Source of the DNA: Streptomyces sp. Je 1-332
GTDB taxonomy: Bacteria; Actinomycetota; Actinomycetes; Streptomycetales; Streptomycetaceae
Assembly: GCF_040730185.1 (NCBI RefSeq)
Contig: NZ_CP160402.1
Location: 5,270,001 to 5,334,000 of the forward strand
Direction: 5' to 3'
DNA: 64,000 bases
Shown: piece by piece, positions 1 to 64,000 of the stretch
Layout of the letters: each line of letters starts with the position of its first letter
Position numbering within the stretch: position 1 is the first letter of the stretch
Position numbers and translations under genes: made by a program
Notes under the pieces: generated by a model
The model's database searches: none
What the model was told of the DNA's origin: nothing
The model's input: only the letters and a program-made list of their open reading frames with translations

Positions 1-236
1 GGATTGCGGGAACTCTCCACGACGGGGCCGCCGATGGGGAGTCCGGTGTTCTCAAGGAGGAGCTCGATGGCTTCGGTCGCGCCCTCAAGGCCGCCTTCGC
101 CGTCGCCGAGCGAATAGGCGAGCAGGAAGGGCATGTCCTTCTCGTCCTCGGGGTGTTCACCACTCCAGGCGACCACCGTGAGGGTGCCCAGATCGGCGGC
201 TCGGAAAGTGCGGGTCTCGCTCGATGTCGACGTCAT
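1..236 (-). CDS. DUF5949-like protein, N-terminal part (cut by window edge)
   Basis: The minus strand is open from an ATG at 234-236 to the left edge, giving about 78 codons that start MTSTSSETRTF and contain the stretch VVAWSGEHPEDEKDMPFLL. The sequence is acidic and soluble-looking, with no signal peptide or membrane segment in the visible part. It resembles small Streptomyces proteins of the DUF5949 family, whose function is unknown to me; that match is from memory and not tested. The gene is transcribed away from the secreted-protein genes that follow, and its promoter must lie in 237-403. The C-terminus lies outside the window. Confidence 0.6.
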   Translation of the reverse strand, partial: MTSTSSETRTFRAADLGTLTVVAWSGEHPEDEKDMPFLLAYSLGDGEGGLEGATEAIELLLENTGLPIGGPVVESSRN

Positions 237-403
237 CCCGGAACCGTATCGATGTGACCTGATTCCCCGACTCCGGCTGTCACTTGTTTGGGTGAGTACG
301 GGCGAGCGATCACACGATCGGGGCACCTACGGCTCGAACTCCGGGGCTCTGCAGTCGAACTGAGAGGAAGTGGCAAGAAGGGGGGGAGGCCCGGGAAAGG
401 GCT

Positions 404-443
404 GAGGGCCGGCCCGCGGAATATTTCCGCGGAACCGGCCCTC
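404..443 (-). terminator. Hairpin terminator after the 93-aa secreted protein gene
   Basis: A strong inverted repeat has arms 404-412 and 435-443 (GAGGGCCGG/CCGGCCCTC) plus inner CCGCGGA/TCCGCGG pairing around a short AT loop. It lies about 60 bases beyond the stop of the minus-strand gene 502-783, as expected for a Streptomyces terminator without a long T tract. It is symmetric and could also serve the other strand. Confidence 0.6.
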
Positions 444-501
444 ACTGTCGCGTGTTGTTTCACCGCGGCAATCGCACCGAATGAAGGAGCGGGAAAGAGC
501 T

Positions 502-783
502 CTACTTCGAGACGGGAAGTCCGCCGAGGAGCTTGCCGGCGCCGCCGCCCGCGTGCACGCTCTTCGCCGCACCCGTGAGGGTGTTGACGACCGAGTCCTT
601 GTTCTCGGTGTCAAGGGCGTTGGTGGCCAGCGGGGCCGCGTCCAGCTGCGACGAGTGGGCGGCGAGCGTGTCGACTGCACCGTTCAGGCTGGTGGGCGTG
701 AGGTCGGCGGCAAAGGCGGGTGCGGCGGCACCAGCGATGACCATGGATCCGGCAACGACGGCGGCAGCCTTCAGGGGCTTCAT
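502..783 (-). CDS. Small secreted protein, 93 aa, unknown function
   Basis: The product starts MKPLKAAAVVAGSMVIAG and has a clear Sec signal peptide ending near PAFA-AD at about residue 26. The mature part is about 65 residues, rich in Ala, Thr, Leu and Gly, without cysteines. A longer reading frame exists upstream, but AAAGGA sits just before two adjacent ATGs (786 and 783); I take 783 because 786 would leave only two bases of spacing. A hairpin terminator follows at 404-443. It is flanked by another secreted protein and a chaplin, so a role at the cell surface is a reasonable inference, but I recognise no domain. Confidence 0.7.
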   Translation of the reverse strand: MKPLKAAAVVAGSMVIAGAAAPAFAADLTPTSLNGAVDTLAAHSSQLDAAPLATNALDTENKDSVVNTLTGAAKSVHAGGGAGKLLGGLPVSK

Positions 784-934
784 CATGTTCCTTTCTGCGG
801 CGACGGGCGGTCGCCAGAGGGGATTTTCACTTCGCCATGGGTAACGAGCGCTGTGTACGGCGGAAACTCTGTGCGGCGGAAAATCCCGGAACCCACCCGA
901 ACGAAGGCGGGGTCTTTTTCTCCTATGAGATGGA

Positions 935-964
935 CACGTGTGAGACGGGCACGTGTGGGACGGG
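935..964. repeat. Two tandem 15-base units each with CACGTG
   Basis: Units 935-949 and 950-964 are identical at 14 of 15 positions (CACGTGTGRGACGGG). Each contains the palindrome CACGTG, at 935-940 and 950-955. They lie about 150 bases upstream of the start of the 502-783 gene, so they could be operator half-sites. A third, decayed unit (AACATGAGA) follows. Confidence 0.5.
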
Positions 965-975
965 AACATGAGAAA

Positions 976-1009
976 CCCGTCGCGCCGGACAGAGGTCCGA
1001 CGCGACGGG
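976..1009 (-). terminator. Hairpin terminator after the 214-aa secreted protein gene
   Basis: CCCGTCGCG (976-984) pairs with CGCGACGGG (1001-1009), extended inward by CGGAC/GTCCG around an AGAG loop. It sits directly downstream of the stop of the minus-strand gene 1028-1672. Confidence 0.65.
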
Positions 1010-1027
1010 CAGTGGTCGACTCGGCGC

Positions 1028-1672
1028 TCAGGAAGCCGCGGGCTCCTTCGGCAGGGCCGGCAGGCCCGCCAGGTCGGGCGCGGGGAGGCCGCCGCCGACC
1101 AGCGTGGCGGCGAGGACGTTGACGAGACCGGTGAGCACGGGCGGGACCGCTCCCGCCGCCTTCGCGGCGTCGCCGCCGGTGGCCGCCTTGAGCAGGGCGT
1201 CGACGGTGGTCTGCAGTGCCTTCAGGGCGTCGGCCTTGGGGTCCGGCGCCGCCTTGTCGGTGTCGGACGGGGCCTGGGGGAGCGCCGGGGTCTGCGGCAC
1301 CGTGGAGGTTTCGGGAGCCGCCGGCTTCTGGGGGAGTGCCGGTGTCTGGGGCGCCGTACCGGTGGCCTCCGTGATGGCTTCCTTCGCCGAGGCGGTGAGC
1401 TTCGTGGCGTCCGCCTCGGGAAGTTGCCCCTTCTCGGCCTTGAGCACGGCGGTGAGCAGATCGGTGACCGGGGTGAGGACGCCGCCGACGTCGCCCAGGG
1501 TGTTGACCTGGGCCAGCAGCTTTTCCACGTCGGGAACAGGCTCGCCGGCCGCTTGCCGGGTGCTGCCCTGCGAGGAGCCGCTCTCGGCTGCGATGGCGGG
1601 AGCGGCCGCCCCGAGGAGGAGCGTGGCGGAGAGGACGGTGGTCGCGATACGCCGTACGGGCAGAGCGCGCAT
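1028..1672 (-). CDS. Secreted Ala/Pro-rich protein, 214 aa, unknown function
   Basis: The product has an N-terminal signal peptide (MRALPVRRIATTVLSATLLL, cleavage probably after AIAA near residue 29). The mature protein contains an Ala/Leu-rich helical region with the segment VEKLLAQVNTLGDV, then a Pro/Gln/Thr linker with repeated TPALPQ words at about 110-140, then a second Ala/Leu-rich region ending GLPALPKEPAAS. There are no cysteines and no sortase motif. GAAGGG lies 6 bases before the ATG at 1672. The amphipathic, repeat-linked architecture suggests an exported surface or matrix protein, but I recognise no family. It sits between another small secreted protein and a chaplin on the same strand, each with its own terminator. 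Confidence 0.7.
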   Translation of the reverse strand: MRALPVRRIATTVLSATLLLGAAAPAIAAESGSSQGSTRQAAGEPVPDVEKLLAQVNTLGDVGGVLTPVTDLLTAVLKAEKGQLPEADATKLTASAKEAITEATGTAPQTPALPQKPAAPETSTVPQTPALPQAPSDTDKAAPDPKADALKALQTTVDALLKAATGGDAAKAAGAVPPVLTGLVNVLAATLVGGGLPAPDLAGLPALPKEPAAS

Positions 1673-1806
1673 GGATGTTCCCTTCGGTGATGCGTCTCGG
1701 TGACGTGTCGGATCTTGTGTTCACCGTGAAAGCGGTGGACATCGGCCGCAACCGAGCGACTGCCATTCGGGGGCATGACGCACGCCGGGGGTATGGCGGG
1801 AACGCA

Positions 1807-1841
1807 CGACGGCCGTCCTCCTCGGGGGAGAACGGCCGTCG
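1807..1841 (-). terminator. Hairpin terminator after the first short chaplin
   Basis: CGACGGCCGT (1807-1816) pairs with ACGGCCGTCG (1832-1841) about 30 bases after the stop of the minus-strand chaplin gene. Confidence 0.65.
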
Positions 1842-1871
1842 CGACGAGCGTGCAGCGGTGCTGCTGGAGCG

Positions 1872-2111
1872 TCAGGCGTTGACGCAGGTGTTGCCGAACG
1901 CCGGGTTCAGCAGACCGATGACGTTGATGGTGTTGCCGCAGGCGTTGACCGGGATGTGGACCGGGACCTGGACGGCGTTGCCCGAGATGACACCGGGGGA
2001 GTTGACGGCGGCACCGTGGGCACCGGAGTCGGCGGCGGCGACGCCGGCGCTGCCGGCCATGGCGGCCACGGCAACGGTGGAGAGGGCGAGGGCCTTCGCG
2101 GTACGCGACAT
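1872..2111 (-). CDS. Short chaplin (ChpD-H type), 79 aa
   Basis: Chaplins are secreted amphipathic proteins that assemble into amyloid fibrils, lower water surface tension and coat aerial hyphae. The true start is the ATG at 2111 (MSRTAKALALST), preceded by AAGGAG nine bases upstream; the longer frame has no ribosome site. A signal peptide ends near GVAAA. The mature roughly 50 residues form one chaplin domain: NSPGVISGN, QVPVHIPVNACGNT, GLLNPAFGNTC. It has the two conserved cysteines, so it is not a ChpE-type protein that lacks them. It lies outside the main chaplin/rodlin group, divergent from the exopolysaccharide operon, with about 370 bases of shared upstream DNA. It has no sorting signal, so surface retention would depend on assembly with other chaplins. 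Confidence 0.93.
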   Translation of the reverse strand: MSRTAKALALSTVAVAAMAGSAGVAAADSGAHGAAVNSPGVISGNAVQVPVHIPVNACGNTINVIGLLNPAFGNTCVNA

Positions 2112-2482
2112 GGAGAGTTGCTCCTTGGTCAGTTGATGCATCGGCAGGGCGGGGTGCCCGGCCCATGGATCAACGGACTTCGCCCGCAGGGGTTGTGGGC
2201 CCAAAAGGGTGATCTGCTGGCGCGGGGTTAACGCGACGGCCCCCGCGCCCGTGTTCGGGGAAGGCTCCGCGCGTTACGCACTTCACGATTCCGACACACT
2301 TGTCAGCCTTCCTGGATTAATGCAAAAAGCGGCTAGTGTTGCTCTCCTCCTGAAGCCATTTGAATGAACAAGTGCGGGAAGTTGCGAGTTGCGTGTGACT
2401 GTCGCATGAAATTCTCCCTCCTGGTTCGGAACCTTTCCCGAAAGGGCAACGCCGGTCATGCGTTATTCCGTGCGGCTCTCCC
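2112..2482. promoter_or_regulatory. Divergent intergenic region, chaplin / exopolysaccharide operon
   Basis: No gene is visible in these 371 bases. The stretch must hold the promoters for the minus-strand chaplin and the plus-strand glycosyltransferase operon. It is AT-richer than its surroundings around 2290-2440. A GCGTAAC word on the minus strand (2279-2273) recalls the -35 element described for sigma BldN promoters, but no matching -10 element lies at the right distance, so I do not call a promoter position. Confidence 0.4.
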
Positions 2483-3631
2483 ATGTCAGCAACTGACCCC
2501 CGGCTGAGCGTCCTTCACGTCGCGCAGCCCGTCGACGGCGGAGTGGCCCGCGTGGTCACCGACCTGGTGAAGTCCCAGCTGTCCACGGGGATGCGGGTCG
2601 ACGTGGCATGTCCGGACCGCGGCGGCCTGCCGGCTGCCGTGCGCGGCACGGGATGCGGTGTCCACGGATGGGCGGCGACCCGCTCCCCGGGGCCGGGCCT
2701 CGCGGACGAGGTCCGGCGCATCTCCCGCATCGTCGACGAGGTCGGGCCCGACGTCGTGCACGCCCACAGCGCCAAGGCCGGACTCGCCGTCCGGCTCGCC
2801 CTGCGCGGCATGGTGCCCACGGTCTTCCAGCCGCACGCGTGGTCCTTCGAGGCCGTCGGCGGTGTGGGCGCGGGGCTCGTCCGGCGCTGGGAGCGCTTCG
2901 GGGCGCGCTGGGCCACGCACGTGGTCTGCGTCAGCGAGGCGGAACGGCTCACCGGGCAGCGGGCCGGGATCGAAGCGCCCTGGTCCGTGATCCCGAACGG
3001 GGTCGACGTCGAGCGCTTCCGTCCCGAGGCCGCGCAGAGCGCGCGCACGGCTCTGGGGCTCTCCCAGCGGGAGCCTCTGGTGGTGTGCGTGGGACGGCTG
3101 TGCCGGCAGAAGGGACAGGACGTCCTGCTGCGGGCCTGGGCCGCGGTCGCCGAGCGGATGCCGCTCGCCCGGCTCGCCCTCGTGGGGGACGGACCCGACG
3201 CGGCAGGACTGCGGGAACAGGCGCCCGCCTCCGTGCGGTTCGTCGGAGACGTCCAGGACGCCGCACCTTGGTACCGGGCGGCCGACCTCGTGGTGCTGCC
3301 GTCCCGGTGGGAGGGCATGGCACTCGTACCCCTGGAGGCGATGGCCTGCGCACGGCCCGTGGTGGTCACCGACGTGGACGGCGCACGTGAGAGCCTGCCG
3401 CCCGGCCTCGCGCCCCACGGCCTCGTCCCCCCGGAGGACCCGGAGGCACTGGCGCGCGCCCTCCTCCAACTGCTCGGCGACCCGCCGCTGCGTGAATCCC
3501 TCGGCCGCGCGGCGCACCGCCACGTTCTGAACACCCACGATGTGCGGCACACCGCGGAAGCTGTCGCGGCCGTGTACCGCGCGCTTCTGGACGTGGGGCC
3601 CATCAAGAGCAGGGAGTCCAGCAACCCGTGA
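2483..3631 (+). CDS. GT4-family glycosyltransferase
   Basis: The 382-aa product has the two Rossmann lobes of GT-B enzymes. The N-lobe begins VLHVAQPVDGGVARVV, and the C-lobe starts near residue 195 with VCVGRLCRQKGQ and carries the GT4 E-x7-E motif in WEGMALVPLE. Such enzymes transfer a sugar from a nucleotide sugar, retaining anomeric configuration, usually onto a lipid-linked acceptor at the cytoplasmic membrane. There is no signal peptide. It is the first gene of an eight-gene operon and overlaps the next gene by four bases (GTGA). The ribosome site before ATG 2483 is weak, so the exact start is uncertain. The sugar specificity cannot be read from sequence. Confidence 0.88.
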   Translation: MSATDPRLSVLHVAQPVDGGVARVVTDLVKSQLSTGMRVDVACPDRGGLPAAVRGTGCGVHGWAATRSPGPGLADEVRRISRIVDEVGPDVVHAHSAKAGLAVRLALRGMVPTVFQPHAWSFEAVGGVGAGLVRRWERFGARWATHVVCVSEAERLTGQRAGIEAPWSVIPNGVDVERFRPEAAQSARTALGLSQREPLVVCVGRLCRQKGQDVLLRAWAAVAERMPLARLALVGDGPDAAGLREQAPASVRFVGDVQDAAPWYRAADLVVLPSRWEGMALVPLEAMACARPVVVTDVDGARESLPPGLAPHGLVPPEDPEALARALLQLLGDPPLRESLGRAAHRHVLNTHDVRHTAEAVAAVYRALLDVGPIKSRESSNP

Positions 3632-5106
3632 GTGCGGAACGAACCGTCGCCCCTGCCGCGCAGCCACGGGCGGCCGACCACGCCATCGCCACCGCCTCGG
3701 TCATCCCACCCCGCGGGGGCGGGCGGCGCCGCGGGACGAGCAGCGAGCGGGGGGCTTCGGCACGCCGCTCATCGGTCCTGCCCCTGCTCACCGTCGACAG
3801 CGCGGCCGCCCTCCTGGGGACCGTGCTGCTCACCGGGCCGCAGCGCCACCCCCTGTTGGTGGTCCTGCTGCTCGCCGGGGTGACCGGCCTGAACGCACGC
3901 GCCGCGCTCTACCGCCCGCTCGCCGTGCCGAGCGCCCTCGACGAACTGCCCTCGCTGGCCTGGCAGGCCCTCCTGAGCTGGTGCGCCGTGGGGCTCCTGG
4001 CCGCGAGCACCTCCGTACTGAGCCCGCTCTCCCTGGCCACCCTGTGCACGGCGGCGGCGCTCCAGAGCGTGCTGTGCTGCACCGGCCGCGGCGCCCTGTA
4101 CTGGTGGGCCCGCAGAGCGGTGCTCCGGCAGCCGCGCCCGGCCCTGGTCGTCGGCCCCTGCTCCGTCGCGCGGCGCGTGGCGGACGCGGTCCTGCGCCAC
4201 CCGCAGGCCGGGGTGCGGCCCGTGGGCATCGTGGGGGAGGCGCCCGCCGAGCGCACGGAGTCCGAGGGCGCCGAACTGCCGGTGCTCTCCACGATCGAGG
4301 AGCTGCGCCGCGCGGTCATCCAGAACGCCGTGCGCACCGTCCTGGTCGTCGGACCGACCCCCGGCCCGGAGCAGATCGGGTGGCTGCGGACGCTGAGCGG
4401 TTCGGGCTGCGACGTATGGGCGATCGACGCCACGCAGCCGCCGGGTTACGACGCGCCGGGGCGGCAGGCGAGATCCGCGCGGCTCGCAGGGTTCCCCTGC
4501 CGTCCGCTCGTGCCCGTGCGGCGCACACACTTCAGTGTCAGCAAGCGCGCCCTCGACCTCGTGACCTCGGGGGCCCTGCTGCTGCTCATCAGCCCCGTGC
4601 TCCTCACCTGCGCCGCGGTCCTGCGGGCCACCGAAGGGCCCGGGGTGATCTTCCGTCAGGAGCGGATCGGCAGGGGCGGGCGGCCGTTCACCTTGCTGAA
4701 GTTCCGCACCCACCGTCCCGCGGACCCGCACGAGGCGGCGACCAGGTGGACCGTCGCGGGCGAGCAGCGCATGAGCCGCTTCTGCCAGTTCCTGCGCCGT
4801 ACGTCGCTCGACGAGCTTCCCCAGCTGTGGAACGTCCTGCGGGGCGACATGAGCCTGGTCGGGCCGCGGCCCGAACGGCCTTATTTCGTCGGTCAGTTCA
4901 GCAAGGCGCACCCCGGTTACGCCGAGCGCCACCGCATGCCGACCGGCATCACCGGGCTCGCCCAGATCCAGGGGCTGCGGGGCGACACCTCGATCGAGGA
5001 CCGGTGCCGCTTCGACAACGCCTACATCGACAGCTGGTCGTTCTGGCAGGACCTGTGCATCCTGCTGCGCACCGCCGCATCCCTCGTACGCCCGACGGGG
5101 AGCTGA
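3628..5106 (+). CDS. Exopolysaccharide-initiating sugar phosphotransferase
   Basis: This 492-aa polyprenyl-phosphate glycosyl-1-phosphate transferase would load the first sugar onto undecaprenyl phosphate. The N-terminal half has several hydrophobic segments (about 50-160) and a nucleotide-binding-like soluble region (about 170-280), the WbaP/CpsE layout. The catalytic domain begins near residue 305 with SVSKRALDLV, a membrane hairpin (GALLLLISPVLLTCAA), then VIFRQERIGRGGRPF, LLKFRTH, TSLDELPQLWNVLRGDMSL and VGPRPERP. The usual KFRSM motif reads KFRTH here. It starts with GTG overlapping the stop of the previous gene. It is the committing step of the surface-polymer pathway encoded by this operon. 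Confidence 0.92.
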   Translation: MSAERTVAPAAQPRAADHAIATASVIPPRGGGRRRGTSSERGASARRSSVLPLLTVDSAAALLGTVLLTGPQRHPLLVVLLLAGVTGLNARAALYRPLAVPSALDELPSLAWQALLSWCAVGLLAASTSVLSPLSLATLCTAAALQSVLCCTGRGALYWWARRAVLRQPRPALVVGPCSVARRVADAVLRHPQAGVRPVGIVGEAPAERTESEGAELPVLSTIEELRRAVIQNAVRTVLVVGPTPGPEQIGWLRTLSGSGCDVWAIDATQPPGYDAPGRQARSARLAGFPCRPLVPVRRTHFSVSKRALDLVTSGALLLLISPVLLTCAAVLRATEGPGVIFRQERIGRGGRPFTLLKFRTHRPADPHEAATRWTVAGEQRMSRFCQFLRRTSLDELPQLWNVLRGDMSLVGPRPERPYFVGQFSKAHPGYAERHRMPTGITGLAQIQGLRGDTSIEDRCRFDNAYIDSWSFWQDLCILLRTAASLVRPTGS

Positions 5107-5111
5107 CCCGG

Positions 5112-6503
5112 TTGAACGCCGCCCCGATCGCGATCTTCCCGGCCGGATCGCCCGCCGCGGCACTGGCGTCGGCGCTCCGGAGCGCCGGGCCCGTGCTGCC
5201 CGTCATGGCCCTGGTCGCCCTGCTCGCGCTCCCCGCGGCGCCGGGCGACGGCGGCTCCGGCGGCGGCTCCGGTGGCGGCACGGTCGCCGACGCGGCCTCC
5301 GCTCTGGTGGTGCTCTGGTGCGTGGCCCGCACCGTGCGCGCGGCGCGTCGGCCGCTGACGCGGACCGCCGCCGTCGTGCTCGGTCTGCCGGTGCTCGGCA
5401 TCGCCGTCGCGGCGGTCGGCGCGAGCACCGCGTCCGCCGGGGTGACCGGCCTGGTGCGCTACCTCCAGATCTTCGTCCTCGTACCGGCCGCCGTCCTGAT
5501 GCTCGTGCGCGACCGACGCGACTTCCGCCTGGTGGCCTGGTCCCTCATCGCCCTCGCCCTCTTCCAGGGCTCGATCGGCGTCTATCAGTACGCCACGGGT
5601 ACGGGCGCCAGCTACATGGGTTCGGACGTCCGGGCCGTGGGCACCTTCGGCCCGACGGACGTCATGGGGATGTCGACCGTGGTGGCGTACGGCCTGGTGT
5701 GCGCGGTCGCGCTCGCGCTCGGACCGGCCGCCCCGAGCCGGCGTCAAATGCGACTGAGCCAGCGGCAGTTGGCTCTGGTGTGCGCGCTGCTCCTGATCGT
5801 TCCGCTCGCGCTCTCCTTCAGCCGTGGCGCCTGGATCGCCACCGTCGTGGCCTGCGGCGCGCAGCTGGGCCTCGCGGGCGTGCGGAACGCGCTGCGGGCC
5901 CTCGCGGTGGTGGCGGCCGCAGCCGTGGTCCTCGTGGGCGGGTTCGGCATCGGCACGCAGATGCTCCAGGAGCGCGTCACCAGCATCACGCAGGTCACCG
6001 ACGCCCCCGACCAGTCGGTCACCGACCGGTACACGATGTGGGCCGCCGCGGTGGACATGTGGCGTGCCGAGCCCGTGACGGGCGTGGGGCTCAAGGTCTT
6101 CCCCGACCACCGCGACAGCCACGCCTCGCTCGCCCTGTCATCGGCCAGCGACACCGCGGGCGCGGGCGCGGAGTTCAGCCGCCAGCCGCTGCTCTCCCCG
6201 CACAACATGTACCTGCTCGTCCTCGGCGAGCAGGGCCTGCTCGGCCTGTGCGCCCTCGTGGGCAGCTGGGCGGCCTTCCTGCTGCTCGGCCTGCGACGCC
6301 TCACCCGGGTGCGCGGGGGCGCCGGCGCGGACTGTGCGCTCACCGCGTGCGGGCTCCTGGTCTGGCAGCTGGTGGACTTCAGTTACGCCGACATCGGCGG
6401 CCCCTCGACGGTGCTCACGGCCGTGGTCCTCGGGCTCGTGGCCTGGTGGGCGCTGGCCGGCAGCGCCGTGTCCGCATCGGCGCCGGGGGAGGTACCGCGA
6501 TGA
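5112..6503 (+). CDS. O-antigen ligase/polymerase-like membrane protein (Wzy/WaaL type)
   Basis: The 463-aa product is rich in hydrophobic segments, with roughly ten to twelve membrane spans. It has a large extracytoplasmic loop near residues 295-370 containing DRYTMWAAAVDMWRAEPVTG and, further on, LSPHNMYLLVLGEQGLLG. The latter is characteristic of the Wzy_C/O-antigen ligase superfamily, which polymerises or transfers lipid-linked glycans. I chose the TTG at 5112 because GGGGAG lies nine bases before it and it starts six bases after the previous stop; an internal ATG is possible. It overlaps the flippase start by four bases. Polymerase versus ligase cannot be told from sequence; a polymerase would fit the Wzx/Wzy-type set. 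Confidence 0.85.
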   Translation: MNAAPIAIFPAGSPAAALASALRSAGPVLPVMALVALLALPAAPGDGGSGGGSGGGTVADAASALVVLWCVARTVRAARRPLTRTAAVVLGLPVLGIAVAAVGASTASAGVTGLVRYLQIFVLVPAAVLMLVRDRRDFRLVAWSLIALALFQGSIGVYQYATGTGASYMGSDVRAVGTFGPTDVMGMSTVVAYGLVCAVALALGPAAPSRRQMRLSQRQLALVCALLLIVPLALSFSRGAWIATVVACGAQLGLAGVRNALRALAVVAAAAVVLVGGFGIGTQMLQERVTSITQVTDAPDQSVTDRYTMWAAAVDMWRAEPVTGVGLKVFPDHRDSHASLALSSASDTAGAGAEFSRQPLLSPHNMYLLVLGEQGLLGLCALVGSWAAFLLLGLRRLTRVRGGAGADCALTACGLLVWQLVDFSYADIGGPSTVLTAVVLGLVAWWALAGSAVSASAPGEVPR

Positions 6504-8152
6504 CCTCCACGACCCACTCCGTGGACACGGAAGCGGCAGGCAAGGTGCCCGTTCCGGCGACCGGAGCCGAGCCGGTCAGGGGCGCCGACCCCTCCAACGG
6601 CTTCCTCGCCAAGGCCGCGCTGGTCACCGCGTTCCTCACGGTGGCCGGATCGGTGCTCGGTCTCGTACGCGACCAGGCGCTCGCCCACTTCTTCGGGGCG
6701 GGCCCCGAGACCGACGCCTTCCTCGTCGCGTGGACCGTCCCCGAGGTGGCCACCACCCTGCTCATCGAGGACGGCCTCGCGTTCGCGCTCGTCCCCGCCT
6801 TCAGCATGGCGCTGGCCCGCCGCGGCCGTGGCACGGGCCGCGACCCGGTCCGCGCCCTGGTCGCCACGTCGCTGCCCCGCCTGATGCTGGCCTCCGGGGC
6901 CGTCGCGCTGATCCTGATGGCCGGGGCGCCCGTCCTGGTGGAGGTCCTCGCGCCGGGGCTGCCCGACCCGCGGCTCGCCGTGGACTGCACGCTGCTGACC
7001 GCCACCTGCGTCTTCACGTTCGGCCTCGCCGGTTACTGCAGCGCGGCCCTGCGCGCCCACCGCAGGTTCGTGGCCCCGGCGGGCATCTACGTCTTCTACA
7101 ACATCGGCATCATCACCGCCGTGTTCGTCCTCGCCCCTCGCTACGGCGTCCGGGCGGCGGCCCTGGGCGTCGCGGTCGGCGGCGTACTCATGGTGCTCGT
7201 CCAGGCCCCCTCGCTCTGGCGGCAGCTCACCCGCGACACCGCGGAAGCGCCCGTCGAGACGGAGGCGGGTCTCCCGTCACCCGCGCTGATGAGCGGCACC
7301 CTCGTCGCCACCGTGCTGCTGTTCGCGCTGTGCCGGCAGTCGCAGGTGCTCATCGAGCGCTTCCTGGCGTCCTCGCTGGAGTCGGGGGCCATCTCGCACC
7401 TCAACTACGCCCAGAAGGTGGCGCAGGTGCCGATGATCCTCTCCCTGATGCTGTGCACGGTCACACTCCCCGTCGTCGCGCGCGCCCTGGCCGACGGTGA
7501 CGTCAAGCGCGCCAGGTCGCGTGTGGAGCGGGACCTGGGCCTGGCCGGCTGTGTGGTCCTCCTCGGCACCGCCGTGGTGATCGCCTGCGCGCCCCAGCTC
7601 ATCCAACTCCTCTTCCAGCGCGGCGCGTTCACCGCGGACGACACGGTCGCCACGGCCGCCGTGATGCGCGTGTACGCCCTGGGTCTCCTCGGCCACACGC
7701 TGGTGGGAGCGCTCGTCCGCTCCTACTTCTCCGGTGGACGCGCCACATGGTTCCCGCTGGGCGCGATGGCGGTCGGGGTCACCGCGACCGCGGGGATCGG
7801 CAGCTGGACGGTGGACGTGTGGGGCGTATGCGGCATCGCGCTCGCCAACGCGGCGGGCATCAGCGTCACCGCCTTCGTGCTGCTGTGCGGGATGGGTCCG
7901 CGCAATGTGCCGATCCGGGTCCGCAGGGTGGTGGGCGAACTGCTCAAGCCGGTGGCCGCGACGGTGTGCGCCACCGCCGCCGGAGGGGCCGTCGCGGGCG
8001 GCGTCGGCTCGCCGTTCGCCGCCTTCGCCGCCGGTTCGTCGGCCGTCGTCGCCGTCTTCGTCCTGGTGCTCTGGGCCCTGAAGGCCCAGGCCGTCGCGCC
8101 GGTACTCCGCTCCGTCACATCCGCCACACGAAAGCTCACGCATGTCCGTTGA
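6500..8152 (+). CDS. MurJ-like MOP-superfamily lipid-linked glycan flippase
   Basis: The 550-aa polytopic protein has about 14 membrane segments starting near residue 38, after a soluble N-terminus. Early motifs GSVLGLVRDQALAHFFG and TDAFLVAWTVPE match the MurJ/MviN family, which flips lipid-linked saccharides across the cytoplasmic membrane. Because it lies inside a polymer operon, it probably acts as the Wzx-type exporter of the repeat unit rather than the lipid II flippase for cell division; that is inference. The ATG overlaps the previous stop (ATGA) and is preceded by GGGGGAGG. It overlaps the deacetylase gene by 11 bases. It lacks the extra pseudokinase domain of mycobacterial MurJ. Confidence 0.88.
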   Translation: MTSTTHSVDTEAAGKVPVPATGAEPVRGADPSNGFLAKAALVTAFLTVAGSVLGLVRDQALAHFFGAGPETDAFLVAWTVPEVATTLLIEDGLAFALVPAFSMALARRGRGTGRDPVRALVATSLPRLMLASGAVALILMAGAPVLVEVLAPGLPDPRLAVDCTLLTATCVFTFGLAGYCSAALRAHRRFVAPAGIYVFYNIGIITAVFVLAPRYGVRAAALGVAVGGVLMVLVQAPSLWRQLTRDTAEAPVETEAGLPSPALMSGTLVATVLLFALCRQSQVLIERFLASSLESGAISHLNYAQKVAQVPMILSLMLCTVTLPVVARALADGDVKRARSRVERDLGLAGCVVLLGTAVVIACAPQLIQLLFQRGAFTADDTVATAAVMRVYALGLLGHTLVGALVRSYFSGGRATWFPLGAMAVGVTATAGIGSWTVDVWGVCGIALANAAGISVTAFVLLCGMGPRNVPIRVRRVVGELLKPVAATVCATAAGGAVAGGVGSPFAAFAAGSSAVVAVFVLVLWALKAQAVAPVLRSVTSATRKLTHVR

Positions 8153-8927
8153 CACAGCACTCGGTGAGAACCCCCGTACCCGGCGCACACGGCACTGGCT
8201 GCCCGAAGCGCCGATGTGGGTGGCGATGTACCACTCCGTGGCCCACTGCGCGGACGACCCCTACAAGATCACTGTCTCGCCCGAACGCCTCGCGGCCCAG
8301 CTGCGCTGGCTGCGGCGCCAGGGCCTGCGCGGGGTGAGCATGTCGCGGCTGCTCACGGCGCGCGCCCGGGGCGAGGGGCGCGATCTGGTCGGCCTCACCT
8401 TCGACGACGGTTACGCCGACTTCGTCACCAACGCCCTGCCCCTCCTGCACCACTACGACTTCGACGCCACCCTCTTCGTGCTCCCCGGCCGCCTCGCGGG
8501 CGACAACGCGTGGGACCCGCTGGGCCCGCGCAAACCGCTCCTCGACGCGAAGGGCATCCGCCGCGCCGCCGCCGAGGGGATCGAGGTCGCCTCGCACGGC
8601 CTCACCCACGTCGACCTCACGCAGGCGGACGACCGGCTGCTGTGGCAGGAGACCAGCGGCAGCCGGGTCGCCCTCTCCGACCTCATCGGCCGCGAGGTCG
8701 AGGGCTTCTGCTATCCGTACGGCACCGTCGACCAGCGCGTCGTCGAGTCCGTACGAGCGGCCGGCTACCGCTACGGATGCGCGATCTCCCCGGGCGCCCT
8801 GACCGGAGTGCACGCCGTGCCGCGCGTCCACATCGGGCAGGAGGACACCGCCCTGCGGCTCCAGCTGAAGCTGCGGCTCAACCGGCTGCGCCGCCGTACC
8901 GTCCGCGAACCGGCGGTGAGCGAATGA
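8142..8927 (+). CDS. Polysaccharide deacetylase (NodB/CE4 domain)
   Basis: The 261-aa product has the CE4 metal-dependent deacetylase signature. The first motif is LTFDDGYADF near residue 87, where the two Asp contribute base and metal ligand. The second is EVASHGLTHVDL near residue 149 with the S/T-H-x3-H zinc ligands, and FCYPYGTVDQ is near residue 189. It would remove N-acetyl groups from an amino-sugar polymer or its lipid-linked intermediate. There is no signal peptide, so it may act in the cytoplasm or at the membrane. It sits between flippase and glycosyltransferase genes with translational overlaps on both sides, which suggests that deacetylation is an integral step of the pathway. 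Confidence 0.92.
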   Translation: MSVDTALGENPRTRRTRHWLPEAPMWVAMYHSVAHCADDPYKITVSPERLAAQLRWLRRQGLRGVSMSRLLTARARGEGRDLVGLTFDDGYADFVTNALPLLHHYDFDATLFVLPGRLAGDNAWDPLGPRKPLLDAKGIRRAAAEGIEVASHGLTHVDLTQADDRLLWQETSGSRVALSDLIGREVEGFCYPYGTVDQRVVESVRAAGYRYGCAISPGALTGVHAVPRVHIGQEDTALRLQLKLRLNRLRRRTVREPAVSE

Positions 8928-10072
8928 GAGCCCTGCACATCATCACCGGCCTCGGGGTCGGCGGCGCCGAGCAGCAACTGCGCCTGCTCCTGCGCCACTT
9001 GCCCGTCAGCAGCGACGTCGTGACGCTCACCAACCCGGGGCCGGTCGCCGACGGTCTGACGGCGGACGGAGTGCGCGTCATCCACCTGGGCATGTCCGGC
9101 AACCGCGACCTGGGCGCGGTGCCCCGCCTCGCGAAGGTCATCCGGGGTGGCGGATACGACCTCGTGCACACCCACCTGTACCGGGCCTGCCTCTACGGCC
9201 GCATCGCCGCGCGCCTGGCGGGGACGCGCGCCGTCGTGGCCACCGAACACTCCCTCGGCGACTCGCAGATGGAGGGGAGGCCGCTCACCGCGGGCGTCCG
9301 CGCGCTGTACCTGACGGGCGAACGTCTGGGGCGGGCCACGGTGGCGGTCTCTCCGTCCGTCGCCGAGCGGCTCAGCCACTGGGGGGTGCCCCGGCAGCGC
9401 ATCCATGTCGTACCGAACGGCATCGACGTCGAGCGGTTCCGCTTCGACCCCCGGGCCCGGATCGCCGCGCGTCGTCAACTGGGGCTCCCGGACGAGGCGT
9501 TCGTCGTCGGCGGGGTCGGCCGCCTCACCCCCGGTAAGCGGTTCGATGTTCTGCTGCACGCCTTGGCGGCGCTGCCACGTGACGTACGCGTGCTGCTGGT
9601 GGGCGGCGGCCCCGAGGAGGCGGGGCTGCGGGCGACGGCAGCCCAACTGGGCGTTGCGGACCGGGTGTTGTTCGCCGGGGAGCGGCCTCACACATCCGAG
9701 GCGAGCCCTGGTGGGGCGGCGGGGGCCGACCTCCCGGCGCTCCTCGCCGCCATGGACGTCCTCGCGTCGCCGTCGCCCGAGGAGGCCTTCGGCCTCGCCG
9801 TCGTGGAGGGTCTCGCCGCCGGTCTGCCGGTGCTCTACGTCCGGTGCCCCGCCGTCGAGGACCTGCCGCCGGACGCGGCCGTCGGCGCCGAACGCGTCAC
9901 GGGCGACCCGGATTCCTTCGCGCGGGCGCTGCTGCGGGCCCGGTCGGCGGGACCACGGCCGCGCCTGCCCCTGGAGGCCGCACACCGCTACAGCATCACC
10001 CGCAGCGCGGCACAGCTGATGCACGTATACGAGGCAGCCGCCTCCGGCTCGACCCCGAGAGTGAGTTCCTGA
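8924..10072 (+). CDS. GT4-family glycosyltransferase
   Basis: The 382-aa product starts MRALHIITGLGVGGAEQQL, the donor/acceptor loop typical of GT4 enzymes. It continues with LVHTHLYRACLYGR, VVPNGIDVERF near residue 165, a C-lobe starting VGGVGRLTPGKRFD, and the E-x7-E motif EAFGLAVVE near residue 287. The ATG overlaps the deacetylase stop (ATGA). It is probably the second sugar-adding enzyme of the operon. A 20-residue insertion near 255-275 (around EASPGGAAGADL) just before the acceptor-proximal helix is unusual. Specificity is unknown. Confidence 0.88.
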   Translation: MRALHIITGLGVGGAEQQLRLLLRHLPVSSDVVTLTNPGPVADGLTADGVRVIHLGMSGNRDLGAVPRLAKVIRGGGYDLVHTHLYRACLYGRIAARLAGTRAVVATEHSLGDSQMEGRPLTAGVRALYLTGERLGRATVAVSPSVAERLSHWGVPRQRIHVVPNGIDVERFRFDPRARIAARRQLGLPDEAFVVGGVGRLTPGKRFDVLLHALAALPRDVRVLLVGGGPEEAGLRATAAQLGVADRVLFAGERPHTSEASPGGAAGADLPALLAAMDVLASPSPEEAFGLAVVEGLAAGLPVLYVRCPAVEDLPPDAAVGAERVTGDPDSFARALLRARSAGPRPRLPLEAAHRYSITRSAAQLMHVYEAAASGSTPRVSS

Positions 10073-10731
10073 TGACCGATACCCTCAGCAGGCGGTTCCG
10101 CCCAGTCGACGCGGCCCCGATGCTGGCCCGCGTGAAGCGCCTGCCCGCGTGGTGGCTCCTGCCCGCGGGCGCCGCGCTCGGCGCCCTCACCGGCGGCCTG
10201 TACGGCGCGGTCGCGACACCCGAGTACACCGCGACCAGCTATGTGATCGCCGTACCGCAGAAGGACTCCGACCCCACCGCCGCGCTGGGCTTCGCCACGG
10301 CGTACGGCCGGGTCGCCACGCAGCTCGCGGTGCTCGGCGACGCACAGGTGGAGTCGGGCGTCTCGCCGCAGACCCTGCGCGAGAGCGTGCAGGCCGCCAC
10401 ATCGCCCGACGCCCCGATGATCTCCATCTCGGCGTCCGCGGCCAAGCCGGGCAAGGCCGCCGACATCGCCAACGCCGTGGCGCGCTCCCTGACCAACAAC
10501 GCGAACCACACCAAGGAGAGCACGCAGGTACGCCTCCTGCAGCTCTCCCGGGCGGTCGAGCCCGATGCCCCCGCGTCGGCGACCGCACCCATGACCGCGT
10601 TGGTGGGAGCCTGCGCGGGAGGCCTGCTCGGCGGGCTCGCCCTCCTCGTGCGCCCTCGCCGCGGCGAGGACACGCCATCGGCCGCGGTGCCCGGCCCCGC
10701 GCAGTCCGCCGACCTCAACCGGGAGAGGTGA
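10072..10731 (+). CDS. Wzz-like chain-length / polysaccharide co-polymerase protein
   Basis: The 219-aa product has two membrane segments bracketing an extracytoplasmic domain: one near 27-45 (WWLLPAGAALGALTGGLYGA) and one near 178-200 (MTALVGACAGGLLGGLALL). The middle contains YTATSYVIAVP and helical stretches around PGKAADIANAVARSLT, the organisation of Wzz/CapA-type co-polymerases that set polymer length. There is no attached tyrosine kinase domain (no Walker A), so it belongs with the kinase-less type. Its start overlaps the previous stop by one base (TGATG). Confidence 0.82.
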   Translation: MTDTLSRRFRPVDAAPMLARVKRLPAWWLLPAGAALGALTGGLYGAVATPEYTATSYVIAVPQKDSDPTAALGFATAYGRVATQLAVLGDAQVESGVSPQTLRESVQAATSPDAPMISISASAAKPGKAADIANAVARSLTNNANHTKESTQVRLLQLSRAVEPDAPASATAPMTALVGACAGGLLGGLALLVRPRRGEDTPSAAVPGPAQSADLNRER

Positions 10732-10736
10732 CGGGG

Positions 10737-11858
10737 ATGGCCGACAGCACACTGACGGTCGAACTCTGCACGGACGAGGCGGAGTTCGGGGGGCTCGCCA
10801 CGGCGTGGGCCAGGCTGCACCGCGGCTGCCGGACGGCGACGCCGTTCCAGAGTCACGCGTGGCTGCACTCCTGGTGGCTCTCCTACGGCACACGCGGGCG
10901 GCTCCGCGTGGTCCTGGTGCGCAGGGACGGCGAGCTCGTCGCCGCGGCGCCGCTGATGCGCGCGTACGTACCGCTCCCGGCGCTCGTGCCGCTGGGCGGC
11001 GCGATCACCGACTTCACGGACGTGCTGCTCGACGACGCGTGCGCCGACGAGGCCGCGGACGCGCTGGCCGACGGTCTGTCGCAATTGGCCCGCGGCGCGC
11101 TGATCGACTTCCGCGAGGTCAGGTCGGGCGCCGCGGTCGAGCGCGTCTACGCACGCTGGCGCGGGCCCCGGCTCCGCCTCGCGGGCTCGCTCTGCCTGGA
11201 GCTGCCCAGCACGTCGCTGCCCGAGCTGCTCGGACGGCTTCCCGCGCCCCGGGCACAGCGGGCGCGCGCCAAGATCCGGAAGCTGCAGGCGGTGGGCGTC
11301 GAGCGGCGGGTCGTAGGACACGACGAGGTCGACGACTCCATGCGCACGCTCCTTCGCCTGCACCAACTCCAGTGGCAGGGGCGCAAGGTGACCCCCGAGC
11401 ACCTCCGGCCGCGGTTCTCCGAGCACCTGATCCGGTCGGTCGGCCTGATGGTCAGGGAGGGCGGCGCGGTGGTCACCGAGTTCCGGCTCGACGACACGGT
11501 GGTGGCCACCGATCTGACCCTGCTCTCGTCCCAACTGGCCGGGGGCTATCTGTACGGGGCGGACCCGCGGCTGCGCGAGCGGAAGGTGGACGTGGCGACG
11601 ATGCTCCTGCACGCCTGCACGGAGTACCACGCCTCCACGGAGGCCGCTGACAGCGGCCGGAGCCGGGTCCTCAGCCTCCTGCGCGGCGACGAACCGTACA
11701 AGCACCACTGGCGCCCCGAGGAGGCGACCAACCACCGGCTGCTCCTCGCCCGGCGGCGCACCGCTCCCGTACTGCGGGCCGCCGCGTGGGAGGCGGTGGC
11801 CCGCAACCGGGGCAGGGAGTTCCTGCGCAAGCGCCGGGAACGCCAGGAACGGCCCTGA
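10737..11858 (+). CDS. GNAT acetyltransferase, CelD/BcsL (FemAB-like) family
   Basis: The 373-aa product resembles Acetyltransf_6 proteins linked to exopolysaccharide and cellulose loci. The N-terminal part contains TPFQSHAWLHSWWLSYG near residue 35, typical of this family; the second GNAT-like fold carries VTEFRLDDTVVATDLTL and LRGDEPYKHHWRP near residue 320. It probably acylates, or adds an aminoacyl group to, a sugar of the polymer. The start is ATG 10737 with GGAGAGG upstream, five bases after the previous stop. It is the last gene of the operon. Confidence 0.8.
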   Translation: MADSTLTVELCTDEAEFGGLATAWARLHRGCRTATPFQSHAWLHSWWLSYGTRGRLRVVLVRRDGELVAAAPLMRAYVPLPALVPLGGAITDFTDVLLDDACADEAADALADGLSQLARGALIDFREVRSGAAVERVYARWRGPRLRLAGSLCLELPSTSLPELLGRLPAPRAQRARAKIRKLQAVGVERRVVGHDEVDDSMRTLLRLHQLQWQGRKVTPEHLRPRFSEHLIRSVGLMVREGGAVVTEFRLDDTVVATDLTLLSSQLAGGYLYGADPRLRERKVDVATMLLHACTEYHASTEAADSGRSRVLSLLRGDEPYKHHWRPEEATNHRLLLARRRTAPVLRAAAWEAVARNRGREFLRKRRERQERP

Positions 11859-11862
11859 CCCG

Positions 11863-11900
11863 TTCCTGATCTCCGACCGGTTTCCTGATCTCTGACCGGT
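11863..11900. repeat. Tandem 19-base duplication in convergent gap
   Basis: Copies 11863-11881 and 11882-11900 (TTCCTGATCTCYGACCGGT) differ at one base. They fill most of the 47-base gap between the convergent acetyltransferase and GH26-like genes. No long hairpin is visible there. Confidence 0.7.
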
Positions 11901-11905
11901 CCCGG

Positions 11906-13135
11906 CTACGACCGCTTGTACCAGTCAAGACGCATGCACAGCTTGCCGCCGAGCCAGTGCTCGACCCAGTCGCCCAGGTTCAGCGGGGAACAGTTCGGCG
12001 GTGTCGTTGGCTTCGTCGGCTCCGGGGTCGGCCCGGTGTCCTTGCGGCCGAAGAGCAACGACCGGTAGGCCTTGGACGACTTGGGATTGTCGTCGCACTG
12101 CCACACGCCGTGCGGGCAGTAGTCGGTGACGGTGTTGTACAGCGGCTTGTGCTCGTCCATCCAGGCGAGCATCTTCCGCATGTACTCCTCGTTGTCGCCG
12201 TTACGGAAAAGGCCCCACTCCGGGTAGGAGATCTCCTTGCCATGGGCCTTGGCGAATTCCACGTGCTGCTTCAGGCCGTACGGCTCGCTGACCTGCTCGG
12301 CGAAATCGGTGCCCATCGGCTGGTCGTACGAGTCCATGCCGACGATGTCCACGACGTCGTCACCCGGATAACACTGCGTCCAGGGAATGGCGTCCCGGCC
12401 CCTGTTCGGTGTGAAGTCGAACTTGAACTTCTGGCCCGGCACCGAGCGCATCGTCGTGACGATGCGCTTCCAGTACTTCTTCCAGGACTCCGGATCAGGG
12501 CCGCACCGATGGGTGTACGTGGTGCCGTTCATCTCCCAGCCGAGCACCACGACGGTGTCCGGAACATTGAGCTTCACGAGCCGCTCGGCGAGGACGCGAA
12601 AATGCTGGTCGAATGCGCCGGCGGCGGCCCGGCGGAGCAGTGAACGGACCTCCCAGTCGCCGACGTGGGCCTCGTTGCGCTCCATCATGGGGACGTTGAG
12701 CACGAAGAGCCGGTCGTCCTTCGCGCGCCGCCACTGGGCCCAGCTCTCCAGGAAGTTCGGGGCCCCTTCGATATTGCTCCACCGGTCACCCGGCAGATAG
12801 GTGTGCCCCACGCGCAGCTCGGCGCCGCCCAGCCATTTGCTGAGGTCGGTCATGCGCTCCACGCCCTGGGGCCCGTAGGTGAGGTAGGCGCCGAACGCGG
12901 GTGACGCGGCCGGTGGCGTCGTGGCGGTGGGGGAAGGGGTGGGGGAGGGGGAGGCAGCCGGGGGCGTCGCCGTCGCCGCCGTCGTCGGCAGGCCGGGCGC
13001 AGAGGCCGATGGCTCGGGGTCCTGTCCGGCTCCCCACGCATAGCCGGGTCCGACGGCGAGCGCTGCCGACACGACGATTCCGGTGGCGACGAATGCCGGC
13101 CGTTTACTGATGGTCCGGCGTCTCTGCAAGGCCAT
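11906..13135 (-). CDS. Secreted GH26-like glycoside hydrolase (mannanase-type)
   Basis: The 409-aa product has a signal peptide or membrane anchor (about 13-36), a Pro/Thr/Ser/Ala-rich linker (about 40-80), and a catalytic domain of about 300 residues. WEMNGTTY near residue 200 should hold the acid/base glutamate, and SYPEWGLF near 304 the nucleophile, as in clan GH-A family 26. The C-terminal tail after a second PTPEPTKP linker contains two Cys and many Trp. AAGGAG lies five bases before the ATG. It is convergent with the polymer operon, so it may trim or release the same polymer, or feed on mannan; both are inference. Confidence 0.82.
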   Translation of the reverse strand: MALQRRRTISKRPAFVATGIVVSAALAVGPGYAWGAGQDPEPSASAPGLPTTAATATPPAASPSPTPSPTATTPPAASPAFGAYLTYGPQGVERMTDLSKWLGGAELRVGHTYLPGDRWSNIEGAPNFLESWAQWRRAKDDRLFVLNVPMMERNEAHVGDWEVRSLLRRAAAGAFDQHFRVLAERLVKLNVPDTVVVLGWEMNGTTYTHRCGPDPESWKKYWKRIVTTMRSVPGQKFKFDFTPNRGRDAIPWTQCYPGDDVVDIVGMDSYDQPMGTDFAEQVSEPYGLKQHVEFAKAHGKEISYPEWGLFRNGDNEEYMRKMLAWMDEHKPLYNTVTDYCPHGVWQCDDNPKSSKAYRSLLFGRKDTGPTPEPTKPTTPPNCSPLNLGDWVEHWLGGKLCMRLDWYKRS

Positions 13136-13265
13136 GTCCGCTCCTTATGCTGCGCCTCCGTCTACTGACACTCAGTCATATGTATTTCTATTGCGCCGAT
13201 CGAGCCCCTAATCCTTTGGGCGTGCCCTTCGCCCGCATGGGGGATCGAATTGAGAGGATTCGGCC

Positions 13266-14546
13266 GTGCTGACTCTCGACACCCGGGTCCCCGCGGTTCT
13301 GCTGCGGATCGACCGGAACCCCTTTCATCACGGCACGCTCGGAGCTGTTCGGTCACTGGGCCGTGCGGGAGTGGAGGTGCATGTGGCGGCATCCGATTTC
13401 GCGGAGAGCCCGGTGCGCAGATCCCGCTATCTGCACCGGACGCATCCTTCGCCGCCCCCGGGCGCGTCACTCCGGGAAATCGCCACCGTATTGCGCCGCA
13501 TTTCCCACCGGGTGGCCAGGCCTGCCGTGCTCATTCCGATGGACGACGCGGGCGCCCTCGCGATCGGACGCCTCCAGAAGGAACTGGCCGACATCTACCT
13601 CCTGCCGGACCAGGCGAGCGGCCTGGCGGAACGGGTGGCCGACAAGGCGGAGCTCACCCAGGTGTGCGCGTCCGCCGGCATCCCCCACCCGGTCACGCTC
13701 ATGCCGGAGTCCCCGGCCCAAGCAGCAGCCGCCGTCGGGCAGTTGGGCCTCCCCGTGGTGGCGAAGTGGAGCCGCCCGTGGCTGGTCCCCGGCGGCACCG
13801 GCCTGCGCAGCACGGTCCTGGTGCGGTCGGCGCGCCAGGCCCAGGAGCTCTACCGGCGGAGCGAGGAGGCGGGCAGTCACCTGCTGTTGCAGGCCTTCCT
13901 GCCGGGCGGCTCCGGGCGCGACTGGTTCGTCCACGGATACGTCGACCGGAGCGGGGCCGTGCGCGGCGGCGGCTCGGGCCGCAAGCACCGCGCCCGGCCC
14001 CGCGGGACGGGCCTGACGGCGGTGGGCGAGTGGACGCCCGACCCAGGACTGCGGGCCGGGGTGGAGAGGCTGGTCGAGAGCCTGGGCTACCGCGGGATCC
14101 TCGACCTCGACTTCCGGGTGGACTCCGCGACGGGCGCGTACTGCCTGCTCGACTTCAACCCGCGGCCCGGCGCCCAGTTCCGGCTCTTCGCCGACGGGGC
14201 CGACCTGGACGTGGTGCGTGCTCAGCACCTGGACATGACACACCGGCCACTGCCGGCCGCCGCCGCGCTCCCCGGCCGCTCGTTCGTCGTGGAGAACTAC
14301 TCACCGCTGGCCGCCCTGCGCGTCTTGATGACAGCGGGGCCCGCCGCCACGGCGACCCGCCGCCGCGAACTGGCCTGGCACGCCCGGGACGACATGGCTC
14401 CCGCGCGTGCCCTGTGGGTGCTGTGGTGCCGGCACGTGACACGGCGGCTGCTCGGCCGGCTGCGGCGGACGGCACACGTGGGCGCGCCGGCCGCGCCGAC
14501 GGCGCCCGTACCGATGACGAGAGAGCGAGCAGTCGCCGATGCATGA
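13266..14546 (+). CDS. ATP-grasp ligase
   Basis: The 426-aa product has the three-part ATP-grasp layout. The N-terminal substrate domain begins with VPAVLLRIDRNPFHHG; the lysine-containing ATP-binding strand is near 155 (LPVVAKWSRPW); acidic metal ligands lie in DLDFRVD and CLLDFNPRPGAQ near 290-300. Such enzymes join a carboxylate to an amine through an acyl phosphate. The start is GTG 13266 with GAGAGGA upstream. It overlaps the downstream flavoprotein by eight bases, so the two are translated together. The C-terminal 80 residues are Arg/Ala-rich and poorly conserved-looking. Its substrate is unknown; a cell-surface or small-metabolite role is a guess from context. Confidence 0.82.
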   Translation: MLTLDTRVPAVLLRIDRNPFHHGTLGAVRSLGRAGVEVHVAASDFAESPVRRSRYLHRTHPSPPPGASLREIATVLRRISHRVARPAVLIPMDDAGALAIGRLQKELADIYLLPDQASGLAERVADKAELTQVCASAGIPHPVTLMPESPAQAAAAVGQLGLPVVAKWSRPWLVPGGTGLRSTVLVRSARQAQELYRRSEEAGSHLLLQAFLPGGSGRDWFVHGYVDRSGAVRGGGSGRKHRARPRGTGLTAVGEWTPDPGLRAGVERLVESLGYRGILDLDFRVDSATGAYCLLDFNPRPGAQFRLFADGADLDVVRAQHLDMTHRPLPAAAALPGRSFVVENYSPLAALRVLMTAGPAATATRRRELAWHARDDMAPARALWVLWCRHVTRRLLGRLRRTAHVGAPAAPTAPVPMTRERAVADA

Positions 14547-15819
14547 CCTGTTGGTTGTCGGAGCAGGCCCCTACGGTCTCTCCATCGCCTCACACGCCGC
14601 CGGCGCCGGACTCGACGTACGCGTCTTCGGCCGCCCCATGGCGTCCTGGCGTGACCACATGCCGCGGGGGATGCTCCTGAAGTCGGAGCCCTGGGCGTCG
14701 AACCTCTCCGACCCCCGCCACCGCTACGGCCTCGCCGCGTACTGCGACCGCCACGGGGCGCGGGCCCGGCACGGCGAACCGGTCTCCGTGGAGACGTTCG
14801 CCTCGTACGGCCTGTGGTTCGCCCAGCACGCCGTACCCGACGTCGACGAACGCATGGTGGCGTCGGTCGGCGCCTGCCCCGGGGGCTTCGAGGTGGTCAC
14901 CGAGGACGGCCGGGCCGTCCGTGCCCGCACGGTGGCCCTGGCCGTCGGTGTGCTCCCCTTCGTCGAGATCCCCCCGGCACTGCACGGGCTCGGCACCGAG
15001 CACGTCTCGCACAGCAGCCACCACCGGGACCTGACCCGCTTCCGCGACCGGGACGTCACCGTGATCGGCGGGGGCCAGGCCGCCCTGGAGACCGCGGCGC
15101 TCCTCGCCGAGCAGGGAACCCGGGTGCGGGTGCTCGCCCGGTCGCGCCGGCTGAACTGGAACAGCGTGCCCCCGGCGTGGCAACGCCCGTGGTGGGAGTC
15201 GGCCCGCGCCCCGCACAGCGGCCTCGGCTGCGGATGGCGCAACTGGTTCTACGCCGAGGTACCGGGCGGCTTCCGGCGGCTCCCGGAGGCCACGCGCGCC
15301 CGCGTCTCGGCGTCGGCGCTGGGCCCGGCGGGGGCCTGGTGGGTGCGCGACCGGGTCGAGTCGCGCGTCGATGTGCGGCTCGACCACGAGGTCGTCGAGG
15401 CGTCCCTCGCGGCGGGCCGGGTGCGGCTGGCGACCGTGGGCAACGCGAGCGGCGGCCCGGACTTCGAGACCGACCACGTCATCGCGGCCACCGGTTTCCG
15501 GGCCACGAGCGCCCGCCTCGGCCTGCTGGCCCCGGACGTGCGCGGCGCTCTGGCGGTGAACGCCGCCCAGGAGCCCCGCGCGTCCGCCGAGTTCGAGTCC
15601 TCATACCCCGGTCTGTTCCTGGCGGGTCTGGTGACGGCGTCCAGCTTCGGCCCGGCCATGCGCTTCGTGCACGGGGCGTCCTTCACGGCGCGCCGGCTGG
15701 TACGGGGCGTTCGCCGCAGCCTGCGGCGGGAGCCGCTCGACACCCCCGGCCGTCAAGCTCCGAGGGGGAACCCCGGCTCTCGGGAACCCGATCAGGTGAT
15801 GCGGTCGGCGAACGGGTGA
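14539..15819 (+). CDS. FAD-dependent monooxygenase-like oxidoreductase
   Basis: The 426-aa product has an N-terminal FAD-binding Rossmann motif (LLVVGAGPYGLSIASHA). A second GxGxxA dinucleotide motif near residue 173 (VTVIGGGQAALETAALLAEQG) suits NADPH. Near the C-terminus it has an ATGF motif (VIAATGFRATSA). This is the pattern of class B flavin monooxygenases and N-hydroxylases. The start at 14539 overlaps the ATP-grasp stop, so the pair may ligate and oxidise one metabolite. The last 40 residues are probably disordered. A 15-bp-stem terminator follows. Confidence 0.82.
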   Translation: MHDLLVVGAGPYGLSIASHAAGAGLDVRVFGRPMASWRDHMPRGMLLKSEPWASNLSDPRHRYGLAAYCDRHGARARHGEPVSVETFASYGLWFAQHAVPDVDERMVASVGACPGGFEVVTEDGRAVRARTVALAVGVLPFVEIPPALHGLGTEHVSHSSHHRDLTRFRDRDVTVIGGGQAALETAALLAEQGTRVRVLARSRRLNWNSVPPAWQRPWWESARAPHSGLGCGWRNWFYAEVPGGFRRLPEATRARVSASALGPAGAWWVRDRVESRVDVRLDHEVVEASLAAGRVRLATVGNASGGPDFETDHVIAATGFRATSARLGLLAPDVRGALAVNAAQEPRASAEFESSYPGLFLAGLVTASSFGPAMRFVHGASFTARRLVRGVRRSLRREPLDTPGRQAPRGNPGSREPDQVMRSANG

Positions 15820-15953
15820 ATCGGTTCTTCGTCCACCATGATCAGGTGGTGGACTCTGTCGTCATGGGACGGGCCTGGTTGCCCTCCGCCAGCCGTCGGC
15901 GTCTTCGCCGTAGGTCGGCAACACCCCCCTCGCGGGCCGGCCCCCCTCGCCTC

Positions 15954-15993
15954 CTGGCGGGGAAGAGACCCTCGGGTGTCTCTTCCCCGCCAG
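15954..15993. terminator. Bidirectional hairpin terminator
   Basis: A perfect 15-bp stem (15954-15968 with 15979-15993; CTGGCGGGGAAGAGA) and a 10-base loop lie between the convergent flavoprotein and long chaplin genes. Confidence 0.85.
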
Positions 15994-16010
15994 TTGCGTG
16001 TCCGGGTGCC

Positions 16011-16895
16011 CTAGCGGCCGGATGAGGCGCGTCCGCGGCGGTACAGGATTCCCCCGCCGACCAGCAGGGCGGCGCTCGCGGCCGCGGCGGTCAGGAGGTC
16101 CTGGTCCCCGCCGGTCGCGGCGAGCCGGGCGCCCGCGTGCTGCACCTCGTGGGCGACCGACGGAAGCCGGGAGGCCGAGGTCGAGGACGCCACGTCCTGC
16201 GGCGGCTGACCGGCCTTCACGGGCGGCATGGCACGATCGGTCGGCGGCACGACCCGGGGAGTCGTCTCCGCCTCGGGCGGCAGCTCGGTCGAGGGAGGCG
16301 TCTCCTGCCGCGGGGGCTTCGGTGCGGGCGCCCCGTTCGAGCAGCTGTTGCCGCCGGTCGGGTTGAGCAGGCCGATGACGTCCACGGTGTTGCCGCAGGC
16401 GTTGACCGGGACGTCCGCGGGTGCCTGGGCGTTGTTGCCCGACAGGATGCCGGGCGAGTTGGTGGCCTCGCTCCGAGCCAGCGACTGGGTGCCCGCGTGC
16501 GTGCCCGGGTGGGAGCCGTGGGAGCCCGAGTGGCTGTCCCTGCCCGGGGTGTGGTCGTCGTCCGAGCCGTAACCCGCGCCGTCGTCCGTCCGCGCGCCCC
16601 CTCGCTCCTGCGTCACCGTACGTTCCGGTGCACGGGAGTGCTCCTTGTCCGAAGCCCCGGCGTTCGCGCAGTTGTTGCCCATGGCGGGGTTGCCCACGCC
16701 GACCACGTTCGCGCTGTTGCCGCAGGCGTTCACCGGCACCTCCACGGGGGCCTGCACGCTGTTCCCCGACAAGATCCCGGGCGAATTCGCCGCCACGGCG
16801 TCCCCGCCCGCGGCGAACGCGCTCGAGCCGGACAGGGAGAGGATGCTGCTCGCGGCCGCGGTCGCGAGCATCCCTTTACCAATGACCTGTCGCAT
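16011..16895 (-). CDS. Long chaplin (ChpA-C type) with LAXTG sortase signal, 294 aa
   Basis: Long chaplins carry two chaplin domains and are covalently fixed to peptidoglycan by class E sortases, anchoring the amyloid coat. After a signal peptide (cleavage near SSAFA at about 29), domain 1 reads NSPGILSGN, EVPVNACGNS, NPAMGNNC. A charged linker (about 85-145) precedes domain 2 with NSPGILSGN, DVPVNACGNT and NPTGGNSC. A Pro/Thr/Glu-rich stalk follows, and then the sorting signal LAATG at 258-262, a hydrophobic stretch (LLTAAAASAALLVGGG) and an Arg-rich tail. GAGGAAG precedes the ATG. It lies behind a short chaplin on the same strand, with a hairpin between, an arrangement like chaplin pairs beside rodlins in S. 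coelicolor. Confidence 0.95.
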   Translation of the reverse strand: MRQVIGKGMLATAAASSILSLSGSSAFAAGGDAVAANSPGILSGNSVQAPVEVPVNACGNSANVVGVGNPAMGNNCANAGASDKEHSRAPERTVTQERGGARTDDGAGYGSDDDHTPGRDSHSGSHGSHPGTHAGTQSLARSEATNSPGILSGNNAQAPADVPVNACGNTVDVIGLLNPTGGNSCSNGAPAPKPPRQETPPSTELPPEAETTPRVVPPTDRAMPPVKAGQPPQDVASSTSASRLPSVAHEVQHAGARLAATGGDQDLLTAAAASAALLVGGGILYRRGRASSGR

Positions 16896-16923
16896 CTAGT
16901 TGTCTTCCTCTGAGCAGTGGAAA

Positions 16924-16963
16924 GCCGGCCTTGGAGGCGTAGCGACGCGCTCCGAGGCCGGCC
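16924..16963 (-). terminator. Hairpin between short and long chaplin genes
   Basis: GCCGGCCTTGGAGGCG (16924-16939) pairs imperfectly with CGCTCCGAGGCCGGC (16949-16963). It lies about 35 bases after the short chaplin stop and just upstream of the long chaplin ribosome site, so it may reduce read-through and keep the short chaplin in excess. Confidence 0.6.
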
Positions 16964-16997
16964 ATGAAATAAAGCAGCCTGGTGGCTGGGTGCTACC

Positions 16998-17231
16998 TCA
17001 GACGTTGGCGCAGGTGTTGCCGAACGCCGGGTTCAGCAGGGCGATCACGTCGACGGTGTTGCCGCACACGTTGACCGGAACGTGGACCGGGACCTGGACG
17101 ACGTTGCCGGAGAGAACGCCCGGGGACCCGACGGCCGCGGCCTGGGCACCGGAGTCGGCGAAGGCGGGGGCAGCCATGCTCATGGCCATCACGACACCAG
17201 CGATGATCGTCGCGCTCTTCTTGTGCTTCAC
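16998..17231 (-). CDS. Short chaplin, 77 aa
   Basis: This is a single-domain chaplin with both cysteines: VGSPGVLSGN, QVPVHVPVNVCGNT, ALLNPAFGNTC. The reading frame extends upstream to 17291, but GAAGGGA lies seven bases before a GTG at 17231, giving VKHKKSATIIAG, a lysine-rich signal-peptide start. The leader ends near APAFA and the mature part begins DSGAQ. It differs from the chaplin at 1872-2111 mainly in the signal peptide and in VHV/VDVIA in place of VHI/INVIG. It lies between the long chaplin and the rodlin pair, the order chpA-chpD-rdlA-rdlB that I recall from S. coelicolor, so ChpD is the likeliest counterpart. Confidence 0.93.
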   Translation of the reverse strand: MKHKKSATIIAGVVMAMSMAAPAFADSGAQAAAVGSPGVLSGNVVQVPVHVPVNVCGNTVDVIALLNPAFGNTCANV

Positions 17232-17378
17232 AGATGTTCCCTTCTCTGTGGTCATGCCGATCTGGCAGTCGAAACCGAGCGAGCACTTCATGTACGTCTC
17301 GCACCATGACCCGCAGTTGGCAAACGAGTTGACGGTCCCGAGGAAACCGCCGGTTTCGACCGTTCAGTAAATTCACCC

Positions 17379-17403
17379 GAATTACCGCATTCGAGTTACC
17401 GCA
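17379..17403 (-). promoter_or_regulatory. Direct repeat upstream of the short chaplin
   Basis: On the minus strand the word TGCGGTAA occurs twice 14 bases apart (TGCGGTAACTCG and TGCGGTAATTCG), about 150 bases upstream of the chaplin start, in the only AT-rich part of this gap. The GGTAAC core resembles a sigma BldN -35 element. A paired regulator site is the alternative. No mapped start supports either. Confidence 0.35.
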
Positions 17404-17421
17404 GGGGAGAATGAAGAAGCC

Positions 17422-17460
17422 CGGGCCGCCTGCCACGCCTTGCGGCGGTCAGGCGGCCCG
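17422..17460 (-). terminator. Hairpin terminator after rodlin 1
   Basis: CGGGCCGCCTG (17422-17432) pairs with CAGGCGGCCCG (17450-17460), 20 bases after the rodlin stop on the minus strand. Confidence 0.75.
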
Positions 17461-17480
17461 AGCGATCCTCAGCCGGCAGG

Positions 17481-17891
17481 TCAGCCGTTGAGCTCACCGT
17501 TCCCGGACAGGACCGGGATGTCGTTGAGGATGTGCGACAGCGGCTCGTCGCCCTTGGCCTGCGTCGAGTTCTCGGTGCACTGCTGGTTCTGCGGCGCCGA
17601 CAGGATCGGGATGTCCTGGACACCGACGTTGACGAGCCCGACGAGCGAGGTCAGGTTCGCCTTGACCGGCAGACCGACACAGGGCTTGTTCAGCGAACCC
17701 TGGACGAGGGAGAGCTGGGGGCTCATGTCGCCGTGCGTCGCGGAGTTGCCGTACGCCTGCTGGGAGCCGTTGCCGCTCAGGGAGGTGGTGCCGTGGTCGT
17801 CACCGATGGCCAGCGCCGACGGGGCCGCCGCGGCGGTCATACCGACGACGGAAACGGCAACTGCCGCCGTGGCCATAGCCTTCTTCATCAT
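17481..17891 (-). CDS. rdlA: Rodlin, 136 aa
   Basis: Rodlins are secreted proteins that organise chaplin fibrils into the paired rodlets of spores and aerial hyphae. The start is ATG 17891 ([13 protein letters not shown]) with AAGGAA nine bases upstream; the longer frame lacks a ribosome site. The signal peptide ends at about residue 29 (ALA-IGDDHG). The mature part has the family words [43 protein letters not shown] and [13 protein letters not shown]. It is divergent from the next rodlin and shares an exact 141-base segment with it (see repeat). The symbol follows position relative to the chaplins; which copy is RdlA rather than RdlB is not certain. Confidence 0.93.
17526..17666 (-). repeat. 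141-base exact inverted repeat, copy in rodlin 1
   Basis: These 141 bases are the exact reverse complement of 18323-18463 in the divergent rodlin, by direct reading of both strands. The identity covers [13 protein letters not shown] through SHIL and stops at single-codon differences on both sides. Identity at every synonymous position points to recent gene conversion or duplication. Confidence 0.92.
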
Positions 17892-18097
17892 TTTGTGTGT
17901 TCCTTTTCTGGCAGAAGCTCGAGTCACTGCGCGCTGAACAACCGGTCGGCGCGAGTTTGAGTTTCGGGGCTTCACTCGGTTGGGGTGCGCGTCCGCTCCG
18001 CATTGGGCCATCAGGGTGAATGGGAGCAACTAAGCGCAGGGCGTGGAGTTAATCAGAGCGCTCCGGCGAACGGGGTTTCTCCAGAAGGGAATTAGTT

Positions 18098-18508
18098 GTG
18101 ATCAAGAAGGGTATGGCCGCAGCCGCGGTTGCTGTCTCCGTCGTCGGCATGTCGGCCGCAGCAGCTCCGTCGGCGATGGCGATCGGCGACGACCACGGCA
18201 CGACGTCGCTCAGCGGTAACGGCGCCAAGCAGGCGTACGGCAACTCCGCCACGTACGGCAACATGAGCCCGCAGATGGCGCTGATCCAGGGCTCGCTGAA
18301 CAAGCCCTGCATCGGTCTCCCCGTCAAGGCGAACCTGACCTCGCTCGTCGGGCTCGTCAACGTCGGTGTCCAGGACATCCCGATCCTGTCGGCGCCGCAG
18401 AACCAGCAGTGCACCGAGAACTCGACGCAGGCCAAGGGCGACGAGCCGCTGTCGCACATCCTCTCCGACATCCCGGTCCTGTCCGGGAACGGCAAGGGCA
18501 ACCACTGA
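18098..18508 (+). CDS. rdlB: Rodlin, 136 aa
   Basis: The start is GTG 18098 with GAAGGGA seven bases upstream. The precursor begins [17 protein letters not shown], and the signal peptide ends at AMA before [14 protein letters not shown]. The mature sequence differs from rodlin 1 in a few positions of the N-terminal half ([15 protein letters not shown]) and the very C-terminus (GKGNH). It keeps the two cysteines in LNKPC and QNQQC. The 207 bases between the two divergent starts must hold both promoters. It ends in its own terminator. The two rodlins are expected to be secreted together during aerial growth. Confidence 0.93.
   Translation: MIKKGMAAAAVAVSVVGMSAAAAPSAMAIGDDHGTTSLSGNGAKQAYGNSATYGNMSPQMALIQGSLNKPCIGLPVKANLTSLVGLVNVGVQDIPILSAPQNQQCTENSTQAKGDEPLSHILSDIPVLSGNGKGNH
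18323..18463 (+). repeat. 141-base exact inverted repeat, copy in rodlin 2
   Basis: This is the partner of 17526-17666. With about 650 bases between the arms, the pair could support inversion of the intergenic promoter region or ongoing gene conversion. The third rodlin (20153-20560) shares the same segment with scattered differences. Confidence 0.92.
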
Positions 18509-18525
18509 TCCTTCACGCATCGCAC

Positions 18526-18554
18526 AGCGGGCCGCCGTTCACCGGCGGCCCGCT
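18526..18554 (+). terminator. Hairpin terminator after rodlin 2
   Basis: AGCGGGCCGCCG (18526-18537) pairs perfectly, around a TTCA loop, with CGGCGGCCCGCT (18543-18554) 18 bases after the rodlin stop. It also lies beyond the stop of the small minus-strand gene, so it may act in both directions. Confidence 0.85.
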
Positions 18555-18577
18555 GCCGTGTGCCACACCCTGCGCGG

Positions 18578-18772
18578 TCAGCCCCGCGGCCAGTGATCGC
18601 GTGTGACGAGTGCTCTCCACTCCTGGTCGGGACGGCCCGGAACGGTTCTCCCCTGCCGCGCCCAGGAATCCTGCAACGACGTGAAGATGGGGTCATCGAC
18701 GCGGCACTCCGGAGAATTCCTGCTCACCGGGATGAGGCTCTGCCGCTTCCATTGACGCTTGAAGTCAGCCAT
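18578..18772 (-). CDS. Hypothetical 64-aa protein
   Basis: The frame from ATG 18772 encodes MADFKRQWKRQSLIPVSRN and continues through DDPIFTSLQDSWARQGRTVPGR to DHWPRG. It is basic, rich in Trp and Arg, with one Cys and no signal peptide. GAGGGA lies just before the ATG, at short spacing, and the frame has normal Streptomyces third-position bias. It fills the space between rodlin 2 and the LCP gene and would share upstream DNA with the latter. I recognise no family; it could also be spurious, but its regular composition and ribosome site make a real small gene more likely than not. Confidence 0.5.
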   Translation of the reverse strand: MADFKRQWKRQSLIPVSRNSPECRVDDPIFTSLQDSWARQGRTVPGRPDQEWRALVTRDHWPRG

Positions 18773-18895
18773 GTTCCCTCGCCATCGACGGGCGTATGTC
18801 GAGCCATCTGTTCCAGATGTGACATCCGGGGAAACCGAACGGCTTAGGGCGAACGAGTTGTTGTTCGTGCGCGCCGCCAACTGCCGCACTCGGCG

Positions 18896-20041
18896 GTGGC
18901 GACGAGCGGTTTACCGTTTCTTCGTCCCGGTTCCCCCGCAGCGGAGTCCAGCTTGCGTACTCACGTCAACTCACCGGCCGGATCCCGGCGTGCGCGAAGG
19001 CTGCGTGTCGCCGTTCCGGTGATTCTGCTGGCCGCCGCCGCCGTGGGAATGGGAAATGCCGCGGCACTGCCGCTCCCTGTCCAACGCGTCGATGTCTTCG
19101 GCGACATGAAGAATCGACCGAACGAGGGAAGCGGTACGAATATCCTCCTGATGGGGACGGACGGCCGCGACACGATCACGCGCAAGGAGAAGCGGCAGTA
19201 CTACGCGGGCGGAGTCGCCTGCGACTGCACGGACACGCTCATGCTGGTCCATGTCTCGCAGGCACAGGACCGCGTCAGCGTCGTCAGCCTCCCGAGGGAC
19301 TCCTACGCCGACATCCCCGCCCACCGCGACAAGGCCACGGGGCAGGAGCGTCCCGCACGGCCGGGGAAGATCAACGGCGCCTATGCGCAAGGCGGTCCCG
19401 CGCTCTCGGTGCGGACGGTCGAGTCGATGACCGGCGTCCGCGTCGACCGGTATCTGCAGCTCGACTTCCGGCGCTTCATGGACAGTGTCGAGACGGTCGG
19501 CGGCGTGCGGGTCTGCACGCCCCGCGCGCTCAAGGACAAGACGACGAAGCTCGACCTCACTCCCGGCAGCCATCTGCTCAACGGCGGCCGGTCCTTGCAG
19601 TACGTCCGCTCCCGCCACGTGGACAACAGCGCCGACTTCGGACGCATCCAGCGCCAGCAGCGCTTCCTCGTCGCCGCGTTGCGCGGCGTACGGACCGAGA
19701 ACGTCCTGGCCGACCCGGTCAGGGCGGCGCGGCTCGCGCGGTTGCTCGTCGGCTCGGCGCGGGTCGACCGGGGATTCAGCACCGAGCAGATCCTGACGCT
19801 CGCGACGCGTCTGGGCAGGCTCCCCGCGTCGTCCATGGAGTTCACCACGGTGCCGGTCAGCGGCTTCAGCGAGAAGCTGCACGGATCGCTCCAGTGGGAC
19901 AGGGCCAAGGCCGGCAAGGTCTTCACGGCCCTCAAGCACGACCAGCCCCTGACGAGCCCCAACTCGCAGGCCAGGCTGAGCGATCCGCCGCGCTTCGCGA
20001 GCCCGGCGACCGTTCGCGGTGACACCCTGGAATGCCGTTGA
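18896..20041 (+). CDS. LytR-CpsA-Psr family protein
   Basis: LCP proteins transfer lipid-linked anionic glycopolymers to peptidoglycan outside the membrane. The 381-aa product has a short cytoplasmic N-terminus, one membrane anchor (VAVPVILLAAAAVGMG near 38-55), and the LCP catalytic core. NILLMGTDGRD near 83 and DTLMLVH near 112 give metal and pyrophosphate contacts, and VVSLPRDSYADIP near 130 gives the conserved Arg and Asp. KINGAYAQGG and RSLQYVRSRH follow. GTG 18896 opens the frame, but a TTG at 18953 has a better ribosome site (GCGGAG, six bases). That start would trim 19 residues while keeping the anchor. It stands between rodlins and could link a surface polymer to the wall. Confidence 0.9.
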   Translation: MATSGLPFLRPGSPAAESSLRTHVNSPAGSRRARRLRVAVPVILLAAAAVGMGNAAALPLPVQRVDVFGDMKNRPNEGSGTNILLMGTDGRDTITRKEKRQYYAGGVACDCTDTLMLVHVSQAQDRVSVVSLPRDSYADIPAHRDKATGQERPARPGKINGAYAQGGPALSVRTVESMTGVRVDRYLQLDFRRFMDSVETVGGVRVCTPRALKDKTTKLDLTPGSHLLNGGRSLQYVRSRHVDNSADFGRIQRQQRFLVAALRGVRTENVLADPVRAARLARLLVGSARVDRGFSTEQILTLATRLGRLPASSMEFTTVPVSGFSEKLHGSLQWDRAKAGKVFTALKHDQPLTSPNSQARLSDPPRFASPATVRGDTLECR

Positions 20042-20152
20042 CGGCGCTCTGATTACTGGGCCAACCGGGTCGAAGGTCGAAACCATCGCCGTGTCAGGCA
20101 GTTGATCATCACGCGGCTCTGCCAAGGGAGCCCGCTCTTGAAGGGAATCAAA

Positions 20153-20560
20153 ATGAACAAGCTGTGGGCATCCGCGGCCATTGCCGCCTCCGTCGCCGGT
20201 ATCTCGGCAGGGATGGCCCCCCAGGCCCTGGCGATCGGTGACGACCGCGGCACCACGTCGCTCAGCGGCAACGGCGCCGAGACGGCGTTCGGCAACTCCG
20301 CGACCAAGGGCAACCAGAGCCCCCAGCTCACGCTCGTCCAGGGCACGCTGAACAAGCCCTGTGTCGCCCTGCCGGTCAAGGCGAACGTCACCTCGCTCGT
20401 CGCGCTCGTCAACGTCGGTGTCCAGGACATCCCGGTCCTGTCGGCGCCGCAGAACCAGCAGTGCACCGAGAACTCGACGCAGGCCAAGGGCGACGAGCCG
20501 ATCTCGCACATCCTGAACGACATCCCGGTCCTGTCGGGCAACGGCTCCGGCAACGGCTGA
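20153..20560 (+). CDS. Third rodlin, 135 aa
   Basis: The start is ATG 20153 ([13 protein letters not shown]) with AAGGGA six bases upstream; upstream in-frame codons lack a ribosome site. The signal peptide ends at ALA before [14 protein letters not shown]. The mature part follows the rodlin pattern ([42 protein letters not shown]), but with Arg for His in the first motif and substitutions such as [14 protein letters not shown]. It is more diverged than the 17.5/18.1 kb pair. S. coelicolor, as I recall, has two rodlins, so a third one is a lineage feature. It follows the LCP gene after 110 bases and probably has its own promoter. Confidence 0.93.
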
Positions 20561-20617
20561 GCAAGCCCTCGGGGGCCGGCCGTCGTCGTGCCGGCCGGCC
20601 TCCTCGGCTCTCCCCCC

Positions 20618-20646
20618 GTGTCGCCTCCACCGTGTGGAGGCGACAC
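20618..20646 (+). terminator. Hairpin between rodlin 3 and the conflict island
   Basis: There is a perfect 13-bp stem (20618-20630 with 20634-20646, GTGTCGCCTCCAC) with a 3-base loop, preceded by a second GGCCGGC/GCCGGCC hairpin at 20573-20601. It most likely terminates rodlin 3. Because it ends 20 bases before the next start codon, it might also influence translation of that gene. Confidence 0.75.
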
Positions 20647-20666
20647 GCCTGGGGTAGAGGCCCGGC

Positions 20667-20975
20667 GTGATTGAACTCGCCGAAATGATCGCGCAGTTAC
20701 GTGGGCAACTCGCCGCCGCCATGGCCGCGGCCGAAGATGCCGAGGACACTGGTCTGCGCTTCGAGCTCGGCGCCGTACAGCTGGAGACGGAGTTCGTCGT
20801 ACAGCGGTCCGCCGGAGCCGACGGCAGGATCCGCTTCTGGGTCGTCGAGGCAGGCGCCTCCGGCCAGCAGGCGAACAGCACCACCCATCGTGTGTCGCTC
20901 AGCCTGGAGCCCCGCGTCCGCGGCTCCGGTGAACGGCCCTGGGTCAGCGGTGACCGGACCGTGCGCGAGCGCTGA
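20667..20975 (+). CDS. trypco2-domain protein, 102 aa
   Basis: The product begins IELAEMIAQLRGQLAAAMAAAE, followed by a beta-rich part with LRFELGAVQLETEFVVQR, IRFWVVEAGASG and THRVSLSLEPR. This is the trypsin-co-occurring domain 2 pattern (CU044_2847 family), a small domain described in NTP-dependent actinobacterial conflict systems as a partner of trypsin-like proteases. It has no catalytic motif, so an adaptor role is inferred. The start is GTG 20667. It lies 12 bases upstream of the protease gene, in what looks like a four-gene operon. Confidence 0.85.
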   Translation: MIELAEMIAQLRGQLAAAMAAAEDAEDTGLRFELGAVQLETEFVVQRSAGADGRIRFWVVEAGASGQQANSTTHRVSLSLEPRVRGSGERPWVSGDRTVRER

Positions 20976-20987
20976 GCCCGGACACCC

Positions 20988-22055
20988 ATGGCGACGGCAG
21001 AGGGTCTCGAGGCGGCGCGGGTCGCCGAAATACTGGTGGAGACGCCGGGCGGGGAGCCCGGGCGGCGCGGGTCCGGCTACCGCGTGGGGGAAAGGTCCGT
21101 GCTGACGGCCGCACATGTGGTCGCGGGACCCCTGACGTCGGTGCGGGTGCGCTTCGACGCCGATCTGCCGGGGGAGTGGAGCGCGGACGTACGCGTCGTG
21201 CTGCTCGCCGAGACCGTGGACATGGCACTCCTGGAGATCATGACCGTGCCGCCCGGGGGTCCGGCAGTAGGGACTCCCCGATACGGCACCGTGCCCGACG
21301 CCGATGTGGTGCTGCCCGTCAGCGCGATGGGCTTTCCCCGTTTCAAGCTGCGGGACGACAGCATGCGCCTCCTCGATGACGGCGCCCCCAGCCAGTACCG
21401 CGACTCCTGCCATGTCTCGGGGACCGTCTCCGTCCTGTCCAACCGCCGCGAGGGCACACTCGAACTGGCCGTTCTCGCGCCGCGCGCGGACCCCGAACCG
21501 GAGCGCTCGCCGTGGGAGGGAATGTCCGGTGCGGCTGTCTGGTCCGGCGGCGCCGTCATCGGAGTGATCAGCGCCCATCACCGGTCGGACGGTCTGGGGC
21601 GGCTCGCGGCGGGGAGGGTGGAGCAGTGGTACGGCGCGCTGTCGTCGGCCGAGTTGGAGCACCTGCGCGAGGCCGCTGGTCTGCCGGCACCTGGAGGGCT
21701 TGGTTCCGCGGCGGATCCGGAGGGGACGGCGGCTCCCGCGAGCCTGGCGGGCCTCCCCTCTGACCTGCCATTGCGTGAACTCATGGGGCTGGTCGACGCC
21801 TTGGTGGAGGTGCCGGCCCTCAAGGACGCGGGCGGGCTCGGTCTGGTGCTCGCGAGCATCGACGCGGAGATCGCCGCGAACCGCCCCAGGGACCCCAGAC
21901 TCCGGATGGACATCTACGGCATCGTGCACACCTGTCTGCGCTACCGGGGCACGCTCGATCAGCTCCTTGAGACCGTCCGGCTGCTGGAGGGACAGTCGAC
22001 GGAAGTGGCCCGTCTTGACCGTGAGGCGGCCCAACTGGCCAAGCGATACTGCTGA
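20988..22055 (+). CDS. Trypsin-like serine protease with C-terminal EAD2-type domain
   Basis: The 355-aa product has a chymotrypsin-fold protease with a readable triad: His43 in LTAAHVV, Asp78 in ETVDMALLE and Ser180 in EGMSGAAVW. There is no signal peptide, so it should act in the cytoplasm. After an Ala/Gly linker (about 230-255), a helical domain follows (LPLRELMGLVDALVEVP, LVLASIDAEI, YGIVHTCLRYRGTLDQLLETV). It matches effector-associated domain 2, an adaptor that couples effectors to STAND-type ATPases through like-domain contacts. The probable role is a protease effector switched on by the NB-ARC or VMAP proteins encoded nearby. That is inference from the known domain associations. Confidence 0.85.
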   Translation: MATAEGLEAARVAEILVETPGGEPGRRGSGYRVGERSVLTAAHVVAGPLTSVRVRFDADLPGEWSADVRVVLLAETVDMALLEIMTVPPGGPAVGTPRYGTVPDADVVLPVSAMGFPRFKLRDDSMRLLDDGAPSQYRDSCHVSGTVSVLSNRREGTLELAVLAPRADPEPERSPWEGMSGAAVWSGGAVIGVISAHHRSDGLGRLAAGRVEQWYGALSSAELEHLREAAGLPAPGGLGSAADPEGTAAPASLAGLPSDLPLRELMGLVDALVEVPALKDAGGLGLVLASIDAEIAANRPRDPRLRMDIYGIVHTCLRYRGTLDQLLETVRLLEGQSTEVARLDREAAQLAKRYC

Positions 22056-22134
22056 CTTGATGTCGGGCACGGCTCGGATGCGGGGTTTCGCAGCGTGCCG
22101 TGCTGGGTCATCATGAGGGGGAAAGGGATGGCGC

Positions 22135-22344
22135 ATGCACGGAATCGCGGGAGGGGACTTGGCAGCCGTGGAGCAATCGATGCCTGCCGTCGAGTCCGAT
22201 CTCGTAGATCTCTCGGGGGTTTCACTTGAAGCGCTGCTCTCCATGGACCGCAGTGCCATCGCGGGGTCGCTCGACCCCCTGCTGCGCCACATCGACGACG
22301 CGCGCGCCGTCACCATGTCGTACAGCCCCTCCCGATTCGACTGA
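22135..22344 (+). CDS. Precursor-like peptide, 69 aa (diverged FxSxx-COOH type)
   Basis: The peptide has a leader-like part with DLVDLSGVSLEALLSMDRS and a helical GSLDPLLRHIDDA, similar to the leader pattern of FxSxx-COOH precursors. It ends TMSYSPSRFD. The family's signature F-x-S-x-x-COOH is absent: the residues are Tyr-Ser-Pro-Ser-Arg-Phe-Asp. GGGGGAAAGGG lies just upstream of the ATG at 22135. The gene sits 35 bases before the HExxH enzyme, so it is the expected substrate, and Tyr, Phe or the terminal Asp are candidate hydroxylation sites. Nothing in the peptide predicts export. It could alternatively be a small subunit of the enzyme. Confidence 0.7.
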   Translation: MHGIAGGDLAAVEQSMPAVESDLVDLSGVSLEALLSMDRSAIAGSLDPLLRHIDDARAVTMSYSPSRFD

Positions 22345-22379
22345 CACGGCCGCGGCCGTCACCGCGCCGTGGAGCACCC

Positions 22380-24263
22380 ATGTCGGATAGGCGCGGAGCG
22401 TCCGTGTCGGACAGGCGCACGGCGACGACAGGTCTGGCGTTCCACCGGCTCTCGGAGTCCAGTGCTGCGGCTCTGGCGCTGGGCGAGGGCGGCAGCGCGG
22501 CCGTGGAGGAACTCGTCACCGCCGAGCGCAGCCGCCGACTGCTGCTGGTGCGGGCGCTCGCCGACGGCCTGAGCGAAGGTGACCCGCCGCAGCCCGCCGG
22601 GACGGGCCCCATGTCGCACCGGGCGGCCTGGACGTTGCTCGCGCGCACCCAACAGCTCGCGCCCCAGGCGTTCGAGGACACCCTGATGTGCCCGCACACC
22701 GGTATGTGGCTGTCGCTCGCCCTGCGCAGGCTGCGCGGCGCGACGGCCTACGAGGACGCACCCCTGTGGGTGGTCATCGGGCACCTTTCGGCGCTCGCCG
22801 CCGCCGCCGCGACCCGGGCCGGCCTGAACTTCTCCCTCACCGTGCCGGTGCGCCACGGCCGGGTGCCGCTGCCCACCCTGGGCTGCGCGGCGTTCGAGGA
22901 CGTGGCGGAGCCGTGGGGCACGGCCCAGGTCGACGCGCGGGAGGGACGGCTGCGGATCACGGCGGGCCGGCAGACCGTGACGGCCGGGCCCGACTGGTCC
23001 CTCGGTGCGCCGGGCTGGCACGCGGTGCGCCGCCTGGAGCTGGAGCCGACAGGGCCGGGGAAGCGCCTGGCGCTCGACGAGTTGGATCCCTATCGCACCT
23101 TCCCGCACCCGAGCCCGCCCCGCCTGCTGTCCGCCACCGAGGCGCGGACGTGGGAGGAGCAGCTCACCGAGGCGTGGGCGATCCTCCGGCGTGACGAGCC
23201 GCAGAGCGCGGAGGCGATGCGCGTCGGGCTGATGTCGCTCGCGCCCACGCCGGCCAGGGAGCGATACCGGCCGCACAGCGTCACGGCCGGGGACGCGTTC
23301 GGCGGTGTCATGGCGTCACGGCCGGACGACGTGGCCCAGCTCGCCGCGACGCTGGTGCACGAGTTCCAGCACACCAAGCTGGGCGGTCTGATCCACCTGG
23401 GACCGCTGAGCGAGCCGACGGACCCGCGGGGGGCGCACGAACAACTCTTCTACGCCCCGTGGCGGGACGATCCGCGGCCGCTGAGCGGTCTCCTCCAGGG
23501 GATCTACGCCTTCGCAGGTGTGGCCCGGTTCTGGTCCGTCCACCGGCATGCCGCCGACGCCGCGTACGCCCCGATGGCCCACTTCGAGTTCGCCCTGTGG
23601 CGTGCCCAGGTGTCGGCCACCGTGGACCTCGTACACCGCCACGACCGTCTGACCTCCCTGGGGCGGCGGCTCCTCGGCGCACTGCGCGGGCGGTGCGAAG
23701 AATGGATGTCCGAGGCGGTGCCGCCCGCCGAACTGGCGGCGGCGCGAGAGGCGGCGGCCGACCACCGCGCCCGCTGGCGCGCCCACCATCTGCGGCCGCC
23801 CGCCGCGGCCGTGGAGGACGCCGTGGGGGCCTGGCGGCGAGGAGAGGCCCGGCCGCCTGCCACGCTCGCGGCGCGGCCCGAACTCGCTCCGGTCGCCGAT
23901 GCGCGCTACCTGGACACCGCGGCTGTCCTGGCCCGCTACCGCCTCGGCTCCCCGGCGGCCGACCCCGGTGACATCGAGGGCGTCCAGCCGGCCGACCTGC
24001 TGCTCGCGCGCGGGGAACTGAGCGGGGCGCGGGACGCCTTCGTCGAACAACTCGGCGGCGAGAAGCCGGTGTTCGCGGCCTGGGCGGGTCTTGGCAGGGC
24101 CCTGGCAGGGGTGGCCGAGCACCGGGATGCCTCCCGCCTGCTGCGCCACCGCCCGGAACGGGCCCGCGCCGTACAGAGCGCGCTGGAGCACGCCACCGGG
24201 CAGCGGGCCGATCCGGTGGAGCTGGCCGCGTGGCTGGGGCGGGGCGAAACGGACCTGGACTAG
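22380..24263 (+). CDS. aKG-HExxH-type peptide beta-hydroxylase-like protein
   Basis: The 627-aa product has the HExxH motif in TLVHEFQHTKLGGLIHLGPL, with the first His at about residue 327. That matches the family found with FxSxx-COOH precursors and described as alpha-ketoglutarate-dependent iron peptide hydroxylases rather than zinc proteases. The N-terminal 300 residues are helical and Arg/Ala-rich with no recognised fold; the region after the motif (AHEQLFYAPWRDDPRPLSGLL) is typical of the family. The C-terminal part (about 540-627) is alpha-helical and repeat-like. GGAG lies seven bases before the ATG. It is the last gene of its operon and converges on the NB-ARC gene. No radical SAM domain is fused to it or lies nearby. 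Confidence 0.82.
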   Translation: MSDRRGASVSDRRTATTGLAFHRLSESSAAALALGEGGSAAVEELVTAERSRRLLLVRALADGLSEGDPPQPAGTGPMSHRAAWTLLARTQQLAPQAFEDTLMCPHTGMWLSLALRRLRGATAYEDAPLWVVIGHLSALAAAAATRAGLNFSLTVPVRHGRVPLPTLGCAAFEDVAEPWGTAQVDAREGRLRITAGRQTVTAGPDWSLGAPGWHAVRRLELEPTGPGKRLALDELDPYRTFPHPSPPRLLSATEARTWEEQLTEAWAILRRDEPQSAEAMRVGLMSLAPTPARERYRPHSVTAGDAFGGVMASRPDDVAQLAATLVHEFQHTKLGGLIHLGPLSEPTDPRGAHEQLFYAPWRDDPRPLSGLLQGIYAFAGVARFWSVHRHAADAAYAPMAHFEFALWRAQVSATVDLVHRHDRLTSLGRRLLGALRGRCEEWMSEAVPPAELAAAREAAADHRARWRAHHLRPPAAAVEDAVGAWRRGEARPPATLAARPELAPVADARYLDTAAVLARYRLGSPAADPGDIEGVQPADLLLARGELSGARDAFVEQLGGEKPVFAAWAGLGRALAGVAEHRDASRLLRHRPERARAVQSALEHATGQRADPVELAAWLGRGETDLD

Positions 24264-24265
24264 CG

Positions 24266-24289
24266 CGGTGGGGCGCGAAGGCCCCACCG
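24266..24289. terminator. Bidirectional hairpin between converging operons
   Basis: CGGTGGGGC (24266-24274) pairs with GCCCCACCG (24281-24289) in the 35-base gap between the HExxH and NB-ARC/TPR stop codons. Confidence 0.8.
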
Positions 24290-24298
24290 GCATGTGGG

Positions 24299-27200
24299 TT
24301 ACAGCGGCACCGGGTCGATGTCGCAGTTGGCCCGCTGACCTGCCTTGGCCTGGACGGTGGCCGGGTGCGGGGCGGCGTTCTCGGAGCGGAGCCGGGGCTC
24401 GTCGAGCACGCGCTCCATCCGCGCGATCGTGTCGGCCCGCAGGGTGGCCCCGTCGGTCTCCTCGCCCACCGCGACCAGGTCCGTCGCCAGGTTCAGGGCG
24501 CAGGCCAGCGTGGTCGGGTGGTCCTCCCCGAGCGTGCCGCGGCAGCGCTCAAGGGTCTCGTCGCCGAGCGTCCGGGCCGCGGCGTGGTCGCCGAGCGCGG
24601 CCAGGTCGCTGGCCAGGTTGATGGCGCAGGCCAGGGCGATGGGGTGGGCCGCACCGAGCCGTTCCGTCAGCGAGGAAAGGGCCGTTTCGTCGAGCCGGCG
24701 CGCCTCGTCGGGCTGACCGAGCAGACGCAGCGTCACCGCGAGGTCGATGTCGGCGGACAGGACGTGCGGGTGGCTGGGGTCGAAGATCTCGCGGTACCCC
24801 TGGCAGGCCTTGACCCCTCGCTCACGTGCCGCCTGGAGGTCGCCGTTCTCGCGCAGGGCGATGGACAGGGTCAGGGCGGCGGAGAGCGACTGAGGGTGGT
24901 TGTCGCCGTACCGGCGGGTGAAGCGTGAGCTGGCGTCGAGGGCCAGTTCGAGGGACTTGGCGTGGTCGCCCTCCTTGCGGCAGGCCTCGCTGAGCTGGCG
25001 TACCGTCTCGATGGTTGCGGGGTTGCCGCTGCCGAAGACCTCGCGGTAGGCGTTCAGGACGGCTTCCTGCCGGGCGCGTGCGCTGACGTAGTCGCCGGTC
25101 TCGCGCATGTCGATGGCGACGTTGAGCTCGGAGTGCAGCGTCTGCTGATGGTCCTGGCCGAGAACCCGCAGCTTCAACGCAAGGGTCTGCTGGTCGAGTT
25201 CGTGGGCCTTGCGGTAGTCCCCCATCAGGCGCAGGCTCACCGAGAGGTTGTGGGCGGTGTTCAGCGTGGTCGGATCCTCCTCGCCGAAGGCCCGGCGCGC
25301 CCGCTCGTAGACCGTGGCGTCCAGCTGGGCGCCGAGGGCGAAGTGTCCCTCGACGCGGCGGACGGCCGCTTCGAGTTGGATGGCGTCCAAGGCGTCCTCG
25401 CGGGTGTCCTCACCGACGGCCGGGGCTGTGCGCTCGTAGATCTCCCTGATTCGGGCCACCAGCGACGCTGCCTCGCGGTGCCGGCCGACGCTCCAGTAGA
25501 GGAAGGTCAGTTTCTGCCCCACGAGGAGCGTCATCTGGTCTTCCTCGCCGAACACCTCCCGCCAGGTCTCCCAGGCCCGCTCGGAGAAGTCGATCGCCAC
25601 TTCGTGGTCGCCCCAGCGGTAGAGGTACTCGGCGACGTTCAGGACGAGCTGGCGTACCCAGGGCTGGTCCGACTTGACCGCGTCGGACGCGATGACGTGG
25701 CTGTAGAGCTCCGCGTAGCGCGGCCAGTTGGCCGGGGAGACCGGGGACTTGGGGTCGGCGGCGGCCAGCAGGGTGTGGGCCCCGTGACGCATCCGGGCCT
25801 GTTCCTCGGGAGACATGCGGTTGTTCAGGACGAGCTGTACGAGGCGGTGCATCTCGATGGAGTTCGTACGGTGGTCGATGCGGGCGAGGGAGTAGCGGTT
25901 CACTTCCCTTATGGCGCGCGCGAGCCGCATCGGGTCGTTCAGCGTCGCGTCGAGCTCGGGGAAGATGCTGCTGTTGCCGAGGCCGGAGAAGATGGACCGC
26001 GAGATCGGGTCCGGGGCGAAGTACGAGCAGAGCTGCAGCAGACGCAGGGCCGATGGGCTGCGGTTCTCCAGGTGGTCGAGGGAGACGTTCCAGGCGGCCG
26101 CGACCGGCAGTTGGTAGTCCGGGGGCGGGGACGTCTCCAGAAGCTCGGTCCGCTTGTTCTCGAAGAGGCGCAGATACTCCGAAGCGGGCATGCCCGTCTC
26201 CGCACGCCACGCGGCGGCCTGCTCCAGGGCGAGCGGCAGGTCTCCCAGCGCCTCGGCGAGACGGTCCGCCTCGTCCTCCTGGAGGGGCGGCCCGGAGTGG
26301 CGCAGGAGTTCCTTGCTCTCCTCGCGGGTGAAGACGTCCACTTCGAGTGAGCCGCCGACCAGGCCCCACCGCCGGTTGCGGGAGGTGACCAGGATCGTGC
26401 CGTTGCCCCCGGTGGGGAAGTAGTGACGTACCTGCTCGGGGTTGTCGGCGTTGTCGAAGATCAGCAGCCAGCGTGAGTAGGGCCGTCCCTCGCGCAGCGC
26501 CTCACGCACCGCGGGGCCCGCGATGTTCGCCTCGGTGCTGGTCTCCAGGCCCAGGCGTCCGGCCAGCTCGACCAGCGCCTGACCGATCTGGCCCGGCCGC
26601 TCGGAGGGAATCCACCAGACGATGTCGTACTCACCCTGATGGCGATACGCGTACTCGATGGCGAGCTGGGTCTTGCCGACGCCGCCCATGCCGTGAATCG
26701 CCTCGGGCAGGACCGTGGTCGTGCCCTCCCGCAGACGCTCGCCGAGCAGTTCGAGCAGCTCCGCGCGACCGGTGAAGTTCGGGTTACGGGGCGGCAGGTT
26801 TCCCCAAACGCGCGGCTGTGATGTGCGGTCCCCCTCCACCGTTTGCTGGGACGTAGTCGACATCGCCAATACTCCTTCAGGATGGGGCCGGGAGTCGGGG
26901 GTTCGACCGCTTTTCTCCAGGCTGACTGCGTATCGACGATCGTGCCAGCCAAGTACCCCTGCCAGCAGGGCGGCGCGCTGCATGAAACGTCCGGAGAGTG
27001 CCCTCAGCGCGGCGAGTTCCACGCGGAGGAAGCCGATGTTGCGGCTGTTCACCCGGGGCATGGCCAGGGTGTCGAGCGGTTCGGCGGGGGAGGGGAGCAG
27101 CGAGGGGGCGCCGGTGCCGTCGCCCGCCAGTAACGCGCGTACGTCGTGCAGGATCCGCGCCGTGTCGCTGCGGCGGCCGAGCGCGAGCAGCTCCTCGCGG

Positions 27201-28201
27201 ATGTCGGGAGCGAAGGAGAACGCCACGTCCGTGATGTCGTCGCCCTGCTCCCCGCTGGGCCGGACGAGGCCGCTCATCAGCAGCTCCGACACGTGCGCGG
27301 GGCCGGCCCCCGGCGTGGTCTCCAGGACCTTGCGGATCAGCGGGAGGCTCAGGGGGACGGCGGACAGGCGCGTGGCCAGGGTGAAGGCCGTGGGAGAGGC
27401 CCCGGCGCGATAGTCCGAGACGCGTTCCGCCGCGGGCACCGTGCTGCGCGGGTCGGGGACCTCGTCCGTCCAGGGCAGGGCCCGCGCGGCGTCCGGCCTG
27501 CGCTTCCACTCCCGCGCACGGACAGCGGACATCTCGAGCCACCGCGGCTCAGGTCCCATGACGAGCTGGGTCCAGGCCTCGGCCCAGCGGTTGGTCAGGG
27601 CGAGGACCGGCACGAGGACCGCGTCCCCCTCGACCTCCGGCTCTGCCGGGTCGCGCGACTCGACGGGGGCATCGCGCAGCTCCCAGTCGAGCTCGCTGTT
27701 GGCCGCCCAGGCGTGGTCGGCGCGCAGCCGCACCCGGCAGACGTCCAGGCCCGTGCGGAACCACAGCTGTTGGGGGAGCACGTGCACGACGGCGACCGGG
27801 CAGGTGCGGCTCCAGGCGCGCAGCAGGGGCATGACCGCGCCCGAGCGCCAGCCGGCCGCGAGACCGTCGGTGAGCACGAGGATCACGCGGCGCATGTCTC
27901 CCGCGCTGCCGAGCGGTTCCTCGGGGCCGATGCGGGCCGGGTCCGTCTCGTCGGTGCCGCGCAGGCTCAGGACGCGTACGCGCGCGAAGTCCCCTTCGCG
28001 GTTCAGCTCGTCGACCAGGTCGTCGACGGCGTGGTCCCAGATCCGCATGGTCAGGTGGCTGTCGAGGACGAGCACCGCCTCGGAGCGTTCCTGTCTGCCC
28101 GGGCGGCCGGTCGCCGCGCGCCCGAGTCGGCCGAGAACGGACGCGGCCTCACGACGTGCCCGCGTTGCCGGTCCCTGCCGCTGCCCTCCGTCGTCATGCA
28201 T
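24299..28201 (-). CDS. SAV_2336-domain / NB-ARC / TPR regulator (FxSxx-COOH system TPR protein)
   Basis: The 1300-aa product starts at ATG 28201 (MHDDGGQRQG), with GAGGG five bases upstream; the frame further up lacks a ribosome site. Residues 40-430 match the SAV_2336 N-terminal domain (AVLVLDSHLTMRIWDHAVDD). From about 450 it has the STAND core: NFTGRAELLELL, Walker A GMGGVGKTQ near 500, Walker B WLLIFDNAD and GLxLAL-type LGDLPLALEQ. From about 860 to the end it has tetratricopeptide repeats with HPxxL words (TTLNTAHNLSVSL, TTLACALNLATDL). An internal MSTTSQQTVEGD near 450 could start an NB-ARC-only form. STAND NTPases sense a signal and oligomerise to activate effectors; here the protease and the peptide pathway are the likely outputs. 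Confidence 0.88.
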   Translation of the reverse strand: MHDDGGQRQGPATRARREAASVLGRLGRAATGRPGRQERSEAVLVLDSHLTMRIWDHAVDDLVDELNREGDFARVRVLSLRGTDETDPARIGPEEPLGSAGDMRRVILVLTDGLAAGWRSGAVMPLLRAWSRTCPVAVVHVLPQQLWFRTGLDVCRVRLRADHAWAANSELDWELRDAPVESRDPAEPEVEGDAVLVPVLALTNRWAEAWTQLVMGPEPRWLEMSAVRAREWKRRPDAARALPWTDEVPDPRSTVPAAERVSDYRAGASPTAFTLATRLSAVPLSLPLIRKVLETTPGAGPAHVSELLMSGLVRPSGEQGDDITDVAFSFAPDIREELLALGRRSDTARILHDVRALLAGDGTGAPSLLPSPAEPLDTLAMPRVNSRNIGFLRVELAALRALSGRFMQRAALLAGVLGWHDRRYAVSLEKSGRTPDSRPHPEGVLAMSTTSQQTVEGDRTSQPRVWGNLPPRNPNFTGRAELLELLGERLREGTTTVLPEAIHGMGGVGKTQLAIEYAYRHQGEYDIVWWIPSERPGQIGQALVELAGRLGLETSTEANIAGPAVREALREGRPYSRWLLIFDNADNPEQVRHYFPTGGNGTILVTSRNRRWGLVGGSLEVDVFTREESKELLRHSGPPLQEDEADRLAEALGDLPLALEQAAAWRAETGMPASEYLRLFENKRTELLETSPPPDYQLPVAAAWNVSLDHLENRSPSALRLLQLCSYFAPDPISRSIFSGLGNSSIFPELDATLNDPMRLARAIREVNRYSLARIDHRTNSIEMHRLVQLVLNNRMSPEEQARMRHGAHTLLAAADPKSPVSPANWPRYAELYSHVIASDAVKSDQPWVRQLVLNVAEYLYRWGDHEVAIDFSERAWETWREVFGEEDQMTLLVGQKLTFLYWSVGRHREAASLVARIREIYERTAPAVGEDTREDALDAIQLEAAVRRVEGHFALGAQLDATVYERARRAFGEEDPTTLNTAHNLSVSLRLMGDYRKAHELDQQTLALKLRVLGQDHQQTLHSELNVAIDMRETGDYVSARARQEAVLNAYREVFGSGNPATIETVRQLSEACRKEGDHAKSLELALDASSRFTRRYGDNHPQSLSAALTLSIALRENGDLQAARERGVKACQGYREIFDPSHPHVLSADIDLAVTLRLLGQPDEARRLDETALSSLTERLGAAHPIALACAINLASDLAALGDHAAARTLGDETLERCRGTLGEDHPTTLACALNLATDLVAVGEETDGATLRADTIARMERVLDEPRLRSENAAPHPATVQAKAGQRANCDIDPVPL

Positions 28202-28620
28202 ATGCGCCCTCAAGGCGTCGTGGCGGCCAGGACGATGGTGCGGAGTCCCGCAGTGCGCGGGCGTGCGTGACATCCACAAGCGCAGCGTGACAGTGCGCCC
28301 GCAGTGCAAGCAAGGGGGTACGGCGGCATGGGCCGGGGCGCACGGGCATCTTGCCGGAAGTCGCGCCCTGGGAACGGGAGTTCGTGCCTCCGGCGGTGAG
28401 TGTGATGCGCCTGGCGAGTGGCTCCGTGCGCCCGGCCGTCGAAGAGGTGCGCCCGGGTGTCGAGGAGGTGCGCCCGGCCGTCGAGGGTGTGCGCCCGTCG
28501 GGCGGAGGTGTGCGCCCGGTGGGAGACGCCCGTACGGCAGCGGAGGCGGTCTGGGTCACGGCGCGGCACCCCCTCTCGCCGGGTGCGGGAGGTTCACGGA
28601 CCGGTGGCCGGCGGGGCCGG
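28202..28620. promoter_or_regulatory. Intergenic region between VMAP-C and NB-ARC genes
   Basis: These 419 bases contain the 21-base tandem array and no frame I can support. Both strands are open for long stretches because of the repeats, but none of these frames has a good ribosome site or a recognisable sequence. The NB-ARC gene probably has its own promoter here, although read-through from the VMAP-C gene is possible, since no strong hairpin lies between. Confidence 0.45.
28426..28530. repeat. Five tandem 21-base units
   Basis: The word GTGCGCCCG recurs at 28426, 28447, 28468, 28489 and 28510, exactly 21 bases apart. It lies within degenerate units of the form GTGCGCCCGGCCGTCGAGGAG. The last two units are more diverged. 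The period is a multiple of three, so both strands stay open (VRPAVEE on plus, GRTSST on minus), which could mark a remnant of a coding repeat. There are no spacers, so it is not CRISPR. Confidence 0.88.
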
Positions 28621-30108
28621 TCAACTCGTCACCGGCGTACGGTCGGGCCCCGGCGGCCCGGGTCTGCGCTCCGGGTCGTCGAGCAGGATCGCCAGATGGC
28701 GTCCCACGTGGTTGTCCCAGCCCTCGGGGCCCAGCGCCAGTGCTTCCTTGCGCCAATTTCCCGCGCGCGTCACCAGACCGGCGAGGCCCCTGTCCTGGAC
28801 CATCTCGGCGACCGCCTCCTTGAAGGCGGGGTCGCCGCAGTCGCCGCGGTGCCAGATCATCGCGGGCACCCCCGCGCGCAGTCCCGCCATGAACTCCTGA
28901 TGGCTGGCAGGTGAGTCGGTGCCGGGGGGCTGGCTCAGAACCAGGCAGACCGCGTGGTCGTCCTCCTTCAGCTCGCGCTCCAGATGGAAGTGCGACTGGC
29001 CTGGAGGGTTGAAGTACGAATGGCTGTCGGCGGGCTGCTCCTTGAGCTGGCGCCACTTCTTGTGCCAGGGACGGTGCCAGGCGGCCTTGCGCAGGCGCTC
29101 GAAGCTGCGGATCAGAACCGCGTAGTCCATCACCAGAGGGGTCGGGGAGGAGGACGAGGACTCCTTGTGCCACCACTCGACGGGCTCGCCGAGTAGTTCC
29201 CACGGGAGGATGAATTCGAGGACGACCGGTTGTCGCAGGTCCGCCCACCGCTCCTCGGTCTGCTCGATGAGGACCTCGACCTCGGAGGGCAGGTCGTCAC
29301 GGTGCAGATGCAGGGTCTCGCCCGGCACGGGATGCCAGCCCTCGGCGTCCGACTGCCGCCAGTGGGAGAGGAAGTAGCGGTCGGGGTCCACTCCGTCCGG
29401 CTCGAACTGGATCATCAGATACGCGGGCACCATGGACGGCGGGGCCTGCCGGGCCAGGTCGCCACGCTGCCAGTCGGCGATCTGCTCCTCAAGGCCCCAC
29501 GTCCTGGCCTGCTGACGGTTCCAGCGACGCAGGTCCTCCGCTGCCTCCATCTGTCCGTCCTCCACGAGCCGTTCGGCGGCCAGGGCCAGGAACGCCATGC
29601 TGACGGGGAGTTCCTTCGCGGCGGTGTTGTCGCCGGCCAGTCGTAGAAAGACTGCCCATCCCGTGTCGCACCACGCGGGCAATTCCTGGGTGCGTGAGCG
29701 GCTTGCCCGCCGGGCGAGGGTGGCGAGGCCCGCCGATGAGCGCATGTCACGGAGGATCGGCTGCAAAGGATGCAGGTCGGCGCCGTCGAAGAACTCCACG
29801 GCCTCCCACTCGTCCACAAGACGCAGCAGCGACAGGATCGCGGAGGACTGCTGCTCCAGATACTGCAGACAGCGCACCAGACTCGGCAGGCCGTCGGGGA
29901 CCTGCCCGCAGTGCTCCACCAGTTGCAGCAACCAGGGCCGCAGCGCCCCGTTGCGCAGCGGCTCCACAGGGTGTTCCAGCTCTTCGCTCAGCATGCGCAC
30001 CCAGAGATCGGCGCTGTTCTCCTGCCGTACCGTGCTCGAATCCTGCAGTACGTCGACGATGTCGGCGACCAATTCGTTGCGAACCCTCGCAGGGCTGCGC
30101 CCGTCCAC
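28621..30108 (-). CDS. VMAP-C-domain-like protein
   Basis: The 495-aa product starts at GTG 30108 with GGGGAGG eight bases upstream. It is rich in Trp and acidic residues and has no signal peptide or membrane span. The N-terminal 140 residues are helical and resemble an effector-associated adaptor domain (VRNELVADIVDVLQD, LRPWLLQLVEHCG). From about 225 the region YLMIQFEPDGVDPDRYFLSHWRQ, VVLEFILPWELLGEPVEWW and VMDYAVLIRSFERL is the pattern of the C-terminal domain of vWA-MoxR-associated proteins. These occur in ternary conflict systems with trypco domains and proteases. It probably bridges the STAND protein and the EAD2 protease. Family assignment is from memory of motifs. Confidence 0.78.
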   Translation of the reverse strand: MDGRSPARVRNELVADIVDVLQDSSTVRQENSADLWVRMLSEELEHPVEPLRNGALRPWLLQLVEHCGQVPDGLPSLVRCLQYLEQQSSAILSLLRLVDEWEAVEFFDGADLHPLQPILRDMRSSAGLATLARRASRSRTQELPAWCDTGWAVFLRLAGDNTAAKELPVSMAFLALAAERLVEDGQMEAAEDLRRWNRQQARTWGLEEQIADWQRGDLARQAPPSMVPAYLMIQFEPDGVDPDRYFLSHWRQSDAEGWHPVPGETLHLHRDDLPSEVEVLIEQTEERWADLRQPVVLEFILPWELLGEPVEWWHKESSSSSPTPLVMDYAVLIRSFERLRKAAWHRPWHKKWRQLKEQPADSHSYFNPPGQSHFHLERELKEDDHAVCLVLSQPPGTDSPASHQEFMAGLRAGVPAMIWHRGDCGDPAFKEAVAEMVQDRGLAGLVTRAGNWRKEALALGPEGWDNHVGRHLAILLDDPERRPGPPGPDRTPVTS

Positions 30109-30275
30109 CCCCGTGACCTCCCCGATCGCACCGTCATATCGATGGTGGCGACAAGCGTACGGCCACAGTCCAGCTCAGGGCAGGCCTCCGGCCATGTGCG
30201 GAGCCGAGCTGTGACCATCAATCCCGTGGCGCCAACTGGCCTGTACGCAAAGCGAGTTCATTCGTTCGAGCAGTT

Positions 30276-31382
30276 TCAGCCGTCGGCGAGCCCTGACTTC
30301 AGGCCCGCCCCGCACAGCGGAACCACGGCCGTCCGCTCGCCGAGCGCTCCGTCCCGTACGGCCGCCCAGCAGGCGACGCCGGTCGCCTCGACGTACAGGC
30401 CGCGTCCTGCCAGGTCCAGCTGGGCGGCGCGGATCTGGTCCTCCGTGACCGTCAGGAAGCCGCCGCCGAGACCGCGTACGGCCCGCAGGATCTGGCGTGC
30501 GCGGGGCGGCTGCGGGATCGCGATGCCCTCCGCGAGCGTGGGGGCCGCCGGCGTGGTGCCCAGGGGTTCGTCGGCGCCCGCGCGCCACGCCTCGGCCAGC
30601 GGGGAGACCGCGGCGGCCTGCACGGCGTACAGCGCGGGAGCCTTCGCGATCAGGCCCGCCGTGTGCAGTTCGCGCACCGCGAGGGCCGCGCCGAGCAGCA
30701 GGGTGCCGTTGCCCGCGGGCACGACGAGCGCGTCCGGCAGCCGGCCGCCCAGGTCCTCCCACAGCTCGTGGACGTAGGTCTTGGTGCCTTGCAGGAAGTA
30801 GGGGTTGTGCACGTGCGAGGCGTAGAAGGTGCCCGGTTCGTCGGCCGCCGTCCGGGCCGTCCACGCCGTCTTCTCGCGGTCGCCGGGGACGACTTCGAGC
30901 CGTGCCCCGTGCGCGCCGATCTGTTCGAGCTTCTTCGGTGACGTGCCCTCCGGGACGTACACCGTGCAGGGCAGCCCGGCCCGCGCGCAGTACGCGGCGA
31001 CCGCCGTGCCCGCGTTGCCGCTGCTGTCGGCGATCACCCGGTCCGGGGCGAGGCGCAGGGCGAGGGCGGCGAGCATGACCGCGCCGCGGTCCTTGAAGGA
31101 GAGCGTCGGCATCAGGAAGTCGAGCTTGGCCGAGATCGCGCCATCCAGCGGAACGAGCGGTGTGCGGCCCTCGCCGAGCGAGAACGCGGGGGCCGGCAAG
31201 GGCAGGGACTCCGCGTACCGCCACAGTGAATTGACCCTGCCGGTCAGGGACTTCAGCGGTGCGGGATTGGGGGAGAAGTCCAGGTCGAGGGGGCCGCGGC
31301 AGACGGGGCAGCACCAGGCGAGGGTGCCCGAGGGGACACGGGTTCCGTCGGTGGGGCAGAAACAATCCGGCAATGCTGTCAT
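30276..31382 (-). CDS. Threonine synthase-like PLP-dependent enzyme
   Basis: The 368-aa fold-type II PLP enzyme has the lysine Schiff-base motif LSFKDRGA near residue 97, the substrate loop SSGNAGTAVAAY near 120, a phosphate-binding GNGTLLLGAAL near 223, and PLCGAG at the C-terminus. An N-terminal cysteine cluster (CFCP and CCPVCRG, residues 7-29) looks like a small zinc ribbon, seen in threonine synthase-like and cysteate synthase-like proteins. It would catalyse a beta- or gamma-replacement or elimination on an amino-acid substrate. No threonine pathway gene is adjacent, so it is probably not the main thrC. The monocistronic gene is divergent from the subtilisin. Confidence 0.83.
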   Translation of the reverse strand: MTALPDCFCPTDGTRVPSGTLAWCCPVCRGPLDLDFSPNPAPLKSLTGRVNSLWRYAESLPLPAPAFSLGEGRTPLVPLDGAISAKLDFLMPTLSFKDRGAVMLAALALRLAPDRVIADSSGNAGTAVAAYCARAGLPCTVYVPEGTSPKKLEQIGAHGARLEVVPGDREKTAWTARTAADEPGTFYASHVHNPYFLQGTKTYVHELWEDLGGRLPDALVVPAGNGTLLLGAALAVRELHTAGLIAKAPALYAVQAAAVSPLAEAWRAGADEPLGTTPAAPTLAEGIAIPQPPRARQILRAVRGLGGGFLTVTEDQIRAAQLDLAGRGLYVEATGVACWAAVRDGALGERTAVVPLCGAGLKSGLADG

Positions 31383-31547
31383 GTAGTCAGGCTAGTTGGG
31401 GCAGTTGGGGCCGATGTGTCATGACGGGTGCGTGGCGGTCATGTTACGTCCGGTCCTGACCCTTGTGGGATTCCTATGGATCCGCCAATCTTTCGTCCCG
31501 ACGAAGGCAAGTTTCCGTCGCGGTGAGGGCGAGAACGGGCATTTTGC

Positions 31548-31553
31548 TTGACA
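31548..31553 (+). promoter_or_regulatory. Possible -35 element upstream of the subtilisin gene
   Basis: A perfect TTGACA stands 80 bases before the start codon in the 250-base gap shared with the divergent PLP-enzyme gene. No good -10 element lies 16-18 bases on, so the call is tentative. Confidence 0.3.
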
Positions 31554-31632
31554 TGTCCCTGTCGGTATCCCTGTCTGCGCCATCCCTCACCATCCCCCAC
31601 CAGCGCACCACCTATTGAGGAGGACCCCTCAG

Positions 31633-33207
31633 ATGGCAGTGATGCGTCATACCCGCCGAAGACTGGCCGGGATCAGCGCGACAGCGGTCGCGGCCCTCGC
31701 CCTCGGCGTCGTCTCCGCCCTCCCCGCGACCGCTCAGCCGGGTCAGGCCGAAGGCACGATCGAAAACGCCGGAGCCCCGGGTGCGATACCGGGCAGCTAC
31801 ATAGTCAGCCTCGACGCGGACGCCGCGAAGGCCGACTCCAGGCAGGGCAAGGCCCTGGCCGAGAAGTACGGCGCCGAGATCGACCGTACGTACAAGAAGG
31901 CGCTCAACGGCTACGCGGTCGAGCTCTCCGCGGCCGAGGCCAAGAAGTTCGCCGCGGACCCGGCGGTCACGTCCGTCGTGCAGAACCGCACGTTCACCGT
32001 CGACGCCACCCAGCCGAACCCGCCCTCCTGGGGTCTTGACCGCATCGACCAGAAGACGCTCCCGCTGAACAACTCGTACACCTATCCGGACTCCGCCGGT
32101 GAGGGTGTCACGGCGTACGTCATCGACACCGGAGTCCGCATCAGCCACAGCGACTTCGGCGGACGCGCCTCCTACGGCTATGACGCCATCGACAACGACA
32201 ACACCGCCCAGGACGGCCACGGCCACGGCACGCACGTCGCGGGCACCGTCGGCGGAACCCTGCACGGCGTGGCCAAGAAGGCGAAGATCGTCGGTGTGCG
32301 CGTCCTGAACAACCAGGGCTCCGGCACCACCGCGCAGGTCGTCGCCGGCATCGACTGGGTCACCCAGAACGCGGTCAAGCCCGCCGTGGCGAACATGTCA
32401 CTCGGCGGCGGCGCCGACAGCGCCCTGGACGCGGCCGTACGCAACGCCATCGCGTCCGGCATCACCTTCGCCGTCGCGGCCGGCAACGAATCCGTCAACG
32501 CCTCCACGCGCTCGCCCGCGCGCGTGACCGAGGCCATCACGGTCGGCGCCACCACGAACACCGACGCCAAGGCGAGCTACTCCAACTTCGGCAGCGTCCT
32601 CGACCTGTTCGCGCCGGGCTCGTCCATCACCTCGGCCTGGAACACCAACGACACCGCGACGAACACCATCTCCGGTACGTCGATGGCGTCCCCGCACACC
32701 GCGGGTGCCGCGGCGCTCTACCTCGCGGACAACCGTGCGGCGACCCCGGCGCAGGTCTCCGCGGCACTGGTCGGCGCGGCCTCCACCGGCGTCGTCACCA
32801 GCCCCGGATCGGGCTCGCCCAACCGCCTCCTGAACGTGGGTCCCGGCTCGACCAACCCCCCGGGCTCCAAGTTCGAGAACACGACCGACTACGCGATCAA
32901 CGACAACGCCACGGCCGAATCTCCGGTCACCGTGAGCGGCGTCCCGGGTTCGGCGCCCGCCACCCTGAGCGTGCCGGTAGCCATCAAGCACACCTATGTG
33001 GGTGACCTCCGGGTGCAGCTGATAGCGCCCGACGGCAGCGCGTACACGCTGAAGGGCTATGGAACCGGCGGCAGTTCGAACGACATCAACACCACCTACA
33101 CGGTGAACGCGTCGTCCGAGACGGCCAACGGCACGTGGAAGCTGCGGGTGAGCGACAACGCGGCGCAGGACGTGGGGAGGATCGACTCCTGGGCGCTGCA
33201 GTTCTAG
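31633..33207 (+). CDS. Secreted S8 subtilisin-like serine protease with P domain
   Basis: The 524-aa preproprotein starts at ATG 31633 with GAGGAGGA eight bases upstream. It has a signal peptide (ends near LPATAQ, about 38), an I9-type propeptide (GSYIVSLDADAA, about 53-125), and a proteinase K-like catalytic domain. Asp165 lies in VIDTG, the catalytic His near 198 in HGTHVAG, and Ser350 in GTSMASPH. A C-terminal P/proprotein convertase-like domain (about 415-524) contains VPVAIKHTYVGDLRVQL and NGTWKLRVSDNAAQD. It is autoprocessed and exported as an extracellular endopeptidase. The neighbours do not suggest a specific substrate. Confidence 0.95.
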   Translation: MAVMRHTRRRLAGISATAVAALALGVVSALPATAQPGQAEGTIENAGAPGAIPGSYIVSLDADAAKADSRQGKALAEKYGAEIDRTYKKALNGYAVELSAAEAKKFAADPAVTSVVQNRTFTVDATQPNPPSWGLDRIDQKTLPLNNSYTYPDSAGEGVTAYVIDTGVRISHSDFGGRASYGYDAIDNDNTAQDGHGHGTHVAGTVGGTLHGVAKKAKIVGVRVLNNQGSGTTAQVVAGIDWVTQNAVKPAVANMSLGGGADSALDAAVRNAIASGITFAVAAGNESVNASTRSPARVTEAITVGATTNTDAKASYSNFGSVLDLFAPGSSITSAWNTNDTATNTISGTSMASPHTAGAAALYLADNRAATPAQVSAALVGAASTGVVTSPGSGSPNRLLNVGPGSTNPPGSKFENTTDYAINDNATAESPVTVSGVPGSAPATLSVPVAIKHTYVGDLRVQLIAPDGSAYTLKGYGTGGSSNDINTTYTVNASSETANGTWKLRVSDNAAQDVGRIDSWALQF

Positions 33208-33358
33208 GCCGCAGGCCGCAGGCCGTGAGCTGAGCTGCTTCCGTACGTATGCGGCCTCGTCCGCGGAGACCGGCTTCGGGGCCTCGACCCGGCCCGCTCC
33301 GCGGGTGAGGTTGCTCAGCTTAAGGGCCTTTTGTCCGCTTCTGTGATAGTTCTTCGGC

Positions 33359-34624
33359 GTGACGACTGTCGTGACGCCGGCCGCCGCGGGCCGCCGCACT
33401 CCGGGGCCCGCGGCGTCGATCCCTCCCCGAAGGGGTAGCCGCAACAGCGGGAACGGCCCCGGGGTTTCGCGCCTCGTGCATCTGTCCCGCTGGCTCCTCG
33501 TCGCCATCACCCTCCTGAACGCCGCCCTCGTCGTGCTCGTCGCCGCCCCGCTGCCCCGCATCTCCCTCCTGGTGCTCGTCGCGGCGGCGGTCACCTCCTG
33601 GGGGCTCGTGCTCGTGCCGCCCGCGGTCATCGGTCTGGTCGCCGGAGCGGCCGCGGGGCGGCGCCACCCCTGGTGCGCGGGGCTGGCCGTCCTGACCGCG
33701 TTCCTGGGGCTCGTGTACGCCGTCATGCCGTACGCCGCCGCGTACCGCACCGCCCAGGGCCAGGGGCAACCCCTCGTCCCCTCCGCCTACTTCGAGGGCG
33801 TCAACTACGCCAAGGCCCCCGACGGCGACCGCACCCGCCGCTACGCCCGCATCGGGACGCGGCGCGAGAAGCTGGATCTGTGGACCCTGCCGAAGCGGGA
33901 CGGGGTGCGTCACCCGGCGGTGGTCTGGGTGCACGGGGGAGGGTGGAACAAGGGGCACCGGGGGCAGAGTCCGGCGTGGAACCGCTGGTTCAACGCGCGG
34001 GGCTGGTCGGTCTTCGACATCGACTACCGGCTCGCGCCCCGCGCGACCCAGCTCGACCAGATCGGCGACGTGAAGTGCGCCGTCGGCTGGGTGCGGCGGC
34101 ACGCGAGCGTGTTCGGTATCGACCCCGAACGCCTTGTGCTCGCGGGCAGTTCCGCGGGCGGCAACCTCGCGCTCGCGGCGGCCTACACGGAGGGTGACGA
34201 CCGCGTCCCCGCGTCCTGTGCGGTGCGTGACAGCTCGGTCGCCGGGGTGATCTCCCTCTACGGGCCGACCGACATGGCGCGCCTCATCGCGGGCACCGCG
34301 CTGCGCGCCGACCCCATGATCCCGCGGCTGATGGGCGGTTCGGCGAAGGCAGTGCCCGCCCGCTACCTGCTCGGTTCGCCCGCGAAGCTCGTACGGACCG
34401 ATGTGCCGCCCACACTCCTGCTGCACGGCAGCGCGGACCGGGCGGTGCCGGTGGCGCAGGCGCGCGAGCTGGCGCGGCGACTCGACGCGGCCGGGGCGCG
34501 GTCGACCTATGTCGAACTCCCCTGGGCCGACCACTGCTTCGACGTGAACTGGGGCGGCTGGGGGAGTCAGATCGCACGCGCGGCGGTCTCCCGCTTCCTC
34601 GCCATCCGGGGCGAGAGCGCTTGA
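33359..34624 (+). CDS. Membrane-anchored alpha/beta hydrolase (HSL-like esterase)
   Basis: The 421-aa product has three N-terminal membrane segments (about 43-130: WLLVAITLLNAALVVLV, ISLLVLVAAAVTSWGL, AVLTAFLGLVYAV), then an extracytoplasmic hydrolase domain. VHGGGWN near 192 forms the oxyanion hole, GSSAGGN near 262 carries the nucleophile Ser, and the Asp and His are in HGSADRAVPV and WADHCFD. It is probably an acyl esterase acting on envelope lipids or glycans; that substrate is a guess. The start GTG 33359 is poorly supported by a ribosome site, so it might begin slightly downstream. It stands alone between the protease and a GntR regulator. Confidence 0.85.
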   Translation: MTTVVTPAAAGRRTPGPAASIPPRRGSRNSGNGPGVSRLVHLSRWLLVAITLLNAALVVLVAAPLPRISLLVLVAAAVTSWGLVLVPPAVIGLVAGAAAGRRHPWCAGLAVLTAFLGLVYAVMPYAAAYRTAQGQGQPLVPSAYFEGVNYAKAPDGDRTRRYARIGTRREKLDLWTLPKRDGVRHPAVVWVHGGGWNKGHRGQSPAWNRWFNARGWSVFDIDYRLAPRATQLDQIGDVKCAVGWVRRHASVFGIDPERLVLAGSSAGGNLALAAAYTEGDDRVPASCAVRDSSVAGVISLYGPTDMARLIAGTALRADPMIPRLMGGSAKAVPARYLLGSPAKLVRTDVPPTLLLHGSADRAVPVAQARELARRLDAAGARSTYVELPWADHCFDVNWGGWGSQIARAAVSRFLAIRGESA

Positions 34625-34798
34625 TCGACGTCCCCCGGAGTGCCGTGGGAATGTGATCGCCATAGCTGTGGAAAGCCCCTGCGTAAAGCCCTGCGCACCC
34701 CAAAATCATCACTTCGGGTGATTCCTTGGCCTTGGGTTGCGGCCAACAACCCACGGTTGCCAGGCTGTTGCTGTCTGTCAAGCTGATGGGAGTGGCCA

Positions 34799-35551
34799 GT
34801 GACTTTCGGTGAACAGCCGGCGTATCTGCGTGTCGCGGGTGATCTCCGCAAGAAGATCGTCGACGGTTCGCTGCCGCCGCACACCCGGCTCCCCTCGCAG
34901 GCCAGGATCCGCGAGGAGTACAAAGTGTCGGACACGGTCGCCCTGGAGGCCCGCAAGGTCCTGATGGCCGAAGGCCTGGTCGAGGGGCGTTCCGGATCCG
35001 GCACCTATGTGCGCGAGCGCCCCGTGCCCCGTCGCGTGGCCCGCACCGGCTATCGCGCGTCCGGCGGTTCGACGCCGTTCCGTCAGGAGCAGGCGGAGGA
35101 CGGCGCGCGCGGCACCTGGGAGTCGCGCAGCGAGCAGGTCGAGGCCGGCAGCGCGATCGCCGAGCGTCTCGGCATCCGCGCGGGCGACCGCGTCATGTGC
35201 ACCAAGTACGTGTACCGCGACGCGGGCGAGGCGATGATGCTCTCCACGTCCTGGGAGCCCCTCGCCGTCACCGGACGCACTCCGGTGATGCTCCCCGAAG
35301 AAGGGCCGCTGGGGGGCTGCGGAGTGGTCGAGCGCATGGCGGCCATCGACGTGGTCGTGGACAACGTCGCGGAGGAGGTCGGCGCGCGGCCGGGGCTTGC
35401 GGAGGAGCTCATGGCGCTCGGCGGTGTCCCCGGCCATGTGGTGATCGTCGTGCAGCGGACGTACTACGCGTCGGGCAAGCCGGTCGAGACGGCCGACGTC
35501 GTGGTCCCCGCCGACCGCTACCGAATCGCATACCACCTGCCGGTGAGGTGA
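34799..35551 (+). CDS. GntR-family regulator, HutC/UTRA type
   Basis: The 250-aa product has a winged helix (residues 8-72: YLRVAGDLRKKIVDGSLPP, LPSQARIREEYKVSDTVA, LVEGRSGSGTYV). A UTRA ligand-binding domain follows (about 100-245, including VMCTKYVYRDAGEAMMLSTSW and YYASGKPVETADVVV). HutC-type members respond to sugars, amino acids or related effectors. The start is GTG 34799 with GGGAG six bases upstream. The target is unknown; nothing adjacent is an obvious partner, and the 173 bases upstream could hold an autoregulatory site. Confidence 0.9.
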   Translation: MTFGEQPAYLRVAGDLRKKIVDGSLPPHTRLPSQARIREEYKVSDTVALEARKVLMAEGLVEGRSGSGTYVRERPVPRRVARTGYRASGGSTPFRQEQAEDGARGTWESRSEQVEAGSAIAERLGIRAGDRVMCTKYVYRDAGEAMMLSTSWEPLAVTGRTPVMLPEEGPLGGCGVVERMAAIDVVVDNVAEEVGARPGLAEELMALGGVPGHVVIVVQRTYYASGKPVETADVVVPADRYRIAYHLPVR

Positions 35552-35653
35552 CCGAACGCTCCGGCGCACGCCCGGAATCCGGACGGGCCCGTCCGCCCGC
35601 CGTGATCGCGGGCTGACGCTCGCCCCGTTTGCGTGACGCCGGAGCAACCACGC

Positions 35654-35823
35654 CCAGAACAGGGGGCGTTGGGTTCTGGCCGTTCTCGCTGCCGGTCCCG
35701 TACGCCTACGTACCCGATGTGCTCTGTGAGCCCGCGCGCCGACTGACGCGGGACCGGCAAGGGCCCGCACCGGTCGAACCGGTGCCACCAGGGGGCGCAC
35801 CCGACAAGGTGCGCCCCCTTCCT
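35654..35823 (+). ncRNA. Candidate structured small RNA in the GntR-SPOR gap
   Basis: The 411-base gap 35552-35962 contains no supported gene but does contain an ordered set of stems on the plus strand. CCAGAAC pairs with GTTCTGG (35654-35678). TGCCGGTCCCG (35690-35700) pairs with CGGGACCGGCA (35749-35759) around a 48-base loop. GCACCGGT pairs with ACCGGTGC (35767-35785). The series ends in an 11-bp intrinsic terminator. Four nested or consecutive stems ending in a terminator are typical of bacterial sRNAs or of a long 3' UTR. It could equally be the 3' end of the GntR transcript. No known RNA family is recognised. Confidence 0.4.
35790..35819 (+). terminator. Intrinsic terminator
   Basis: AGGGGGCGCAC (35790-35800) pairs perfectly with GTGCGCCCCCT (35809-35819), followed by TCCTATT. 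It ends the structured region about 240 bases after the GntR stop. Confidence 0.85.
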
Positions 35824-35962
35824 ATTGGCCGATTGCGTACCTCTTTGTGCAAAGTCGTATCCGCTGAGTAAAGGTCGGGCGTAGGCTCGGGCATATGCGG
35901 ATTGCGGTTTCCTTACTGACCGAGGCGTGGCGCGCGCCGGGGGCGGGGAGCGGAGGGGCGCG

Positions 35963-36148
35963 ATGAATGACGGAACGGCCGTACTTCCCTGGCTCGTCAT
36001 ACGTCAGGATGACAATGGCAACCGCTACAGGGTGGGCAGGTACGCGACGAAGGCCGAGGCCGAGAGGATCGCGGAAAGCCTCGACGACCACGGCCGCCAG
36101 CGCCTGTACAGCGTGGAGAGGCTGAGCCAGAACAGCAGCGCGCGCTGA
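35963..36148 (+). CDS. Small SPOR-domain-like protein, 61 aa
   Basis: The frame from ATG 35963 has GGAGGGG four bases upstream and reads MNDGTAVLPWLVIRQDDNG, then RYRVGRYATKAEAERIAESLD and LYSVERLSQ. This is one half-SPOR fold, as in many short Streptomyces proteins annotated SPOR domain-containing. True SPOR domains bind denuded glycan strands, but this one has no export signal, so that function is doubtful. It lies 18 bases upstream of the NUDIX gene and is probably co-transcribed with it. Confidence 0.82.
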   Translation: MNDGTAVLPWLVIRQDDNGNRYRVGRYATKAEAERIAESLDDHGRQRLYSVERLSQNSSAR

Positions 36149-36166
36149 CCGCTTAGGCTCCGCCGT

Positions 36167-36562
36167 ATGACGGAACGCATCGTGGTGGGCGCCGCCCTGT
36201 ACGACGACGGGCGCCTGCTGGCCGCGCGGCGCAGTGCGCCCCCTGAGCTCGCGGGCCGCTGGGAACTGCCCGGCGGGAAGGTCGAGCCGGGCGAGCGGCC
36301 CGAGGAAGCCCTGGTGCGGGAGCTGCGCGAAGAGCTGGGCGTGGACGCCGAGCCGGTCGCGAGAGTGCCGGGGCGGTGGCCGCTCAAGCCGGGGTACGTC
36401 CTGTGGGTCTGGACGGCGAAGCTCCTGTCCGGAGTCCCCGAACCCCTGGAGGACCACGACGAGCTGCGCTGGCTCTCGCCGGACGAGGTCTGGTCGGTGG
36501 ACTGGCTGGACGTGGACGTCCCGGCGGTCGCGGCGGTCGCGGCGGCGATGGAGTGCCGCTAG
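36167..36562 (+). CDS. NUDIX hydrolase (MutT-like), 131 aa
   Basis: The Nudix box is complete at about residues 37-60: GGKVEPGERPEEA then LVRELREELGV, giving G-x5-E-x7-REU-x-EE-x-G-U. Size and the N-terminal MTERIVVGAALYDDGRLLAARR fit (deoxy)nucleoside triphosphate pyrophosphohydrolases that sanitise oxidised nucleotides. The KPGYVLWVWTAKLLSG strand completes the fold. It follows the SPOR-like gene with 18 bases between. Confidence 0.9.
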   Translation: MTERIVVGAALYDDGRLLAARRSAPPELAGRWELPGGKVEPGERPEEALVRELREELGVDAEPVARVPGRWPLKPGYVLWVWTAKLLSGVPEPLEDHDELRWLSPDEVWSVDWLDVDVPAVAAVAAAMECR

Positions 36563-36742
36563 CAGGGGGGTGGGAGCGCCGTCGGCCGGGGAGCGTGCGA
36601 GGTCTGTCTCTCCGCACTTGAGCCCCACCTACGCCGTTCGTGCCACAGTGCGCCAAGGTAAGCGGTAATTCCGGCGGGATATCGGGTATGTGCCCATTAA
36701 CCCCATGAAACCGGACAAGGGTCCGCTGTTGCTGGTCTGGAA

Positions 36743-37159
36743 GTGATCGGCGTGATCGACACCGAAGGCGACTGCGCCGAGTGGGATTTTCCCGCGGACG
36801 CGGGCGCCGTGCGCATGGCCCGTGCCGTCGTCCGCAAGCAGCTCGGAGCCTGGGGCCTCGCCGCGGTCGGCGACATCACCGTGCTCCTCGTGAGCGAACT
36901 GGTGACCAACTCCCTGCGGCACGCGTCGGGCCCCATCGGAGTACGGCTCGTACGTCCGGCCGGGCCCTCGGGCACCCTCCTCGTCGAGGTGTCCGATCCG
37001 CTTCCCGACCCGCCCCAGGAACGCGACACCTCCCCTGATGACGAGGGGGGCAGGGGGATCCAGTTGGTGGCCCGCGCGTCCCGGCGCTGGGGGACGCGGC
37101 AGGGCAGGACGGGGAAGACGGGCAAGACGGTGTGGTTCGAGCTGGTGCTGCCGGGTTAG
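36743..37159 (+). CDS. HATPase-type anti-sigma / serine kinase-like protein
   Basis: The 138-aa product is a stand-alone GHKL ATPase domain: N box LLVSELVTNSLRHASG near 50-65, LLVEVSDPLPDPP, G1 box DEGGRGIQLVA near 100, and KTVWFELVLPG. RsbW/SpoIIAB-like proteins of this kind phosphorylate anti-anti-sigma factors or bind sigma factors; Streptomyces has many with unknown partners. The first GTG (36743) opens the frame, but GTG 36752 has a better spaced GGAAG and may be the real start. It lies just before the SpoIIE-type phosphatase, whose C-terminal ATPase domain is clearly related. Confidence 0.88.
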   Translation: MIGVIDTEGDCAEWDFPADAGAVRMARAVVRKQLGAWGLAAVGDITVLLVSELVTNSLRHASGPIGVRLVRPAGPSGTLLVEVSDPLPDPPQERDTSPDDEGGRGIQLVARASRRWGTRQGRTGKTGKTVWFELVLPG

Positions 37160-37325
37160 AAGACTGGCAGCGTGAGACGGACACAAGACGGTCACGGGCC
37201 AAAAAGAGTTGAGTCCGTGCTGTGATCGTGAACGCCGTGTGGCGTGGTTCCGTAGTGCTGGATACTGCGGGCAGCCGCATCCGGTGACCGGTGCCGGACG
37301 TGGTGAGCTGGAGGGGACGGTTCGC

Positions 37326-39944
37326 GTGAGCGAGATACCAGCGAAGGCGACGGAGCAGGACGGGCCGTCGGGCGACGCCAGGGGCGAAGCTGCGGATGAC
37401 GTGATGTGGCAGAGCAGTCCACCCGGTTCGATCTACGACTACATCAAGGTGGCGTCGTTCTCGATAGGCCCCGACGGTCTCATCGACCAGTGGAGCCTGC
37501 GTGCCGAGCGGCTGTTCGGTGTGGCCGCCGAGGACGCCGTGGGCAGGGACCCGATCGAGGCCTTCGTCCCGTCCGAGCTGCGCAGCGGCGGGCACCGCAA
37601 GATGGCGGAGATCCTGGACGGCAGGGAGTGGACCGGGTCCGTTCCCTTCCGGGCGCCCGCGCGGTCCGACGGGTCCGGCGCGGAGACGTACAAGGGCTCC
37701 GAGGGCATCGCCGAGGTCTACGTGATGCCGACCGGGACCGAGGAGGGCGAGCGGGCCGCCGTCTGCATCGTCGTCGACGTACGGGCGCTCCGGCAGATCG
37801 AGACGGACCTCGCCGCCTCGCAGGCCATTTTCGGCCAATCTCCCTTCGGTTTCCTGCTGTTCGGCACGGACCTGAGGGTGCAGCGGGCCAACCGCCGTTT
37901 CGCCGCGGTCTTCGGAGGCGGCGTCGAGGAGCACCGCGGGCGCACCGTCCACGACTACCTGCCGCGGCACGAGGCCGACCGTATGGCCGCCGCCCTCAAG
38001 CGGGTCCTGGAGACCGGCGACTCCGTCACGGACATGCAGATAGTCGGCCCCGCCCCCGGCAGCAACGACCGCCGCCACTGGTCCATCAACCTCTACCGCG
38101 TGCACAGCGGTTCCGGCCGCCCCATAGGCGTCGCGGGCCTCGGCACCGACGTCACCCGGCGGCACGCCGCCGCCCGCGAAGCCGCCCACGCCCGACGTAA
38201 CCTCGCCCTCCTGAACGAGGCGGGCGCACGCATAGGCAACTCCCTCGACCTGGAGACGACCGCGCGCGAGCTGCTCGACGTCACCGTCCCCGGCTTCTGC
38301 GACCTCGCGTCCGTGGACCTCTACCAAGGCCTGCTCGACGGCGACGAGACACCCCCGGGCCTCGCCGACGGAAGCGCCGAACTGCGCCGCGTCGCCTTCG
38401 CCAGTGCCGTAGCCGACGCGCCCTTCCCGGAAGGCGGCCACCCCGTCGACGTGGGCGCTGTGCACCGCTTCGCCTTCACGTCGCCCTGCGCCGACGCCCT
38501 GCGCGCGGCGCGTCCGCGGCTCGTCTCCGCGGCCGACGACGGCTCCGCGAGCAGGCTCACCGGCGGGCTCATCCAGTCGACGCTCGCCGTGCCGATGGTC
38601 GCCCACGACACCGTCGTCGGCCTCGCCCAGTTCTCCCGTACGAAGGGGAGCGAGCCCTTCGGGGAGCGCGACCGCGCCCTCGCCGTCGAGCTCGCCGCGC
38701 GCGCCGCCGTCTGTATCGACAACGCCCGCCTCTACCGCCGCGAGCACGAACGCGCGCTGATACTGCAGCGTTCCTTGCTCCCGCCCGACGACCCCGAGGC
38801 GTCAGGCCTTGACATCGCCTGCCGCTATCTGCCGGGCAACGCGGCGACCGAGGTCGGCGGCGACTGGTTCGACGTCATCGAACTGCCGGGCCACCGCACC
38901 GCCCTGGTCGTCGGCGACGTCATGGGCCGCGGTCTGCGGGCCGCCGTCGCCATGGGTGAACTGCGCACCGCCGTACGCACCCTGGCGCTCCTGGACCTGG
39001 AGCCCGCGGAGGTGCTCTCCGCGCTCGACGAGATCGCCCGCGGCCTCGGCGACCCCTCGGGCACCCAGCAGGCCACCAGATCGGCCCGGCAGACGCGTGC
39101 CGCGAGTGAGACGGACCTCTCCGAGGTCTACCTGGCCACGTGCGTCTACGCGGTCTACGACTCCGTCACGCGCCGCTGCACCTTCGCCAACGCCGGCCAC
39201 CTGCCGCCCGTACTCGTCGAGCCCGGCGAGACTCCGCTCATGCTCGACGTGCCGCCCGGCATGCCGCTGGGAGTCGGCGGTGAGCCCTTCGAGGAGGTCG
39301 AGGTCGAGCTGCCCGAGGGCGGCCTGCTCGCGCTGTACACGGACGGGCTCGTCGAGTCGCGCCACCACCCCCTCGACGAGGGCCTGAACGCCTTCGTACG
39401 CGCGCTCGACGACCCCGCGCCCGCTCTCGAGGACGTCTGCGACCACGTCCTGAACACCCTCGACACCCACCACGGGGAGGACGACATCGCGCTGCTCATG
39501 GCGCGCATCCAGGGCCTGCCCGCCGAGGCGGTCGGGGACTGGACGCTGGAGCGCGACCCGAAGTCGGTGGGCCGGGCCCGCGAACTGGCCTGCCAGCAGC
39601 TGCGCACCTGGGACCTCGACCCCCTCTGCGACACGGCCGAACTGCTGGTCAGCGAGCTGGTCACCAACGCGCTGCGGTACGGCGAGGGTGACATCCGGGT
39701 GCGGCTCCTGCTCGACCGCACCCTGGTGTGCGAGGTGTGGGACGCGGGCCTCGTCCAGCCGCGCCGCCGCCGGGCGCGCGACACGGACGAGGGCGGGCGC
39801 GGGCTGCAACTGGTCGGCCTGCTGAGCGCCGCGTGGGGCTCGCGCAGGACGCCGCGCGGCAAGACGGTGTGGTTCGAGATGCCGTTGCCGGAGAGCGGGG
39901 TGGAGCCGATGGACGCGGCGGAGGCGCTGCTCAGCCTGTTCTGA
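37326..39944 (+). CDS. PAS-PAS-GAF-SpoIIE phosphatase-HATPase regulator
   Basis: The 872-aa product starts at GTG 37326 (VSEIPAKATEQDG) with GGAGGGG upstream; the upstream extension lacks a ribosome site. PAS 1 lies at about 40-140 (VASFSIGPDGLIDQWS) and PAS 2 at about 165-275 (FGQSPFGFLLFGTDLRVQ). A GAF domain lies at about 295-470. The PP2C/SpoIIE domain lies at about 500-735 (EVGGDWFDVIEL, VVGDVMGRGLRAAVAMGEL, GEDDIALLM). A C-terminal GHKL ATPase lies at about 745-865 (LLVSELVTNALRYG, DEGGRGLQLVG). It therefore joins sensor, phosphatase and kinase-like modules, as in partner-switching control of sigma factors. The signal is unknown. Confidence 0.93.
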   Translation: MSEIPAKATEQDGPSGDARGEAADDVMWQSSPPGSIYDYIKVASFSIGPDGLIDQWSLRAERLFGVAAEDAVGRDPIEAFVPSELRSGGHRKMAEILDGREWTGSVPFRAPARSDGSGAETYKGSEGIAEVYVMPTGTEEGERAAVCIVVDVRALRQIETDLAASQAIFGQSPFGFLLFGTDLRVQRANRRFAAVFGGGVEEHRGRTVHDYLPRHEADRMAAALKRVLETGDSVTDMQIVGPAPGSNDRRHWSINLYRVHSGSGRPIGVAGLGTDVTRRHAAAREAAHARRNLALLNEAGARIGNSLDLETTARELLDVTVPGFCDLASVDLYQGLLDGDETPPGLADGSAELRRVAFASAVADAPFPEGGHPVDVGAVHRFAFTSPCADALRAARPRLVSAADDGSASRLTGGLIQSTLAVPMVAHDTVVGLAQFSRTKGSEPFGERDRALAVELAARAAVCIDNARLYRREHERALILQRSLLPPDDPEASGLDIACRYLPGNAATEVGGDWFDVIELPGHRTALVVGDVMGRGLRAAVAMGELRTAVRTLALLDLEPAEVLSALDEIARGLGDPSGTQQATRSARQTRAASETDLSEVYLATCVYAVYDSVTRRCTFANAGHLPPVLVEPGETPLMLDVPPGMPLGVGGEPFEEVEVELPEGGLLALYTDGLVESRHHPLDEGLNAFVRALDDPAPALEDVCDHVLNTLDTHHGEDDIALLMARIQGLPAEAVGDWTLERDPKSVGRARELACQQLRTWDLDPLCDTAELLVSELVTNALRYGEGDIRVRLLLDRTLVCEVWDAGLVQPRRRRARDTDEGGRGLQLVGLLSAAWGSRRTPRGKTVWFEMPLPESGVEPMDAAEALLSLF

Positions 39945-40002
39945 GGGCCGCTACGTGGCCCTGTGGTCGCGTACGTGGTCGTGTGGTCGGTCGCGTACGT
40001 GG

Positions 40003-40716
40003 TCAGGTGGTCGCTTTGAGCGCGGCGAGGCGGGCTTCGACCTCCGCCGTGTCGCCCAGGCTGTCCAGCTGCTCGAACTGGGCGTCCAAGGAGGAAGCGG
40101 CGAGCTCCTGCTTGCCCAGCGCCTTCGCCTCCTCGCGGCGCACCTTGTCCTCGAAGCGGTGCAACTCGCTGGCCGGGTCGAGGACATCGATGTTCTGGGC
40201 GGCGTCCATCATCTGGTTCTGGGCCTGCGCGGTCTTGGCGCGGGCGACCAACTGGTCGCGCTTCGACTGCAGTTCGGTCAGCTTGATCTTCATCTGGTCG
40301 AGGCCCGACTTCAGCTTGTCGACCACCTCCGTCTGCGAGGCGATCGTCGGCTCGGCGTCCTTGGCCTCCCGCTCGGACTGCAGCTGCCGCTGCAGCGCGA
40401 CCTTGGCCAGGCCGTCGAACCTGTCGGCCTCCACGGCACTGCCGCCGGACCGCAGCTCGTCGGCCTTCTTGCTGGCCGCGACCGCCTTGGTGCCCCATTC
40501 CGCGGCGGCTTCCTGGTCCTCCTTGCGGTCCAGTTCCAGCATCCGCAGATTGCCGATGGTGGTCGCGACCGCCTCCTCCGCCTCCCTGATGTTGTTCGTG
40601 TAGTCGCGGATGAGCTGGTCGAGCATCTTCTGCGGGTCCTCGGCCTGGTCGAGGGCGGCGTTGATGTTGGCCTTGGCGAGCTGGGCCACGCGGCCGAGGA
40701 TCGTCTGCTTGGTCAT
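40003..40716 (-). CDS. pspA: PspA/IM30 family protein
   Basis: The 237-aa product starts at ATG 40716 with AAAGGAG six bases upstream. It is almost entirely coiled-coil (MTKQTILGRVAQLAKANINA, MLDQLIRDYTNNIREAEEAV, KLKSGLDQMKIKLTELQSK). PspA proteins form ESCRT-III-like scaffolds that protect or remodel the inner membrane under stress; in Streptomyces they are linked to envelope stress. The next gene on the same strand encodes the TPM-domain membrane protein, 97 bases upstream, so the two probably share a transcript. Confidence 0.92.
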   Translation of the reverse strand: MTKQTILGRVAQLAKANINAALDQAEDPQKMLDQLIRDYTNNIREAEEAVATTIGNLRMLELDRKEDQEAAAEWGTKAVAASKKADELRSGGSAVEADRFDGLAKVALQRQLQSEREAKDAEPTIASQTEVVDKLKSGLDQMKIKLTELQSKRDQLVARAKTAQAQNQMMDAAQNIDVLDPASELHRFEDKVRREEAKALGKQELAASSLDAQFEQLDSLGDTAEVEARLAALKATT

Positions 40717-40813
40717 GACGGGCTCCTTTGTGTGAGGGGTGGTGGCAGCGGGACGGGCGGGCAGCGGGGTGGACCGGGGGGGCAGGCGGCCGGAGCGGCG
40801 GGGCGGGCGTGGC

Positions 40814-42922
40814 TCAGAACCTTCCGCCCCCGCCCATCCGGCCCCGGGTACCGCCGCCGCCGAAGCTTCCGGGACCGCCTCCGCCGAAGCCACCGCCGCC
40901 GAAGCCGCCCCCTCCGAAGCCGCCCCCGCCCATGCCGCGGCCTCCTCCGAAGAGCTCGCCGAGGATGATGCCGCCGAGGACCGCGCCGCCCATGCCGCCG
41001 CCACGGCCGCCGGCGCCTCCGTAGGGGTTGCCGTAGCCGCGTACGTCGCGTTCGGCGAGCTGCTGGGCCTGCCGGGCCTGGGTGTCGGCCTGCTGGGCCT
41101 CGGCGAGCGCCGCGGAGGCGTCGGTGTCCTTGGCAGCTTCCGCACCCGCGAGATGGCGTTGGGCCTCGGCGAGGCGGGTCCGCGCCTCGCTGCCCACGCC
41201 GCCCCGGTGCGTGTCGATGAGGTCCGCCGCCGTTCCCACGGCGCTGCGCGCGGTGAGCAGGGCCTGGCCGAGGAGGGTGGCTGCGCGCTGTCGGGTGACC
41301 TCGCGCTCGCGGGCGCCCTTGAGGGACTCGTCGAGGACCGCGTCGGCCTCCTCGACCCGGCGCAGGGCGTCGATCGGGTCGTGCGGGCCCGCGGCCATCT
41401 TCTTGCGGACCTCGGCGACCACCGTCTCCGCGCGGGCGATACGGCCGTGCAGGTCGGCCGTGGAGGCCCCCGCCGTGGTGCCTTCGAGGAGGCCGCGCGC
41501 CTCGGCGAGGTCGGTCTCCGTCTCGGTGAGCGCGGCGGGGAGCTTCTCCGTGGCCAGCGCCAGCTCGTCGGCGAGCCGGTCGACGGCGTCCACGAGGGTG
41601 CCGGCCTGGTCGATGGCGCCCTCGGCGGCCCGCAGATGGACGGCGGCCTTGCCGTTGTCGCCCGCGTCGATGGCCTGGCGTGCCTCGTTCAGATGCGTCG
41701 TGGCGAAGACGAGGCGGTCCTTGGCCTGCTCCACGTGGCCGACCACGGCCGCGGACGCGGGTGGCGCGTACTGTTCGCGGATCTTGCCGAGGGTGGTCTC
41801 CGCCGCCGATGTGCGGCCCGTGACCTCCCGGAACACCTGCTCGGCGTGGTCCAGGGCTCCCGTCACGTCGCGTTCCAGGGCGCGCAGCTGGTCGAAACCC
41901 GCGGCCTCCGCGTCGAGGCGCCGTCCCGCCTCGGTGCAGCGCGCGACGATCTCGTCCAGCATGGTGCGCCGGGTCGCGTCGTCCTCCGGATAGGCGTCGT
42001 CCAGCTGCTGGCGCAGCTTGAAGGCCGTGGTCAGCTCGGAGCGTGCGTACGCGAGCGCGTCCGTGAAGGGCCGCACCGCCTCGTCGCCGAACTGGGCGGT
42101 GGCGAAGCCGAGTTCCTCCGCGCTGGTGCGGATCGCGTCGTCGGTCTCCACCAGGAGCTGCTTGCTGCGCTTGTCGAGCTCCGGGAGCGGGGTGGGCCCC
42201 TGGCCCGCCGCGCCCTTGCCCCAGCCGCCGGCTCCGGGCGTCGTCCGCGTGTTCGTACGCCGCTTGCGGCGGCTGTACGCGACCGCCGCGAGGGCGCCGG
42301 CGCCGCCGACCACCGCGATGGGCAGGACGAGGTCGCCGGTGGCCGTCTCCGCACCGCCGCCGCTGCCGCCACCCGGATCGGCGGCTCCCGGGGTGATCTC
42401 CGGGGTGGGGACGGGCCTGCCGGTGAGGACCGCGCTGTAGCCGTTCGCGGCGCCGATGGCCGCGCCCGCCCAGTCGTTCTGCCGCAGCGCGGGCTTGATC
42501 GCGGTGGTCGCCACGTCCTGGAGCTGGGCCTCGGTGAGCCGCGAGTCGGCGTCCGCGGAGTAGGCGTACTGGCGGTCGTGCGTGGCTACGGCGAGCAGCA
42601 GGTCGTCGAGACCGAGCCCGTTGCGCTGAGCGGTGACATCCGCCCAGTCCTGCGCGCCGCGCCCGGAGAAGTCTCGTACGTAGACGACGAAGAGCTGGAG
42701 GCCGCGGTCGTCGTAGAGTCGGTCGAGCGCCCGTGCGGTGGCGTCCTTGCGGTCGCCGAGCGCGCCCACCTTGTCGGTGATCTGGCCGTCACGGGAGAGC
42801 GTGACCGGGTCGTCGGCCGGGGCGGCGAGTGCCGAGGGGGCGGCCAGCAGCAACAGGCACCAGCTGAGCAGTGCGACAGCTACCGCTGACGCCCGCACGA
42901 CTATGTGTGAGGGCGGCGTCAC
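40814..42922 (-). CDS. TPM-domain membrane protein with coiled-coil and Gly-rich tail
   Basis: The 702-aa product has a signal peptide (about 8-34), and a TPM/YgcG-like extracytoplasmic domain (about 40-170: ITDKVGALGDRKDATARAL, GLQLFVVYVRDFSG). A membrane helix lies near 195-215 (LVLPIAVVGGAGALAAVAY), followed by a long helical cytoplasmic region (about 250-640) and a Gly-rich tail (repeats of GGGGF with Met) ending MGGGGRF. TPM proteins are linked to membrane-protein repair, and this one is just upstream of pspA on the same strand. Loss of stable structure in the tail resembles that of DUF4349- or PspA-partner-like scaffold proteins. The GTG start at 42922 has no clear ribosome site. Confidence 0.83.
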   Translation of the reverse strand: MTPPSHIVVRASAVAVALLSWCLLLLAAPSALAAPADDPVTLSRDGQITDKVGALGDRKDATARALDRLYDDRGLQLFVVYVRDFSGRGAQDWADVTAQRNGLGLDDLLLAVATHDRQYAYSADADSRLTEAQLQDVATTAIKPALRQNDWAGAAIGAANGYSAVLTGRPVPTPEITPGAADPGGGSGGGAETATGDLVLPIAVVGGAGALAAVAYSRRKRRTNTRTTPGAGGWGKGAAGQGPTPLPELDKRSKQLLVETDDAIRTSAEELGFATAQFGDEAVRPFTDALAYARSELTTAFKLRQQLDDAYPEDDATRRTMLDEIVARCTEAGRRLDAEAAGFDQLRALERDVTGALDHAEQVFREVTGRTSAAETTLGKIREQYAPPASAAVVGHVEQAKDRLVFATTHLNEARQAIDAGDNGKAAVHLRAAEGAIDQAGTLVDAVDRLADELALATEKLPAALTETETDLAEARGLLEGTTAGASTADLHGRIARAETVVAEVRKKMAAGPHDPIDALRRVEEADAVLDESLKGAREREVTRQRAATLLGQALLTARSAVGTAADLIDTHRGGVGSEARTRLAEAQRHLAGAEAAKDTDASAALAEAQQADTQARQAQQLAERDVRGYGNPYGGAGGRGGGMGGAVLGGIILGELFGGGRGMGGGGFGGGGFGGGGFGGGGPGSFGGGGTRGRMGGGGRF

Positions 42923-43002
42923 ATTTGGGAGCGTATGACCGTCTTGGGGGGTGCGCGACCGGGGGAACGGGCGGGGGATCGGGCGGCGTCCTTCCCCAGG
43001 GT

Positions 43003-43092
43003 CTCTGTCAGCCTCGGGTCCTCTGTCAGCCTCGGGTCCTCTGTCGGCCCTGGGTCCTCCGTCCGCCTCGGGTCCTCTGTCCGCCCCGGGGC
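43003..43092. repeat. Five tandem 18-base units
   Basis: Units begin at 43003, 43021, 43039, 43057 and 43075, with consensus CTCTGTCAGCCTCGGGTC; the first two are identical and the others drift at several positions. They lie in the 211-base gap between the phosphotransferase and TPM genes on the minus strand. Period and composition differ from the 28.4 kb array. Confidence 0.9.
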
Positions 43093-43133
43093 GCCCAGCG
43101 TCTCGTGCCGCCTCCCGTCAGTGCTGCCCAGCG

Positions 43134-43859
43134 CTACTCCAGCACCAGCTCCACCGCCGCATCCAGCCACCGCAACTCGTCCGCCCCCAGCGTCGGGTTC
43201 GCTGCCCGGCGGGCGCGGGCCTCCGCGAGGTGGTTGGTCGCTGTGGCCCTGACATCGACCGCCGCGTCCGTCAGGAGCGTGGCCAGGGCGGCGCGTGACC
43301 CCGCGGCCTCGGGTCTGCCGCTCACCGCGACCTCCGCGAGGATCAGCGCCGACATCGCCCAGTCGAGGCCGGGCGGCCCCTCCTCCGTGGTGGCCCAGTC
43401 GATCACCACGGGGCCCTCCGGGGTGAGGATCACGTTCCCCGGGTGGAGATCGAGATGCAGGACGCGGTCCGTGGGCGAGGCGGACGAGCGAGCAGGAAGG
43501 GCGTGCAGCGTGTGCAGCGACCGGGCGAGGATCACCGCCGCCTCCTGCGGCGTGATCGCGCCCCGCAACGCGGCCTCCGCCATGGTCGGCCCCGTCAGCC
43601 GCCCCATGACCAGGTCGGTGGGCGGCGCCCCGGCCTCGGCCGGGCGCACCGGCGGTACGGGATACCCGTGCTCGTACAGATACGTCATGACGGCGGCCTC
43701 GTCCGTCGCGTCGGTCCCGTCCCGATACCGGCGCAGCACCCACGTGTCGTCCAGTGCGAAGACATCCGCGGTGCGACCCGAGCCGAGCAGTCGATCAGTC
43801 GTCCCCATCCCGGGAGCGTAAGCCGCCTCCTGGTCCTCCGCAGCGAAATGGCGCCTCAT
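43134..43859 (-). CDS. Aminoglycoside-phosphotransferase-like kinase
   Basis: The 241-aa product starts at ATG 43859 (MRRHFAAEDQE), because GGAGGTGGAG lies eight bases upstream; a second candidate is ATG 43808. It has the APH fold: a nucleotide-binding N-lobe (SGRTADVFALDDTWVLRRYRD), the catalytic loop HLDLHPGNVIL near residue 155 and the metal-binding IDWA near 174. Such proteins phosphorylate sugars, choline, homoserine or antibiotics; the substrate cannot be inferred. It is monocistronic and followed by the 18-base tandem array. Confidence 0.85.
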   Translation of the reverse strand: MRRHFAAEDQEAAYAPGMGTTDRLLGSGRTADVFALDDTWVLRRYRDGTDATDEAAVMTYLYEHGYPVPPVRPAEAGAPPTDLVMGRLTGPTMAEAALRGAITPQEAAVILARSLHTLHALPARSSASPTDRVLHLDLHPGNVILTPEGPVVIDWATTEEGPPGLDWAMSALILAEVAVSGRPEAAGSRAALATLLTDAAVDVRATATNHLAEARARRAANPTLGADELRWLDAAVELVLE

Positions 43860-43906
43860 CCGGCGAACTCCACCTCCGGACACCTCCCCGAAGGGCCGTA
43901 GCGGCG

Positions 43907-44713
43907 CTACTGCTCCCCCCGCCGCCGGATCTTGTTCCCGAGCCACACCAGCGGATCGTACTTCCGGTCAACTGTCCGTTCCTTCAAGGGGATCAAGGCA
44001 TTGTCCGTGATCTTGATGCCCTCCGGGCACACCTCCGTACAGCACTTCGTGATGTTGCAGTAGCCGAGGCCGTGCTCGTCCTGAGCGGTCTTCTTGCGGT
44101 CGATGCCGCTCTCCGCCGCCGCGTCCAGCGGGTGCATGTCCAGCTCCGCGACCCGCATCAGGAAGCGTGGTCCCGCGAACGCCGCCTTGTTCTCCTCGTG
44201 GTCGCGCACCACATGGCACGTGTCCTGGCACAGGAAGCACTCGATGCACTTGCGGAACTCCTGGGAGCGGTCCACGTCCGCCTGCTGCATGCGGTACTCG
44301 CCGGGGCCGAGGTCCGCAGGTGGCACGAAGGACGGCACCTCCCGCGCCTTCGTGTAGTTGAAGCCGACGTCCGTCACCAGGTCCCGCACCACAGGAAAGG
44401 CCCGCAGCGGTGTCACCGTGATGACGTCCTCGCGGCTGAACACCGACATCCGCGTCATGCACATGAGCCGCGGCCGGCCGTTGATCTCCGCCGAGCACGA
44501 ACCGCACTTGCCCGCCTTGCAGTTCCAGCGCACCGCGAGGTCGGGGGCCTGGGTCGCCTGCAGGCGGTGGATGATGTCGAGGACGACCTCGCCTTCGTTG
44601 ACCTCGACCGTGAAGTCCTCCAGGTCGCCGCCCTCGACGTTCCCGCGCCAGACCCGGAACCGCGCGTCGTACGAGGTGGAACTCGGCGTGGACGCGGACG
44701 TAGACGTACTCAC
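43907..44713 (-). CDS. sdhB: Succinate dehydrogenase iron-sulfur subunit
   Basis: The 268-aa product has a plant-type [2Fe-2S] centre (NCKAGKCGSCSAEING near 65-80) and two ferredoxin-like clusters (CIECFLCQDTC near 155 and CCTEVCPEGIKI near 222). It moves electrons from SdhA to the membrane subunit. GTG 44713 overlaps the sdhA stop by four bases (GTGA), so it is translationally coupled. The operon order membrane-flavo-iron-sulfur matches the Sdh1 type of mycobacteria (Rv0249c-Rv0247c) rather than the four-subunit SdhCDAB. The first 15 residues are a Ser/Thr-rich extension. Confidence 0.95.
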   Translation of the reverse strand: MSTSTSASTPSSTSYDARFRVWRGNVEGGDLEDFTVEVNEGEVVLDIIHRLQATQAPDLAVRWNCKAGKCGSCSAEINGRPRLMCMTRMSVFSREDVITVTPLRAFPVVRDLVTDVGFNYTKAREVPSFVPPADLGPGEYRMQQADVDRSQEFRKCIECFLCQDTCHVVRDHEENKAAFAGPRFLMRVAELDMHPLDAAAESGIDRKKTAQDEHGLGYCNITKCCTEVCPEGIKITDNALIPLKERTVDRKYDPLVWLGNKIRRRGEQ

Positions 44714-46662
44714 TCGTAAAGCTCCTCTTCGGCCAGGTACTTGACCAGCTCTTCCTTATCGAAGAGAGCAAGCAGGTCGGGACGGATGGGCTCGGTGGTG
44801 ACCCGCACCAGGTCGATCTGGCCGCGTACGGGGTCGGTCGCCGCGAGCCCGCCGGAAGGATCCGTGAGCTGGCAGAGCAGATTCGCGCGGCGCCATTCGC
44901 GGTTCATCCCCGGATGGTCCTCGCGGGTGTGGCCGCCCCGGCTCTCCGTGCGCTCCAGGGCGGCCCGCGCCACGCACTCGCTGACGAGCAGCATGTTGCG
45001 CAGATCGAGTGCCAGGTGCCAGCCGGGGTTGAACTGTCGGTGCCCCTCGACGCCGGCCCGCCGTGCCCGCACGCGCAGTTCCGCGAGCTTCTCCAGGGCC
45101 TGCTCCATCTCCGCCTCGCGGCGGATGATGCCGACCAGGTCGTTCATCGTCTGCTGGAGTTCCTGGTGGAGGGTGTACGGATTCTCCGGTGTCGCCCCTT
45201 CCTCGGGGCCCTCCGCACTGAACGGCCGCAGCGCCTCGGCGGCCGCCGTGTCCACCTCGACCTCGTCCACCAACGGCCTCGCGCCCGCCCCGGTGAGACC
45301 CGCCCCGGAGAAGCCCGCCGCGTACCGCGCCGCGTGCAGCCCCGCGCGCCGCCCGAACACGAGCAGGTCGGACAGGGAGTTGCCGCCGAGCCGGTTGGAG
45401 CCGTGCATGCCGCCGGCGACCTCTCCTGCCGCGTACAGACCCGGTACGCGCTCCGCCGCCGCCGTGTCCGACTCGACCGCGATGCCGCCCATCACGTAGT
45501 GGCAGGTCGGTCCGACCTCCATCGCCTCGGCGGTGATGTCGACGTCCGCGAGCTCCTTGAACTGGTGGTACATCGAGGGCAGTCGGCGCCGGATGACCTC
45601 CGCGGGCATGCGCGTCGACACGTCCAGGAAGACCCCGCCGTGCGGCGATCCGCGGCCCGCCTTCACCTCGGAGTTGATCGCGCGCGCCACTTCGTCGCGC
45701 GGAAGCAGCTCCGGAGGGCGCCGGTTGTTGTCCGGGTCGTCGTACCAGCGATCGCCCTCGTCCTCCGACTGGGCGTACTTCTCCTTGAAGACGTCCGGCA
45801 CGTAGTCGAACATGAACCGCTTGCCTTCGGAGTTGCGCAGTACACCGCCGTCGCCGCGCACCGACTCGGTGACCAGAATGCCCTTCACCGAAGGCGGCCA
45901 GACCATCCCCGTCGGGTGGAACTGCACGAACTCCATGTTCAGGAGCGGCGCCCCGGCGAGCAGCGCGAGCGCGTGGCCGTCGCCCGTGTACTCCCACGAG
46001 TTCGACGTCACCTTGAAGGACTTGCCGATGCCGCCGGTCGCGAGAACGACGCTCGGGGCCTCGAGCACGAAGAAGCGGCCGGACTCGCGGTCGTAGCAGA
46101 ACGTGCCACTGACCCGCTCGCCCTCCTTGAGGACGCGGGTGACCGTGCACTCCTGGAAGACCTTCAACCGCGCTTCGTGGTCCCCGAATTCGCGTTCGTC
46201 CTCCTGCTGGAGGGAGACGATCTTCTGTTGAAGGGTGCGGATGAGCTCCAGGCCGGTCCGGTCGCCCACGTGCGCGAGGCGGGGATACTCGTGCCCACCG
46301 AAGTTGCGCTGGGAGATCCGCCCGTCCGCCGTACGGTCGAACAGCGCGCCCCAGGTCTCCAACTCCCATACGCGGTCCGGAGCTTCACGCGCGTGCAGCT
46401 CGGCCATCCGCCACTGATTGAGGAACTTGCCGCCGCGCAGGGTGTCGCGGAAGTGCACCTGCCAGTTGTCGCCGGAGTTCACGTTGCCCATGGAGGCCGC
46501 GATGCCGCCCTCGGCCATCACCGTATGGGCCTTGCCGAACAAGGACTTGCAGATCACTGCGGTACGGGCGCCCTGCTCACGTGCCTCGATCGCGGCCCGC
46601 AGGCCCGCTCCTCCGGCTCCCACCACGACAACGTCCCACTGCTGCCGCTCCACTTGAGACAT
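44710..46662 (-). CDS. sdhA: Succinate dehydrogenase flavoprotein subunit
   Basis: The 650-aa product starts at ATG 46662 (MSQVERQQWDVVVVGAGGAG), one base overlapping the membrane-subunit stop, with a GAGG ribosome site. The FAD-binding Rossmann motif is followed by KAHTVMAEGGIAASMG near 45, which holds the histidine for covalent FAD. Substrate and catalytic motifs FVQFHPTGM near 240, LPRDEVARAI near 310 and HGSNRLGGNSLSDLLVFG near 420 are present. It oxidises succinate to fumarate. A longer frame upstream runs into the membrane subunit and is not the start. Confidence 0.96.
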   Translation of the reverse strand: MSQVERQQWDVVVVGAGGAGLRAAIEAREQGARTAVICKSLFGKAHTVMAEGGIAASMGNVNSGDNWQVHFRDTLRGGKFLNQWRMAELHAREAPDRVWELETWGALFDRTADGRISQRNFGGHEYPRLAHVGDRTGLELIRTLQQKIVSLQQEDEREFGDHEARLKVFQECTVTRVLKEGERVSGTFCYDRESGRFFVLEAPSVVLATGGIGKSFKVTSNSWEYTGDGHALALLAGAPLLNMEFVQFHPTGMVWPPSVKGILVTESVRGDGGVLRNSEGKRFMFDYVPDVFKEKYAQSEDEGDRWYDDPDNNRRPPELLPRDEVARAINSEVKAGRGSPHGGVFLDVSTRMPAEVIRRRLPSMYHQFKELADVDITAEAMEVGPTCHYVMGGIAVESDTAAAERVPGLYAAGEVAGGMHGSNRLGGNSLSDLLVFGRRAGLHAARYAAGFSGAGLTGAGARPLVDEVEVDTAAAEALRPFSAEGPEEGATPENPYTLHQELQQTMNDLVGIIRREAEMEQALEKLAELRVRARRAGVEGHRQFNPGWHLALDLRNMLLVSECVARAALERTESRGGHTREDHPGMNREWRRANLLCQLTDPSGGLAATDPVRGQIDLVRVTTEPIRPDLLALFDKEELVKYLAEEELYE

Positions 46663-47495
46663 CAGAACAACCTCGGATCGTCGAAGGCGCCGGACGCGAT
46701 CAGATACACGTAGAAGTCGGCGAGCGCCACGCTCACCAAGGAAGCCCAGGCGAGCAGCATGTGACGGGCATTCAGCTTCCCGACCCACTGCCACATGCGG
46801 TAGCGCACGGGGTGCTTGGAGAAGTGCTTGAGCTTGCCGCCGACGATGTGCCGGCAGGAGTGGCAGGAGAGGGTGTACGCCCAGATCAGCACGATGTTGA
46901 CCAGCATGACGAGCGTGCCGAGGCCCATGTGGCCCCACTCGTAGTGCTCATCGCGGAACGAAAGCACGGTGTCGTACGTGAGGATGCCCGCCACCGGGAC
47001 CGCCGCGTAGAAGAAGTAGCGGTGGATGTTCTGCAGGATGAGCGGGAAGCGGGTCTCTCCGGAGTACTTCTTGTGCGGCTCGGCGACCGCGCAGGCGGGC
47101 GGTGACGCCCAGAAGCCGCGGTAGTACGCCTTGCGGTAGTAGTAGCAGGTCAGGCGGAAGCCGAGGGGGAAGATCAGGATCAGCAGGGCGGGGGACAGGC
47201 CCCACCAGCTGCCGAAGATCTCCCAGTTGGGTCCCGACCGCATCGGCTCGCAGTTCTCGGCGAGGCACGGTGAGTAGAACGGTGAGACGTAGGGCGCCGC
47301 GTAATAGTCCGCGTTGGCGAAGGCCCGCCACGTCGAGTAGACGATGAAGGCGAAGAGGCCGGCGGCGGTCGCGGCGGGCGCGAGCCACCAGCGGTCGGTC
47401 CGCAGATGGGCAGCGCTGATCGCGGCGCGCGTCGCCGCTCTGACGCCGCCGGGATCCTGACCGCTTTTCAGATGGGGTTCCGTGCCGGTGGCCAA
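46662..47495 (-). CDS. sdhC: Succinate dehydrogenase membrane anchor subunit
   Basis: The 277-aa product is a single membrane subunit with about five helices (WLAPAATAAGLFAFIVYS, ALLILIFPLGFRLTCYYY, HRYFFYAAVPVAGILTY, LGTLVMLVNIVLIWAYTL, MLLAWASLVSVALADFYVY). It contains several His that can ligate haem or bind quinone (HRYFF, HYEWGH, CHSCRHIV). Length and composition match mycobacterial Sdh1 membrane subunits rather than SdhC/SdhD pairs. The start is TTG 47495 with GGAG five bases upstream, unusual for a central-metabolism gene and a possible cause of low expression. It is the first gene of the sdhCAB operon. Confidence 0.9.
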   Translation of the reverse strand: MATGTEPHLKSGQDPGGVRAATRAAISAAHLRTDRWWLAPAATAAGLFAFIVYSTWRAFANADYYAAPYVSPFYSPCLAENCEPMRSGPNWEIFGSWWGLSPALLILIFPLGFRLTCYYYRKAYYRGFWASPPACAVAEPHKKYSGETRFPLILQNIHRYFFYAAVPVAGILTYDTVLSFRDEHYEWGHMGLGTLVMLVNIVLIWAYTLSCHSCRHIVGGKLKHFSKHPVRYRMWQWVGKLNARHMLLAWASLVSVALADFYVYLIASGAFDDPRLF

Positions 47496-47596
47496 CGAGG
47501 CTCCACTCCTTTGTCCTCAGGTTCGTCCGCAGGTTCGTCCGCAGGTCGGGCGGCCTGGCTCGGCCGCCGAAGGGCGCTCAGGGCGCGCCGGACCGG

Positions 47597-47911
47597 TCAA
47601 GGCGCGTGCCGGTCGCTCGCGCCGAGGCCCTCGTCGTCCGAGTCCGTCCACAGCGAGCTGTCGTACGGCGTATCGGGGATGGTGACCAGGTCAAGACGTT
47701 TCTGCGGGGCCACGGCCGGGTCGTGGGCCGAGGCGCGCAGGAGCGCGACGCTCTCGCGCAGGTGGTCGGCGTCCGCCCGGACGCGGCGCACGTCGATCGC
47801 GGCAGGCCCGCCCCGGGAACCATCGCCGACCTGCTGCTCCAGCTTGCCGACGGCGCGGAGCAGCTCGTCGACACTTCGCTGAACAGCCGTCAGATCATCC
47901 TGCAGAGCCAT
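47597..47911 (-). CDS. Conserved-looking hypothetical protein, 104 aa
   Basis: GAGGG lies six bases before the ATG at 47911. The product begins MALQDDLTAVQRSVDELLRA with a heptad-like helix (residues 5-30), a Gly/Asp-rich turn, then a second helix (VRADADHLRESVALLRASA) and an acidic tail with YDSSLWTDSDDEG. No signal peptide is present. The fold looks like a small helical hairpin. It lies about 100 bases upstream of sdhC on the same strand and may be co-transcribed with the sdh operon. Function unknown. Confidence 0.75.
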   Translation of the reverse strand: MALQDDLTAVQRSVDELLRAVGKLEQQVGDGSRGGPAAIDVRRVRADADHLRESVALLRASAHDPAVAPQKRLDLVTIPDTPYDSSLWTDSDDEGLGASDRHAP

Positions 47912-48289
47912 GACTTGCCCTCACTTCAGGGGTGCGGTGGCAACGTTCATGCGCCTGCGAGTGTCGCGCGTCACATCCCGGCTTGTGAAGGGATCTGCAG
48001 GGATTCCCGGCTCGCACGCGCCGAAACGCGCCGCTGGAACGCGCCGGGGTGTGCGCCGCCGCCCCGACGTGCCTCGGGGCGCGGGCCGATCCCCTCGTCA
48101 CGCTCGGTCACGCGGGGTTGGGCCGCACGAGTGGGATCCGGTGCCCCCACGCCGTGTCGTCCCCCAGGGCCGGGTCCCGTCCCCTTCAGTGGATCGATAG
48201 ATGTGATCAGCTCCATATACCGCCAAACGTGATCAAACCCGGCCCGGTCCTGGTAGCGGGCGGCCGGGCGAGCCCCGGAGGTACCCGTC
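47912..48289. promoter_or_regulatory. Divergent gap before the orphan binding protein
   Basis: No gene is visible in these 378 bases. Two GTGATCA words lie 26 bases apart (48203-48209 and 48229-48235), the first reading ATGTGATCA, separated by an AT-rich CCATATACC. They are 55-85 bases before the start of the binding protein, so they may mark an operator or promoter. The rest is GC-rich with no repeat or RNA-like structure that I can see. Confidence 0.4.
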
Positions 48290-50614
48290 ATGTCACCAGA
48301 CCGCGCCAGACTGAGATCTGCCGTGTTCCTCGCCACGGGCGTGCTGGCCCTGCCCAGCCTCGCCGCCTGCAGCTCCCAGGACGAGGCGGGCTCCCCGACC
48401 GCCGGCCAGGACATCGCGCCCGCGGCCCGGGACCACGTCGCCGACGGCGGGACCATGAACTGGGCCGTCGACGTGATGCCGGAGACCCTCAACTCCTTCC
48501 AGTCGGACGCGGACGCGGGCACGTCGCGGATCGCGGGAGCGGTCCTGCCGTCGATGTTCCGGCTCGACGCACAGGGCAGGGCGCAGCAGAACACCGACTA
48601 CCTGGAGTCCGCGAAGGTCGTCGAGCGCGAGCCCAAGCAGGTCGTGCTCTACAAGCTCAACCAGCAGGCGGTGTGGAGCGACGGCCGGGAGATCGGCGCC
48701 GATGACTTCGCGGCCCAGCAGCGCGCTCTGTCCGGCAAGGACAGCGCGTACTGGACGGCACGCAACGCGGGGTACGACCGCATCGAGAAGATCGAGCGCG
48801 GCGCGGACAACCTGGAGGTGCGCGTCACCTTCAACAAGCCCTACGCGGACTGGCGTTCGCTCTTCTCGCCGCTGTACCCGAAGGAGGTCATGGGCACTCC
48901 TGACACCTTCAACGACGGTGCGCGGCGCAAGCTCAAGGTCAGCGCGGGCCCGTTCGCGGTGCAGGACTTCGACAGCAAGGCGGAAGAGGTCACGCTGGTC
49001 CGCAACCCCCGCTGGTGGGGCAGGCCCGCGAAGCTCTCCAAGCTGGTCCTGCGCGAGGTACCGCGTGCCGAGCGGGCCGCGGCGCTCGCGCAGGGCAAGG
49101 TCGACCTCGCCGAGATCGACGCCCCCGAGGCGCGGCGCATCGCGAACGCGGCGCACGACAAGGGCGTCCAGGGCCCGCTCAGCCACGGCCCCGAGTCGCG
49201 GCTGACCCCGGCCAAGGCGCTGCGCTCCTGGGCGGTCGCCCACGGCTCCGACGAGGAGGCGGCCGACAGCGAGCAGCTGGCCCGGCAGCGGACCGGTAAG
49301 GCGATCAAGAAGTACGCCACCGAGCAGACGGGCCTGCGGGGCTACACCGTCCGCAAGTCCCTCGAACCGGCCTACACCCAGCTCGCCCTCAACGGCACCG
49401 ACGGCCCGCTCGCCGACGACCGGGTGCGACGCGCGGTGGCCCGCGCCCTCGACCGCGAAGAGCTCGCCAAGGCGGTCCTCACGCCGCTGGGCCTGCCCGC
49501 CAAGCCGGTCGGCAGCCACCTGGCCCTCGCCGGGCAGCAGGCGTACGCGGACAACAGCGGGGCCCTCGGCGACCAGGACACCGCGGAGGCGCGGGCGCTG
49601 CTCGCCGACGCGGGGTGGACGCAGGGCGGCCCGGTGAAGGAGCCGAAGGGGAAGACGGCCGGGGGAGAGGCGGACGCCAAGAAGTCGAAGGCGGACTCCG
49701 GATCCGACGGCGCGAAGGACTCGGCGGGGGACTCGGACACGGCGGAGGACTCGGGCGACGACGGTGCGTACGTCGTCGGCGAGGACGACGAGAAGCCGGG
49801 CGACAGCGGCACCTCGGTGCTCGCGCCCGCTCCGGCGGCGGCCTACCAGCAGGCGGCGCTCACCCGCCAGGCGGCGTCCTTCGGGGCCCACCGCGAGGCG
49901 GACAAGGAGAAGAAGAAGGACCCCGGCGGCCACACGAAGCAGCACGCGGAGGGGAAGTCCGAGAAGAAGGCCGCGAAGGGCGGTGCGCCCGGGGCCTACG
50001 CCCCCAAGGGCACGGCGGCCCCCAAGGGCTCCGCCGCGGGCGGCCCCATGGCCAAGGACGGCAAGCCCCTCACCCTGCGCTTCGTGCTGCCCTCCGGCGA
50101 GGGCTCGGAGTCGCTGCGTACGGTGGCCGACCGGATCTCGCGGATGCTGGAGAAGATCGGGATCCGCACGGAGACGGCGAAGGTCGCCGACGACAGCTAC
50201 TTCAAGGACCACATCGCGTCCGGCCAGTACGACCTCGCCCTGTACTCCTGGCCCGCGACGGCCTTCCCGGCGACGGACGCGCGCCCGATCTTCGCCAAGC
50301 CGGTGCCGGCCGCGGACGGGTCGCTGAACGTCGAGCAGAACTACACGCGGGTCGGTACGGATCACATCGACCAGTTGTTCGACCAGGCGATGGGGGAGCT
50401 CGACGAGGACGAGAACCGCGCCCTGGTCAAGAAGGCCGACGCCCGCATCTGGGCCGAAGCAGGATCGATTCCTCTCTACCAGCGCCCCCAGCTGATGGCG
50501 GCCCGCACGAACCTCGCGAACGCGGGTGCGTTCGGTTTCCAGGTGCCGAACTACGAGGACATGGGTTTCCTGAAGCCGGGCGCCAAGCCGGCGGGCAAGC
50601 CCGCGGACAAGTAG
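48290..50614 (+). CDS. Peptide-binding lipoprotein (SBP_bac_5) with charged insert, 774 aa
   Basis: The lipobox is LPSLAAC with Cys26 and GGAGG lies eight bases before the ATG. The SBP_bac_5 fold is present in two parts: residues about 50-445 (TMNWAVDVMPETLNSFQSD, QVVLYKLNQQAVWSDGREI) and about 590-770 (LTLRFVLPSGEGSESLRTV). Between them lies a 140-residue hydrophilic block, rich in Lys, Asp, Glu, Ser and Gly, that looks disordered. Typical members are 500-600 residues without such a block. No permease or ATPase gene is adjacent, so it would either share another transporter or act as a sensor. It lies alone between the sdh region and typA. Confidence 0.85.
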   Translation: MSPDRARLRSAVFLATGVLALPSLAACSSQDEAGSPTAGQDIAPAARDHVADGGTMNWAVDVMPETLNSFQSDADAGTSRIAGAVLPSMFRLDAQGRAQQNTDYLESAKVVEREPKQVVLYKLNQQAVWSDGREIGADDFAAQQRALSGKDSAYWTARNAGYDRIEKIERGADNLEVRVTFNKPYADWRSLFSPLYPKEVMGTPDTFNDGARRKLKVSAGPFAVQDFDSKAEEVTLVRNPRWWGRPAKLSKLVLREVPRAERAAALAQGKVDLAEIDAPEARRIANAAHDKGVQGPLSHGPESRLTPAKALRSWAVAHGSDEEAADSEQLARQRTGKAIKKYATEQTGLRGYTVRKSLEPAYTQLALNGTDGPLADDRVRRAVARALDREELAKAVLTPLGLPAKPVGSHLALAGQQAYADNSGALGDQDTAEARALLADAGWTQGGPVKEPKGKTAGGEADAKKSKADSGSDGAKDSAGDSDTAEDSGDDGAYVVGEDDEKPGDSGTSVLAPAPAAAYQQAALTRQAASFGAHREADKEKKKDPGGHTKQHAEGKSEKKAAKGGAPGAYAPKGTAAPKGSAAGGPMAKDGKPLTLRFVLPSGEGSESLRTVADRISRMLEKIGIRTETAKVADDSYFKDHIASGQYDLALYSWPATAFPATDARPIFAKPVPAADGSLNVEQNYTRVGTDHIDQLFDQAMGELDEDENRALVKKADARIWAEAGSIPLYQRPQLMAARTNLANAGAFGFQVPNYEDMGFLKPGAKPAGKPADK

Positions 50615-50630
50615 CTCTGCCTCGGGTCAC

Positions 50631-50676
50631 ACGGCAGCTTCACCGCAGGTCAGACGGCAGCTTTACCGCAGGTCAC
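50631..50676. repeat. Two tandem 23-base units after the binding protein
   Basis: ACGGCAGCTTCACCGCAGGT and its near-copy (C to T in TTTACC) lie directly after the stop codon, each followed by CA and G or C. They are probably a local duplication with no obvious role. Confidence 0.6.
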
Positions 50677-50696
50677 GCTCAGATTCCGCTCAACTC

Positions 50697-50727
50697 CCTT
50701 GCCCGCCGGCACCCCCGGCGGGCAAGG
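50697..50727. terminator. Hairpin terminator
   Basis: CCTTGCCCGCCGG (50697-50709) pairs perfectly with CCGGCGGGCAAGG (50715-50727), 80 bases after the binding-protein stop. The remainder of the 333-base gap to typA holds no gene; a TAGACT word at 50848 could be its -10 element. Confidence 0.85.
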
Positions 50728-50947
50728 TCGTGCCCACCCCTTGACCCGCATGTTCCCCAGCACCTCCCAACACCACCCCAGCACCCCGAAAACCCCTGGT
50801 CAGGCCCCCCACGAGGCCCCGCGGAGGTCTCCCCCGCGCAAGGCACGTAGACTGGGGTGAGGCCGTGGCGTGTTGTCTGCCCGGCAGGGCACGCGTGCCG
50901 GACCGTACGCGCGGCCATCCACTCTTCCCGGGAGAAGCGCAGCTCGT

Positions 50948-52822
50948 ATGCCCACGCGCCATGACATTCGTAATGTTGCCATCGTCGCCCACGTCGACCA
51001 TGGCAAGACCACCCTGGTCGACGCCATGCTCAAGCAGGCCGGCTCCTTCGCCGCGCACGCAGCCGAGTCCCTCGACGACCGCATGATGGACTCGAACGAC
51101 CTGGAGCGTGAGAAGGGCATCACGATCCTGGCCAAGAACACGGCCGTCAAGTACCACCCCAAGGATGGCGGCGACGTCATCACCATCAACATCATCGACA
51201 CCCCCGGCCACGCCGACTTCGGTGGTGAGGTCGAGCGCGGCCTGTCGATGGTGGACGCGGTCGTCCTCCTCGTGGACGCCTCCGAGGGTCCGCTGCCCCA
51301 GACCCGCTTCGTCCTGCGCAAGGCCCTCGCCGCGAAGATGCCGGTGATCCTCTGCATCAACAAGACGGACCGTCCTGACTCGCGCATCGCCGAGGTCGTC
51401 GACGAGACGTACGACCTGTTCCTGGACCTGGACGCGGACGAGGACCAGATCGAGTTCCCGATCGTCTACGCCTGCGCCCGTGACGGCGTCGCGTCGCTGA
51501 CCAAGCCGGAGGACGGCACCGTCCCGGCCGACAGCGACAACCTCGAGCCGTTCTTCTCCACGATCCTGGAGACCGTCCCGGCCCCGAAGTACGACGAGGA
51601 CGCGCCCCTCCAGGCGCACGTCACGAACCTCGACGCCGACAACTTCCTCGGCCGTATCGCGCTGTGCCGTGTCGAGCAGGGCGAGCTGAAGAAGGGCCAG
51701 ACCGTCGCGTGGATCAAGCGTGACGGCACGATGGCGAACGTCCGCATCACCGAGCTGATGATGACCGAGGCGCTCACCCGCAAGCCTGCCGAGAAGGCCG
51801 GCCCCGGTGACATCTGCGCCATCGCCGGTATCGCGGACATCATGATCGGCGAGACCCTGGCCGACCCCGAGAACCCCATCGCGCTCCCGCTCATCACGGT
51901 CGACGAGCCCGCGATCTCCATGACCATCGGCACCAACACCTCGCCGCTCGTCGGCAAGGGCGGCAAGGGCCACAAGGTCACCGCCCGTCAGGTGAAGGAC
52001 CGTCTGGACAAGGAGCTCATCGGTAACGTCTCGCTCCGTGTCCTGGACACCGAGCGTCCCGACGCCTGGGAGGTCCAGGGCCGTGGTGAGCTCGCGCTCG
52101 CCATCCTGGTCGAGCAGATGCGCCGCGAGGGCTTCGAGCTGACCGTCGGCAAGCCCGAGGTCGTCACCAAGCAGATCGACGGCAAGACGTACGAGCCGAT
52201 CGAGCGCATGACGATCGACTCGCCCGAGGAGCACCTCGGCGCCATCACGCAGCTGATGGCGACCCGCAAGGGCCGTATGGAGACGATGACCAACCACGGC
52301 TCCGGCTGGATCCGCATGGAGTGGATCGTCCCGTCGCGCGGCCTCATCGGCTTCCGTACGGAGTTCCTGACGCAGACCCGCGGCACCGGCATCGCGCACT
52401 CGATCTTCGAGGGTCACGAGCCGTGGTTCGGCGACCTGCGCACCCGTCACAACGGCTCGCTCGTCGCGGACCGTTCGGGCTCGGTCACGCCGTTCGCGAT
52501 GGTCAACCTCCAGGAGCGCGGTGTCATCTTCACCGAGGCCGGCACCGAGGTGTACGAGGGCATGATCGTCGGCGAGAACTCGCGCGCCGACGACATGGAC
52601 GTGAACATCACCAAGGAGAAGAAGCTCACCAACATGCGTGCGGCTTCCGCGGACACGACCGAGAACGTCGTGCCCGCCCGCAAGCTGTCCCTTGAGCAGT
52701 CCCTGGAGTTCTGCCGCGACGACGAGTGCATCGAGGTGACCCCGGAGACCGTGCGTATCCGCAAGGTCGTCCTGGACGCCAAGCAGCGCGGCCGCTCCGC
52801 CTCGCGCGCCAAGCACGGCTGA
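50948..52822 (+). CDS. typA: Ribosome-associated GTPase TypA/BipA
   Basis: The 624-aa translational GTPase has all five G motifs: AHVDHGKTT at residue 14, the switch region DSNDLEREKGIT with REKGIT, DTPGH near 75 and NKTD near 139, with SAL-type VYACARDG near 180. EF-G-like domains II, III and V follow (RITELMMTEALT, NVSLRVLDTERPDAWEVQGRG, MATRKGRMETMTNHG). The C-terminal BipA-specific domain has ERGVIFTEAGTEVYEGMIVG and KLTNMRAA. BipA assists 50S assembly, especially at low temperature or stress. The start is ATG 50948 (MPTRHDIRNVAIV), not the upstream frame. Codon use is the most biased in the window. Confidence 0.97.
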   Translation: MPTRHDIRNVAIVAHVDHGKTTLVDAMLKQAGSFAAHAAESLDDRMMDSNDLEREKGITILAKNTAVKYHPKDGGDVITINIIDTPGHADFGGEVERGLSMVDAVVLLVDASEGPLPQTRFVLRKALAAKMPVILCINKTDRPDSRIAEVVDETYDLFLDLDADEDQIEFPIVYACARDGVASLTKPEDGTVPADSDNLEPFFSTILETVPAPKYDEDAPLQAHVTNLDADNFLGRIALCRVEQGELKKGQTVAWIKRDGTMANVRITELMMTEALTRKPAEKAGPGDICAIAGIADIMIGETLADPENPIALPLITVDEPAISMTIGTNTSPLVGKGGKGHKVTARQVKDRLDKELIGNVSLRVLDTERPDAWEVQGRGELALAILVEQMRREGFELTVGKPEVVTKQIDGKTYEPIERMTIDSPEEHLGAITQLMATRKGRMETMTNHGSGWIRMEWIVPSRGLIGFRTEFLTQTRGTGIAHSIFEGHEPWFGDLRTRHNGSLVADRSGSVTPFAMVNLQERGVIFTEAGTEVYEGMIVGENSRADDMDVNITKEKKLTNMRAASADTTENVVPARKLSLEQSLEFCRDDECIEVTPETVRIRKVVLDAKQRGRSASRAKHG

Positions 52823-52842
52823 TCCAGCAGGATCGAGCAGGA

Positions 52843-52878
52843 CCGATGGCCGGCACCCCCTGGGGCGCCGGCCATCGG
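52843..52878 (+). terminator. Terminator after typA
   Basis: CCGATGGCCGGC (52843-52854) pairs with GCCGGCCATCGG (52867-52878), with additional CCCC/GGGG pairing, 21 bases after the stop. Confidence 0.88.
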
Positions 52879-53259
52879 CCTTTCCGCCCAACGGGGCACT
52901 GTGTCGCGGGAGATGCAGCTTCATTGGCATCGCAAATTCACCGGCCCCTCTTTCGGTGGGCGGAATCGGAAGCCCTTCCGGCGGGCGGCGCCATCGCGCG
53001 CGCCGACGGAAGCCTCCGTCGTCTGTCCCACTCCAGCCCCCTGAAGAGCAACTTTCAGCGAAATAAGCCGACTTGACGTCATGTCAGTTCGGCTGCGCAT
53101 GAACGCGACATGCCGACGCCGTGAACCTCAAGTTTCGCCCAACTTCCTGGACGCGTCACATTCGCAACCTTTAAGTTGAACGCGTCTCGTCAAAGGATGA
53201 GACGGGTCGGGGGGCGGCATGACATGCCATATCCCCCTGCGAAACGGGGAGTTGTTCAG
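52879..53259. promoter_or_regulatory. Gap between typA and secreted protein
   Basis: No gene is visible in these 381 bases. An imperfect palindrome at 53067-53093 (GCCGACTTGAC and GTCAGTTCGGC around GTCAT) contains TGACGTCA at 53074-53081 and is a good operator candidate. The base composition drops in G+C after 53030. The promoter for the small secreted protein is expected between 53060 and 53220. Confidence 0.4.
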
Positions 53260-53862
53260 ATGGGCAAGAGGGTCATTGCTGCTGTCGCTGCGACCGGCGC
53301 GGTAGCTTCTCTGATGGTCGGCGTATCGGCGACCACGGCATCCGCCGGTGAAGCCGGGGAGCAGATCTGCGACCGGGGCAGTCGCACGGTGAAGTGGGCG
53401 TCGACGGCGAAGCCCTGGAAGATCACTCACGCGAAGGGCTACGAGAAGGCGTACTCGGGGGGCGCTCGCGAAGTCACGAGGAGCGTCGAGCACATCAGGA
53501 CGCTGTCGTCCGAGCGTGAGATCACAGCGGGCGCCAACGCTGGATTCAGCGTGGCCAAGGTGCTGGTAAGCCTCGACGTCAATGTCCAGGGGACGTACAG
53601 GCACCGGAAGGACCGCACCACGACCCATAACCTGACGGTGAAGGACACGCTCGCGAAGAAGGGGCAGTACTACTTCTACGTGGGTCGCCGACAGGCGTCG
53701 GGCGCATGGGTGGGCTACCGCTGCGACGGCGGCACCAAGTGGATCAAGACCACGTACGGCACGGCGAAGAGCTACGGAGTGACCGTGGACGGCGCGGTGC
53801 GGTGCGGCGAGAGCGTCAGCCGTAAGTCGCTCGCCTACGTGGTGAAGAAGAAGTACTGCTGA
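53260..53862 (+). CDS. Small secreted basic protein, 200 aa
   Basis: The start is ATG 53260 (MGKRVIAAVAATGAVASLM) with GGGGAG eight bases upstream; the upstream in-frame ATG lacks this. A signal peptide ends near TTASA (about 33). The mature part of about 167 residues is beta-rich and basic, with Cys pairs (ICDRGSR, YRCDGGTK, VRCGES, KKKYC) suggesting two disulfides. It has Tyr/Arg-rich strands such as YYFYVGRRQASG. I recognise no family. A toxin, inhibitor or cell-wall-binding role is possible, but nothing shows which. It has its own terminator and a 380-base upstream region. Confidence 0.72.
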   Translation: MGKRVIAAVAATGAVASLMVGVSATTASAGEAGEQICDRGSRTVKWASTAKPWKITHAKGYEKAYSGGAREVTRSVEHIRTLSSEREITAGANAGFSVAKVLVSLDVNVQGTYRHRKDRTTTHNLTVKDTLAKKGQYYFYVGRRQASGAWVGYRCDGGTKWIKTTYGTAKSYGVTVDGAVRCGESVSRKSLAYVVKKKYC

Positions 53863-53912
53863 TCGAACTGCTTGCTGAGAACCCCTGAGACCAGGGGGCT
53901 TCGGCAATCGCT

Positions 53913-53945
53913 CTGTGGCCCGGCACCCTAGGTGCCGGGCCACAG
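53913..53945. terminator. Strong hairpin terminator
   Basis: There is a perfect 15-bp stem (53913-53927 with 53931-53945, CTGTGGCCCGGCACC) with a CTA loop, about 50 bases after the secreted-protein stop. Confidence 0.9.
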
Positions 53946-54383
53946 CTGTGTCGGCACTACGCTGGGGCCACGTCGGAGGCCCGTCGCCGCATCTACGCGC
54001 GTCCATCCGGGCGGCCCGTGTCGACCGCCTTCGGGGGAGCAGCCGCAACCGGATTTCCTGGCCGTGCGTCCGGAATGCGGACATCGTTGACCGTTAGATG
54101 TGTAACACGTCCGTTTCGCAACCATCTATCTCGGATCAGTTTGTCCGGATTTTGGAAGTTGTACGCACCAGGTGTGATTGAACCGAGACCAAAAGACTGT
54201 GGTAGGTCGGTACCTCATGGCTAATAGTTGACCGCGTATAGCTCGGGTCAATGGGTCACGCGCTGTGGGGAGCGCCGACTCACGAGCACACTGGGGTACT
54301 CGATCTACGCGCCGTCAGGGGTGTCGGCGTGGTTTCTCGTACCCCTCTTGTAGTGAACCAGTGGACTCATGAGGAGGAACCCC
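53946..54383. promoter_or_regulatory. Upstream region of the first oligopeptide ABC operon
   Basis: These 438 bases are unusually AT-rich for the window and contain no gene. TTGACC words at 54087 and 54228 are possible -35 elements; AGATGTGTAACAC at 54096-54108 recurs with one mismatch upstream of the second operon (60953-60965). The length suggests complex control of the operon. Confidence 0.45.
54096..54108 (+). promoter_or_regulatory. 13-base motif shared with the second oligopeptide operon
   Basis: AGATGTGTAACAC lies 276 bases before the first binding-protein start. It matches AGATGCGTAACAC at 60953-60965 at 12 of 13 bases. Shared occurrence before two paralogous operons suggests a common regulator or promoter element, but two sites are few. 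Confidence 0.4.
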
Positions 54384-56024
54384 ATGCGTGGTGCCAAGAG
54401 CGCCAAGTGGGTCGCGTGCGCGATAGCCGTCACCCTGGCCGCCAGCGCCTGTGGCGGTGGCGGTAGTGACAGCAGTGACGACATGAACAAGGGCAAGGCT
54501 GACCCGAAGGGCATCGTCACCGCGCAGCTCAGCGAGCCGCAGAACCCGCTGCAGCCGGCCAACGCCAAGGAGAGCCAGGGCAGCCGCGTTCTGCGCACGG
54601 TCTTCTCGGGTCTGGTCGACTACAAGCCCGGCAGCAGCGAGCTGGAGAACATCAACGCCGAGTCGGTCAAGCCGAACAAGGACTCCTCGGTGTGGACCGT
54701 CAAGCTCAAGCCGGGCTGGAAGTTCCACGACGGGACCCCCGTGACCGCCAAGTCCTACGTGGACTCCTGGAACTGGTCGGCCAACGTGGCGAACAACCAG
54801 ACCAACTCCAGCTGGTTCGCCGACATCAAGGGCTACGAGGACGTCCACCCTGAGAAGGGCAAGGCCAAGTCCGACAAGATGTCGGGTCTGAAGGTCGTCG
54901 ACGAGAACACCTTCACCATCTCGCTCAACAGCCCCGTCTCGTACTTCGCGTACAAGCTCGGCTACGACGTCTGGGCGCCGCTCCCGGAGGCCTTCTTCAA
55001 GGACCCGAAGGCGTTCGGCCAGAAGCCCATCGGCAACGGCCCCTACAAGTTCGTCTCGTGGGACCACAACAAGCTGATCAAGGTCCGTAAGTTCGACGGC
55101 TACAAGGGACCGAACGCGGCCAAGAACGGCGGCATCGACTTCAAGAACTACACGACCGCCGACGCCGCGTACTCGGACATCCGCTCGGACAACCTCGACT
55201 GGATCGAGCAGGTTCCGACCACCGCGCTCACGAACTACAAGCAGGACCTCGGCGACCGCGCGATCGACGAGGAGTACTCCGCGGTCCAGTCGATCGTCCC
55301 CGCCTTCTACACCAAGCAGTTCAAGGACATCGACCCCAAGGTCATCCAGGGTCTGTCCATGGCGATCGACCGCGACACGATCACCAAGAAGGTGCTGCAC
55401 GGCACCCGCACCCCGGCCGACTCCTTCGTGGCTCGCGGTGTGCTCGGCCACAAGGACGGCGCCCTCGGTGACGTCGCCAAGTACGACCCGGCGAAGGCCA
55501 AGGCCCTGATCAAGGAGGGTGGCGGTGTTCCGGGCAACAAGATCTCGATCCAGTTCAACGCCGACCAGGATCACAAGCCGTGGGTCGACGCGGTCTGCAA
55601 CAGCATCCGCAAGGCCGTCAAGGTCGAGTGCGTCGGCGACTCCAAGCCGACCTTCCAGGCCGACCTGAACGCGCGTGACAACAAGCAGGTCAAGTCCATG
55701 TACCGCGGTGGCTGGGTACTCGACTACCCGGTCAACTCGAACTTCATGAGGGACCTGTACGGCTCCAAGGCCGCCGGTAACACCAGCGGGTTCTCCAACA
55801 AGGAGTTCGACGAGCTGAGCACCAAGGCCGACAAGGCCGCCACGCTCGACGAGACCGTGAAGCTGTACCAGGAGGCCGAGCAGATCCTCGTCAAGGAGAT
55901 GCCGGCGATTCCGCTGTGGTTCTACAAGGTCAACAGCGGTCAGTCGGTCAACATCCTCGGCAAGATCCCCTACGGCCAGGACGGCGATCCCATCTTCACC
56001 GACGTCCAGGTGAAGCAGAAGTAA
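54384..56024 (+). CDS. Oligopeptide-binding lipoprotein, operon 1
   Basis: The 546-aa SBP_bac_5 protein has lipobox LAASAC (Cys about 24) and starts MRGAKSAKWVAC; GAGGAGG lies six bases before ATG 54384. Family words include GLVDYKPGSSELENINAES, WKFHDGTPVTAKSYVDSWN, NGPYKFVSWDHNKL, GLSMAIDRDTI and VRKFDGYKG. It would capture extracellular peptides for the ABC permease encoded downstream. The N-terminus and many motifs match the second operon's binding protein (61024-62655) closely, so the two are duplicated paralogues. A strong hairpin separates it from the first permease gene. Confidence 0.93.
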   Translation: MRGAKSAKWVACAIAVTLAASACGGGGSDSSDDMNKGKADPKGIVTAQLSEPQNPLQPANAKESQGSRVLRTVFSGLVDYKPGSSELENINAESVKPNKDSSVWTVKLKPGWKFHDGTPVTAKSYVDSWNWSANVANNQTNSSWFADIKGYEDVHPEKGKAKSDKMSGLKVVDENTFTISLNSPVSYFAYKLGYDVWAPLPEAFFKDPKAFGQKPIGNGPYKFVSWDHNKLIKVRKFDGYKGPNAAKNGGIDFKNYTTADAAYSDIRSDNLDWIEQVPTTALTNYKQDLGDRAIDEEYSAVQSIVPAFYTKQFKDIDPKVIQGLSMAIDRDTITKKVLHGTRTPADSFVARGVLGHKDGALGDVAKYDPAKAKALIKEGGGVPGNKISIQFNADQDHKPWVDAVCNSIRKAVKVECVGDSKPTFQADLNARDNKQVKSMYRGGWVLDYPVNSNFMRDLYGSKAAGNTSGFSNKEFDELSTKADKAATLDETVKLYQEAEQILVKEMPAIPLWFYKVNSGQSVNILGKIPYGQDGDPIFTDVQVKQK

Positions 56025-56040
56025 GCATCGGGACCACCGT

Positions 56041-56074
56041 CGGGTGCCGCCGCCCCAGCCGGGGCGGCGGCACC
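56041..56074 (+). terminator. Strong hairpin between binding protein and permease, operon 1
   Basis: There is a perfect 15-bp stem (56041-56055 with 56060-56074, GGGTGCCGCCGCCCC) with a 4-base loop, only 16 bases after the binding-protein stop and well before the permease start. As a partial terminator or an mRNA stabiliser, it could give the binding protein its usual excess over the permeases. There is no T tract. Confidence 0.85.
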
Positions 56075-56166
56075 CGCCGACGGCGCAGGCCCGTAACTCT
56101 CCACCCCCACCCTACGGTTGAGAAGAGTGCGTGCCGTCGCCGAACCCCTCACGGCATGGAGGCATG

Positions 56167-57093
56167 ATGGGGCGCTACGCCGCTAGGCGACTGCTCCAGA
56201 TGATCCCGATCTTCATCGGGACCACTCTGTTGATTTTCCTCATGGTCCACATCCTTCCCGGAGACCCCATCCGGGCGATGTGGGGCGACAAGGCAGCCGA
56301 CCCCGCACAGGTCGCGGCGCTGCGCCATGAGTTCGGGCTCGATCAGCCGGTGTGGAAGCAGTACACCGACTACATGACCAACCTGTTCCAAGGAGACTTC
56401 GGCCAGACATTCGGCGGCCGCGAGGTCATCGACGTCATGTCGGAGGCCTTCCCCGTGACGCTCAGGCTCGCGGCGCTCGCCATCATCATCGAGATCATCA
56501 TCGGGATCAGTCTCGGCGCCTGGGCGGGTCTCCGCGCGGGCAAGACCGCGGACACCGGCGTCCTGGTCTTCACCTTGTTCGTCATTTCCATCCCGGTGTT
56601 CGTGCTCGGCTACCTCGCCCGGTTCATCTTCGCGGACGAGCTCGGCTGGCTGCCGCCCAACGTCCAGGACTCCACGGACATCACCCAGTTGTTCCTGCCG
56701 GCCTTCGTCCTGGCCATGCTCTCCATGGCGTACGTCGCGCGGCTGACCCGGACGACCTTCGCCGAGAATCTGCGGTCCGACTACATGCGTACCGCGACGG
56801 CCAAGGGCCTGCCGCGCCGGCGCATCATCGGAGTCCATCTGCTGCGCAACTCGATGATTCCCGTGATCACGTTCATCGGCACGGACATCGGCGGCTTCAT
56901 CGGCGGTGCTGTCATCACCGAGGGCATCTTCAACGTGCAGGGCGTGGGTAACGTCCTCTACAGGGCGATCCAGACAAGCGAGGGTTCCACGATCGTCGGC
57001 GTAGTGACGGTCATCGTCCTCGTCATCCTGCTGCTGAACCTGATCATCGACCTGCTGTACGCGGTCCTGGACCCGAGGATCCGGTATGCCTGA
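56167..57093 (+). CDS. Oligopeptide ABC permease (OppB/DppB type), operon 1
   Basis: The 308-aa product has six membrane segments starting at residue 9 (LLQMIPIFIGTTLLIFLMV), the OppB N-terminal hallmark IPGD-like LPGDPIRAMWG, and the EAA loop ending near RRRIIGVHLLRNS. The start is placed at ATG 56167 (MGRYAARRL); an in-frame ATG at 56164 adds one residue and GGAGG lies four bases upstream of 56167. It overlaps the next permease by eight bases. The paralogue in the second operon begins MGRYVIRRLLQMIP. Confidence 0.93.
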   Translation: MGRYAARRLLQMIPIFIGTTLLIFLMVHILPGDPIRAMWGDKAADPAQVAALRHEFGLDQPVWKQYTDYMTNLFQGDFGQTFGGREVIDVMSEAFPVTLRLAALAIIIEIIIGISLGAWAGLRAGKTADTGVLVFTLFVISIPVFVLGYLARFIFADELGWLPPNVQDSTDITQLFLPAFVLAMLSMAYVARLTRTTFAENLRSDYMRTATAKGLPRRRIIGVHLLRNSMIPVITFIGTDIGGFIGGAVITEGIFNVQGVGNVLYRAIQTSEGSTIVGVVTVIVLVILLLNLIIDLLYAVLDPRIRYA

Positions 57094-58078
57094 CACACCC
57101 GCGAGCAAGACGGCGATCCACGTGTCCCCGGAGGCGGCCGGCGCGAAAGGCGCCACGGACACCGCGGTCGCGGATACCGCCGCTGCCAAGGACAAGGTCT
57201 CCAGCGCGCAGAAGAAGCCCCGTTCGCTGTGGGGCGACGCCTGGTACGAACTCCGCCATCGCCCCATGTTCTGGATATCGGCGACCCTGCTGGTCCTGCT
57301 CATCGTGATCGCCGCCTTCCCCGGGCTGTTCACCAGCGCGGACCCGCGGGACGGTGACCTCACCAACCACTTCCTGAGCAAGCCGGAACTGGGCCACTTC
57401 TTCCAGCCCGACTGGTTCGGCTACGACGGTCAGGGTCGTTCCATCTACGCCCGCGTCATCTACGGAACTCGGGCATCGATCCTGGTGGGCGTGGGTGTGA
57501 CCGTCCTGGTCACGCTGGTCGGCGGCTTGTTGGGAATGCTGGCGGGATACTTCGGGGGATGGATCGACTCCATCATCTCTCGTATCACCGACGTCTTCTT
57601 CGGTCTGCCCTTCCTGCTCGGCACGATGGTCATTCTGAACGCCTTCACCGAACGCAAGGTGTACGTGGTCATCGCCGCCCTCGCGTTCCTCGGGTGGACT
57701 TCGATCGCACGGGTGACGCGCGCCTCCGTGATCAGCGCGAAACAAGCGGACTACGTGACGGCGGCTCGTGCCCTCGGTGCCGGTACTACCAGGATGCTGT
57801 TCCGCCACGTGATGCCGAACGCCATCGCGCCGACCATCGTCGTGGCGACGATCGCGCTGGGTGGTTACATCTCGGCCGAGGCGACTCTCTCGTACCTCGG
57901 ACTTGGTCTCGCCGACCCGACGATCTCCTGGGGCATCGACATCTCCCAGGGCAGTAAGGCGATCCGGGACAACCCGCACGCGCTGTTCTTCCCTGCCGGA
58001 ATGCTGAGCATCACGGTCTTCGCGTTCATCATGCTCGGCGACGCGGTGCGCGACGCCCTCGATCCCAAGTTGCGCTGA
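57086..58078 (+). CDS. Oligopeptide ABC permease (OppC/DppC type), operon 1
   Basis: The 330-aa product has an extended N-terminal cytoplasmic region (about 1-55, Ala/Lys-rich) before the first membrane helix (MFWISATLLVLLIVIAAF). The permease core has FGYDGQGRSIYARVIYG, the EAA loop AARALGAGTTRMLFRHVMPN, and SLSYLGLGL-like LSYLGLGLADP. It overlaps the previous gene by eight bases and pairs with it to form the channel. The length exceeds the E. coli homologue mainly by the N-terminal extension, which is also found in the second operon's homologue. Confidence 0.93.
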   Translation: MPDTPASKTAIHVSPEAAGAKGATDTAVADTAAAKDKVSSAQKKPRSLWGDAWYELRHRPMFWISATLLVLLIVIAAFPGLFTSADPRDGDLTNHFLSKPELGHFFQPDWFGYDGQGRSIYARVIYGTRASILVGVGVTVLVTLVGGLLGMLAGYFGGWIDSIISRITDVFFGLPFLLGTMVILNAFTERKVYVVIAALAFLGWTSIARVTRASVISAKQADYVTAARALGAGTTRMLFRHVMPNAIAPTIVVATIALGGYISAEATLSYLGLGLADPTISWGIDISQGSKAIRDNPHALFFPAGMLSITVFAFIMLGDAVRDALDPKLR

Positions 58079-58089
58079 GGGAGGCGTAC

Positions 58090-59151
58090 GTGACCAGCAT
58101 CGATCTCAAGACAGACTCCGCCTCCGCCCCACGTTCAGGTGAGGAGAAGAGCGGGCGGCTCCTGGATGTACAGGACCTGCACGTCGAGTTCCACACCCGT
58201 GACGGTGTCGTCAAGGCAGTCAACGGCGTCAACTACAGCGTGGACGCGGGCGAGACGCTCGCCGTTCTCGGTGAGTCCGGCTCCGGCAAGTCCGTGACGG
58301 CCCAGGCCATCATGGGCATCCTCGACATGCCGCCCGGCAAGATCCCGCAGGGCGAGATCCTCTTCCGCGGCCAGGACATGCTGAAGATGTCCAACGAGGA
58401 GCGCAGGAAGATCCGCGGCCGCAAGATCGCGATGATCTTCCAGGACGCGCTGTCGTCGCTCAACCCCGTGCTCTCGGTGGGCTACCAGCTCGGCGAGATG
58501 TTCCGGGTGCACGACGGGCTCGGCCGCAAGGAGGCCAAGGCCAAGGCCATCGAGCTGATGGAGCGGGTGAAGATCCCGGCCGCCAAGGAGCGGGTGAACG
58601 ACTACCCGCACCAGTTCTCCGGCGGTATGCGCCAGCGCATCATGATCGCGATGGCGCTCGCCCTGGAGCCGGACCTGATCATCGCCGACGAGCCCACCAC
58701 GGCTCTCGACGTGACGGTCCAGGCGCAGGTCATGGACCTCCTGGCCGATCTGCAGCGCGAGTACAACATGGGCCTGATCCTGATCACCCACGACCTCGGC
58801 GTGGTCGCCGACGTCGCGGACAAGATCGCGGTCATGTACGCGGGCCGGATCGTCGAGACGGCCCCGGTCCACGAGCTCTACAAGCGCCCCGCGCACCCGT
58901 ACACGCGCGGTCTGCTCGAGTCGATTCCCCGGCTCGACCAGAAGGGCCAGGAGCTCTACGCGATCAAGGGCCTGCCGCCCAACCTGCTCCACGTCCCGTC
59001 CGGCTGCGCCTTCAACCCGCGCTGCCCCAAGGCGGAGGACATCTGCCGTACGGACGTTCCGGCGCTGGTGCCGGTGACCGAGCAGGACGGCACGGATCTG
59101 CCGGGCCGCGGCAGCGCGTGCCACTTCTGGAAGGAGACGATCCATGGCTGA
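58090..59151 (+). CDS. Oligopeptide ABC ATPase (OppD/DppD type), operon 1
   Basis: The 353-aa product has Walker A GESGSGKS near 60, Q loop [13 protein letters not shown] near 118, ABC signature FSGGMRQR near 178, Walker [13 protein letters not shown] near 197, and H loop ITHDLGVV near 232. The OppD C-terminal domain has a four-cysteine motif ([14 protein letters not shown]) near 303, probably binding an iron-sulfur or zinc centre. The start is GTG 58090 with GGAGG upstream, and the stop overlaps the next ATPase by eight bases. Confidence 0.95.
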
Positions 59152-60310
59152 GCCGACGAAGGCTTCGAAGCTCTCGAAGACGGAGGAGCCCGCCGACGCC
59201 ACCCCGAACGTCTCCGAGGTGGAAACGGTCGACGCGGCCAGCGCCGAGGAGGCCGTCGCGGCCATCGAGGCGCCGGTGGAGCGCGGCGAGCCGATCCTCC
59301 AGGTCCGCAATCTGGTGAAGCACTTCCCTCTCACCCAGGGAATCCTCATCAAGAGGCAGGTCGGCGCGGTCAAGGCGGTCGACGGCATCTCCTTCGACCT
59401 CTACCAGGGCGAGACGCTCGGCATCGTGGGCGAGTCCGGCTGTGGCAAGTCCACGGTCGCCAAGCTCCTGATGACGCTGGAGCGGGCGACGGCCGGGGAG
59501 GTCTTCTACAAGGGCCAGGACATCACCAAGCTTTCGGGGCGCGCCCTGAAAGCGGTCCGCCGCAACATCCAGATGGTGTTCCAGGACCCCTACACGTCCC
59601 TGAACCCCCGTATGACGGTGGGCGACATCATCGGGGAGCCCTTCGAGATCCACCCCGAGGTGGCTCCCAAGGGCTCGCGCCGCCAGAAGGTCCAGGACCT
59701 CCTGGACGTGGTCGGCCTCAACCCCGAGTACATCAACCGCTACCCGCACCAGTTCTCGGGCGGTCAGCGCCAGCGCATCGGCATCGCCCGTGGTCTGGCC
59801 CTGAACCCCGAGATCATCATCTGTGACGAGCCGGTCTCGGCCCTGGACGTCTCCGTCCAGGCCCAGGTCATCAACCTGATGGCGAAGCTGCAGGACGAGT
59901 TCAACCTCTCGTACCTCTTCATCGCGCACGACCTGTCGATCGTCCGGCACATCTCGGACCGCGTGGGCGTGATGTACCTCGGCAAGATGGCGGAGATCGG
60001 CTCGGACGAGCAGATCTACGAGCACCCGACGCACCCGTACACGCAGGCGCTCCTTTCGGCTGTCCCGGTGCCGGACCCGGAGGCTCGCGAGGGCCGCGAG
60101 CGGATCATTCTGACCGGCGACGTCCCGTCCCCGGCGAACCCGCCCTCGGGCTGCCGCTTCCGCACTCGCTGCTGGAAGGCGGAGGCGAAGTGCGCGGAGG
60201 AGACCCCGCTGCTCGCGATCCCCCAGCGTTTCGTGGGCCAGGACACCCCGGCGGCGCATGAGTCGGCGTGCCACTTCGCGGAGGAAAAGGACGTCGTGCA
60301 CGCGGCGTGA
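59144..60310 (+). CDS. Oligopeptide ABC ATPase (OppF/DppF type), operon 1
   Basis: The 388-aa product has an acidic N-terminal extension of about 45 residues (DATPNVSEVETVDAASAEEA) ahead of the ABC core. Walker A is GESGCGKST near 105, Q loop FQDPYTSLNPRMT, signature FSGGQRQR near 208, Walker B IICDEPVSALD and H loop IAHDLSIV. The C-terminal cysteine motif CRFRTRCWKAEAKC near 345 completes the OppF type. It is the last gene of the operon, followed by the strongest terminator in the window. Confidence 0.95.
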   Translation: MAEPTKASKLSKTEEPADATPNVSEVETVDAASAEEAVAAIEAPVERGEPILQVRNLVKHFPLTQGILIKRQVGAVKAVDGISFDLYQGETLGIVGESGCGKSTVAKLLMTLERATAGEVFYKGQDITKLSGRALKAVRRNIQMVFQDPYTSLNPRMTVGDIIGEPFEIHPEVAPKGSRRQKVQDLLDVVGLNPEYINRYPHQFSGGQRQRIGIARGLALNPEIIICDEPVSALDVSVQAQVINLMAKLQDEFNLSYLFIAHDLSIVRHISDRVGVMYLGKMAEIGSDEQIYEHPTHPYTQALLSAVPVPDPEAREGRERIILTGDVPSPANPPSGCRFRTRCWKAEAKCAEETPLLAIPQRFVGQDTPAAHESACHFAEEKDVVHAA

Positions 60311-60332
60311 GTCCGCGGACGGCCTGTACGTG

Positions 60333-60375
60333 ATGGGGGCGCCCGGAACCATTTGGTTCCGGGCGCCCCCATTTT
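60333..60375 (+). terminator. Strong intrinsic terminator ending operon 1
   Basis: A perfect 18-bp stem (60333-60350 with 60355-60372) with an ATTT loop is followed by TTTT within ATTTTCC, 22 bases after the ATPase stop. This is one of the few hairpins here with a T run. Confidence 0.95.
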
Positions 60376-60402
60376 CCGGCGTCAACGCGGGAGGAATGGT
60401 GT

Positions 60403-60933
60403 GTGGTGCGTGGACTTCGGTCCTGGAGGGAAGGGGATGCCGTCGCCGTGCTCGCGGCCTTCTCAGCCCCGGAGATGTCCCGGCAGTCCGATGTGCCGGT
60501 CGACTCCGGTGAGGGTGCTCTGCGTTGGATCGCGCTGCGGGAGGAAGAGGAGCGTGCCGGGACCGCGTACGCCTTCGCGGTGGTCGACGAGGACGACGTC
60601 GCGCTGGGAAATGTGGCGGTCGGTGCGGTGAACCATGTCCACGGGACGGGCTGGGTCTCGTACTGGACGGCACCGTCGGCACGGGGCCGCGGTGTGGCGA
60701 CGTACGGGTGCGACGCGCTGGCGCGGTGGGCCTTCCGCGAACTGGGGCTGTTCCGGCTCGAACTGGGCCACCGGATCAACAACCCGGCGTCCTGCCGGGT
60801 GGCCCGGACCGCCGGCTTCGTGGCGGAAGGCGTGCAGCGCCAGAAACTCGCGTACGAGGGAGTGCGCCACGACGTGGAACTGCACGCGCGCCTGGCGTCG
60901 GACTGGCATACGAGGGTTTCCCGGTCCTACTAG
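60403..60933 (+). CDS. GNAT acetyltransferase (RimJ/RimL-like)
   Basis: The 176-aa product has the acetyl-CoA binding motif SARGRGVATYGCDALARWAF near residue 95, with an R/Q-x-x-G-x-G/A-like RGRGVA, followed by GLFRLELGHRINNPAS and VARTAGFVAEGVQRQK, the RimJ/RimL (Acetyltransf_3) pattern. It could acetylate ribosomal or other protein N-termini, or small amines. The GTG start at 60403 has GGGAGGA seven bases upstream; GTG 60406 is next. It stands between the two ABC operons and is unrelated to them. Confidence 0.85.
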   Translation: MVRGLRSWREGDAVAVLAAFSAPEMSRQSDVPVDSGEGALRWIALREEEERAGTAYAFAVVDEDDVALGNVAVGAVNHVHGTGWVSYWTAPSARGRGVATYGCDALARWAFRELGLFRLELGHRINNPASCRVARTAGFVAEGVQRQKLAYEGVRHDVELHARLASDWHTRVSRSY

Positions 60934-60952
60934 CCCCGGAAAGCCTCCATAA

Positions 60953-60965
60953 AGATGCGTAACAC
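60953..60965 (+). promoter_or_regulatory. 13-base motif shared with operon 1
   Basis: AGATGCGTAACAC lies 58 bases before the second binding-protein start and matches the 54096-54108 copy at 12 of 13 bases. The upstream CATAAAG could be part of a -10 region, so the motif may overlap the promoter. Confidence 0.4.
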
Positions 60966-61023
60966 AGCGCATTGGGGTGTATTTGGGCCTAAGTGTGACT
61001 CAGGCCTGAAAGGGAGGCTCTCC

Positions 61024-62655
61024 ATGCGTGGAGCCACGCACGCCAAGTGGGCCGCATGTGCGGTGACCGTCGCCCTCGTGGCGACCGCCTGTGGTGGAGG
61101 CGGGGACAGCGGTGGTGGCGGCGACGGCTCCGGCATCGTGGGGTCCTCCTGGGGTGATCCGCAGAATCCGCTGGAGCCCGCGAACACCAACGAGGTGCAG
61201 GGCGGCAAGGTGCTCGACATGCTCTTCCGGGGTCTCATGCGGTACGACCCGAAGACCGGCGAGGCCAAGAACATGGTCGCCGAGAAGATCGACACCAAGG
61301 ACTCGCAGAACTTCACCGTGAAGATCAAGAAAGGGTGGAAGTTCAGCAATGGCGAGGCCGTCACCGCGAAGTCCTTCGTCGATGCCTGGAATTACGGCGC
61401 CCACCTGAAGAACAACCAGAAGAACGCCTACTTCTTCGGCTATATCGAGGGGTACGAAGACGTCCACCCGGAGAAGGGGGACGCCAAGGCCGACACGCTC
61501 TCCGGGCTGAAGGTCGTCGACGACACCACCTTCACCGTCAAGCTCACGCAGAAGTTCTCCACCTGGCCCAAGACCCTCGGCTACCCGGCCTTCGCACCAC
61601 TGCCCAAGGCGTTCTACGCCGACCACGACGCATGGCTGGCCAAGCCCGTCGGCAACGGCCCGTACACCGTGGACTCGTACGCCAAGGGGTCCAAGATGTC
61701 CCTGCGGAAATGGGAGGGGTACAAAGGGCCGGACAAGGCGCGGAACGGCGGTGTGGACCTCAAGGTCTACACCGACAACAACACCGCCTATACGGACCTG
61801 ATGGCGGGCAACCTCGACCTCGTCGACGACGTTCCCGCCTCTCAGCTCAAGAACGCCAAGAGCGATCTGGGTGACCGCTACATCAACACCCCGGCGGGCA
61901 TCATCCAGACCCTCGCCTTTCCGTTCTACGACAGCAAGTGGTCGAAGCCCGGGATGGAGAAGGTCCGGCAAGGGCTCTCCATGGCGATCAACCGCGACCA
62001 GATCACCGAGACCATCTTCCAGCAGACCCGGACCCCCGCCACCGACTGGACGTCCCCGGTGCTTGGCAAGGACGGCGGGTACAAGGCAGGGCTGTGCGGG
62101 GACGCCTGCAAGTACGACGCGGCCAAGGCGAAGAAGCTGGTCGAGGACGGCGGCGGCATCCCGGGCGGCACGCTGAAGATCACGTACAACGCGGACACCG
62201 GCTCGCACAAGGAATGGGTCGACGCGGTCTGCAACTCCATCAACAACTCCCTGGGCCAGGACAAGGCATGCGTCGCCAACCCGGTCGGCACGTTCGCCGA
62301 CTTCCGAAGCCAGGCGTCGCAGCAGAAGCTTGACGGCGCCTGGCGCGCGGGATGGCAGATGGACTATCCGCTGATCCAGAACTTCCTGCAGCCGCTGTAC
62401 TACACGGACGCCCCGTCCAACGACGGCAAGTGGTCCGACAAGAAGTTCGACGACCTCGTGGACAAGGCCAATGCCGAGACCGACACCGCGAAGGCCGTCT
62501 CCACCTTCCAGGACGCCGAAAAGGTGCTCGCCGAGCAGATGGCGGTCATTCCGCTCTGGTACCAGAACGGCAGCGCCGGCTACTCGGACAGGGTCTCCGA
62601 CGTGGCCCTGAACCAGTTCAGCGTCCCGGTCTACAACGAGATCAAGGTCAGCTGA
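61024..62655 (+). CDS. Oligopeptide-binding lipoprotein, operon 2
   Basis: The 543-aa SBP_bac_5 protein has lipobox LVATAC (Cys about 23) and starts MRGATHAKWAAC; GGGAGG lies six bases before ATG 61024. It shares long runs of similarity with the operon 1 binding protein (GYEDVHPEKG, SGLKVVDDTTFTVKL, GNGPYTVDSY, GLSMAINRDQI). It differs mainly in the Gly-rich linker and the region near 320-360, where CGDACKYDAAKAKKL contains two Cys absent from the paralogue. The pair probably covers different peptide ranges. A hairpin lies directly after the stop. Confidence 0.93.
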   Translation: MRGATHAKWAACAVTVALVATACGGGGDSGGGGDGSGIVGSSWGDPQNPLEPANTNEVQGGKVLDMLFRGLMRYDPKTGEAKNMVAEKIDTKDSQNFTVKIKKGWKFSNGEAVTAKSFVDAWNYGAHLKNNQKNAYFFGYIEGYEDVHPEKGDAKADTLSGLKVVDDTTFTVKLTQKFSTWPKTLGYPAFAPLPKAFYADHDAWLAKPVGNGPYTVDSYAKGSKMSLRKWEGYKGPDKARNGGVDLKVYTDNNTAYTDLMAGNLDLVDDVPASQLKNAKSDLGDRYINTPAGIIQTLAFPFYDSKWSKPGMEKVRQGLSMAINRDQITETIFQQTRTPATDWTSPVLGKDGGYKAGLCGDACKYDAAKAKKLVEDGGGIPGGTLKITYNADTGSHKEWVDAVCNSINNSLGQDKACVANPVGTFADFRSQASQQKLDGAWRAGWQMDYPLIQNFLQPLYYTDAPSNDGKWSDKKFDDLVDKANAETDTAKAVSTFQDAEKVLAEQMAVIPLWYQNGSAGYSDRVSDVALNQFSVPVYNEIKVS

Positions 62656-62666
62656 GGCCAGGGAGC

Positions 62667-62702
62667 CGGTCGTCCGACGCCCGTCATCGCGTCGGACGAC
62701 CG
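62667..62702 (+). terminator. Hairpin between binding protein and permease, operon 2
   Basis: A perfect 14-bp stem (62667-62680 with 62689-62702, CGGTCGTCCGACGC) with an 8-base loop lies at the same position as the hairpin in operon 1, though the sequence is unrelated. This conservation of position but not of sequence suggests it matters for stoichiometry. Confidence 0.85.
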
Positions 62703-62726
62703 CTTCCGTTACTTCCGGAGCCCTTC

Positions 62727-63650
62727 ATGGGACGTTATGTGATCCGGCGTCTGCTGCAGATGATCCCCGTCTTCTTCGGCGCCACGCTGCTGATCTTCCT
62801 GATGGTGAACGTGATGGGCGACCCCATCGCGGGCCTCTGCGGCGACCGAAAGTGCGACCCCGCGACGGCCGCCCAGCTGAAGAAGGAATTCGGCCTCGAT
62901 AAGCCCGTGTGGCAGCAGTACGTGACTTATATGGGCAATGTCTTCACCGGCGACTTCGGCACCGCTTTCAACGGGCAGAAGGTCACCGAGCTGATGTCGA
63001 CCGCCTTCCCGCTCACGATCCGCCTGACGCTCGTCGCGATCGTCTTCGAGATCGTCATCGGAATCACGCTGGGCGTCGTCACGGGCCTGCGGCGCGGTCG
63101 TCCCATCGACACCGTCGTACTGATCCTGACGCTCGTCGTCATCGCCATTCCCACCTTCGTCACCGGCCTGCTCCTGCAGCTGTTCCTCGGTGTCGAGTGG
63201 GGGATCATGAAACCCTCCGTCTCCTCGGAGGCGCCCGTCAACGAACTCATCGTGCCGGGGCTCGTGCTCGCCTCCGTGTCCCTGGCGTACGTGACGCGTC
63301 TGACCCGGACCTCGATCGCCGAGAACCGCCGTGCCGACTACGTCCGCACCGCCATCGCCAAGGGGCTGCCCAGACGCCGTGTCATCATCCGGCACCTGCT
63401 GCGCAACTCACTCATCCCGGTGGTCACCTTCATCGGCACGGACATCGGCGCGCTGATGGGCGGCGCGATCGTCACCGAGCGGATCTTCAACATCCACGGC
63501 GTCGGCTTCCAGCTCTACCAGGGGATCCTTCGCCAGAGCACGCAGACCGTCGTCGGCTTCGTGACCGTCCTCGTCCTGGTCTTCCTGGTGGCCAACCTGA
63601 TCGTCGACCTCCTGTACGCCGTACTCGACCCGAGGATCCGTTATGCCTGA
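62727..63650 (+). CDS. Oligopeptide ABC permease (OppB/DppB type), operon 2
   Basis: The 307-aa product has six membrane segments from MGRYVIRRLLQMIPVFFGA onward and the EAA-loop end RRRVIIRHLLRNSLIP. The ribosome site CGGAG is six bases before ATG 62727. It shares VVTFIGTDIGALMGGAIV with its operon 1 paralogue. It has an extra small loop with two Cys (GLCGDRKC near 35-45) absent from operon 1. It overlaps the next gene by eight bases. Confidence 0.93.
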   Translation: MGRYVIRRLLQMIPVFFGATLLIFLMVNVMGDPIAGLCGDRKCDPATAAQLKKEFGLDKPVWQQYVTYMGNVFTGDFGTAFNGQKVTELMSTAFPLTIRLTLVAIVFEIVIGITLGVVTGLRRGRPIDTVVLILTLVVIAIPTFVTGLLLQLFLGVEWGIMKPSVSSEAPVNELIVPGLVLASVSLAYVTRLTRTSIAENRRADYVRTAIAKGLPRRRVIIRHLLRNSLIPVVTFIGTDIGALMGGAIVTERIFNIHGVGFQLYQGILRQSTQTVVGFVTVLVLVFLVANLIVDLLYAVLDPRIRYA

Positions 63651-64000
63651 ACCCCGAGAGCCAGACGGAGCCATCGCCCCGACCGGTGCGGGCGGCGCGA
63701 TGGACCTCGCGGCGACCGAGGGGACGACGCTGGAGAAGACGCCGGGCGGACCCGGCGGCACCGGCCCATCTGCCCCCGCCCGCAGTCTGTGGTCCGACGC
63801 CTGGCGCGAGCTGCGGCGGAACCCGGTCTTCATCATCTCGGGCCTCGTCATCCTCTTCCTTGTGGTCATCGCGATCTGGCCGTCCTTGATCGCTTCCGGC
63901 AATCCGCTCTCCTGCGACCTGGCGAAGAGGGAACAGGGATCCCAGCCCGGCCACCCCTTCGGCTTCGACGGCCAGGGCTGCGACGTCTACACACGGACCG
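63643..64000 (+). CDS. Oligopeptide ABC permease (OppC/DppC type), operon 2 (cut by window edge)
   Basis: The frame opens at ATG 63643 (MPEPREPDGAIAPTG), overlapping the previous stop by eight bases as in operon 1, and runs off the right edge after 119 codons. It has the same Ala/Gly-rich N-terminal extension, then SLWSDAWRELRRNPVF and the first membrane helix (IISGLVILFLVVIAIW), then the FGFDGQGCDVYTRT stretch corresponding to FGYDGQGRSIYAR in operon 1. The two ATPase genes of this operon, if present, lie beyond the window. Confidence 0.9.
   Translation, partial: MPEPREPDGAIAPTGAGGAMDLAATEGTTLEKTPGGPGGTGPSAPARSLWSDAWRELRRNPVFIISGLVILFLVVIAIWPSLIASGNPLSCDLAKREQGSQPGHPFGFDGQGCDVYTRT

Follow-up and report, generated by a model that had tools for sequence, protein, structure and literature searches.

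The plus-strand genes at 20667-24263 of the window (the whole 64,000-nucleotide stretch of DNA analyzed) probably form part, on balance, of an immunity-like conflict module in Streptomyces, of VMAP type and RxD class, in which an HExxH enzyme would oxidize the residue before the Arg of a small peptide's C-terminal tail to give a toxin or signal. In the 2020 description, RxD peptides were products of a presumed peptidase; they are now joined to characterized alphaKG-HExxH oxygenases. For this conflict-system peptide, widespread in actinobacteria, the link predicts concretely which enzyme acts, at which site, and with what mass shift, all of which can be tested quickly.

Gene content and boundaries of the cluster

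The content and position of the four plus-strand genes (Trypco2, EAD2 protease, small peptide, and alphaKG-HExxH enzyme) in the original prediction were confirmed by matches to PF19631, to PF13365 with PF19956, and to TIGR04267, together with the peptide ORF (Table 1). Fifteen loci, the window and 14 relatives, made up the enzyme clade to which the window belongs (clade 1). The EAD2 trypsin-like protease gene was present in all 15, with the catalytic His, Asp, and Ser retained in 14 and Ser replaced by Ala in L057. A Trypco2 homologue was found anywhere in the locus in 12 of 15.

Table 1. Features of the cluster and its surroundings, in window positions
Feature	Position	Strand	Basis and remarks
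Trypco2 (trypsin-co-occurring domain 2) protein	20667..20975	+	PF19631, E 3.2e-25, 88.6 bits
Trypsin-like protease with C-terminal EAD2 adaptor	20988..22055	+	PF13365, PF19956
Conserved intergenic block upstream of the peptide gene	22056..22119	+	15-locus alignment: TTGAT, GGGGTTTC, and TGGGTCAT stretches conserved
Precursor peptide, 61 aa from TTG 22159	22159..22344	+	Leader ESDLVDLSGVSLEALLSMD conserved; tail PSRFD; start choice inferred
C-terminal Ser-Arg-Phe-Asp codons (xRxD motif)	22330..22341	+	Sequence; Ser is the predicted oxidation site
alphaKG-HExxH oxygenase family protein, 627 aa	22380..24263	+	HEFQH 327-331, PWRDDPR 360-366, helical C-terminal part
N-terminal vWA-like region (assumed) + NB-ARC (AP-ATPase) + TPR protein, FxSxx-COOH system TPR family	24299..28309	-	
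Short gap; MoxR AAA+ ATPase gene here in related loci, none in the window	28310..28620	.	
VMAP protein: EAD2 + VMAP-M0 + VMAP-C	28621..30108	-	PF19956, PF19916, PF20028 (E 1.5e-49)

The bounding genes had been taken as unrelated, which did not hold: the two minus-strand genes following the enzyme belong to the system. The first product scored 875.7 bits against NF040586 and 243.8 bits against NF041121, matched NB-ARC and TPR domains, and carries the Walker A sequence GMGGVGKT. The NF041121 region was inferred to be a vWA domain, with Pfam giving no vWA there. Both genes were retained in 13 of the 14 relatives; the exception, L061, is a 6.6-kb contig that stops within the TPR gene.

This arrangement closely follows the RxD-type VMAP systems, as outlined in the relevant passages of Kaur 2020 (PMC7159879), where RxD-type peptide processing on VMAP systems lacks a radical SAM enzyme and is set apart from the FxSxx type. 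Common to both are an HExxH protein, a small peptide with an RxD tail, no radical SAM enzyme, a vWA-type protein fused to AP-ATPase-TPR, VMAP, EAD2, and Trypco2 with a trypsin, which according to the same passages may be a separate gene. By the same comparison, the window differs in having no MoxR gene and in that its enzyme is by family and fold an oxygenase, not a peptidase.

The precursor peptide and its xRxD tail

A small peptide ORF sits between the protease and enzyme genes in 14 of 14 close relatives. For the 69-residue peptide originally proposed, translation probably begins not at ATG 22135 but at TTG 22159 (61 aa). This start was preferred because the window and all eight of its nearest relatives conserve the stretch GGAGGGGAC-TTG-GCAGCC; just two of the eight (L055 and L056) retain ATG 22135. 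Against it, the MHGI extension also occurs in 6 of 16 database homologues, all of them close. ATG 22135 and ATG 22180 are the alternative starts. A codon comparison of eight pairs, with no significance test attached, gave dN/dS values of 0.31 to 0.87 for the 69-aa ORF. The intergenic block upstream may act as a promoter or in regulation. A PF27839 annotation accompanies 12 of the 16 peptide homologues; a local Pfam scan of four of these homologues did not match it, that copy probably being without PF27839. The peptide itself had no NCBIfam match, including to TIGR04268 (FxSxx tail).

As originally noted, the tail is not F-x-S-x-x; it is SRFD. Conservation of the tail beside the enzyme was found in 12 of the 15 clade 1 loci, in which RxD/E lies no more than four residues from the end (one to four residues before it in L058, L061, and L062). 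Clade 1 tails without RxD/E were those of the L063 plus-strand pair, L066, and L068. For a wider view, 100 loci were scored, comprising the window and 99 fetched loci (60 + 39), mostly the best scoring among matches in 181 of 295 genomes; 67 were FxsB-less and 33 FxsB-linked. Fifty-nine peptides were recovered in 55 of the 67 FxsB-less loci and 13 from the 33 FxsB-linked loci, the latter being under-sampled because the search profile was seeded on FxsB-less leaders, and a few matches, such as L164 and L165, may be wrong. In a separate count, peptides were found in 8/11 FxsB-less and 3/9 FxsB-linked loci, with low scores (21 to 44 bits). RxD/E ended 32 of the 59 FxsB-less peptides, and 27 ended otherwise. 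The fuller motif x-R-x-D/E ended 24 of 51 distinct FxsB-less tails against 0.6 expected, with the Fisher and shuffle figures overstating independence because the sequences are related. The residue before Arg was Ala, Ser, or Gly in 19 of these 24, and Ala or Gly stands at the Ser position in other FxsB-less tails.

The modification of the peptide is only predicted here, and its leader is conserved better than its tail. Both points would suit a peptide that is a regulator or partner rather than a substrate, such as an enzyme inhibitor or a docking factor for the TPR protein, as would the suggestion that PosA is full length in cell lysate (an earlier study quoted in PMC12636437). Such a role is nevertheless improbable: the xRxD tail recurs across subclades and resembles known HExxH substrates (PMC12636437; PMC13060819).

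The HExxH enzyme and the predicted oxidation site

The enzyme scored 164.4 bits against TIGR04267 (curated cut-off, 40; E 2.5e-48) with its HExxH intact. The HExxH motif was invariant in two sets of sequences (59/59 and 45/45). The fold is the same as that of solved members. Among the matches listed from 246 class genomes (some of the same genus), no clade 1-like enzyme outside the genus exceeded 44% identity.

In the first proposal of Kaur et al., as given in the relevant passages of PMC7159879, the HExxH protein was named a zincin-like MPTase, implying a true metallopeptidase that hydrolytically removes a C-terminal peptide. For the window enzyme this is quite unlikely. Both TIGR04267 and the fold group it with SjiH and with the HExxH domain of ChlB, a domain titled as an alphaKG-dependent oxygenase, and the PWRxDxRP stretch is common to all three; the hydrolysis described for PflC concerned a leaderless substrate. 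That the presumed metallopeptidase belongs, on profile and fold evidence, with the alphaKG-HExxH oxygenases seems to be new, as does the recurring x-R-x-D/E tail with its predicted oxidation site. A search of the open-licence literature found no report tying RxD peptides to alphaKG-HExxH oxidation, or of a MoxR-less variant.

With the oxygenase reading preferred, the residue before Arg is the predicted oxidation site because the tail resembles those of two sets of characterized substrates. PflC and PosC (Ouyang et al. 2025 preprint, PMC12636437) belong to the same family and act on precursors ending in x-R-x-D, specifically A-R-M-D. The window differs from them in that Ser replaces the critical Ala, no Gln run is present, and neither MNIO-nitroreductase nor GNAT is found among the genes at 20.6-31.4 kb. 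The PosC-like enzymes fetched are also shorter (367-386 aa versus 627 aa) and distant, the best giving 54.6 bits to the profile built here. No single one of Arg, Met, and Asp was essential in PosA, where Ala alone was critical (PMC12636437), so substrates with the same motif may still undergo different reactions. PesO, an alphaKG-HExxH enzyme of nitrilobacillin biosynthesis, acts on Pro18 of a P-R-(V/T)-D tail, the residue right before R-x-D (PMC13060819, preprint); its system differs in having an MNIO and a nitrile synthetase, and Asn ends the precursor after Asp. The original prediction looked for a +16 Da shift at Tyr, Phe, or Asp; judged by the characterized relatives, the Ser preceding Arg is the first candidate. 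A "residue before Arg" rule fails to cover all HExxH chemistry: four Gln residues are additional hydroxylation targets of PosC, and Asp and His of a cyclophane-bearing peptide are the targets of the ChlB HExxH domain (PMC12636437). The relevant passages of PMC12257519 yielded no comparable site for BpmH, another HExxH protein.

In the proposed pathway, the conserved leader would dock the peptide onto the enzyme, which would oxidize Ser58 of S-R-F-D (61-aa numbering) using Fe(II), alphaKG, and O2. The Ser would emerge oxidized at the beta position, as a hydroxylated residue or as a formylglycine-like aldehyde (-2 Da). In relatives with Ala or Gly, oxidative backbone cleavage may occur instead, leaving a C-terminal amide.

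Absence of FxsB and loss of MoxR

No FxsB-like gene was found between 12001 and 34000, confirming that the HExxH enzyme has no linked radical SAM gene, and FxsB was absent from all 15 clade 1 loci. The original view that this departs from known systems was not supported: absence is expected because the RxD type without radical SAM is described in the relevant passages of Kaur 2020. The window shares with FxSxx-COOH/FxsB cyclophane systems a TPR protein of the FxSxx_TPR family, and some FxsB-linked loci have a related leader; it lacks their linked FxsB and FxSxx tail.

A standard FxSxx RiPP with FxsB acting from elsewhere in the genome would fit that TPR family and the single FxsB that the genome does contain (414.6 bits; cut-off, 370). 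This gene lies 2.95 Mb away, overlaps a small ORF that is possibly its own precursor, and adjoins a GNAT gene. The original prediction would have been weakened by a distant FxsB that co-varies with the cluster; a distant copy exists, but co-variation does not, FxsB occurring in 8/15 genomes of the enzyme clade versus 171/280 others, a clade rate equal to background. FxsB (E 1e-80) was not found in the genomes of 7 of the 14 relatives, absence in G123, G159, G196, G200, and G280 meaning not among the 179 listed matches. With the window tail also lacking FxSxx, this explanation is extremely improbable and was rejected on the FxsB distribution. A TIGR04268 search of the window's own genome returned nothing, but this is a weak negative, its controls being likewise silent.

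Under the favored RxD-class reading, the finished peptide would be a toxin, or a signal to the neighboring NB-ARC/TPR switch. VMAP, as the partner of this switch, would recruit the protease through an EAD2-EAD2 contact. The EAD2 of the window protease gave no BLAST match to the window VMAP, though both match PF19956, and the relatives' VMAPs gave only weak matches. The NB-ARC ATPase would replace the missing MoxR ATPase. A broader proposal, which we regard as speculative and rather unlikely, is a MoxR-free NB-ARC/TPR switch gated by the oxidized peptide, with the HExxH family reading x-R-x-D and x setting the outcome. If true, Ser would give the aldehyde, Ala or Gly cleavage with amide formation, and other residues a beta-hydroxyl, and the tag rule would be common to Streptomyces, Pseudomonas, and Peribacillus enzymes.

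The MoxR gene between the VMAP and vWA genes was found in 0/14 clade 1 loci and in 28/28 other FxsB-less VMAP+TPR loci examined; the genome's one VMAP-type MoxR sits in a different VMAP locus. Given this absence, the cluster was classed as a variant rather than a VMAP-ternary system. Loss of the MoxR ATPase gene in clade 1 seems to be a new point, and it offers a natural experiment on the role of this ATPase in VMAP systems. N-terminal shortening of the vWA-type protein was rejected as a strict companion of the loss, several MoxR-bearing loci also being without the extension. Decay of MoxR is only partly seen in related loci: the Walker A Lys is replaced by Arg in L069 and L070 and the Ser/Thr by Ala in L078, and L072 has two partial ORFs, one without Walker A. 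The remaining MoxR matches in related loci appear intact.

Gene content and the place of FxsB

Domain matches agreed with the original prediction of Trypco2, an EAD2 protease, a small peptide and an HExxH enzyme on the plus strand, with the peptide gene lying between those of the protease and the enzyme. The enzyme gave the single TIGR04267 match in the host genome. The bounding genes had been thought unrelated, but the two minus-strand genes facing this set form the other half of the system, as seen from the VMAP domains of one product and the match of the other to NF040586 (FxSxx-COOH system TPR protein; 875.7 bits, cut-off 300). Three rodlin-type genes surround an LCP-family transferase gene; the outer two exceeded the NF041022 cut-off, and the middle one was assigned by sequence likeness.

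Genes of the cluster and its surroundings (window coordinates)
Feature	Position	Strand	Remark
Rodlin-type	17481-18029	-	
Rodlin-type	18098-18508	+	
LCP-family transferase	18896-20041		
Rodlin-type	20102-20560	+	
Trypco2	20667-20975	+	
Trypsin-like protease	20988-22055	+	C-terminal EAD2
aKG-HExxH family enzyme	22380-24263	+	627 aa
NB-ARC and TPRs	24299-28309	-	1336 aa; N-terminal NF041121 region; NF040586 match
VMAP protein	28621-30108	-	EAD2, VMAP-M0, VMAP-C
Threonine-synthase-like	30276-31382		next past VMAP gene

Kaur et al. (eLife 2020, PMC7159879) described peptide-processing systems as attachments of VMAP-ternary conflict systems. In the accessible text of that paper, these attached systems comprise a small peptide, which is of the FxSxx, RxD, acidic or FtsH-associated type, and a zincin-like presumed peptidase. 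The FxSxx and FtsH types are each accompanied by a radical-SAM/SPASM gene, which differs between the two, while the RxD and acidic types have a vWA protein fused to AP-ATPase-TPR. The window cluster fits the RxD type so described, and the main surprise of the finding is therefore already in print; the cluster type is known. It differs in that the presumed peptidase is here an aKG-HExxH family enzyme.

The host genome (8.27 Mb, one contig) gave 21 radical SAM matches, 20 exceeding the cut-off, but only a single FxsB, located at 2.337 Mb and scoring 414.6 bits. A GNAT gene follows it, and a small ORF that overlaps it may encode its precursor. The close enzyme clade (clade 1, 51 to 66% identity) occurred in 15 of 295 genomes of the genus, the host included. 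FxsB (E 1e-80) was found in 8/15 of these and in 171/280 others (Fisher p 0.59); the system stood without such an FxsB in seven genomes (G280, G123, G011, G196, G159, G022 and G200). Thus, an FxsB does exist elsewhere in the genome, but given its distant position and these counts, it is neither linked to nor co-varying with the clade. A stand-alone FxsB with a GNAT gene was also seen at L024:7729-9646, where the overlapping upstream small ORF ends SVSWPWPL, and similarly scoring FxsB matches were widespread among Streptomyces genomes.

The precursor peptide and its C-terminal tail

The database search returned 16 homologues of the peptide, with a leader near-constant at VDLSGVSLEAL and tails including SPSRFD, GGPSRFD, NPSRFD, PDRID and NPSRPD. 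When the window was aligned with 14 related loci, the stretch GGAGGGGAC-TTG-GCAGCC was common to the window and its eight nearest relatives, whereas ATG 22135 was present in only two of the eight; the peptide therefore probably starts at TTG 22159, giving 61 aa. The longer MHGI start occurred in 6/16 database homologues, all of them close. Codon comparison gave dN/dS of 0.31 to 0.87 across eight pairs, compatible with a coding gene. A non-coding block upstream (22056-22119) is conserved across clade-1 loci and is possibly the peptide gene's own promoter or regulator site. By eye, DNA conservation in the first half of the gene (22159-22250) seems to exceed what the protein would require among the nearest relatives.

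Tails were surveyed in the window and 99 fetched loci. The 67 loci without FxsB yielded 59 peptides from 55 loci, with R-x-D/E at the very end in 32 and no more than 4 residues from the end in 36, while the 33 FxsB-linked loci, under-sampled by a profile seeded on FxsB-less leaders, yielded 13 peptides and no such terminus. With identical tails collapsed, 24/51 distinct FxsB-less tails ended in R-x-D/E; shuffling of the final 15 residues gave an expectation of 0.6, with no more than 5 such tails in any of 5000 shuffles. The residue preceding Arg in these was A (8), S (6), G (5), E (2), K, Q or M (1 each). In a second sample, taken from other families of the class (20 loci), RxD ended 5/8 FxsB-less peptides (NRTD, RRLD, DRQD, RRFD, DRQD) and 0/3 FxsB-linked ones (FEAVI, FQSSI, FQSSI). 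On a tree of 110 sequences, RxD/E tails fell in several separate FxsB-less subclades, intermixed with other tails. Within clade 1 (n = 15), the motif was terminal in nine members, lay 1 to 4 residues earlier in L058, L061 and L062, and was missing from the L063 plus-strand pair, L066 and L068. The FxsB-linked relatives L112, L189 and L191 to L196 carry WGF-x-x-x tails (e.g., WGFTNAF, WGFNSAF) rather than canonical FxSxx. In L095, L096 and L098, the HExxH domains form part of very long ORFs (1,765 to 1,954 aa), and no TPR or VMAP matches were found nearby.

Predicted oxidation site

According to the accessible text of a preprint (PMC12636437), PosC/PflC β-hydroxylate a run of Gln residues and cleave off the C-terminal ARMD through oxidation at its Ala, leaving an amide; Ala is critical, and R, M and D are each dispensable singly. 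PesO hydroxylates Pro18 within a P-R-(V/T)-D-N tail, and this Pro occurs only alongside an HExxH gene (PMC13060819, preprint, accessible text). In both cases, one oxidized residue is that preceding R-x-D. Since the window tail is S-R-F-D, with Ser in place of the Ala of ARMD, oxidation is predicted by analogy at Ser58; the nearest precedent is A91S, which gave −2 Da on Ser, interpreted as an aldehyde (PMC12636437). The residue-before-Arg rule is not general: the Gln run is a hydroxylation target of PosC as well, and the ChlB domain modifies Asp and His. In a pattern search, 14 stretches were recovered, all of them bearing an ARMD-ending ORF; profile-matching HExxH enzymes (367 to 386 aa, best 54.6 bits) occurred in seven, and several other stretches end near the match. 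The terms "VMAP," "conflict" and "RxD" are absent from the accessible text of PMC12636437, as are "ARMD" and "Streptomyces" from that of PMC13060819.

Absence of MoxR and a proposed mechanism

The gene order VMAP-MoxR-vWA is described as strict in the accessible text of Kaur et al. (PMC7159879), whereas in the window clade the MoxR gene is missing: none lay between the VMAP and vWA-type genes in the window and 13 relatives (0/14), where the spacing of the two outer genes was −126 to 312 nt. MoxR was present in 28/28 other FxsB-less VMAP+TPR loci and in 9/9 outside the genus. The host genome encodes one VMAP-type MoxR, adjoining another VMAP-C gene. Such a MoxR was found somewhere in the genome for 13/14 relatives, and G200 (estimated 100% complete, 60 contigs) gave no match. 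The MoxR Walker A of the related loci L069 and L070 has Arg for Lys, and that of NB-ARC was intact in all 14 clade-1 proteins covering the region. We infer that the role of the missing MoxR was taken over by the STAND ATPase. Neither the MoxR-free variant nor an xRxD tag that this system shares with characterized oxygenases was found in the literature searched.

Under the proposed model, VMAP and the EAD2 protease would be the sensing and recruiting parts, as Kaur et al. propose (PMC7159879, accessible text), and the peptide-HExxH pair would produce an oxidized peptide serving either as input to the NB-ARC/TPR switch or as a toxin. This reading lends itself to a precise and cheap test. In L063, L064 and L067, two divergent peptide-HExxH pairs lie beside one VMAP/TPR unit, the tail of one pair being QRDE, QRDEA or PREA, an arrangement that would suit several peptides addressing one receptor.
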